Positions 1 through 41,545 of a stretch of 41,545 bases of DNA are shown piece after piece. Source of the DNA: Prochlorococcus sp. AG-335-A05 (lineage in GTDB: Bacteria; Cyanobacteriota; Cyanobacteriia; PCC-6307; Cyanobiaceae); NCBI GenBank assembly GCA_003282425.1, contig QBZF01000005.1, positions 1 to 41,545 on the forward strand, in the 5' to 3' direction. The notes beneath the pieces are model-generated. The model did no database searches. It saw only the letters and a list, made by a program, of their open reading frames with translations, and had not been told where the DNA came from. Each line of letters begins with the position of its first letter. Positions within the stretch are counted from its first letter, which is position 1. Position numbers and translations under genes: made by a program.

Positions 1-157
1 CGAAAATACCTAAAAATAATGAGGCTAAAACATTTACTATTAATATATTATTAGAATAGAATGTTTTATCTTTCCCAGATATATATTTTATAAACATTCT
101 TACAATCAACCCGAAGGTACTTCCTGCTAAAATATAAATAAAACCATCTAATTCCAA
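1..157 (-). CDS. crcB: Fluoride exporter CrcB/Fluc-like protein, N-terminal part (CDS runs off the left window edge)
   Basis: Not in the ORF track. The reverse complement from TTG at 157 reads (M)ELDGFIYILAGSTFGLIVRMFIKYISGKDKTFYSNNILIVNVLASLFLGIF, matching the CrcB N-terminal pattern (G-x-x-G-...-R followed by T-x-x-VN-x-x-G/ASLFLG). It is open to the window edge, with an in-frame TAG just upstream. Confidence 0.65.
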   Translation of the reverse strand, partial: MELDGFIYILAGSTFGLIVRMFIKYISGKDKTFYSNNILIVNVLASLFLGIF

Positions 158-160
158 TCT

Positions 161-490
161 CTATATTTTAATCCAACCTCTTTTAGTTCTATTAGGATGT
201 TCAATAAATTGATTTGTTAGCAATTCTACTCGTGCCCAAGTATCATTTTTTTTGACTACCCATTTTTGTAAAACTGCTAATGAAGAACCGGTATCAAGAA
301 CCAACAATTTTTTTGCGTTATTTTTAGGAAAAGTATAAAGTGAACAATTTGAATTTAATATGATTTCTTTGGAATTATTAAGAATATTATATTCATTTAA
401 ATCCCTTTGTATTCCTCCTGCAGGTAATGTAATTGGGCCAATTAGAGCAAATCCGATTAAACAAATATTTTTTATCACATTTTTCATCAT
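161..490 (-). CDS. Small secreted bacterial SH3-domain-like protein
   Basis: 109 aa with an N-terminal hydrophobic signal-like segment followed by an SH3b-like pattern (NCSLYTFPKN...LDTGSSLAVLQKW...WARVEL...RGWIKI). Its start overlaps the gyrB stop (ATGA). Confidence 0.6.
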   Translation of the reverse strand: MMKNVIKNICLIGFALIGPITLPAGGIQRDLNEYNILNNSKEIILNSNCSLYTFPKNNAKKLLVLDTGSSLAVLQKWVVKKNDTWARVELLTNQFIEHPNRTKRGWIKI

Positions 491-2454
491 ATATCTAATG
501 TCGCCATATCTAAATTCGCACTATGAGTTTCAATAAACTCTCTTCTTGGTGCCACTTTATCTCCCATCAAAATATTGAATATTCTATCTGCTTCTAGAGC
601 ATCTTCAATTTCTACTCTTTTCATCATTCGTGTCTGAGGATTCATTGTTGTATCCCATAATTGTTTAGGCATCATTTCACCTAAACCTTTAAATCTTTGA
701 ATATTATAGTTAGCTTTTTCTCCAAAATCCTCTATAGTTTGCTTCAATTGATTTTCGTTATAGCAATATTTATGATTTTTTCCTCTTTCAACTTTATATA
801 AAGGGGGACATGCAATGTATATAAAACCTTTTTCAACGAGATCCCTTTGATATCTATAAAAAAAAGTTAATAGTAATGTTCTAATATGTGCCCCATCTAC
901 GTCTGCGTCAGTCATTATTACAACTCTATGATACCTTAGAGAATCTACATTAAACTCTTCACCCTTTATACCCAATCCCAAAGCAGTGATTAGTGATTGA
1001 ATTTCTGTATTTTTATATATTTTTGCATCATCCGTTTTTTCAATATTTAATATTTTTCCTCTCAAAGGTAAAATCGCCTGGAATCTCCTATCTCTTCCTT
1101 GTTTAGCTGAACCTCCAGCGGAATCACCCTCAACTATATAAATCTCTGCACCAGAGGGATCTCTTGAACTGCAATCTGCCAATTTACCAGGCAAAGTTGA
1201 ACTCTCAAGAACACTTTTTCTCCTAACTAAGTCCCTCGCTCGTTTGGCTGCTTCTGCCGCATTAAAAGATTGAATTGCCTTTTCTAGAATTAAATCAAAA
1301 ACATTAGGATTAAATTCCATATATTTTATTAATGATTCTCCTATAAGCGAATCAACAATCCCTCTCACTTCAGTATTTCCCAATTTTGTCTTTGTTTGAC
1401 CTTCAAATTCCGGTTCTGGAACTTTTACAGATAATACGACTGTCAAACCTTCTCTAATATTTTCTCCTGACAAATTTTTATCAACTTCTTTTCTTTTACC
1501 TCTTTTTTTCGCGATAGCATTAAAAGTTCTAGTCAATACAGTTTTTAAGCCGTCTATATGTGTGCCGCCATCTATTGTTCTGATATTATTTGCAAATCCC
1601 AATATATTATCTGAATAAACATCCGAGCACCATTGCATAGCTGCCTCAACGTAAACATTATCTTTTTGTGAATCGACATAAATAACATCAGAGTGAATAG
1701 ATTCCTTTTCTTTATTTATATACTCAACATATTCTTTAATGCCACCATCATATAAGTAAATTTCTTCTTTGAAAGAACCATCCGATAAATTTTGCCTCTC
1801 ATCTCTAAATATAATTTTGACACCACCATTAAGATAAGCCAATTCTCTTAATCTTGAGGATAAAAGCGCATAATCAAATTCAATACCATCAGTAAATATC
1901 GATGTATCTGGCTTAAAACAAATTGTTGTACCTTTTCTTAATGGTTTATTTTGTTGTTTTTGGGATTTTAATTCACCTTTTGCAATTCCTTTCTCAAATC
2001 TTTGATTAAACTCATTGCCATCTCTTAAAACAGTAACATGCACCCACTCACTAAGAGCATTAACAACAGAGATTCCGACACCATGTAATCCACCAGAAAC
2101 CTTATATCCACCACTTCCAAATTTTCCCCCTGCATGAAGAACAGTAAGAACAGTTTCCAGAGCACTTTTACCTGTTCTTGGATGTATATCTGTAGGAATA
2201 CCCCTGCCATTATCTGAAATCAAAGCTGATCCATCTTCTTTAAGAACTATCTCAATATGATCACAATGACCAGCAAGGGCTTCATCTACAGAATTATCTA
2301 CGACTTCATATACGAGATGATGAAGCCCTCTTGGACCAGTAGAACCAATATACATTCCTGGTCGTTTACGAACAGGTTCTAAACCCTCTAAAACCTGTAT
2401 CTGATCAGCACCATAGTCATTGGAGATTTTATTAGATCTTTTTTCCTCACTCAT
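487..2454 (-). CDS. gyrB: DNA gyrase subunit B
   Basis: 655 aa. GHKL ATPase (YIGSTGPRGLHHLVYEVVDNSVDEALAG) and TOPRIM motifs (EGDSAGGSAKQGRDRRFQAILPLRGKILNIEK; TDADVDGAHIRTLLLTFFYR). Confidence 0.98.
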   Translation of the reverse strand: MSEEKRSNKISNDYGADQIQVLEGLEPVRKRPGMYIGSTGPRGLHHLVYEVVDNSVDEALAGHCDHIEIVLKEDGSALISDNGRGIPTDIHPRTGKSALETVLTVLHAGGKFGSGGYKVSGGLHGVGISVVNALSEWVHVTVLRDGNEFNQRFEKGIAKGELKSQKQQNKPLRKGTTICFKPDTSIFTDGIEFDYALLSSRLRELAYLNGGVKIIFRDERQNLSDGSFKEEIYLYDGGIKEYVEYINKEKESIHSDVIYVDSQKDNVYVEAAMQWCSDVYSDNILGFANNIRTIDGGTHIDGLKTVLTRTFNAIAKKRGKRKEVDKNLSGENIREGLTVVLSVKVPEPEFEGQTKTKLGNTEVRGIVDSLIGESLIKYMEFNPNVFDLILEKAIQSFNAAEAAKRARDLVRRKSVLESSTLPGKLADCSSRDPSGAEIYIVEGDSAGGSAKQGRDRRFQAILPLRGKILNIEKTDDAKIYKNTEIQSLITALGLGIKGEEFNVDSLRYHRVVIMTDADVDGAHIRTLLLTFFYRYQRDLVEKGFIYIACPPLYKVERGKNHKYCYNENQLKQTIEDFGEKANYNIQRFKGLGEMMPKQLWDTTMNPQTRMMKRVEIEDALEADRIFNILMGDKVAPRREFIETHSANLDMATLDI

Positions 2455-2606
2455 TTAATATAAAAAATAAAATAAAACTTTTAAAATGTTATTTTTAAAA
2501 GGTGTTTCATTAAATTTACCATCGGTACAAGAGAAAGGCTTGAAGTAAATGCAAAATTTAACCACTTTAATTATATGAATCGAATATTTCTTCCAAAAAA
2601 TCACAT

Positions 2607-3506
2607 ATGTTCCAACCAAAACCATTAGTAATAGTTTTAATCGGGCCTACAGCGAGTGGCAAAACTGAGCTAGGAATCGAAATTGCTAAATATTTTAATC
2701 TTAATATACATAATGTCGACTCAAGACAACTTTATCGATTTATGGACATTGGTACAGCAAAGCCAACTAAAGAACAACAAAAAACAATAAAGCATTTTTT
2801 AATAGATCTTGAGGAACCCTCTATCCAAGTAAATGCTAAACAATTTCAAGAAATTGCTACCAAATCAATAAATCGAGAACTAAATCAAAAAAGAATTCCT
2901 TTTCTCATAGGCGGAAGCGGGCTATATATGAATTCAATAATAAAGGGATTCTTTGCTCCGGATGTGCCCCCTCAAAAAGCTTTAAGATCACAATTCGAAA
3001 AACTAGGGCAAGAAAAATGTTGGGAACTTTTAAAAATTTGTGATCCTGTCTTAACAAAAAAAATCAGTTACGCTGATCAAGTAAGAACGATAAGAGCTTT
3101 AGAAGTCTTTTATGTAACAGGCAAACCAATATCCTCTCAAAAATGCCAGAACCCTCCCCCATGGAAAATATTAGAATTAGGTCTATATAGAGAAGATTTA
3201 AAAGAACGTATTTTTAAAAGAACAAAAAATATGTTTGAATTTGGAATTATAGACGAGACCAAAAAGATTATTAATCAATATGGATCAAATTTACCTTTAC
3301 TAGAAACAATTGGATATAGGGAAGCCAAGGATGTAATAAAGGAAAATTTAAAAATTGAAAAAGCTATTGAAATAACTACAACAAAAACAATCCAATTTGC
3401 CAAGAGACAAAAAACATGGTTCCGTAATAAAAACAATCCAATATGGCTTAATAACAAAAACCTACTAAAAGATGCAATAATCAATATAAAGTATGCATTA
3501 CGCTAA
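2607..3506 (+). CDS. miaA: tRNA dimethylallyltransferase
   Basis: 299 aa. [16 protein letters not shown]-loop, [38 protein letters not shown]. Confidence 0.97.
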
Positions 3507-3563
3507 CTTTATAAAATAAGTAGATCTTTTTCATCATCAAAACAATCATTTTTAAAAAACTGA

Positions 3564-4136
3564 ATGCCACCACGTCCACGCTTTGATCGCCGCGCTCCTG
3601 TTAGAGAGCTCCCAAATATTAACGAAAGAATAAAATATCCTCAACTAAGAGTTGTTGATTCAGATGGGAAACAACTAGGAGTCATTGATAGAATAAAAGC
3701 GCTAGAAATTGCTGATCAAAGAGGACTTGACTTAGTTTTAGTAAGCGAGAAAGCTAATCCGCCTGTTTGTAGGATAATGGATTACGGAAAATATAAATTT
3801 GAACAAGAGAAAAAAGCAAAAGAAACAAAGAAAAAATCTCACCAAACTGAAGTTAAAGAGGTGAAAATGAGATACAAAATTGATAAACATGATTATGACG
3901 TAAGAATAGGTCAAGCTGTGAGATTTTTAAAATCAGGCGATAAAGTTAAATGTACAGTTTTTTTTAGAGGTAGAGAAATTCAGCACTCGAATTTAGCAGA
4001 AACACTCCTTTTAAAAATGGCTGATGATTTAGAAGAACAGTCAGAAGTTCAACAAAGGCCAAAAAGGGAAGGTAGAAATATGATTATGTTTTTAAGTCCC
4101 AGAAAAACACCTTTAATAAAAAAAGAAGAAGGGTAA
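3564..4136 (+). CDS. infC: Translation initiation factor IF-3
   Basis: 190 aa. [25 protein letters not shown]...[30 protein letters not shown]...[16 protein letters not shown]. Confidence 0.98.
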
Positions 4137-4235
4137 ATTTAGGCAATTTAACAATACGAAATTCATTCAAAAATTTTGATGGATGTTAAAATATCACATA
4201 TAGACATTAAAGAAATTTATTAGGTTTTTTCTAAA

Positions 4236-5222
4236 GTGAGATTTCATATTCAACAAGAAATTGATATTCCGTCATCTACACAGTTATATAATCAAATTTG
4301 CTTTGCGATTGCAGCTAGATATTATCCTCCAGGTCATCGCTTGCCTAGTACTAGACAATTAGCTATGCAAACAGGATTGCATCGCAATACTATAAGTAAA
4401 GTTTATAGACAACTCGAAACGGATGGAGTGGTTGAGGCGATAGCAGGATCAGGGATTTATGTGAGAGATAATCTTAAAAAAGGAGATCTTAAAAAATCTT
4501 TTAATTCAAAAAATAATTTAAATACAACTCCTGACCTAGAGACAAAAAAAGCAGTAGACAAATTAATCAAACTTGGATGCACTCTTCAAGAAACAAGAAA
4601 TCTGTTGACAAATGAAATTGATTGGCGTATTAAATGTGGATCAAGAATAATAGTTAGTACCCCTCGGGAAGATATAGGTGCTTCTATGTTAATTGCAGAA
4701 GACCTTTCTCCAAACATAAACGTCCCAGTAGAAGTTGTCCCTATGGAAGAATTAGAAAAAGTTCTTTGCAACTCAAATAATGGGACAATTGTCACGAGTA
4801 GATATTTTTTACAACCCTTAGAAAAATTAGCGAAACAATATAGGGTTAGAGCTATTGCTGTTGATTTGAGCGACTTTCAGAAAGAATTAAAAATTATCAA
4901 AGAATTAAAACCTGGTATTTGTGTAGGTATTGTAAGCATCAGTCCTGGCCTATTAAGAGCTGCAGAAATCATCATACATAGCATGAGAGGAAGTGATATA
5001 GTAATTATGACTGCCATTTCAGACAACAGTAGTAGATTATTAGCCCTTTTAAAAGCTTCCAATTATATAGTTTGCGATGGACCTAGTTTATCTGTTATTG
5101 AAAATACTCTTTTAAAAAATCGTTCTCAATTGATGAGAGTACCACAAATTATATGTGCAAAGAATTATTTAAGCATAAAAACTATAAATCATTTAAAAAC
5201 CGAAATAGGAGTAATTAATTAA
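4236..5222 (+). CDS. GntR-family transcriptional regulator with an uncharacterised C-terminal domain
   Basis: 328 aa from a GTG start. N-terminal GntR winged helix (QLYNQICFAIAARYYPPGHRLPSTRQLAMQTGLHRNTISKVYRQLETDGVVEAIAGSGIYVR) plus about 230 aa with no aminotransferase, FCD or UTRA motifs that I recognise. Confidence 0.88.
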   Translation: MRFHIQQEIDIPSSTQLYNQICFAIAARYYPPGHRLPSTRQLAMQTGLHRNTISKVYRQLETDGVVEAIAGSGIYVRDNLKKGDLKKSFNSKNNLNTTPDLETKKAVDKLIKLGCTLQETRNLLTNEIDWRIKCGSRIIVSTPREDIGASMLIAEDLSPNINVPVEVVPMEELEKVLCNSNNGTIVTSRYFLQPLEKLAKQYRVRAIAVDLSDFQKELKIIKELKPGICVGIVSISPGLLRAAEIIIHSMRGSDIVIMTAISDNSSRLLALLKASNYIVCDGPSLSVIENTLLKNRSQLMRVPQIICAKNYLSIKTINHLKTEIGVIN

Positions 5223-5228
5223 TTCATC

Positions 5229-5963
5229 ATGCTAAGAACTTTCAAGTCAGATATTGAAATAATAAGAGAGAGAGATCCTGCAGCTAGAGGAATTTTAGAA
5301 ATTTTTCTTTGCTATCCTGGTTTCCAATCAATTATCGTTCATAGGTTTACCCATAAATTATGGTTATTAAAGTTACCCTTAATTCCGAGAGTATTAAGTC
5401 ATTTCAATAGATTATTAACAGGAATAGAAATACATCCAGGTGCCAAAATCGGGAAAAAAGTTTTTATAGATCATGGCATGGGTGTTGTCATAGGCGAAAC
5501 AGCTGAAATTGGTAATAACTGCTTACTTTATCAGGGAGTTACATTAGGAGGAACTGGTAAAAGTCATGGCAAAAGGCATCCGACATTAATGGAGAATGTT
5601 GTAGTTGGGGCAGGAGCAAAAGTTCTAGGCTCAATAATAATTGGACAAAATACTAGAATTGGCGCAGGTTCAGTCGTTGTTCGTAATGTCGAAGAAAATA
5701 GTACTGTTGTTGGAATACCAGGAAGAGTAGTTCATCAAAGTGGTGTAAAAGTTAATCCCTTAGCACACTCTGCTTTACCAGACGCTGAAGCTAATGTAAT
5801 TAAAAATTTAATGGATAGAATAGATCAGCTTGAAAACCAAATCCTTAAACTACAAAATACACTTCAATGTTTGGTAAATTCAGAATCTAATGATATTTCT
5901 AAAGTTGGCAATGCACAAAATCTAAAAGACAAAGAAATAATAGAATTCTTAGGAGATAACTAA
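5229..5963 (+). CDS. cysE: Serine O-acetyltransferase
   Basis: 244 aa. Left-handed beta-helix hexapeptide repeats; EIHPGAKIGKKVFIDHGMGVVIGETAEIGNNCLLYQGVTLGGTGKSHGKRHPTL is the CysE signature. Confidence 0.96.
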   Translation: MLRTFKSDIEIIRERDPAARGILEIFLCYPGFQSIIVHRFTHKLWLLKLPLIPRVLSHFNRLLTGIEIHPGAKIGKKVFIDHGMGVVIGETAEIGNNCLLYQGVTLGGTGKSHGKRHPTLMENVVVGAGAKVLGSIIIGQNTRIGAGSVVVRNVEENSTVVGIPGRVVHQSGVKVNPLAHSALPDAEANVIKNLMDRIDQLENQILKLQNTLQCLVNSESNDISKVGNAQNLKDKEIIEFLGDN

Positions 5964-5970
5964 TTGCGAA

Positions 5971-8802
5971 TTAATTATTAGTTTCTTTTTCACTTTTAGG
6001 TTGAAACATAAACATTGAATAAATGACATTTCTTCTCATATTAGTCATCATTTCAAGAAACATATCATAACCTTCGTTTTTATATTCAATCAAGGGGTCC
6101 TTTTGTCCATAACCTCTTAATCCCACAGATTCTCTTAAAGAATCCATCGCTTGAAGATGTTCTCTCCATAAATTATCAATTTGTTGAAGTATAAAAAACC
6201 TTTCAGCTTCCCTCATTAAACCTGGACGAAATTTCTCTATTTGAGCCTCCTTCAAATCATATGCAATACGTAATTGCTCTTGGAGATAATTTTTTAATTC
6301 TTCAATAGATAAGACACTAACATCTTCTGATTTTAGATCATTTAATAAATAAATAAATTCTTTTACTTTAGAAATCAATTGATCAATGTTCCATTCTTCT
6401 GGAGGTAAATCAGGATTGATATAAGCTTCTACAATTTCTTCCATTGTTCTTTCTCCATACCCTATGACTTGTTTCTTCAAATCATTACCTTTTAGAACTC
6501 TCAATCTCTCATTATAAACCGCTTTTCTTTGATTATTCATTACCTCATCATATTCAAAAACTTGTTTTCTGATGTCATAATAATAAGTCTCAACTTTCTT
6601 CTGTGCACTTTCTAAAGATCTAGTAAGCATACCTGACTCAATAGGCATATCTTCATCTACCCTAAAAGCGTTCATTAGGTTTGCTACCCTATCTCCTCCA
6701 AATATCCTTAATAGATTATCTTCCAAAGATAAAAAGAATCTGGTACTTCCAAGATCTCCTTGTCTACCTGCCCTTCCTCTAAGTTGATTATCAACTCTTC
6801 TTGACTCATGCCTTTCAGTTCCAATGACATGTAGACCTCCAGCATTCCTAACATTTTCTTCTTCATGAATTAATACCTTTTCATATTCATTTTTCACCTC
6901 TGATAAAGATTCTCTCAAAGATTGTATTAGTTTATCTTCAGTTGGAGCTTTTTCAGCAGCAGTAGCGATTTTATCGTCTAATTCCAGAATAGTTAAGCTT
7001 CTATCTCCCCAATTTTTTACAAGTTCATTGGATAATAAAGATAGTTTTCTTTTAATATCTTCGCCTAACTGACATGGGAAAAGACTTACTACACCACTTT
7101 TAGTATTTTTATTTGTAATTGAGTCAACATTTGCAGAAAATCCTCCCCCAGATTTTGAATTTCTTTGTTGAGGTATTGGCGGTTTATGCTCATTATCTGG
7201 CTTAACGAGTAAGGGCATTAAAGTCTCTTTTAATTTTAGCCTTGCCATATAGTCGCTATTACCACCAAGAATAATATCAGTCCCTCTTCCCGCCATATTT
7301 GTTGCGATAGTGACGGCACCTGATCTACCAGCCTGAGCTACGATTTCCGCCTCGCGTTCTACATTCTCTGGTTTAGCATTTAGCAAATTATGTGGGATTT
7401 GCTGCTCGAAAAGAAGTGTACTTAATAACTCACTTTTTTCGACACTTGTTGTACCTACTAAAACAGGTCTACCGTTCCCATGTATTTCTGCTATCTCATT
7501 AGCGACCGCTTTCCATTTTCCAAGCTCTGTTTTAAAAACTTGATCAGCCCAATCTTTTCTCTTCCTTATCTGATTAGTTGGAACAACTGTTGACTCTAAT
7601 TTATAGGTTTTTTCAAATTCCACCTCTTCGGTCTTGGCAGTTCCTGTCATACCAGCCAATCCTGGATATAAAAGGAAAAAGTTCTGATACGTTATAGATG
7701 CTAATGTTTGAGTCTCAGGTTGAATTTTAAGACCTTCTTTTGCTTCGATTGCCTGATGTTGTCCATCACTCCATCTTCTTCCAGACATAACCCTTCCAGT
7801 AAATTCATCAACTATTACTGCTTCATCTTTTTTAATAATGTAATTTACATCTTTAACGAATAATTCTTTAGCTTTTAAAGCATTAGTAATGTAATGAGCC
7901 CACGGGTCTTTTGGATCGTATAAATCATTAACCTTCAAGGCCTCTTCACATTTAGCAAATCCTTGATCAGTTAATATGCAACTACGTTGTTTTTCGTCAA
8001 CTTCATAATCACCCTCTGGATCAATTCCATCTTTACTCAACTCTTTCGCCTTAATGAGAGACAATGATAATTCTGCCGCTTTTTGATATTTTTCTTGTGG
8101 CCTTTCAATTTGACCAGAAATTATTAGAGGAGTTCTTGCTTCATCAATTAAAATTGAGTCTACTTCATCTATAACGCAATAATTGAATTTTCTTTGAACT
8201 ACTTCTTCGATTTCAGTAGCCATGTTATCTCTCAAATAATCAAAGCCTAATTCAGAATTAGTGGCATAGGTTATATCACATGCATAGTTTTTTTTCCTTT
8301 CAGAAGGACTCATATCTTGCTGAATTAGACCAACTGATAAGCCCAAAAAACGATGCACTTGTCCCATCCACTCAGCATCTCTTCGAGCTAAGTAATCGTT
8401 CACAGTAACAACATGTACACCTTTACCAGTTAAAGCATTGAGATAACAAGGTAGCGTTGCAACGAGAGTTTTACCTTCTCCAGTTTTCATCTCAGCAATT
8501 TGTCCTTCATGGAGAACCATCCCACCAATTAATTGCACATCAAAATGACGCATTTCTAAAACTCTTTTACTTGCTTCTCTGACGATTGCAAAAGCTTTTG
8601 GTAATGTTTCTTCTAATAGTTCTTTTTGTTTTTTAATATTTAACTCTGATGAAATATTTGATTTAAGATTATGAGTTTCATTCCGCAATTCATCATCAGT
8701 TAATATGGATACATCTTCTTCTAATAAGTTTATTTCTTCAACTATTGGTTGATATCTCTTTAACTTTCGTGTATTCGGGTCTCCCAACAAAAGTTTGAGC
8801 AT
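5971..8802 (-). CDS. secA: Preprotein translocase ATPase SecA
   Basis: 943 aa. [91 protein letters not shown]. Confidence 0.99.
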
Positions 8803-8980
8803 AATTGTTTTTCCTCTAAAAAATTTATCCTATTACAACCATTATAAATTAGTGCGTTACAACTAAATGAGCAAATCCTATATCTCTTTATTTTTTTAAA
8901 AAGAAATTGATTAAAGTGTTAAATCAAAGTTACCAAAGAAGTTATTACATTTCTCTCAAAATTCTAGAATTTCCAAACTT

Positions 8981-9436
8981 ATGAAACCAGTATTTTTAAT
9001 TAAACATTCAAAAGGTGCTCTTGGATTAAGATTATTTGGATTAGGTCCTAATCTCAAACCCACGAAAGGATTATTTAAACTTCAACAATTTCTAAATCGT
9101 AATGCATTTTGGGCTAAGGATAGAACAATTAAAGACCTCAAAAAATGTCTTGCTAATAGCGATGTTGTTGTAAGTATTTGGTCTAATAATGAACCAGTTG
9201 GTTTTGGGAGAGCGTTGTCAGATGGTATTTATAGAGGCGTTTTATGGGATATAGTAATTGATCAAGATCATCAAGGGAAAGGTTACGGCAAGATGATTGT
9301 GAAAAATCTTTTAGAATCAAAGAAAATAAAACATACCAAGAAAATATATTTAATGACTACGAGCAAAAAAATGTTTTATTCGCAAGTTGATTTCAAAGAA
9401 GTTACGTCGCAAAATCTTTTAGTACACGAAATATAA
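8981..9436 (+). CDS. GNAT-family N-acetyltransferase
   Basis: 151 aa. GNAT motif A (LWDIVIDQDHQGKGYGKMIVKNLLE) and a downstream YLMTTSKKMFYSQVDFKEV segment. Confidence 0.85.
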   Translation: MKPVFLIKHSKGALGLRLFGLGPNLKPTKGLFKLQQFLNRNAFWAKDRTIKDLKKCLANSDVVVSIWSNNEPVGFGRALSDGIYRGVLWDIVIDQDHQGKGYGKMIVKNLLESKKIKHTKKIYLMTTSKKMFYSQVDFKEVTSQNLLVHEI

Positions 9437-9437
9437 A

Positions 9438-9830
9438 TTACTTCTTAAATAAAAAATATTTCGAGCCTAAATAATTACTTAAGGCGCCAATAAATGCTCC
9501 TATCAACCAAGCAATCTTATAATTATCAATTAATCGACTTAAAAAAATAATTACTAGAGACATTTCTAAACCTCCTAAAAAATAAATTAAACAAAAAATA
9601 AAAAAAGATTTAATTATTTTTTTTTGTGAATTATCTCTAAAAACCCAAATCTTTGCAAAAACAAATGATGATAAAAGTCCTGTCGAGTAACCCAATAAGG
9701 AAGCAAATATTATGTTTTTAAAAATTAAATAAAATGAATTAAATACTAAGAAATTTATAAATGTTGCAATTAAACCTGAGATAAAAAATCTTAAAATTTG
9801 ATATTTATTTGCTTGAAAAATACTATTCAA
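9438..9830 (-). CDS. GtrA-like membrane protein
   Basis: Small four-TM protein with the GtrA pattern (QILRFFISGLIATFINFLVF...FVFAKIWVFRD...NYLGSKYFLFKK). The track start at 9938 overlaps the neighbouring gene by 76 nt; the in-frame TTG at 9830 is more plausible (MNSIFQANKYQILRFF...). Confidence 0.75.
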   Translation of the reverse strand: MNSIFQANKYQILRFFISGLIATFINFLVFNSFYLIFKNIIFASLLGYSTGLLSSFVFAKIWVFRDNSQKKIIKSFFIFCLIYFLGGLEMSLVIIFLSRLIDNYKIAWLIGAFIGALSNYLGSKYFLFKK

Positions 9831-9862
9831 AATTTTTAAAATTTTACTAACGTCTTTGATCT

Positions 9863-10294
9863 TTAAGATATAAATCTTGCATAAAGCCACCTTATAAACG
9901 GACCCAAAATAGGAACGGGTCCAAAAGTAGGACCACAAAAATCAAAATAATCTCTGTGTTCTTGGATTAAGCCATTTTCAGAAAATATCAAACGTGTCGT
10001 GCCAGGATATATAAATTCTTTACCCATAATTTTTAAACCCATAGTCCATTCTACAAATCCATAGTTTCCACTAATAGATATTGCATGAGTTTCCAAATAA
10101 ACATCATCGCATCTTTTAACCAGCTTTTCTTGGGCCTCTACATAAGAATCTAATCCTTTCGTTTCCTGTGTTGGATCAATGAAGATAACATCCTCATTAT
10201 AAAACTCTGCCCACTTTGCTTTTGTTGGTGCATCTGCCCCATAGGGTTTAGTAAATAATCCTCTTAAATCCTCAATAGAAACAGTAAGTGGCAT
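9863..10294 (-). CDS. SnoaL/NTF2-like fold protein, function unknown
   Basis: 143 aa. Pattern typical of SnoaL-like proteins (WAEFYNEDVIFIDPTQETKGLDSYVEAQEKLV...GNYGFVEWTMGL...GTTRLIFSENGLIQEHRDYFD). Confidence 0.7.
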   Translation of the reverse strand: MPLTVSIEDLRGLFTKPYGADAPTKAKWAEFYNEDVIFIDPTQETKGLDSYVEAQEKLVKRCDDVYLETHAISISGNYGFVEWTMGLKIMGKEFIYPGTTRLIFSENGLIQEHRDYFDFCGPTFGPVPILGPFIRWLYARFIS

Positions 10295-10410
10295 TTAAAA
10301 ATTTATATTAATCTATTAATTATATTTCAAATTTTGTATTTTTAAAAAAGTAATCATTCAAATAATCTGATTTAGCAGAATAAAAGCCAACCAATTAATA
10401 CAGCTTAAAA

Positions 10411-10482
10411 AGCGGATGAAGAGATTCGAACTCTCGACATTCTCCTTGGCAAGGAGATGCTCTACCACTGAGCTACATCCGC
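10411..10482 (-). tRNA. tRNA-Gly (anticodon GCC)
   Basis: The reverse complement GCGGATGTAGCTCAGTGGTAGAGCATCTCCTTGCCAAGGAGAATGTCGAGAGTTCGAATCTCTTCATCCGCT folds as a cloverleaf: acceptor GCGGATG/CATCCGC, anticodon loop TTGCCAA between TCTCC and GGAGA, T-arm with GTTCGAATC. CCA is not encoded. Confidence 0.97.
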
Positions 10483-10544
10483 ATAACTAGTTTATTTTAT
10501 CTTAAAAAAGGAATGAAATGAACAAAATCTTACTTTTTTTGAAA

Positions 10545-11021
10545 CTAATTTAAATTTTTGATTAAAGAACCCATCTCAATTGCTTGTAAAGCATAGTTCC
10601 AACCAAGGTTGTTTTTTATCCCAGCTCTTTCTAAAGCCTGTTGCATACTATCAGTAGTCAAAACACCAAAAATAATTGGGACATTATTTTCATATGAAAC
10701 TTGTGAAATTCCCTTACTAGCCTCAGAAATAACAACATCATAATGAGAAGTTTCTCCTCTAATAACAGCTCCAAGAGCAATTACAACGTCATAGTTAGAT
10801 TTTTTCAAAAGTGTTTTAGCTGCTATTGGCAGTTCAAATGATCCAGGAACCCAAACAATATCAAGTACATTACTTGTTTCTGAAGTATCTAAACCATGCC
10901 TTTTAAGACAATCAAGACACCCAGATAATATTTTATTAGTAATTAAATCATTAAATCTTGCTACAACTATACCTACTTTTAAAGTAGAAGCATTGGTAAA
11001 AGATCCCTCAAAGATAGTCAT
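10545..11021 (-). CDS. ribH: 6,7-dimethyl-8-ribityllumazine synthase
   Basis: 158 aa. [83 protein letters not shown]. Confidence 0.98.
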
Positions 11022-11069
11022 TAAATTTTCTTTCTTATATATCTACACTCTCATGAAAAGGTACTAAGT

Positions 11070-11267
11070 TCAAACTAATGCTGAAACAATCCCTGTAGCA
11101 AAAACTAAAACGAGCCAAACTGCAGCAATAGAATATATTTTTCTTCTACTTTCTTTCTGTCCATCTTCAGTAGAAGGTTGAGTTACATATAAAACGGGAA
11201 CTCCTACTACCGCGATAAGAGAAGCAAATAAAAGAGCATTTACGAAGAAAAAATTAACTGCCTGCAT
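11070..11267 (-). CDS. psbZ: Photosystem II reaction centre protein PsbZ (Ycf9)
   Basis: 65 aa with two TM helices; LFASLIAVVGVPVLYVTQPSTEDGQKESRRKIYSIAAVWLVLVFATGIVSALV matches the PsbZ layout. Confidence 0.85.
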   Translation of the reverse strand: MQAVNFFFVNALLFASLIAVVGVPVLYVTQPSTEDGQKESRRKIYSIAAVWLVLVFATGIVSALV

Positions 11268-11410
11268 GATTCAAACTTATTTTTAAAATATTATAGATAC
11301 TATGATCTCATGAAAATGAATATTTTTTGAGAAAATTTACATACTTATAGTCAGTTTTAAAATGCAAAACTAAAATATGTTCCTAATATCTATTTAGAAA
11401 TAATAAAAAG

Positions 11411-14158
11411 ATGGAAGAAGATACGATAATTCAGAAGGATTTATTTGCAATTAATCATGAACTTAAACGCCCAAATAACTCAAGTCAAATTCCTAAAGAT
11501 TTATCTTCTGAAGCATTAAAAAAAGAGTCGCAGAAAAGGCCCAGAAAAAGAAAAAATTCTACTAATTTAATAAACAAATTCAAAAATAATTCAAATTCAG
11601 GAAGAAAGAATGATTGCATTAATGAAAAATCTTACAGTTATAAAACTGTTGAAAAACAAAAATTAACTCCAATTCTCAAACATTATGTGACATTAAAAGA
11701 AGAAAACAGCAATAGATTGTTGATGTATAGATTAGGTGACTTTTTTGAATGTTTTTTTGAAGATGCTGTATTCATATCTAACCTATTAGAAATAACCTTA
11801 ACGAGCAAAGATGCGGGTAAAGATATTGGTAAAATTCCTATGGCAGGAGTCCCTTATCATGCAATGGAGAGATACTGCTCCGAATTAATTAAAAAAAACC
11901 ATTCAGTAGTTATATGTGATCAATTAGAAAAAAGTACTGGAAATTACGGGACACCACTGAAAAGAGGAATAACAAGAATAATTACGCCAGGGACTGTAAT
12001 TGAAGAAGGGATGTTGGTTGCAAAAAAAAATAATTGGATAACTGCAATCCACTTATCAGAAAACATTTCAGAAGATTTATATGAATGGGGTATTTCAAGA
12101 GCTGATGTGAGTACAGGAGAATTATTAACAATGGAGGGAAAATCAATCTCTAAATTATTCGATGAAATTATTAAATTAGATACATCAGAAATCATCATAG
12201 GAAGCAATGAAGAGAAAAAGTTATTAGAAAACCAAAATCAACAAATTACATTTACTGTTACCCAAGAAACTTTTTTCAGTATTAATGAAGCATGTTCAAC
12301 TATAAAAAACTATTTTCAAATTCTTAGTTTAGAGGGTCTAGGACTCAAGAATTTAAATAATGCGACTAAAGCACTTGGTGGCTTACTAAATTATTTAGAA
12401 AAAATCAATCCTTCAAATTTAGAGAACAATTCTTCTTTAAAAATTTCTTTAGATTTCCCACAAATACAATTTCCAACAGATCATTTAATTATTGATTATC
12501 AAACTCAAAAAAATTTAGAAATAAAAAATACTCAAAGGGAAAATAATTATGCTGGTTCACTTCTATGGAGTATTGATAGAACCTATACCTGCATGGGTGC
12601 AAGATGTTTAAGAAGATGGATAGACTCTCCATTATTAAATATTGATGAAATTTATAAAAGACAAAATATTATTTCAAACTTTGCTGAGTCTAAAAAATTA
12701 CGGACAGATACCCAAAATATACTCAGAGCAATGGGCGACTTAGAGAGACTTTCAGGGAGAGCGTGTGCGGGGCATGCCAGTCCAAGAGATTTAATTGCAA
12801 TCTCAGAGGGGTTAAAAAAATTACCTAGATTAAAGTCAATTGTTGAATTATTTAAGTACGAAATCCCATCCTGGACGGATCAATTAAAAAATATTGATAA
12901 TGGGCTTTTAGAGTTAGCAGATCTAATAAGCTTCAAGTTAGTAGAAAATCCACCTTTAAATACTAGTGAAGGAGGCATTATCCATGATGGGGTTGATAAT
13001 GTGTTAGATGGCTTACGTAACTTAATAGACGACTACTCAGATTGGTTGAATCAAGAAGAATTAAAAGAAAGAAAAATTAGTAAAATATCAAATTTAAAAA
13101 TTCAATTCCATAAAAACTTTGGTTATTACATATCAATTAATAAATCTAAAGTTAATTTAGCACCTGCTCATTGGATTAAAAGGCAAACTCTTACTAATGA
13201 GGAAAGATATGTAACCACCGAAATCAAGAATAGAGAAAGTAAAATATTTCAAGTCAAAAATCGTGCGGCTGCTAAAGAATATGAATTATTTTGCGAGGTA
13301 AGAAATCTTGTATCTTCCAAAACCAAAAGGATTAGATCCGTAGCAAAAGCTATTGCCTGTATAGATGCATTGCTTGGTTTAGCAATTACATCATTAGAAA
13401 ATAATTTTATAAAACCGACTATTTCACCCATTACTAATTCAATAGACCATCAAAGCACAAAGATTATTGGAGGAAGGAATCCTATCGTTGAACAACTATT
13501 AACTAATAGAAAATTTATATCTAATGATATTTTGTTTAATAATAAGCAAAAATTAATAATATTAACTGGTCCAAATGCAAGTGGAAAGAGTTGCTTTATT
13601 AGACAAATAGGATTAATACAAATTCTTACTCAAATTGGAAGCTTCGTCCCTGCAAGCAAAGCCGATATTCAAATTGTAGATCGAATATTTACAAGAATTG
13701 GAGCCGTAGATGATCAATCAACTGGACAATCGACATTCATGGTAGAAATGTCAGAGACAGCATCAATACTAAATCAAGCGACATCAAACTCTCTTGTCTT
13801 ACTTGATGAGATAGGAAGAGGGACTTCTACTTTTGATGGACTATCCATAGCATGGTCAGTAAGTGAATATCTTGCAAAAAAAATTGTATGTAATACAATC
13901 TTTGCTACTCATTATCATGAACTAAATTATCTTAAAAATACAAATACAAACGTAGAAAATTTTCAGGTATTAGTAAAACAGAAGAAAGATCAACTATTTT
14001 TTTGTCATAAAATTGAAAAAGGTGGTGCGAACAAAAGTTATGGAATTGAAGCCGCTAAGTTAGCTGGGGTTCCTAAAGAAGTTATTATTAAAGCTAGATT
14101 AGTTTTAGATTATTTAGAAAAAAATAATCAGTTGAATTCTCAAATTAAAATTAAATAA
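11411..14158 (+). CDS. mutS: DNA mismatch repair protein MutS, with a basic N-terminal extension
   Basis: 915 aa. [96 protein letters not shown]. Confidence 0.97.
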
Positions 14159-14189
14159 TAATTTTCAATCAAATTATATAAAAATTAAT

Positions 14190-14813
14190 TTAAATAGTTT
14201 CTCTTAATAAGGCATTAACTGCTGCTGCGGCCATTGCAGCACCTCCTCTTGTAGAGTTCATAACAATTCTAGGATAATTAGTGTTGAGTAATTTATTTTT
14301 ACTTTGCATAACACCAATAAAACCTACAGGCATTCCAATAATTAAACTAGGAATCTGTTGTGAATTCTTTATAGTCTCTAATAAATTGACTAATGCAGTT
14401 GGAGAACTTCCAATAACAATAATTGGCGATTGACTTCCTGAATTTTTGGCAGATAATTCAAGCCAACCTTTTTCTATCCCATAAGCAGTTTTAGTCAACC
14501 CTGATAAATCTTTATCATTAAACCATTGTTTCGCCGAAACAACTGAGTTTCCGTTTGTATTTTTTGCCATTGATTTAATAGCTGCTGCAGCCATATCAGT
14601 ATCAGTCAATATTGGTGCTCCAGCTTTAAGAGATTTAACAGCTTTTTCACATGCTCCTTCACTAAACTCCAAAAGTTTCTGAATATTAAAATCACCTGAA
14701 GTATGCACTAATCTTTCTAAAACTTTACTTTCCAAGTAATTAAAATTATTTTCAATCAAATTAGATTTAATAAACCTAATACTTTCTAAAAAAATAGGAT
14801 GATCTTTTATCAT
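14190..14813 (-). CDS. cobH: Precorrin-8X methylmutase
   Basis: 207 aa. ERLVHTSGDFNIQKLLEFSEGACEKAVKSLKAGAPILTDTDMAAAAI, PSLIIGMPVGFIGVMQSK, RIVMNSTRGGAAMAAAAVNALLR. Confidence 0.95.
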   Translation of the reverse strand: MIKDHPIFLESIRFIKSNLIENNFNYLESKVLERLVHTSGDFNIQKLLEFSEGACEKAVKSLKAGAPILTDTDMAAAAIKSMAKNTNGNSVVSAKQWFNDKDLSGLTKTAYGIEKGWLELSAKNSGSQSPIIVIGSSPTALVNLLETIKNSQQIPSLIIGMPVGFIGVMQSKNKLLNTNYPRIVMNSTRGGAAMAAAAVNALLRETI

Positions 14814-14876
14814 TAAAATTTAATTTATTTTATCTTAGAGAAAGCATAATTATAATAGGGCTTCTTTTTTGCAAAT

Positions 14877-15878
14877 ATGCCAATACAAATAATATGGGGA
14901 AATGATTTAAATGCTAGTAATAAGTTTATAAAAAAAATAATTGATGAAAAAGTATCCAAAACATGGGGAGAAATAAATATTAGTTATTTGAATGGTGATG
15001 ATGATAATCAAATAAAACAAGCATTTGATGAAATACTTACGCCTCCTTTGGGAGATGGGTCACGTGTAATTGTATTAAAAAATAACCCATTATTCACAAA
15101 GAAAAATGAAGAAATAAGACTCAAATTTGAAAAAATTTATCAAAACATTCCAAGTAACACTTACTTTCTTTTACAAAATTCAAAAAAACCAGATTCAAGA
15201 CTAAAAAGTACCAAATTTATTCAAAATTTAATAAAAAAAGGGTTAGTAATTGAAACCTCATTTTCATTGCCCGATATCTGGGATTTTGAAGGCCAGAAAA
15301 GATACGTAGAGGTCACCGCAAAGTCGATGAATATTCATCTAGGTAAAGGGACTGCTGATTTAATTATTAATTCAGTTGGAAATGATAGTTTTAACTTAAT
15401 GAGCGAATTAGCTAAAGCAAAGATATATCTATCTGCTTCGAATAATCATGAAAATAAAGAACTAATTTTAAAAAGTGATGATGTAAAAGAAATATTTAAT
15501 GATCATCAGTCAAATATTTTTAAAATAATCGATCATCTATTACATAATAGTATTTATGAGGGTCTTGTAGAAATCCATAATTTATTAAAAAAAGGAGAAC
15601 CTGCTTTAAGACTCAATGCGGGATTAATAAGTCAAATCAGAATGCATACCATAGTAAAATTACTTCATAAATCTGGTGAGCAAGATTTATTAAAAATATG
15701 CAAACTTGCAAATATATCTAACCCAAAAAGAATTTTTTTTATCCGTAAAAAAGTAAACAACACATCCTCAGCTTTCTTAATTAAATTGATGAGTAATTTA
15801 CTAGATATTGAATCATCACTAAAAAAAGGCAATAATCCTATTAATGTTTTTACGGAAAATCTCGTTAACTTAAGTTAA
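14877..15878 (+). CDS. holA: DNA polymerase III delta subunit
   Basis: 333 aa. HolA-like layout: N-terminal IQIIWGNDLNASNKFIKK, FDEILTPPLGDGSRVIVLKN, PDSRLKSTKF, C-terminal GLISQIRMHTIVKLL...SSLKKGNNPINVFTENLV. Confidence 0.85.
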   Translation: MPIQIIWGNDLNASNKFIKKIIDEKVSKTWGEINISYLNGDDDNQIKQAFDEILTPPLGDGSRVIVLKNNPLFTKKNEEIRLKFEKIYQNIPSNTYFLLQNSKKPDSRLKSTKFIQNLIKKGLVIETSFSLPDIWDFEGQKRYVEVTAKSMNIHLGKGTADLIINSVGNDSFNLMSELAKAKIYLSASNNHENKELILKSDDVKEIFNDHQSNIFKIIDHLLHNSIYEGLVEIHNLLKKGEPALRLNAGLISQIRMHTIVKLLHKSGEQDLLKICKLANISNPKRIFFIRKKVNNTSSAFLIKLMSNLLDIESSLKKGNNPINVFTENLVNLS

Positions 15879-15917
15879 TCAAATATTAAGTTTGATAATT
15901 TATATTATGATTGAAAT

Positions 15918-17678
15918 ATGGCTTTATTAATCAAAAAATTTGGTGGCACTTCGGTTGGAGATATTACAAAAATTAAAGTTATTGCCCAAAATATTGTTCA
16001 AAGTAAAGAGGCTGGAAATGATATCGTCGTGGTTGTATCTGCAATGGGTAATTCTACAGATCACTTAAATAAGTTAGCAGAATCAATCAGCAAAAATCCC
16101 AATAGCCGAGAATTAGATATGCTTCTCTCTACAGGGGAGCAAGTAACTATGGCACTTCTATCAATGTCATTAAATGATTATGGAATTCCTGCAATATCTT
16201 TGACAGGTAGCCAAGTTGGAATTATTACTGAATCAATTCATGGGAAAGCAAGAATTCTAGATATCAGAACAGAACGAATACAAAACTATATTGATCAAGG
16301 TTATGTAGTAGTAGTTGCTGGGTTTCAAGGCTCCACGTTAAGTCATACTGGATCAATGGAAATAACAACTTTGGGAAGAGGGGGGTCAGATACTTCAGCA
16401 GTAGCACTCTCCACAGCATTAGGTGCAGAGACTTGCGAGATATATACAGATGTTCCTGGGGTTCTTACCACTGATCCAAGAATTGTACCTAGTGCAAAAT
16501 TATTAGATATTATTAGTTGTGAAGAGATGCTTGAGCTTGCAAGTGTTGGAGCTTCGGTACTTCATCCAAGAGCTGTAGAAATTGCTCGCAATTATGGAAT
16601 TAAATTATATGTGAAATCGAGTCAAACCCTATCAAATGGCACTCTTTTACATAGCAAAATAAAACCATTAGCTCTCAAAAGAGGAGGATTAGAATTAACA
16701 AAAACTGTTAATAGTCTTGAAGTATTAGAAAACCAAACCGTATTTAGTATTTCCAACCTACCTGACAACCCAGGAATTGCAGCTCAAATATTTGAAACAT
16801 TGTCTGAAGCAAGCATTAATGTTGATCTAATAATCCAAGCTACACATGATGGGAAAAGTAATGATATTGCATTTACAGTTAATGAGTTTGAGTTAACCAA
16901 AACAATTGATCAATGTAAATTGATAACAAATCAATTAGGTGGCGAATATAATTTCAAAACAAATATGACAAAGTTAAGTATTCAAGGAGCTGGAATAATG
17001 GGGAGACCAAGTGTATCGGCTGATTTATTTGATACTTTATCCCAAGCAAACATAAATGTAAGATTAATAGCTACCAGCGAAATCAAAGTCAGCTGCGTAA
17101 TTGATATTGACAATATTCCAAAAGCTATTAGATTTGTCGGTGAAAAATTTAAATTATCTGATAAACAAATATTTATAAATCCAGTAATTGAAAAAGAGGA
17201 TTTGCCTGAAGTAAGAGGAATTGCATTAGATAAAAATCAAGTTCAAGTAAGCATTCGGAACCTACCTGACAAACCCGGGGTGGCAGCTTCAATATGTTTA
17301 GCTCTAGCAGAGAATAATTTAATTTTTGATACTATTGTTCAATCTGAAAGGTTCACATCATTCAAAACCAAAGACATTAGTTTTACCATGAACAAACAAG
17401 ATAGAGAAAGAGCTAATACAATTTTCCACTCTTTAACAAAAAAATTACTAGGGTCATTTATCGAAGATGGACCAGCGATAGCTAAAGTAAGTACGGTTGG
17501 AGCTGGAATGGCATATAAAGTTGGAACAGCTGGGAAAATATTTAGAGCACTTGCTAATAAAAATATTAATATTGAAATGATTGCTACAAGTGAAATAAGA
17601 ACTTCTTGTATTGTTTTAGAGAAAGACTGCGACCAAGCAGTAAATGCCATTCATTCTTATTTCCAATTAGATAAATAA
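15918..17678 (+). CDS. lysC: Aspartate kinase with four ACT domains
   Basis: 586 aa. LIKKFGGTSVGDITKIK, VVSAMGNSTDHL, TLGRGGSDTSAVALSTALGAETCEIYTDVPGVLTTDPR, followed by two tandem ACT pairs (SISNLPDNPGIAAQIFETL; SIRNLPDKPGVAASICLAL). Confidence 0.97.
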   Translation: MALLIKKFGGTSVGDITKIKVIAQNIVQSKEAGNDIVVVVSAMGNSTDHLNKLAESISKNPNSRELDMLLSTGEQVTMALLSMSLNDYGIPAISLTGSQVGIITESIHGKARILDIRTERIQNYIDQGYVVVVAGFQGSTLSHTGSMEITTLGRGGSDTSAVALSTALGAETCEIYTDVPGVLTTDPRIVPSAKLLDIISCEEMLELASVGASVLHPRAVEIARNYGIKLYVKSSQTLSNGTLLHSKIKPLALKRGGLELTKTVNSLEVLENQTVFSISNLPDNPGIAAQIFETLSEASINVDLIIQATHDGKSNDIAFTVNEFELTKTIDQCKLITNQLGGEYNFKTNMTKLSIQGAGIMGRPSVSADLFDTLSQANINVRLIATSEIKVSCVIDIDNIPKAIRFVGEKFKLSDKQIFINPVIEKEDLPEVRGIALDKNQVQVSIRNLPDKPGVAASICLALAENNLIFDTIVQSERFTSFKTKDISFTMNKQDRERANTIFHSLTKKLLGSFIEDGPAIAKVSTVGAGMAYKVGTAGKIFRALANKNINIEMIATSEIRTSCIVLEKDCDQAVNAIHSYFQLDK

Positions 17679-17691
17679 TTAATTAATTTAA

Positions 17692-19731
17692 TTAACTATT
17701 TCTAGATAATTTTTTCCTGAGTTTCTTAATTCTATCTCTAAGATTTGCTGCCTCTTCAAAATTTAATTCTTTTGCTGCATCTTTCATTTTATTTTCTAAC
17801 TTATCAATTAAACTGGGCATTTCATCCAGTAAACATTGATTATCTTTAGCATTTAGAATGTCATCTGTTTTATCACTTACAATATTTATCATATCTTTAG
17901 AGAATCCTCCAGTATCTAATTTTCTAGAAAGCTCTAAAAAAGATAATATTGAATTTTCTATTTTCTTACCTGCAGGTTTTGGAGTAATACCATTGATCTG
18001 ATTATATTTTTTTTGGATAGTTCTTCTTCTATCAGTTTCAGATATCGCTCTTTTCATTGATTGGGTAAAGTTGTCTGCATAAAGCAAAGCAACTCCTTCA
18101 ACATGTCTTGCCGCTCTTCCAATAGTTTGAATTAACGATCGCTCTGCTCTCAAAAAACCTTCTTTATCTGCATCTAAAATAGCCACTAAAGAAACCTCAG
18201 GCAGATCAAGTCCTTCCCTTAGCAAATTTACTCCTACTAGTACATCATATTCACCTAATCTAAGATCTTGAATAATCTCTATCCTTTCAATCGAATGAAT
18301 TTCAGAATGCAAATATCTCACTCTAACTTTATTATCCGATAAAAAATCTGTAAGATCTTCTGCCATCCTTTTTGTAAGAGTAGTAACAAGTACTCTTTGA
18401 TTCTTTTTAGCTCTAACTCTTATCTCTGATAAAAGATCATCTATTTGTCCATCACTAGGCCTTACATCAATGATGGGATCTAAAACGCCTGTCGGTCTAA
18501 TAACTTGTTCAATATACTGGCCTTCGCATTGATCCAACTCCCATTGGCCAGGCGTGGCACTAATAAACAATGTCTGTCTGGATTTTTCCCAAAATTCTTC
18601 ACACTTTAAAGGTCTATTATCTGCAGCACTCGGCAACCTAAAACCATGATCTATTAATACCTTTTTTCTAGCTTGGTCTCCGTTATACATTGCATGTAAT
18701 TGTGGGCATGTTACGTGACTTTCATCGACTACTAATAACCAATCTTTTGGGAAATAATCTATCAAACATTCCGGAGGAGTTCCTTCTTCTCTACCAGCCA
18801 AATGACGTGCATAATTTTCTACACCATTACAATATCCAACTTCTCTAAGCATTTCCAAATCATATTTTGTGCGTTGTTCTAAACGCTGCGCCTCCAACAA
18901 CTTTCCTTCATATGCAAATTTATCGAGTTGTTCTTTTAATTCACTTCTAATAGCACTAATTGCAGCCTCTAGTCTCTCTTTTGGAGTGACAAAATGCTTA
19001 GCTGGGTAAACACTCACTTGATCAAGACTCTCAAGAATCTCTCCAGTTAATGGATCAACAAATCTAATAGCCTCAATCTCATCTCCAAACAATTCAATTC
19101 TTATCAATCTATCTTCATAAGCTGGCCCAATTTCTAATACATCTCCTTTAATTCTAAATCTGCCTCTAGTAATTTCTACATCGTTTCTTGTATATTGATT
19201 ATCCACAAGTGCTCTTAGATAAGAACGTAAATCTATAGATTCACCAACAACAAATTTAACAGCAGCTTTTAAATATTCGCTTGGTATTCCTAGACCATAA
19301 ATACAACTAATTGATGCAACAACAATGACATCTTTCCTCTCAAATAAAGATCTAGTAGCCGAATGCCTAAGCATATCAATTTCTTCATTGATTGAAGCGG
19401 TTTTGGCTATGTATGTATCACTTACTGGAACATATGCTTCAGGCTGATAATAATCATAGTAAGAAATAAAGTATTCAACGGCATTTTTAGGAAAAAATTG
19501 CCTTAATTCATTGCATAATTGAGCTGCTAAAGTTTTATTATGAGCTAGGATAAGAGCTGGTCTTCCAGTTTGCTCGATTACATTAGCAATAGTGAAAGTT
19601 TTCCCAGTCCCAGTTGCCCCCAGAAGAGTCTGAAACTCTTTACCACTATTAACTCCTTGCACTAACTTTTGAATGGCTTTAGGTTGATCACCATTTGGTT
19701 CATAGGGTGCTTGAAGCTTATAGTTATTCAT
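17692..19731 (-). CDS. uvrB: Excinuclease ABC subunit B
   Basis: 679 aa. [79 protein letters not shown]-terminal UVR motif. Confidence 0.99.
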
Positions 19732-19759
19732 TCAGCTAATAGCTTGATATTTTTCTATG

Positions 19760-20569
19760 TTAGGAAACTTTTTCTTTTATCATTGAATTTCTCAAAGATT
19801 CTTTTAGGCCTCTAACAACAGCTATCATTGATATTAAATTGTCTAATTTATTAACTACAGATCCAACTCCAACGGCGGAAGCTCCACATGATATTGCCAA
19901 AGGACATGTTACCTCGCTTAAGCCTGAAGCACTCATAATTGGAATACTAATAGACTGTTTCTCAAATTCGTTAAATATTGCATAAGTAGCAGCCAATGTT
20001 GGAACTGACTTTTCTAACAATCCTTGAATTCCTGAACTGTATGGATTAGCATTTTTCCCTCCCTCAGTTTGAATAATATCAGCACCTTCAAAAACTAATT
20101 TTATTGCAAGATCAACTTGCTTATCAATAGGCAAAGTATGAGGAACTGTCACAGATAGAGGAATATCAGGTAAAAAATCTTTTGTTTCTTTTGTAAGATT
20201 TAAAATTTTCTCCTCCGAAAAAGTAATACCTTCATCATAAAAAGTATCGTAATTACCTATTTCTATTAAAGAAGCACCTGCCTTTACTGCATTTATAAAT
20301 AATTTAGGATCTACGGAACTTACGCAAATAGGTAATGATGATATCTCAATCGCAGATTCAACTAATTCTGGTTTACAAGCTATATCAATTAAATCAGCTC
20401 CGCCAATAGAGGCTGCTTCTGAAATTTTCTTAACAGATTGGGTCTCGAAATTACTTAATCCTGAAATAACTTTGAGTAAAGATTTACTGCTTAGCTCTTC
20501 TTGAATTTTTTGTGGCAAAAGATTAATCAGACTCATAGACTTGATGAATTTATTACCTGATTGTGACAT
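19760..20569 (-). CDS. ycf23: DUF561 / Ycf23-like predicted TIM-barrel protein, function unknown
   Basis: 269 aa. KVISGLSNFETQSVKKISEAASIGGADLIDIACKPELV...PICVSSVDPKLFINAVKAGASLIEIGNYDTFYDEG...ADIIQTEGG...PIMSASGLSEVTCPLAISCGASAVGVGSVVNKL. Matches my recall of the Ycf23/DUF561 family. Confidence 0.75.
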   Translation of the reverse strand: MSQSGNKFIKSMSLINLLPQKIQEELSSKSLLKVISGLSNFETQSVKKISEAASIGGADLIDIACKPELVESAIEISSLPICVSSVDPKLFINAVKAGASLIEIGNYDTFYDEGITFSEEKILNLTKETKDFLPDIPLSVTVPHTLPIDKQVDLAIKLVFEGADIIQTEGGKNANPYSSGIQGLLEKSVPTLAATYAIFNEFEKQSISIPIMSASGLSEVTCPLAISCGASAVGVGSVVNKLDNLISMIAVVRGLKESLRNSMIKEKVS

Positions 20570-20621
20570 TGTTTTATTAAAACAGTGAATTTTTTAAAAA
20601 ATATTATCTGAGTTAAACAAT

Positions 20622-21632
20622 ATGTCTAATAAAAATTCAACGAAACAAAATTGGACATCCTGGCATCACATCCTACACAAGGAAATTTTAGGCAATAAAA
20701 CATTAATTCCGGATGGAGCAAATCTATTAATAGCAGTTTCAGGAGGGCAAGATTCGATGGCTTTATTGAACCTAATCAATGATATGAAAAAGCAACATAA
20801 TTGGGTTCTAAATGTTTGGCATGGAGATCATCAATGGCATGAACAATCTGAAAAATATGCACTTGAATTAAAAAGATACTGTAGTAAAAAAAATATTACA
20901 TTTTTTTTTGATCAAGGTAATAAAAAAATTATTTCTTCTGAAGAAAAAGCGCGAGATTGGAGATATAAGAAATTAAGTGAAAGGGCAAATCAATTATTTG
21001 TTGAGAACCAGAAAGAAACCGATATTTACTTATTAACTGGTCATACAAACACAGATAATGCAGAAACATTTTTATTAAATTTAGCTAGAGGAAGCAATTA
21101 TGCAGGACTTAGCTATATCGACAAAAAACGATTATTTGAACATCACATTTATTTAATAAGACCATTATTGATATTCAGTAGAGAGGACACCAAGAAATTT
21201 TGCGAGATTCAAGACATTCCTATTTGGGAAGACCCGACTAATCACGATCTAACAATTAAAAGGAATTTAGTTAGGGAGAAAATTATTCCTATTTTAGAAA
21301 CTATGTATCCTGGTTGTTCCAAGAGGATAAATAGTTTTGCAGAAAAAATGGGCAATTATAATAACGAGCAAAATGACCTCTGTAAGCTTGCCTACCTTTC
21401 TTGTAAAGATGCAATTGGTTTAAAGAGGACATTATTAAATAGTTTATGCATTGAAGCAAGATGTACTATTTTAAATACTTTTCTAAAGAAGAATTTTACA
21501 AAACAATTAACCTCAAAAAATTTAACTCATTTAGCTTCTTCGATTTTTGAGAAAGATAGAGGCAAAATAGATTTACCAGATGGATTTGAGATCGTTTGGA
21601 ATAAGGACCATATAAATCTAGAAAAAAACTAG
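20622..21632 (+). CDS. tilS: tRNA(Ile)-lysidine synthase
   Basis: 336 aa. PP-loop LIAVSGGQDSMALLNLI; TGHTNTDNAETFLLNLARGSNYAGLS; RPLLIFSREDTKKFCEIQDIPIWEDPTNHDLTIKRNLVREKIIPIL. Confidence 0.97.
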   Translation: MSNKNSTKQNWTSWHHILHKEILGNKTLIPDGANLLIAVSGGQDSMALLNLINDMKKQHNWVLNVWHGDHQWHEQSEKYALELKRYCSKKNITFFFDQGNKKIISSEEKARDWRYKKLSERANQLFVENQKETDIYLLTGHTNTDNAETFLLNLARGSNYAGLSYIDKKRLFEHHIYLIRPLLIFSREDTKKFCEIQDIPIWEDPTNHDLTIKRNLVREKIIPILETMYPGCSKRINSFAEKMGNYNNEQNDLCKLAYLSCKDAIGLKRTLLNSLCIEARCTILNTFLKKNFTKQLTSKNLTHLASSIFEKDRGKIDLPDGFEIVWNKDHINLEKN

Positions 21633-23632
21633 TTTGATACTGCAGATCTCCTTCTTCTAGTCCTTCCTGCAGGTGCCTCCTCTGTCTTAGCTACTGGAGT
21701 CTTAACAGAATCTTTTACAGATTGATTATTATTTACTTGATTTGTATTTCTAGCAGATGGATTATTTTTATAATTATTTTGATTGCGGTTTATATTTTGA
21801 TTATTAACATTTGGATAATGTTTATTTTTTGGATGCTGATTTTGCTCATTAACTATTTGAGGTTTATAAGCTCGGGTTCCGCTTGGTGCAGGTTGAGCTA
21901 AGCATAGAATTAATGGCTCTACTTGTAGTTCTCTTCGCATTCTTCTAGTTAAACCATTTTCAATCTCTCTTTGGACCCCAATCCAATCAACTTCAAAACT
22001 ATTGGGACTGGTTTGTCTTGATAATTGTTTCCAGCGGTTTTCCAGTACCCAATTTATCTCTCTTTCAGTCCACATTGACATTTTCCTTGGATCAGCTGAT
22101 ATTACAACACCTCTCAAACTTACTCTTGGTGGAGCCACCATATTACCATCTGTGCTTATAGGGGCTAAAACAGTAACTATTCCATCATCTGCTAACTGCT
22201 GTCTCTCTTTTAGAGCTCTTGCATCTACAACACAAGTCCTCGTATTATCCAACATTTCAATTCCAGACTTTACTGGATCTCCTTGAATCATTGAGTCAGC
22301 TCTAAGCTCAATCGTATCTCCATTATCAAGGATGAGTATATTATTGGGATCTACGCCCATCGATTCAGCGGTTTTACCATGCAGAACTTGCATTCTATAT
22401 TCGCCATGTACTGGAACAAAAAACCTTGGTTTAATTAACGCTAACATCAATCTTTGATCATCTCTACATCCATGACCTGAAACATGAATTCCATGTTCTT
22501 TACCATAAATAACATTAGCTCCCAATTTAATTAATCTATCAATACTATGCACTACAGAAATTGTATTCCCAGGGATTGGGCTGGAAGAAAAAATAACTGT
22601 ATCAGTAGTTTTGAGTTTAACGTGTGGATGTTCATCTCTTCCAATCCTACTTAGTGCAGCCATTACCTCTCCTTGACTACCTGTCATTAAGAGTAATGTT
22701 TCTCTATCCGGCAAATCTCTTATGCTTTTAATTGGAAAAAATAGATCATCAGGACATTTGATATAACCTAATTCACGACATTTACCAACAACATTCAGCA
22801 TTGATCGTCCCATTAATCCAATTTTACGTCCATGCTTCATTGCTAATTGGATCACCATCGCAACTCTATGGGTTGAACTTGCAAAAGTGGTAAGCATCAC
22901 TCTACCTTTGGCTTCAGATATTATTCGATCTAAATTTGGAAAAACAGAAATTTCTGAAGGAACAAAACCCTTTACTTCAGAATTTGTAGAGTCTGAGAGT
23001 AAACAGAGAACACCCTTCTCTCCATAAAATGCCATTCTTTCAATATCAGCATGTTTGTTATCAGGTGGCAGATGATCAAATTTAAAGTCTCCAGTAAAGA
23101 AAACAATACCTACCGGAGTAGTAAGAGCTAAAGAAAAACTGTCGCCAATTGAGTGAGTATTACGTATAAATTCTAATGAAAAATGCTGGCCAAGTCTGAC
23201 AACTTGCCTTGGTTCTATAGTCTGAGTTGTTGTCCTATCAGCCACTCCTGCTTCTTCCATTTTTCCTTTTAGCATTGAGATAGCTAAAGGCGGGCCATAA
23301 ATCACAGGAATATTAAATTTCTTTAAATGATGAGAAATTCCACCAATATGGTCTTCATGACCATGAGTTACTATCATTCCACGAAATCTATTTAAGTTAG
23401 CTTGCAAATAGGATGTATCAGGCATAACAACATTCACACCGTGCATACCATCACTTGGAAAAGCGAGTCCCCCATCTATTAAAATGATGTCATCTTGGTA
23501 TTCAAAAACACATGTGTTTTTGCCTATTTCATGAAGACCCCCTAGAGGAATAATTTTTAAAGCAGGTTCATTTGATCTTTTTGTTTGAGATAAGGTTTGA
23601 TTATTATTTGATTTGATTTGATTTGAATTCAT
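21629..23632 (-). CDS. rnj: Ribonuclease J, with Asn/Gln-rich linker and Arg-rich C-terminal tail
   Basis: 667 aa. IPLGGLHEIGKNTCVFEYQDDIILIDGGLAFP, VTHGHEDHIGGI, FTGDFKFDHLPPD, LLMTGSQGEVMAALSRI, PVHGEYRMQVLHGKTAESMGV. Confidence 0.96.
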   Translation of the reverse strand: MNSNQIKSNNNQTLSQTKRSNEPALKIIPLGGLHEIGKNTCVFEYQDDIILIDGGLAFPSDGMHGVNVVMPDTSYLQANLNRFRGMIVTHGHEDHIGGISHHLKKFNIPVIYGPPLAISMLKGKMEEAGVADRTTTQTIEPRQVVRLGQHFSLEFIRNTHSIGDSFSLALTTPVGIVFFTGDFKFDHLPPDNKHADIERMAFYGEKGVLCLLSDSTNSEVKGFVPSEISVFPNLDRIISEAKGRVMLTTFASSTHRVAMVIQLAMKHGRKIGLMGRSMLNVVGKCRELGYIKCPDDLFFPIKSIRDLPDRETLLLMTGSQGEVMAALSRIGRDEHPHVKLKTTDTVIFSSSPIPGNTISVVHSIDRLIKLGANVIYGKEHGIHVSGHGCRDDQRLMLALIKPRFFVPVHGEYRMQVLHGKTAESMGVDPNNILILDNGDTIELRADSMIQGDPVKSGIEMLDNTRTCVVDARALKERQQLADDGIVTVLAPISTDGNMVAPPRVSLRGVVISADPRKMSMWTEREINWVLENRWKQLSRQTSPNSFEVDWIGVQREIENGLTRRMRRELQVEPLILCLAQPAPSGTRAYKPQIVNEQNQHPKNKHYPNVNNQNINRNQNNYKNNPSARNTNQVNNNQSVKDSVKTPVAKTEEAPAGRTRRRRSAVSN

Positions 23633-23665
23633 AGTAAAAGTATTTTTACAAGCAAAAAAATGTGG

Positions 23666-23692
23666 TTATTAAAGTCAAAGTAACTTTATTAA
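23666..23692 (-). terminator. Possible intrinsic terminator downstream of dapA
   Basis: TTATTAAAGT-CAAAGTA-ACTTTATTAA forms a 10-bp stem with one mismatch. On the minus strand it is followed a few nt later by a T7 run (plus-strand AAAAAAA at 23654-23660). The stem is AT-only, so it is weak. Confidence 0.3.
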
Positions 23693-23709
23693 AGCGTTAA
23701 AAAAAGTAT

Positions 23710-24618
23710 TTACAAAGACAGATTTTGAATTATCTGAAGTAAGCTTTCTTTCTTTTCTTTAATAAGAGGCGTTAATGGATTCCTAGGAGAACCAACTTGC
23801 CAGCCTTTTAGCTCTAAAGCTGCTTTGATTGGAATTGGGTTTGTCGTTTCAAAGAGTGCCTTGAAAAGTGGTTGCAGTTTTTCATGAATATCAAGAGCGA
23901 TAGATATTTTACCTTTTTGAAATGATTCAATCATAATTTTTAGCTGCAACCCAACAATGTGACTTGCAACGCTTACTACACCAACAGCACCAACAGATAA
24001 CATAGGAAGCAATAAAGAATCATCGCCACTATATATTGAAAGTTTAGAGCCGCACGATGCCCTTAACTCTGTTACTTCTTCTATTCTACCGCTTGCTGCT
24101 TTAATACTGAGAATATTTGGGAAATCCATAAGTTTATTTACAGTGGTGGGCAATAAATTGCAACCAGTTCTTCCAGGAATGTTATATAACATTAAAGGCA
24201 AATCACTAGCTGCATTAGCTATAGAACTGAAGTGAGTATAGAGACCTTCTTGAGGGGGCTTATTGTAATAGGGGACAACGACTAATGCACCATCTGCACC
24301 AAATTTATAAGCTTTTTGGGTGGCTTCTATAGCCTCACTTGTACAATTACTACCTGTACCAACAATGACTTTAGAATTAGACTTTAAAGAACCTTTTACT
24401 GCAACAAACAAATTATGTTGTTCTGTCCATGAAAGAGTTGGAGACTCTCCTGTGGTCCCACAAAGGACAATTCCATCAGAGCCATTTTCACAAAGATAAT
24501 TAGAAAGTTTAATAGCTAATTCATAATCAACTGAACCATCTTCTTTAAATGGAGTAACCATAGCTGTCAAAATTCTTCCGAATAATGGATTAGAAAATTT
24601 AGTATTTTTGGGAATCAT
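23710..24618 (-). CDS. dapA: 4-hydroxy-tetrahydrodipicolinate synthase
   Basis: 302 aa. [91 protein letters not shown]. Confidence 0.98.
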
Positions 24619-25646
24619 TTGTTTTTAATTAATAATTCAGCTATTTGAACAGCATTAAGTGCTGCTCCTTTTCTTATTTGATCTCCGCATAGCCACAATT
24701 CTAATCCATTAGGATTACTAATATCAGTTCTTATTCTTCCTACAGCAATATTATCTTTTCCCATCACATCATTTGGCATGGGGAACCTATTTTTTTCATA
24801 ATCTTCTATTATTTCTAAACCTTTAGCTTTTTTTAATTGATTAATAGCATAAGAAGGTTTGATAACATCATCAAATTCAATATTAACTGATTCAGAATGG
24901 GCTCTAAGAACTGGAACTCGAACGCATGTCGAAGAAAGTTTTAAATCAGTATTATTTAGTATTTTGCGAGTTTCATTTGTCATTTTCATCTCTTCTTCGC
25001 AGTAATTATTTGAAAGCATTGGTGAATTATGTAGAAAAAGATTAAAGGCTAATGAATAAGGTAAGACTTCACTTTCTTTTGGATCTCCCTGCAAATATTT
25101 CTTAGTTAAAAACTGTAGTTCTTCCATTGCTAATTGCCCTGCTCCACTTACCGATTGATAAGTTGAAACGATTACTCTTTTAATCGAAGAAATTTTATTC
25201 AAAGGAGCTAAAACTAAAGTCAATAATATAGTTGTGCAATTCGGATTAGCGATAACACCATTATGCTTTAAAGCATCACAGGCATTGATTTCCGGAACAA
25301 CAAGAGGAACATCATTTTCTAATCTGAATGCACTTGAATTATCAATAAGTACAGCATTTTGATCTTTAACAGTAGATAACCATTTTTTTGAAATACTTCC
25401 ACCTGCGGAAGCAAGAACTAAATCTACATTCAAAAATTCTTCTTTTGAAGTTTTTTTAGTAACAATTTCTTCTCCTTTCCATTTGATTATTTTTCCTGCT
25501 GACCGCTCAGACGATAGCAAAATTAAATCTGAGATAGGAAAATCTCTTTCCTCTAGAATTTTAAGTAGTTCAGATCCAACAACGCCTGAAGATCCTAAAA
25601 TAGCGACTTTTAATGGTCTATTTGGCAAAAAAGGAGATTTTCTCAC
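24615..25646 (-). CDS. asd: Aspartate-semialdehyde dehydrogenase
   Basis: 343 aa. [83 protein letters not shown] overlap with dapA. Confidence 0.98.
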
Positions 25647-25773
25647 TATATAAATTGAAAAATTATGAAATTTAATATTTTTCTTACTTTATCAAAAAAG
25701 TTAACTTCAAGGAAATCACTTAATGTGGAATAATTAAGTTTCTGCTTATTGAAATAATTTAAACAACTCAAAC

Positions 25774-27183
25774 ATGATTAAAGAAGCATTAATAGTAAAA
25801 ACGATCACACTACCTCAAAGTAGAATTGCACTTGAATTAGAAATACCATCTGATACATGCAAATCATGCGTAAATGAGACAATAAATTCAATTAGTCGTT
25901 CAGCCAAAATTCCTGGATTTAGGCTTGGCAAAATTCCAAAACAAGTATTAATACAAAGAATCGGAATTATGCAACTACATGCCTCTGCCCTAGAAAAAAT
26001 AATTGATAAATCTTGGAACCAAGCCTTAAAGATGGAATCAATAGAGCCATTAAGTGAACCAGAATTAATTGATGGATTTGAATCAATACTTAAAAATTTT
26101 AGTCCGGAAAAACCTTTAAAAATTACTCTACAAACTGATGTCGCACCGGAATTAAAATTAAAAAAATCTAAAGGATTATCAGTTGAGATTAAAAAAAGTA
26201 AATTTGATCCCAAATCTATAGATGAAGCTTTAGAAAAGTCAAGAAATCAATTAGCAAATATTATTCCAGTTAATAACAGGCCCGCAAAGTTAGGAGACAT
26301 CGCAGTAGTTAGTTTCAAAGGCATTTATAAAGATTCCAAAAAAGAAATCGACGGGGGATCTAGTGATTCAATGGATCTTGAATTAGAAAAGAACAAAATG
26401 ATTCCGGGCTTCGTTGAGGGAATTGTTGGTATGAAAATTGATGATAATAAAACTCTTAATCTAAAATTTCCTGAAGACTATTCTCATGAAGATTCCAGAG
26501 GTAAAGAAGCCATCTTTGAAGTAATCCTCAAAGATCTTAAAGAAAAAGAATTACCAGAACTTAATGATGATTTTGCAAAACAATCTGGAAATAAAGATTC
26601 ATTAAAAGAACTAAAAAAAGATATAGAAACACAACTAAAGGAGAATTTTGATAATACTCAAAAAAATATCAAAATTGAAGCTTTAATAGATGCACTATCA
26701 AAAGAATTAGATGCCGAGATTCCAAAAGCAATGATTGATATTGAAGTTAAAAATAATATTGAACAAACGGCGCAAAGATTTGCTCAACAAGGCATGGATA
26801 TTAAATCAACTTTCACTCCAGAACTAGTAAAATCTTTAGCTGAATCAACTCGTCCTCAAGCTGAAAAGAATGTTCAAAGAAATTTAGCTTTAAAAGCATT
26901 ATCACAAAGAGAAAAAATTACAGTTGAGGAAAAAGAAATAGATCAAAAAATGAAGGAATATGAAGATGAAATTACTAAATCACCCAAACAAATTGATATT
27001 CAGAAATTAAAAGATGTAGTTCGTAACGATCTCCTACAAGAAAAGTTAATCACTTGGCTAGAAGAAAATTCAGAAGTTAAAGAAATAAGTGAAAAAACAA
27101 TAAAATCAACTACAAAATCGACTGCAAAAAAAGGAGTTCGAACTAAAAGTAAGCCTAAGGTAAATAAAAAAGAAAAAAATTAA
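25774..27183 (+). CDS. tig: Trigger factor (peptidyl-prolyl isomerase chaperone)
   Basis: 469 aa. N-terminal ribosome-binding region with IPGFRLGKIPKQVLIQRIG; FKBP-like domain LGDIAVVSFKGIYKDSKKEIDGG...MIPGFVEGIVGMKIDDNKTLNLKFPEDYSHEDSRGKEAIFEV; Lys/Thr-rich tail. Confidence 0.97.
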   Translation: MIKEALIVKTITLPQSRIALELEIPSDTCKSCVNETINSISRSAKIPGFRLGKIPKQVLIQRIGIMQLHASALEKIIDKSWNQALKMESIEPLSEPELIDGFESILKNFSPEKPLKITLQTDVAPELKLKKSKGLSVEIKKSKFDPKSIDEALEKSRNQLANIIPVNNRPAKLGDIAVVSFKGIYKDSKKEIDGGSSDSMDLELEKNKMIPGFVEGIVGMKIDDNKTLNLKFPEDYSHEDSRGKEAIFEVILKDLKEKELPELNDDFAKQSGNKDSLKELKKDIETQLKENFDNTQKNIKIEALIDALSKELDAEIPKAMIDIEVKNNIEQTAQRFAQQGMDIKSTFTPELVKSLAESTRPQAEKNVQRNLALKALSQREKITVEEKEIDQKMKEYEDEITKSPKQIDIQKLKDVVRNDLLQEKLITWLEENSEVKEISEKTIKSTTKSTAKKGVRTKSKPKVNKKEKN

Positions 27184-27336
27184 TTTATAAAAAATTTAAC
27201 TAATCAGCAAAAAAACCCTTAAATTAGATAGAGAAAGAGACTAACTAAGTGTATTCTGAAAAAAAAACATTTAATCCAAAGTTCAATAAATTCTCGCGAT
27301 ACTATTGATAACTCAAGATCTGCTGTTCCTACTGTA

Positions 27337-27900
27337 GTGGAACAATCTGGAAGAGGAGAAAGAGCATTTGATATTTATTCAAGATTATTAAGGGAGAGGA
27401 TAATATTTTTAGGTACAGGGATTAACGATCAAGTATCAGATTCATTAGTTGCACAATTATTATTTCTTGAAGCAGAAGATCCTGACAAAGACATACAAAT
27501 ATATATAAATTCTCCAGGTGGTTCTGTTACTGCTGGATTAGCTATATACGATACGATGCAGCAAATCTCTCCAGACGTTGTAACAATCTGTTTTGGTGTG
27601 GCTGCAAGTATGGGAGCATTTCTCCTTAGTGGGGGGGCGAAAGGAAAAAGGTTAGCTTTACCTAATTCGAGAATAATGATTCATCAGCCACTTGGAGGTG
27701 CTCAAGGCCAAGCAGTTGAAATTGAGATACAAGCAAAAGAAATACTTTTTCTCAAAAAAACATTAAATTCTCTTTTAGCAGAACATACTAATCAATCTTT
27801 AGAAAAAATTAATGAAGATACTGAAAGAGACTATTTTCTATCACCTGCAGAAGCAGTAGAATATGGTCTAATTGATAAAGTCATAAAAAATGACAAGTAA
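27337..27900 (+). CDS. clpP: ATP-dependent Clp protease proteolytic subunit (true start is probably upstream; see findings)
   Basis: 187 aa. [103 protein letters not shown]. The reading frame is open from 27232. Confidence 0.95.
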
Positions 27901-28002
27901 AAGAAATATTTTAAGAATATGATGACGAATCCATTTTTGTAAGCAATCCTAATAAGTAAGGGATATTCAACCTTCTTTATTCTACACAAGCTTTGATAAT
28001 CG

Positions 28003-29370
28003 ATGGCTAAATTCGACGCCCATCTAAAATGTTCTTTTTGTGGTAAATCACAAGATCAAGTTAGAAAACTTATAGCTGGTCCGGGGGTTTACATTTGTGA
28101 TGAATGCATAGACCTTTGCAATGAAATACTCGATGAAGAATTAATTGATGCTCAAGCAAAAATCAATAACTCACCACAAGTAAAGAAAAAATTACCAACT
28201 AATAATTCTGATAAATCTATTCCTTTAGAATTAACTTCTATCCCCAAACCACTTGAAATAAAAACTTTTCTTGATAACCAAGTTGTAGGTCAAGAATCTG
28301 CAAAAAAAATACTATCAGTTGCTGTTTATAATCACTATAAAAGATTAGCTTGGAGATTAAAAGAAGAAAATAAAGAAAATAATCCTAATGATTTACAAGC
28401 AACTAAACTACAAAAATCAAACATCTTACTAATTGGCCCAACTGGAAGTGGTAAAACGTTATTAGCACAAACTTTAGCTGAATTTCTTGATGTTCCTTTT
28501 GCAGTAGCTGATGCAACAAGTCTTACTGAAGCTGGATATGTTGGCGAGGATGTTGAAAATATCCTCTTGAGACTTCTACAAAAGTCAGAAATGAATGTGG
28601 ATTTAGCTCAAAAGGGGATCATATACATTGATGAAATAGACAAGATCGCTAGAAAGAGTGAAAACCCATCAATTACAAGAGATGTATCTGGAGAAGGAGT
28701 TCAACAAGCATTATTAAAAATGCTTGAAGGAACAATAGCCAATGTTCCACCACAAGGAGGAAGGAAACACCCCAACCATGACTGTATCCAAATAGATACA
28801 AGTCAGATTTTATTTATATGTGGAGGGGCATTTATAGGTTTAGAGGATATTGTTCAAAAACGTTTAGGGAAAAATTCAATTGGATTTACTACCAACCCTG
28901 ACGAAAGCAAAATAAATGCAAAAAAAATAGTTGATTCTCGAGATGCTCTCAAGAATTTGGAACTAGATGATCTAGTCAAATATGGATTAATTCCAGAATT
29001 CATCGGAAGAATTCCTGTATGCGCAGTATTAGATCGTCTTACTAAAGAAACTCTTGAATCAATTCTGACAGAACCAAGAGATGCACTAGTAAAGCAATTT
29101 AAAACTTTATTGAGTATGGATAACGTTGAATTAAATTTTGAACCAGAATCTGTTGAAGCAATTGCTAATGAAGCTTTTAAAAGAAAAACAGGAGCTAGAG
29201 CCCTTAGATCAATAATTGAAGAATTAATGCTTGATTTAATGTATACACTTCCATCACAAGAAGAAGTTAAAGAGTTCACTATTACGAAAAAAATGGTAGA
29301 CAAACTGTTCTTGTCTAAAATTGTTAAACTTCCTGCAGGAACTCAAAGGATTATTAAAGAATCTGCATAA
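28003..29370 (+). CDS. clpX: ATP-dependent Clp protease ATP-binding subunit ClpX
   Basis: 455 aa. N-terminal zinc finger [86 protein letters not shown]. Confidence 0.99.
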
Positions 29371-29427
29371 AAATTAAGGTTATCGTTTCCCACAATTCAA
29401 CTTTAATAATGTAATTAAAAATAATAA

Positions 29428-31095
29428 ATGCTCAATATGCATAAACCTTTTCATCAGAAATACAGACCTCTTAACCTTGATGAGCTGGTTGGTCAAGAAT
29501 TTATATCAATCACTCTTAAACAAGCATTAATATCTCAAAAAATTGCCCCTGCTTATCTCTTTAATGGACCTAGAGGGACAGGAAAAACATCAAGTGCAAG
29601 AATATTTGCAAAATCATTAAATTGTCTATCATCTGAACAACCTACACCAAATCCATGTGGGAAATGCGAATTATGCATACAAATTACTGATGGTAATGCT
29701 CTAGATATTATTGAAATTGATGCCGCATCTAATACTGGAGTTGAAAATATACGAGAAATAATTGATAAAGCAAGATTTGCTCCTACTCAAGCTAGATGGA
29801 AAGTATATGTTATCGATGAATGTCATATGCTTTCAACAGCTGCATCAAATGCTTTACTCAAAACTATTGAAGAACCTCCTGAAAAAGTTGTTTTTATTCT
29901 TGCAACAACAAATCCTGAAAGAGTCATACATACCATTCAAAGTAGATGTCAGAAATTTGATTTTAAAAGAATCAGCTCAAATACTATCTTCCACAACCTT
30001 TCTGCAATAGCAAATAAAGAATCAATTAAATTTGAAGATCAAGCTCTTAAACTAATTGCAAAAAGATCGAATGGTGGAATGCGCGATGCACAAAGTTTAC
30101 TAGATCAATTAAGTCTTCTTCCTGATGGCGTAACTACTAAAAATGTTCTAAACTTGCTTGGGGAAGTATCCGAAAATGATTTAATTAATTTAATCAACGC
30201 ATTAATTAATAATGAGCCAGAGTCGTTATTAATTAGTTGTAATAACTTATATGATGTAGGAAATGAACCAAATGAGATATTAGTTGGTTTATTAAATATT
30301 ACTAGAGACCTTTTACTTAAAACTTTAAATAACAATTATTCAGAAATTTACTATACATCTATTGAATTTCAAAATGAATTAAATAAATTTTCTAACAAAA
30401 TTAGTAAGAGCAGAATTATTGACTGGCATAACAAGCTTAAGAATGTTGAATATCAAATCAAAACAAGCGACAATCCGAGATTATGGTTAGAAATACATCT
30501 AACAAGTCTTCTTGAAGAAAATATCAATCAAATAATAGTTAATAAGAAAGAATTTATTAATAATCAAGTTACCCCAGAAGATAATAAAAACCAAAATGAA
30601 TCTGAAGATTTCAATAAGAAAAAATTAATTAATAATCAAGATATTAACCGAAATTCTAAAAATGATAATCAAACTGATTATTTAAAAGAAAAATGGGAGC
30701 TAATTCTTTCTAAATTAGAATTGCCATCAACAAAAATGTTACTTTCTCAGCAAGCAGAACTTGCCAGTATTGATTCGAATGAAATTTTAATAGCATTATC
30801 TCCCAACTGGGAAAATATGATCAAAAGTCGAAAAGTAATAATTGAGAATGCTATAAAAAAAGTATTTGGGGATAAAGTAAAACTTAACTTTTCTAGCAAA
30901 AAAATTAATATTAATAATACTTCAAAATTACAGGAGAGAGTAATTAAGAAATCAAATGAAAATAAAGAAAGTCAAAGCACTGATTTTCAAAATTCGCCCT
31001 CCCCAACTAATAAACCTCAACCAGGATCCTATGATAATAGTTCCAAAAATTTAGCAAATTTTTTCAACGGAGAAATTATTGATTTAGATGAATAA
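29428..31095 (+). CDS. dnaX: DNA polymerase III gamma/tau subunit
   Basis: 555 aa. FHQKYRPLNLDELVGQEFISITLKQAL, YLFNGPRGTGKTSSARIFAKSLNC, CGKCELC zinc module, VYVIDECHMLSTAASNALLKTIEEPPEKVVFILATT. Confidence 0.98.
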   Translation: MLNMHKPFHQKYRPLNLDELVGQEFISITLKQALISQKIAPAYLFNGPRGTGKTSSARIFAKSLNCLSSEQPTPNPCGKCELCIQITDGNALDIIEIDAASNTGVENIREIIDKARFAPTQARWKVYVIDECHMLSTAASNALLKTIEEPPEKVVFILATTNPERVIHTIQSRCQKFDFKRISSNTIFHNLSAIANKESIKFEDQALKLIAKRSNGGMRDAQSLLDQLSLLPDGVTTKNVLNLLGEVSENDLINLINALINNEPESLLISCNNLYDVGNEPNEILVGLLNITRDLLLKTLNNNYSEIYYTSIEFQNELNKFSNKISKSRIIDWHNKLKNVEYQIKTSDNPRLWLEIHLTSLLEENINQIIVNKKEFINNQVTPEDNKNQNESEDFNKKKLINNQDINRNSKNDNQTDYLKEKWELILSKLELPSTKMLLSQQAELASIDSNEILIALSPNWENMIKSRKVIIENAIKKVFGDKVKLNFSSKKININNTSKLQERVIKKSNENKESQSTDFQNSPSPTNKPQPGSYDNSSKNLANFFNGEIIDLDE

Positions 31096-31096
31096 C

Positions 31097-32398
31097 TTAA
31101 ACACCGGTATGAAGTGTCTTCTTCCAGAGAATTTTTTTAGGAAAAATAGACATTTTTATTGTTACCCATGGTATAACTAAAAACCAATGAGATAGATATA
31201 CAAGAGAAACTAACATCATCATAAAATTGAGATTTTGTAAAACTGGACCTTCACTCTTGCACGAAGAGCCATACCAAACTGCAATTCCCGACAAAGTAAA
31301 TGCTGTTATGGAGATTGGCCAATAACTGGGTGATTTCTTGAGAGCAACACTTAAAATCAAATCTATCAAAGAAATAATAGGCAATGCATATTGCAAGATA
31401 AAGAAAAAGGTTAAATCAAACTTTTGAATAAGTTCAATTTTTTTTGAAAATAATTGCTCACCATAATCAAAAAATCTTTGCAAACCTCCTTCAGCCCATC
31501 TTTGCCTCTGTGAAAATAGAGCAGATATATTTTCAACTGCTTCTTCCATAACAGGAGGATCCCATAGAATCCCAATTTTTGCTTTAGAAAGTAAAAGCCT
31601 AAGGCTTAAATCCAAGTCATCAGTGACTGTATCTTCATTAAACGAACCACATTTAAGTAGAACTGCTTTCTTAATTAATTGACCATTACCTCTCAATTCA
31701 GATACTCCCGCAACAGATAATCTCCCATATTGAAAAATTGCATCCATTGCCATTTCCATAGACTGACAAGTAGTTAAAAAATTCTTTCTAACATTTATGA
31801 CGGATTTTCTTAATTGCACTGCTGACCAAGATCCCTCATAAACGAAACGAAATAGTCTTGGTAGAGTATCATTTTTTAATTGAGCATCAGCATCTAATAT
31901 TAATAGCCATTCTCCGTGTGTAAACTTTAAAGCATAATTTAATGCTCCTGATTTACCACCTCCAGCATTTGCAGATCTAGTAATTATTTTTAATTTATCA
32001 AACTCTTTAGATAACCTTTCCAAAATTAAAGGAGTCTTATCAGAACTACCATCATCAATGACATAAATATTTAATTTATTAATTGGATAATCTAAATTAA
32101 ATAATCTTTCAACTAATCTTGCAATAACATTTTCTTCATCTCTAGCAGCAACTAAAATATCGAGAACAGGTAATTTATCATCACTAAGTATCTTGTCGTT
32201 ATTTTGTGAAAAAACACTTCTTTTTATGTTTTTTGATATTACATTTAATCCATAACAAGCAACTAAAAAAGAAATCGTTATTGTAAAAAATAGAAAATGT
32301 TTGAATTGAAAGATATGCGGAATAGTACTTATTAATAAACAAACAACAAAAAATAAAAATGATTTTAATCTTCGATTTTTATAAAAACCGTTACTCAT
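31097..32398 (-). CDS. Family 2 glycosyltransferase, multi-TM, likely processive
   Basis: 433 aa. LDILVAARDEENVIARLVERLFNLDYP, YVIDDGSSDKTP, LILDADAQL, TDDLDLSLRLL, QRQRWAEGG (QxxRW), with flanking TM segments. Confidence 0.9.
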   Translation of the reverse strand: MSNGFYKNRRLKSFLFFVVCLLISTIPHIFQFKHFLFFTITISFLVACYGLNVISKNIKRSVFSQNNDKILSDDKLPVLDILVAARDEENVIARLVERLFNLDYPINKLNIYVIDDGSSDKTPLILERLSKEFDKLKIITRSANAGGGKSGALNYALKFTHGEWLLILDADAQLKNDTLPRLFRFVYEGSWSAVQLRKSVINVRKNFLTTCQSMEMAMDAIFQYGRLSVAGVSELRGNGQLIKKAVLLKCGSFNEDTVTDDLDLSLRLLLSKAKIGILWDPPVMEEAVENISALFSQRQRWAEGGLQRFFDYGEQLFSKKIELIQKFDLTFFFILQYALPIISLIDLILSVALKKSPSYWPISITAFTLSGIAVWYGSSCKSEGPVLQNLNFMMMLVSLVYLSHWFLVIPWVTIKMSIFPKKILWKKTLHTGV

Positions 32399-32426
32399 AA
32401 ATGCTAACTTATAATTTTTATTTTAA

Positions 32427-33965
32427 TTATTGAGACAATATCTCAATTTTTTTAATTTTTGTTCCCTTATAATAATGATTCAATATTTGTTGATAAGTAA
32501 AACCTAATTCAGCCATTTCTATCGCTCCTGATTGAGATAAACCTACACCATGACCGAAGCCTCCTCCTTTAAAAAGCCAAAGATTATCATTTAATTTATT
32601 AATAGTAAATAAATTACTCGGCAAAAAACTCAATATTCGACGGATATCATCTTTTACTAGAATTATTGGTTTCTTTAAATTTTTTAACTTAATTTCTAAT
32701 TTTATTACTCTTCCACTGAAACCTCTTTTAATAATATTAAGATCAACAAAATCTGATTTCTCCTCAATTAATTGATTATTTAATAGATTATTTTGGATCG
32801 TCTCATTAGACAGTATTTTCTCCCATCGAAAAAGAGAATGTTTCTTACCATAAACTTTTTCATCTGCAAACTCGAGGAATTTATTTAATTCATCCCCATT
32901 TTTAATTGGAAGCTTAAAAGCTTTTTTTAAAGAACCTAAACCATCAATCATTGAACTAAGATAATTATAATCTTTTATTTGCCAAGATTCACTTGCACTA
33001 GCTGATATTCCTCCATTAGATCCATGATAAAAAGAATTAATTGGTTTCCTTTTATAAGTGATTATTAAATTTGAAGTATCTTCTATCGCTTTATGTACAT
33101 TTTTATATTCAATCACAGGAGGTTTATAAACTTGGCATTGAGTAGTTATACACAAATGATAATTATCGATTTTAAATCTATCAGAATTATAAAGTGCCCA
33201 AGTTCTCGCAATTACTGCTTGTGCTTTCAATGCCTCTAAAGGAGAATTAGAGCCAATTTCATGTGGCAGAACACCTTTTAAGTAATCATCAAATTTGATT
33301 TTCTGGATCAACGTCCAAGTTCCATAAGAATCTTTAGCTAAATAAAACTTTTTACCAAAATTGATATCATCAATTAATATCTCTTTAGACGAATATATAT
33401 ATATCGGGCCTTGGAGTTCATGTTGCGAGTACTCAGTAACAAGGAAAGGAGTAATTGTTGAATTGTACGATTTTTTATACAGTCTATAGTTTAGTTTTTT
33501 ATCAGGAAGATTTTTGCCAACTGGAATCCAAACTTCCCAATTGTTTGGAAAGGCAACTAAAGCTGGATAACCTTTTTCTTTTAATTTTTCAGCTTGCTTT
33601 TGTGCAGATTCATAGCTTGCAAATGGACCAAATACTAGTCTTTCAACATTAAAAGGGGTTTTCAAGATTTTTTTCTTCAAAACAATATTTATTTTTTTGG
33701 ATTTGTGTTTTACACCATTTGTAGAATGGAGTTTTAAGAAATCATTTTTTGTAGTAAAAGTAATACTATTTTTTTCTTGAAAATTATCACTCTTAGCTCC
33801 TAAGTATTGTTTTAATCCGATTAAAAAATTACCTTTTTTTAATTCTTGAGTAAGATTTATTTTTGAAGATTCTTCTGCTAAGCCAGTTAATGTCAATATT
33901 GGAAAAATTGAACAAAATAACCAACATCCATAAATCAGAAACTTTAAGTTCAATTTGCGCAGCAT
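32427..33965 (-). CDS. SpoIID/LytB-domain protein with signal peptide and SPOR-like segment
   Basis: 512 aa. DDYLKGVLPHEIGSNSPLEALKAQAVIARTWALYN, SFYHGSNGGISASASESW, LWLFKGGGFGHGVGLSQSGAIEMAELGFTYQQILNHYYKGTKI; SPOR-like VERLVFGPFASYESAQKQAEKLKEKGYPALV. Confidence 0.9.
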   Translation of the reverse strand: MLRKLNLKFLIYGCWLFCSIFPILTLTGLAEESSKINLTQELKKGNFLIGLKQYLGAKSDNFQEKNSITFTTKNDFLKLHSTNGVKHKSKKINIVLKKKILKTPFNVERLVFGPFASYESAQKQAEKLKEKGYPALVAFPNNWEVWIPVGKNLPDKKLNYRLYKKSYNSTITPFLVTEYSQHELQGPIYIYSSKEILIDDINFGKKFYLAKDSYGTWTLIQKIKFDDYLKGVLPHEIGSNSPLEALKAQAVIARTWALYNSDRFKIDNYHLCITTQCQVYKPPVIEYKNVHKAIEDTSNLIITYKRKPINSFYHGSNGGISASASESWQIKDYNYLSSMIDGLGSLKKAFKLPIKNGDELNKFLEFADEKVYGKKHSLFRWEKILSNETIQNNLLNNQLIEEKSDFVDLNIIKRGFSGRVIKLEIKLKNLKKPIILVKDDIRRILSFLPSNLFTINKLNDNLWLFKGGGFGHGVGLSQSGAIEMAELGFTYQQILNHYYKGTKIKKIEILSQ

Positions 33966-34056
33966 AAGTTTGACATTACCTCTTCAATTCAAAACTTTAA
34001 TTTGCACCAATGCATATAAAGGTTTAGATTATCTAGATTAAACATTATCAAGAAAA

Positions 34057-34254
34057 ATGTCTAAACTTAAAACTCGTAAATCAGCAGCTAAAAGATTTAA
34101 AGCTACTGCTACGGGTAAATTTACTAGAAGAAGAGCTTTCCATAATCATTTATTAGATCACAAAAGCTCAAAATTGAAGAGACATCTTAAAACAAAAGCT
34201 GTTGTTGATGAAAGAGATGCTGATAATGTAAAATTAATGATTCCCTACGCTTAA
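34057..34254 (+). CDS. rpmI: 50S ribosomal protein L35
   Basis: 65 aa. [44 protein letters not shown]. Confidence 0.98.
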
Positions 34255-34284
34255 GAGCATTCAAATTACTTTTAAATTAAATTT

Positions 34285-34632
34285 ATGGCACGCGTTAAAA
34301 GAGGCAACATAGCCAGAAAAAGAAGAAACAAAATCTTAAACCTTGCAAAAGGTTTCAGAGGAGGAAACAAAAATCTTTTTAGAACAGCAAACCAAAGAGT
34401 AATGAAAGCTCTCTGCAACGCTTATAGAGATAGAAGAAGAAGAAAAAGAGATTTTAGAAGACTTTGGATTTCAAGAATAAATGCCTCAGCAAGAATTAAT
34501 GGCACAAATTACAGCAAATTAATTAATGGTATGAAGAGCTCCGACATAATTATCAATCGAAAAATGATGGCACAACTAGCTTTGAGCGATCCACAATGTT
34601 TTGAAAAAATAGTTTCTACCGTTAGCAATTAA
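34285..34632 (+). CDS. rplT: 50S ribosomal protein L20
   Basis: 115 aa. [67 protein letters not shown]. Confidence 0.98.
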
Positions 34633-34667
34633 ATTAAAATAAAATTGTGAACAATCTATTATAAGTA

Positions 34668-35225
34668 ATGGAAATATCTTCCTTTCAATCCTATTTGATC
34701 ATACTTTTTATAGTACTTATAATAATCTCTATTTTTGTATTTCGACAATTTCTTAGGACAAGAAAAGAAGAATTAAATTTAGTAAAATTTGAGCAAAAAG
34801 GCTTAAATTCACTAACAAAAGCTTCTGAATTATATGAATTTGGCTCTATCCAAATTAAAAAAAGATTATACACAGAGGCCACTAAGACTTTTCTGAAAGC
34901 TATTGAATCTTATAATAATGAACCTGAAGAAGCAAAAGCTATCATTGAAAATGCTCTCGGTTTTTCTTATGCAGCGCAAAATGAATTTAAAAAAGCAATC
35001 AAGCACTATAACTCTGCTATAAAATCACTCCCTGAATATACAGTCGCTTTAAATAATCTTGCATCCGCACAACAAAGATTGCTGGAATATGATTTAGCAT
35101 ATGCAACTTATAAGAAAGTTTTAGTAATAGATCCAAACAACAAAACAGCAATTAAAAAAAGTAAAGAACTTGAAAAAAGAAATAATTACACCCCTTACAA
35201 AGGAATAAAAGATAAAGGATTTTAA
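34668..35225 (+). CDS. Membrane-anchored TPR-repeat protein
   Basis: 185 aa. N-terminal TM helix ([21 protein letters not shown]), then TPR-like units ([66 protein letters not shown]). Confidence 0.88.
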
Positions 35226-35226
35226 A

Positions 35227-36024
35227 ATGAAAGAAGATTCATCTTTACAAATTGGAGGTAAAAGCTTCTCAAGTAGATTGATGGTTGGTACAGGAAAATA
35301 TAAGTCTTCAGAAGTAATGAGAGAGAGTTTAGCGAATACTGAATCTGAAATAGTGACTGTCGCAGTAAGAAGAATTCAAAATAATCAAAATGGTGAAAAT
35401 TTACTGGAAAAAATTGATTGGAACAAATTCTGGATGCTTCCTAATACTGCTGGTTGCAGCAATTCAGATGAAGCAATAAGAATAGCAATTTTGGGAAGAG
35501 AACTTGCCAAATTATCAGGTCAAGAAGAAAATAATTTCGTCAAATTAGAAGTTATTCCTGATAAAAAATATTTGTTGCCTGATCCTATTGAAACCCTTAA
35601 AGCAGCTGAAATATTGATAAATAAAAATTTTATTGTTCTTCCATATATAAATGCTGATCCAATATTAGCTAAAAAGTTAGAAGAGATAGGTTGTTCAACT
35701 GTGATGCCATTAGGGTCACCTATTGGCTCCGGACAAGGCCTTTTAAATTTATCTAATATATCCATTATTATTGAAAATTCTAATATTCCAGTAATAATTG
35801 ATGCAGGCATAGGTGTACCTAGTGAAGCTTCTCAGGCTATGGAACTTGGAGCAGATGGAGTTTTAATCAATAGTGCTATCGCATTAGCTCAAAACCCCTT
35901 AAAAATGGCTAAAGCGATGAATTATGGGGTAAAAGCAGGAAGAGACGCTTTTTTAGCGGGAAGAATTGAGATGCAGAGGCTAGCAAGCGCTAGTTCACCT
36001 GAAAAAAACATATCAATAAAATAA
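35227..36024 (+). CDS. thiG: Thiazole synthase
   Basis: 265 aa. [125 protein letters not shown]. Confidence 0.98.
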
Positions 36025-36035
36025 TTTGATTCTTG

Positions 36036-36060
36036 AAAAAATTTTAATAACAAATTTTTT
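36036..36060 (+). terminator. Possible intrinsic terminator after thiG
   Basis: Perfect 9-bp inverted repeat AAAAAATTT-TAATAAC-AAATTTTTT, 12 nt after the thiG stop and ending in a T-run. AT-only stem. Confidence 0.35.
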
Positions 36061-36080
36061 AACTAAAGAGAAAAGATTTG

Positions 36081-36113
36081 AAACTTTTTACAAACTTTTT
36101 ACAATCTTTTTTC
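36081..36113 (+). repeat. 11-bp phased tandem repeat (two exact copies plus one degenerate) upstream of sqdB; candidate operator
   Basis: AAACTTTTTAC AAACTTTTTAC AATCTTTTTTC: two exact 11-mers and one degenerate 11-mer back to back, in the 155-nt thiG-sqdB gap. Confidence 0.6.
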
Positions 36114-36179
36114 GCATTTTGGAAGCACTCTGTAGTAATTTAATAAATGTAAAATGATATTTTAATTCTGGAGTTTTGA

Positions 36180-37373
36180 GTGAAAGTAATTGTTCTTGGT
36201 GGAGATGGTTTTTGCGGTTGGCCTTGTGCGGTGAATTTAGCAGAACAAAATCATGAGGCTATTATAGTTGACAACCTAAGTCGCAGAAAAATAGATATTG
36301 ATCTTGAAGTGGAATCGTTAACCCCAATTTCTTCTATAAATGAAAGACTTTCTGCATGGGAAGAGACCGGTGGAAAACCAATAAAATTTGTCAATATTGA
36401 TCTTTCGAAACAATATCAAAAATTACTAAATTTACTTATAGAAGAAAAACCTGATTCGATTGTACATTTTGCTGAACAAAGAGCTGCACCATACTCAATG
36501 AAATCAAGTTATACCAAAAGATATACAGTTGATAATAATGTGAATGGTACTCACAATTTACTTGCTGCAATTGTAGAAAGTAATTTAGATATTCATATTG
36601 TTCATTTAGGAACCATGGGAGTATATGGATATGGATCACATAGAGGCGCAACAATTCCTGAAGGTTATTTAAAAGTTGAAGTACCTCAACCGGATGGAAG
36701 TCGTTTTGAAGAAGAAATTCTTCATCCCGCCAGTCCTGGCAGCGTTTACCATATGACAAAGACATTAGATCAATTATTATTTCTTTATTACAATAAGAAC
36801 GACTTGATTAGGATTACAGATTTACATCAAGGCATTGTTTGGGGCACAAATACAAAAACAACATTAAAAGATCCAAGATTGACAAATAGATTCGATTACG
36901 ACGGCGATTACGGTACTGTTCTGAATAGATTTCTCATGCAAGCAGCAATCGGATATCCCCTTACTGTTCATGGGACAGGAGGACAAACAAGAGCTTTTAT
37001 ACATATAAAAGATTCAGTAAAATGCGTCCAACTAGCTCTAGAAAATCCTCCACAATCTGGCGAACGAGTAAAAATTTTTAATCAAATGACAGAAAGTCAC
37101 CAAGTTGGCGAATTAGCTAAAAAAGTTGCTTCTCTTACTGGAGCCGAAATAAATTATTTACCAAATCCTCGAAATGAAGCTGTCGAAAATGATTTAATAG
37201 TTGATAATAAATGCTTCATAGAATTGGGGCTTAATCCCACCACTCTTGATAATGGCTTATTAGAAGAAGTTGTTGAAGTAGCTAAAAAATACTCTATGAG
37301 ATGTGATAAAAAAAGAATTCCTTGTATTTCAACTTGGACGAAAAAACAGGCTAAAGCAATAAAAACTAATTAA
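36180..37373 (+). CDS. sqdB: UDP-sulfoquinovose synthase
   Basis: 397 aa from a GTG start. VIVLGGDGFCGWPCAVNLAEQNHEAIIVDNLSRRKIDIDLEVESLTPI...HFAEQRAAPYSMKS...HLGTMGVYGYG...SVYHMTKTLDQLLFLYYNKNDLIRITDLHQGIVWG. Confidence 0.97.
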   Translation: MKVIVLGGDGFCGWPCAVNLAEQNHEAIIVDNLSRRKIDIDLEVESLTPISSINERLSAWEETGGKPIKFVNIDLSKQYQKLLNLLIEEKPDSIVHFAEQRAAPYSMKSSYTKRYTVDNNVNGTHNLLAAIVESNLDIHIVHLGTMGVYGYGSHRGATIPEGYLKVEVPQPDGSRFEEEILHPASPGSVYHMTKTLDQLLFLYYNKNDLIRITDLHQGIVWGTNTKTTLKDPRLTNRFDYDGDYGTVLNRFLMQAAIGYPLTVHGTGGQTRAFIHIKDSVKCVQLALENPPQSGERVKIFNQMTESHQVGELAKKVASLTGAEINYLPNPRNEAVENDLIVDNKCFIELGLNPTTLDNGLLEEVVEVAKKYSMRCDKKRIPCISTWTKKQAKAIKTN

Positions 37374-37400
37374 AAATAGTTTTATATCTAACTTAAAAAA

Positions 37401-38534
37401 GTGAAAATCGCATTCTTTACTGAAACTTTTCTACCTAAAGTTGACGGAATAGTAACAAGACTAACTAAAACCATCGAATTTTTAACAAAAAATGGTGATG
37501 AAGTTATAGTGTTTTGTCCTGAAGGATGTCCTGATTTTTATAAAGGAGCAACAATAATAGGAGTTGCTGCAATGCCGCTACCTTTATATCCTGAATTAAA
37601 ATTAGGCTTACCTGGCCCTGCAGTCTCTGATAAGTTAGAAGAATTCAAGCCAGACTTAGTACATGTAGTTAATCCCGCTGTACTTGGACTTGGAGGTATA
37701 TGGCTAGCAAAAACAAACAATATTCCACTAATTGCAAGTTACCATACACATCTTCCTAAATATCTTGAACACTACGGAATGGGAATGTTAGAACCCCTTT
37801 TATGGGAGTTGTTAAAAGCAGCTCATAATCAAGCCTTATTAAATCTTTGCACCTCAACTGCAATGGTTAATGAACTCGAAGATAAAGGAATACAGAGGAC
37901 TGCTTTATGGCAAAGAGGTGTCGACACTGAAAACTTCAGACCAGAATTAAGAAGCAAAAAAATGAGAGAAAAATTATTTGGAAAATATCAAAATACTGAT
38001 TCACTTTTGATTTATGTGGGTAGATTATCGGCAGAAAAGCAAATTGAAAGGATTAAACCTGTATTAGATAATATACCCGGAACATGTCTCGCTCTAGTGG
38101 GAGATGGACCATACAGGGGACAGTTAGAAAAGATTTTTGAAAACACAAAAACAAATTTTATAGGTTATTTGTCTGGTGAAGAGCTAGCCAGTGCATACGC
38201 ATCTGGAGATATATTCTTATTCCCATCAAGCACAGAAACTCTCGGATTAGTTTTGTTAGAAGCAATGGCTGCAGGATGCCCAGTAATAGGGGCTAATAAA
38301 GGAGGTATCCCAGATATTATCAATGATGGGATAAATGGTTGCTTATATAACCCAGATGAAAAAGACAACGGAGAAAGAAGTTTAATTGAAGCTACTAAAA
38401 AAATCCTGGCAGATAAAAATAAAAAAGAAGCTATGAGTAAAGAAGCTAGGAAAGAAGCTGAACAATGGAGTTGGAACCAAGCTACACTTCAATTACAAAA
38501 ATATTATTCAGAAACACTAGAAAATATCTCCTAA
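37401..38534 (+). CDS. sqdX: Sulfoquinovosyltransferase SqdX (GT4-type)
   Basis: 377 aa from a GTG start. IAFFTETFLPKVDGIVTRLTKTIEFL, ASYHTHLPKYLEHYGMG, LWQRGVDTENFRPE, LIYVGRLSAEKQIERIKPVL, FPSSTETLGLVLLEAMAAGCPVIGANKGGIPDII; directly after sqdB. Confidence 0.95.
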   Translation: MKIAFFTETFLPKVDGIVTRLTKTIEFLTKNGDEVIVFCPEGCPDFYKGATIIGVAAMPLPLYPELKLGLPGPAVSDKLEEFKPDLVHVVNPAVLGLGGIWLAKTNNIPLIASYHTHLPKYLEHYGMGMLEPLLWELLKAAHNQALLNLCTSTAMVNELEDKGIQRTALWQRGVDTENFRPELRSKKMREKLFGKYQNTDSLLIYVGRLSAEKQIERIKPVLDNIPGTCLALVGDGPYRGQLEKIFENTKTNFIGYLSGEELASAYASGDIFLFPSSTETLGLVLLEAMAAGCPVIGANKGGIPDIINDGINGCLYNPDEKDNGERSLIEATKKILADKNKKEAMSKEARKEAEQWSWNQATLQLQKYYSETLENIS

Positions 38535-38545
38535 ATTTCTATGAG

Positions 38546-38797
38546 TTATGCCACATATGGTGGAGGGGTAGGATTTATAAATGTATTGATTGGGAGTATT
38601 AAAGTAGCTATATTTTGATTCTTATCCGGCCTCTGTTTTTTAGGAAATCTTTTTCCAAATGGCACTCTAATTACATTAGTACCTTCAACAGAATTTACCT
38701 TTGTATTATTCCCTAAGGAATTATTTACAAAATTTGGTAAATCCAAATTATTGATTGGCAAGGCCTTAACCTTACCAGATTTTAAATCTTTGCTCAT
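38546..38797 (-). CDS. Small hypothetical protein, Asn/Pro/Lys-rich
   Basis: 83 aa ORF with a normal start and stop, filling the gap between sqdX and gcvP without overlapping either. No motif recognised. Confidence 0.5.
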   Translation of the reverse strand: MSKDLKSGKVKALPINNLDLPNFVNNSLGNNTKVNSVEGTNVIRVPFGKRFPKKQRPDKNQNIATLILPINTFINPTPPPYVA

Positions 38798-38927
38798 AGC
38801 TTCAAATACCCCAAATAAATTTGATGCATGATAATAGTAATAAAAAAACTTAAAAAAATTCTATAAGAAAATATTAAATTTTTTATTCTATTTGACGATA
38901 ACTAAAAAATCAGGTGAACGCTAGTAT

Positions 38928-41545
38928 TTATGCACATTTTTTGTCATCTAAAAAATCTTTATCGTTGACATTACAAGAACAAATTAAATTTCTATCTCCA
39001 TAAGCATTATCTATTCTTGATACAGAAGACCAGAATTTGTGTTCGAATTTACCTTTATATGGATATGCAGCCTTTTCTTTTGAATAAGGATAATTCCAAT
39101 TATCTGAAATCAACTCATTTATGGTATGAGGCGCATTACTAATTAAATTATTATTTCTGAGATTACTATTATTTTCAATTTCTTCAATTTCTTCGTTTAT
39201 TAATAGCATAGCTTCACAAAATCTATTTAACTCTTTTAAACTTTCACTTTCAGTTGGTTCTATCATCATAGTTTCAGGAACTGGCCAACTTATCGTTGGA
39301 GCATGAAAGCTATAATCTATTAATCTCTTAGCTATATCATTAACACTTAAGCCTGTTTTTGACTTCAACTCTCTAAAATCAAGAATACATTCATGTGCGA
39401 CAAAATTATTTTGTCCTTTATATAAAATCTTAAATTTATTTTTCAATTTATTAGCAATATAATTTGCTGACAATATTGCATGACTACTAGCCTTTCTTAA
39501 ACCACTTTGGCCAACCATCTTTATATACATCCAGCTTATTGGAAGAATACTTGCACTTCCGTGCTGTGAAGAGGATACAGAATAACCGAATGAATTAGAA
39601 ATATTATCTTTTAACGAATGAGAAGGGAGAAAAGGACTTAAAGTTTCAGATGTTGCAACTGGACCAACTCCAGGACCACCGCCACCATGAGGGATACAAA
39701 ATGTTTTATGTAAATTTAAATGGCAAACATCCACGCCATAATCTCCAGGCTTACACAATCCCACCTGAGCGTTAAGATTAGCTCCGTCCAAATAAACAAA
39801 TGCCCCAACTGAATGAATTAAGTCACAAATTTCTCTGATTTTTAATTCAAAAACTCCATGAGTAGAAGGATAAGTTAACATTAATGCACCAATTTGATTA
39901 TCAAATTCTTGGACCTTAATTAATAAATCCTCATAAGAAATATTACCTTCAGAATCACATTTTATAGTTACAACATCAAACCCTGCCATAACCGCACTAG
40001 CAGGATTTGTTCCATGAGCACTTTGTGGAATTAGGCATTTTTTTCTTGATGAATCACCTTTTGAAGCGAAATAAGAATTGATTGCCAATAAACCGGCAAA
40101 CTCTCCTTGAGAGCCTGCATTTGGCTGAAATGAAACTGACTTTAAGCCAATAAGGTCACTAATCCATTTCTCAAGATCGCTTATTATTTTTGAATAACCT
40201 TTAGTTTGATTAGCTGGAGCGAAAGGATGAATTGAGGATAAATTTGCCCATGAAATAGGACTAAGCTCTGCTGCAGAATTTAATTTCATAGTACAACTTC
40301 CTAGTGGAATCATTCCATCAACCAGTGAAAAATCTTTCTCAGCGAGTTTAAAAATATACCTCATTAAATCACTCTCACTTTGATAATTTTCAAATATATT
40401 TTGTTGCATCCATTCTTTATTTCTTAGAGGAATGCCGTCAATCTGAAAACAATTATTAAGTGTAATGTGCTTTAAATCTTCTTTTTTTCCTAGCCCATTT
40501 GCTATGAAAGTTGCTATCTTATGAATTTCATTTTTATCAGTAAGCTCGTCTATGGAAATTCCAAATCCTGTAGATTCCTCAATCGTTGAACCTAAAGGTA
40601 AAATTCTAAAGTTAAAACCGTTTTTTAAAGCTTCGTTATGAATCTTTTCAGATTCATCACAATAAATATCAAGGCTATCAAACCTACTACCACTAGGTAC
40701 TTTTAACCCTAACTCAGAAAGAATAGATTCGAGATATTTTCTTAATATAACAATCCTCTTCGCCATTTTTGTTAATCCAGAAGACCCATGATAAATGGCA
40801 TAAAAAGAAGATATTATCGCTAAAAGAGATTGAGCTGTACAAATATTACTAGTTGCTTTTTCTCTTCTTATATGTTGTTCTCTTGTTTGCAATGCTAATC
40901 TCAGTGATTGTTCTCCATTTCTAGATATAGTTTGTCCTACAATTCTTCCAGGTATAAGTCTTTTATATTTTTCACTACATGCAAAAAATGCTGCATGAGG
41001 ACCACCAAAGCCCATTGGAACCCCAAATCTTTGCAAACTACCAACAGCTATATCAACTCCAAATTGGGCTATTGGTTTTATTAAAACTTGCGCAAGAGGA
41101 TCAATAATTGATGTGACGACTATTTCTGCTTTATGAGCTTGGGAAATTAAAAATGTTGGATCAAATAAGTTTCCATTTTTACCAGGAAGTTGAATCAAGA
41201 GTCCAAAAACATCATCATGATTTTTAAAATACTTTTGATTAAAACGTTTTAAATTAATTCCTAATGGTTTAGCTCTTGTCAATAAAACATTAAATGTATG
41301 ATCAAAAACATTTTCATCTACTAAAAAAATATTTGAGGACTTTTTTTTCCTTGAAGAAAAACTCATTGTCATTGCTTCTGCGGCAGCTGTTCCCTCATCT
41401 AAAAGCGAGGCATTAGCTATTGAGAACCCTGTTAATTCACAAATTAAAGTTTGAAAATTAAATAAAGCTTCTAATCTACCTTGAGCAATTTCTGCCTGAT
41501 AAGGGGTATAAGCTGTATACCACCTAGGATTTTCTAATACATGCC
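38928..41545 (-). CDS. gcvP: Glycine dehydrogenase (decarboxylating), P protein; 5' end beyond the right window edge
   Basis: MIPLGSCTMKLNSAAELSPISW, QPNAGSQGEFAGLLAI, IPQSAHGTNPASAVMAGFDVV, HLNLHKTFCIPHGGGGPGVGPV. The track ORF starts at an internal Met (41372); the frame stays open to 41545 encoding HVLENPRWYTAYTPYQAEIAQGRLEALFNFQTLICELTGFSIANASLLDEGTAAAEA, so the gene is partial. Confidence 0.98.
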   Translation of the reverse strand, partial: HVLENPRWYTAYTPYQAEIAQGRLEALFNFQTLICELTGFSIANASLLDEGTAAAEAMTMSFSSRKKKSSNIFLVDENVFDHTFNVLLTRAKPLGINLKRFNQKYFKNHDDVFGLLIQLPGKNGNLFDPTFLISQAHKAEIVVTSIIDPLAQVLIKPIAQFGVDIAVGSLQRFGVPMGFGGPHAAFFACSEKYKRLIPGRIVGQTISRNGEQSLRLALQTREQHIRREKATSNICTAQSLLAIISSFYAIYHGSSGLTKMAKRIVILRKYLESILSELGLKVPSGSRFDSLDIYCDESEKIHNEALKNGFNFRILPLGSTIEESTGFGISIDELTDKNEIHKIATFIANGLGKKEDLKHITLNNCFQIDGIPLRNKEWMQQNIFENYQSESDLMRYIFKLAEKDFSLVDGMIPLGSCTMKLNSAAELSPISWANLSSIHPFAPANQTKGYSKIISDLEKWISDLIGLKSVSFQPNAGSQGEFAGLLAINSYFASKGDSSRKKCLIPQSAHGTNPASAVMAGFDVVTIKCDSEGNISYEDLLIKVQEFDNQIGALMLTYPSTHGVFELKIREICDLIHSVGAFVYLDGANLNAQVGLCKPGDYGVDVCHLNLHKTFCIPHGGGGPGVGPVATSETLSPFLPSHSLKDNISNSFGYSVSSSQHGSASILPISWMYIKMVGQSGLRKASSHAILSANYIANKLKNKFKILYKGQNNFVAHECILDFRELKSKTGLSVNDIAKRLIDYSFHAPTISWPVPETMMIEPTESESLKELNRFCEAMLLINEEIEEIENNSNLRNNNLISNAPHTINELISDNWNYPYSKEKAAYPYKGKFEHKFWSSVSRIDNAYGDRNLICSCNVNDKDFLDDKKCA

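Follow-up and report, generated by a model that had tools for sequence, protein, structure and literature searches.

Sulfolipid takes the place of phospholipid in marine picocyanobacteria, which makes phosphate supply the obvious candidate signal for the genes that produce it. The stretch of Prochlorococcus sp. AG-335-A05 DNA analysed here (41,545 nucleotides, hereafter the window) carries a phased repeat just upstream of sqdB, and the question is whether this repeat is a phosphate-responsive operator, as the first-pass annotation proposed, or part of some other signal. The genes concerned are listed below; the names sqdB and sqdX were assigned from best matches under the NCBIfam cut-offs together with gene order.

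35227..36024, + strand: thiG (PF05690, E 6e-106)
36180..37373, + strand: sqdB, UDP-sulfoquinovose synthase (best NCBIfam match NF041015, E 4e-99, below cut-off)
37401..38534, + strand: family-4 glycosyltransferase in the sqdX position (PF00534/PF13439; named from gene order)
36170..36173, + strand: GGAG ribosome-binding site (from sequence; invariant in the alignment of high-light, HL, relatives)

The repeat array and its statistics

The window reads CTTTTTAC-aaa-CTTTTTAC-aat-CTTTTTTC at 36084-36113, so that the three 8-mers with 3-nt spacers and an 11-bp period, two of them exact, were correctly described. The AAA at 36081 belongs to the period too, hence the annotated start at 36081. The distance of 66 nt from the end of the repeat to the sqdB GTG (36180) and the positions of the TAATTT (36136) and TAAAAT (36150) sequences likewise hold.

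36084-36091: repeat unit 1, CTTTTTAC
36095-36102: repeat unit 2, CTTTTTAC
36106..36113, + strand: unit 3, CTTTTTTC, imperfect; ancestral, its first base being G/C/A in relatives
36081..36104, + strand: period-11 tandem duplication AAACTTTTTAC AAACTTTTTAC AA; by alignment the extra copy is 36081-36091, missing in all other HL genomes

Tandem Repeats Finder reports 36081-36111 with period 11, 2.8 copies and 95% matches, and the exact lag-11 self-match of 13 positions defines a 24-bp period-11 tract, AAACTTTTTACAAACTTTTTACAA, at 36081-36104. Across the 41.5-kb window a lag-11 run of at least 11 occurs in the sqdB-upstream tract only, and none of 100 windows simulated under first-order Markov models contained one, which rules out a chance repeat; for simulated 155-bp gaps of equal composition the probability was 0.0004 at lag 11 and 0.008 at any lag from 7 to 30. 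The first-pass annotation had also suggested looking for the same array across the source genome, a partial (54%) HL Prochlorococcus genome for which all genome-wide statements are pattern searches. No second exact array was found there, and loose matches with at most three mismatches numbered 61, fewer than the 81 of the reversed control pattern.

A private duplication within a conserved element

A SqdB match is present in 183 of the 200 genus genomes, and the upstream alignment reduced 130 sqdB loci to 97 distinct HL Prochlorococcus sequences. Among these 97 regions the array occurs only in the window's genome; the relatives read GATTTGAAAC-T(T/A)TTTACAAT-(G/C/A)TTTTTTCGCA, a single unit taking the place of the two in the window, and it is therefore the window that gained 11 bp. 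Judged from this alignment, the three-unit array is a strain-private 11-bp tandem duplication within a conserved promoter element. The 24-bp exact period-11 tract, the AT-rich gap and the restriction to one genome are as in short tandem duplications of the slippage type; unlike an ordinary slippage product, however, this copy lies within conserved promoter sequence and is about one helical turn long, so that the flanking parts keep their phase. The phasing, whose lack of conservation in orthologous upstream regions the first-pass annotation had named first among the results that would refute its reading, is thus absent from all other HL sequences, which in place of the phased repeats of OmpR-class sites keep CTWTTTAC-AAT-NTTTTTTC, a poor repeat.

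What the HL relatives do share is the single-copy element AAGATTTGAAACTWTTTACAATNTTTTTTCGCANNNTGGAAGCACNCTGTAGTAATTTAATAAAT, which lies within a longer conserved block.

36071..36157, + strand: conserved HL-clade promoter block, 11-bp insertion excluded (HL alignment)

Only columns 36072, 36097, 36106, 36117-36119, 36129 and 36152-36153 vary in this block, and in the most diverged HL pairs its pieces remain 94-98% identical, as against 47% for the fourfold sites of sqdB and 53% for the gap just upstream. By pattern search the 26-bp core was found in 199 of 266 genus genomes, a count that holds for that search setting since at least one unmatched genome (G183) carries a diverged version at the same position, and in 80 of the 87 near-complete ones. 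The core occurs once per matching genome, with two matches only in the window's genome (n=266), and its reversed control gave no match in the 266 genomes; the 18-bp core TTTGAAACTNTTTACAAT at up to three mismatches showed no enrichment over its reversed control. As a promoter footprint the conserved element before sqdB is good but ordinary, and it narrows the target of a binding assay to a precise 60 bp. The locus also carries a lesson, that a striking repeat in a single genome can be a private duplication within a truly conserved signal.

The putative core promoter

Outside the HL clade only TGTAGTAR is kept, mostly about 52 nt before the sqdB start codon and at about 47-72 nt in 43 of 46 non-HL sqdB loci. 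A block whose spacing from the start codon is so steady throughout the family is what a core promoter would look like, and we infer that it represents the -10 region of the sqdB promoter.

36131..36138, + strand: TGTAGTAA, HL form of the TGTAGTAR block, putative -10 region

Transcription of sqdB would then begin near 36143-36146, and a start upstream of the repeats, the case named by the first-pass annotation as fatal to an operator, appears unlikely. With TGTAGTAR as the presumed -10, the HL element would lie upstream of the start, where activators bind. Of the proposed OmpR/PhoB-family operator, what stands is its place within a strongly conserved promoter-proximal element upstream of the likely -10 region, while the exact array proved to be private to the window. 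A literature search yielded no transcription start or phosphate response for the Prochlorococcus sqdB gene, and no data on protein binding to its promoter or on its expression. As a separate observation, some 40 genera of the family, including ones with GC-rich genomes, carry CCTGTAGTAGCTTG almost without change ahead of sqdB; as a putative -10 block it is both unusual and unusually well conserved.

The block might simply be promoter architecture, an AT-rich UP-like and -35 region with no dedicated regulator in which the duplication was neutral. It is indeed AT-rich, lies beside the putative -10, occurs once per genome and matches no other promoter at up to two mismatches over 26 bp. However, base-specific conservation over about 60 bp, GATTTGAAAC and TTTTTTCGCA included, exceeds what a generic AT-rich tract needs, and the block is missing outside the HL clade while the -10 block persists there, so that we regard this explanation as rather unlikely.

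The duplication might also have created a second promoter in the window strain.

36078..36105, + strand: TTGAAA-N16-TACAAT promoter-like pair, product of the duplication (spacer 5 in relatives)

This pair matches 10 of 12 sigma-70 consensus positions with a spacer of 16, compared with only 5 in relatives; yet shuffles of the region yield a mean of 1.0 such sites, which is not beyond chance, and the limited dependence of MED4-type promoters on a -35 box also counts against it, leaving a second promoter improbable.

The conservation might instead reflect a short leader peptide before sqdB, TTG AAA CTW TTT ACA ATN TTT TTT CGC ... TGA, since reading by eye shows no stop before a TGA near 36156 in most HL sequences. 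The frame is nevertheless broken by one-base T-run deletions in 5 of the 97 sequences and by the window's own 11-bp insertion, the second base of the codon CNC is free to vary, and synonymous bases in the -10 block are invariant; with frameshifts and free second codon positions ruling it out, we find the leader peptide scarcely credible. A structured leader was rejected as well, the strand folding worse than its own shuffles, and no known RNA family was matched in Rfam up to E = 1. By eye, the NtcA site (GTAN8TAC) is absent from the sqdB upstream region.

The proposed phosphate control through a Pho box

The Pho boxes of E. coli and cyanobacteria are laid out as 8-bp repeats with 3-bp spacers (PMC1906773), and the 8-bp units, 3-bp spacers and 11-bp period of the window array agree with this layout and phasing. 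On this likeness the first-pass annotation suggested an operator for PhoB/SphR, through which phosphate stress would induce sqdB. The resemblance ends there, however, because the TTAA core that PhoB binding requires in Synechocystis (PMC11126600) is missing from CTTTTTAC, CTTTTTAC and CTTTTTTC alike, in line with the annotation's own caution that the unit fits the published consensus poorly. A matrix derived from Pho boxes in the literature (PMC1906773, PMC11126600) gave the array -3.6, a background score that ranked 2089 of 83032 positions, whereas the 27 published sites scored 5.7 to 24.6; the best match in the window, at 22650, falls within a coding gene and was taken as chance.

The comparison with relatives is equally unfavourable, since the repeat phasing is not kept and the element is independent of phoB. 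Of the 60 HL genomes with a completeness of 95% or more, 32 encode a PhoB ortholog (79-100% identity) and 28 encode none, and the sqdB element is present in 30 of the former and 26 of the latter. Five of the PhoB-less carriers (G041, G108, G022, G050 and G182) are assembled as single contigs, and incomplete sequence is therefore no explanation for the absence of PhoB. Furthermore, predicted Pho regulons make no mention of sqdB, and the report of lipid substitution under P-replete conditions too (PMC10284923) counts against a Pho box. With no TTAA core, a background matrix score and an element retained without phoB, PhoB is therefore unlikely; a PhoB/SphR operator before sqdB is not supported, and we give phosphate induction through the 8+3 repeats only a very slim chance. 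That a near-invariant element is indifferent to phoB speaks against sqdB belonging to the Pho regulon in the HL clade and indicates another signal.

RpaB and other OmpR-type regulators as candidates

Genome G015 encodes five proteins with an OmpR-type DNA-binding domain, namely PhoB (with an adjacent kinase-like gene), RpaB, RpaA and two others, of which RpaB passes its NCBIfam cut-off and PhoB and RpaA were named by best resemblance and context. RpaB is encoded in the clade, as one protein (L234) passes NF045944 at 384 bits against a cut-off of 330, and matches at RpaA- and RpaB-like level occur in nearly all near-complete HL genomes. RpaB binds the HLR1 motif, with consensus KTTACAWW-N2-KTTACAWW (PMC13421787, PMC9241938), and part of the sqdB element resembles it.

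36077..36105, + strand: HLR1-like half-sites TTTGAAAC (36077-36084) and TTTACAAT (36098-36105), a candidate site for RpaB or another OmpR-type regulator

In the relatives the two half-sites align as TTTGAAAC-tW-TTTACAAT, 2 nt apart, and match HLR1 at 13 of 16 positions, a level close to chance in that about 20% of 60-bp stretches of that composition match as well; in the window the duplication inserts TTTACAAA (36087-36094) between them. TTTACAAT is a perfect HLR1 half-site with the poor TTTGAAAC upstream of it; suggestively, the commonest variable base of the element falls in the spacer, and the location upstream of the putative -10 fits activation, being close to the -45 to -66 range from which RpaB activates (PMC13421787) if that -10 is correctly placed. 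Unlike in HLR1, the two perfect half-sites of the window lie 3 nt apart, following the 11-bp period, and not 2.

The best genome-wide HLR1 matches of HL genomes directly precede hli genes, a positive control from which it follows that the HLR1 code is in use in the clade; at up to two mismatches HLR1 showed no genome-wide enrichment over its reversed pattern, so only these best matches are informative. The hli promoters share with the sqdB element their TTTACA/GTTACA half-sites at about 10-bp spacing in the same genomes, but differ in having near-perfect, paired or doubled sites about 15-50 bp from the start codon, a repressor-like position. Near-perfect and often doubled HLR1-like arrays such as CTTTACATTTGTTAATAGTAGTGTTACATTAATTAACAATTA were seen directly 5' of the start codon in hli genes of HL Prochlorococcus (L200, L206, L207, L257-L261, L263 and L266-L268, around position 1501).

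We propose that sqdB, and perhaps sqdX with it, would be transcribed in HL Prochlorococcus from a promoter whose -10 is the TGTAGTAR block, and that the single-copy element just upstream (36071-36128 minus the insertion) would serve as the binding site of a regulator common to all HL strains. That regulator would most likely be an activator of the OmpR type, with RpaB first, RpaA second and PhoB set aside, and in the window lineage an 11-bp tandem duplication copied AAACTTTTTAC once to give the three-unit array, where the extra copy may add a half-site or be neutral. As a whole this is an account in which belief and doubt weigh about equally for us. Within it, an OmpR-type regulator other than PhoB may bind the element, with RpaB as our leading guess. 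The regulator might also belong to another family than OmpR or be a hitherto uncharacterised protein, in keeping with the poor fit of the conserved sequence to every published consensus: HLR1 accounts for part of the element only, and conserved bases (TTTTTTCGCA, TGGAAGCAC) extend outside any HLR1 reading of it. We consider such a regulator quite unlikely.

The thiG-sqdB gap in other genera

A different gene lies upstream of sqdB in other genera of the family. One non-HL genome has a Psb34-like small protein there (NF033486, E 3e-10, below cut-off), and a Psb34-like gene directly precedes sqdB in all three non-HL genomes tested. Four complete HL genomes gave no match to it. The gap without the Psb34-like gene holds the HL-specific promoter element in these four genomes (window 36025-36179), and the source genome has a weak Psb34-like match elsewhere only (G000:C23, 19.8 bits). 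A more speculative extension, which we hold to be distinctly doubtful, is that a psb34-like gene was lost from the gap and an HL-specific operator then gained, which would have placed sulfolipid under the light/redox regulator RpaB instead of phosphate, the window strain adding a half-site in helical phase.

A conserved element was also seen upstream of psaA in eight HL genomes (L249-L256), where AGTAACAATCATTGAAACATTTGTTAC is found some 150-200 bp before the gene and has inverted arms of 7 bp (GTAACAA/TTGTTAC). This element, roughly TTGAAACATTTGTTAC between the inverted GTAACAA arms, is only loosely like the sqdB core TTGAAACTWTTTAC.
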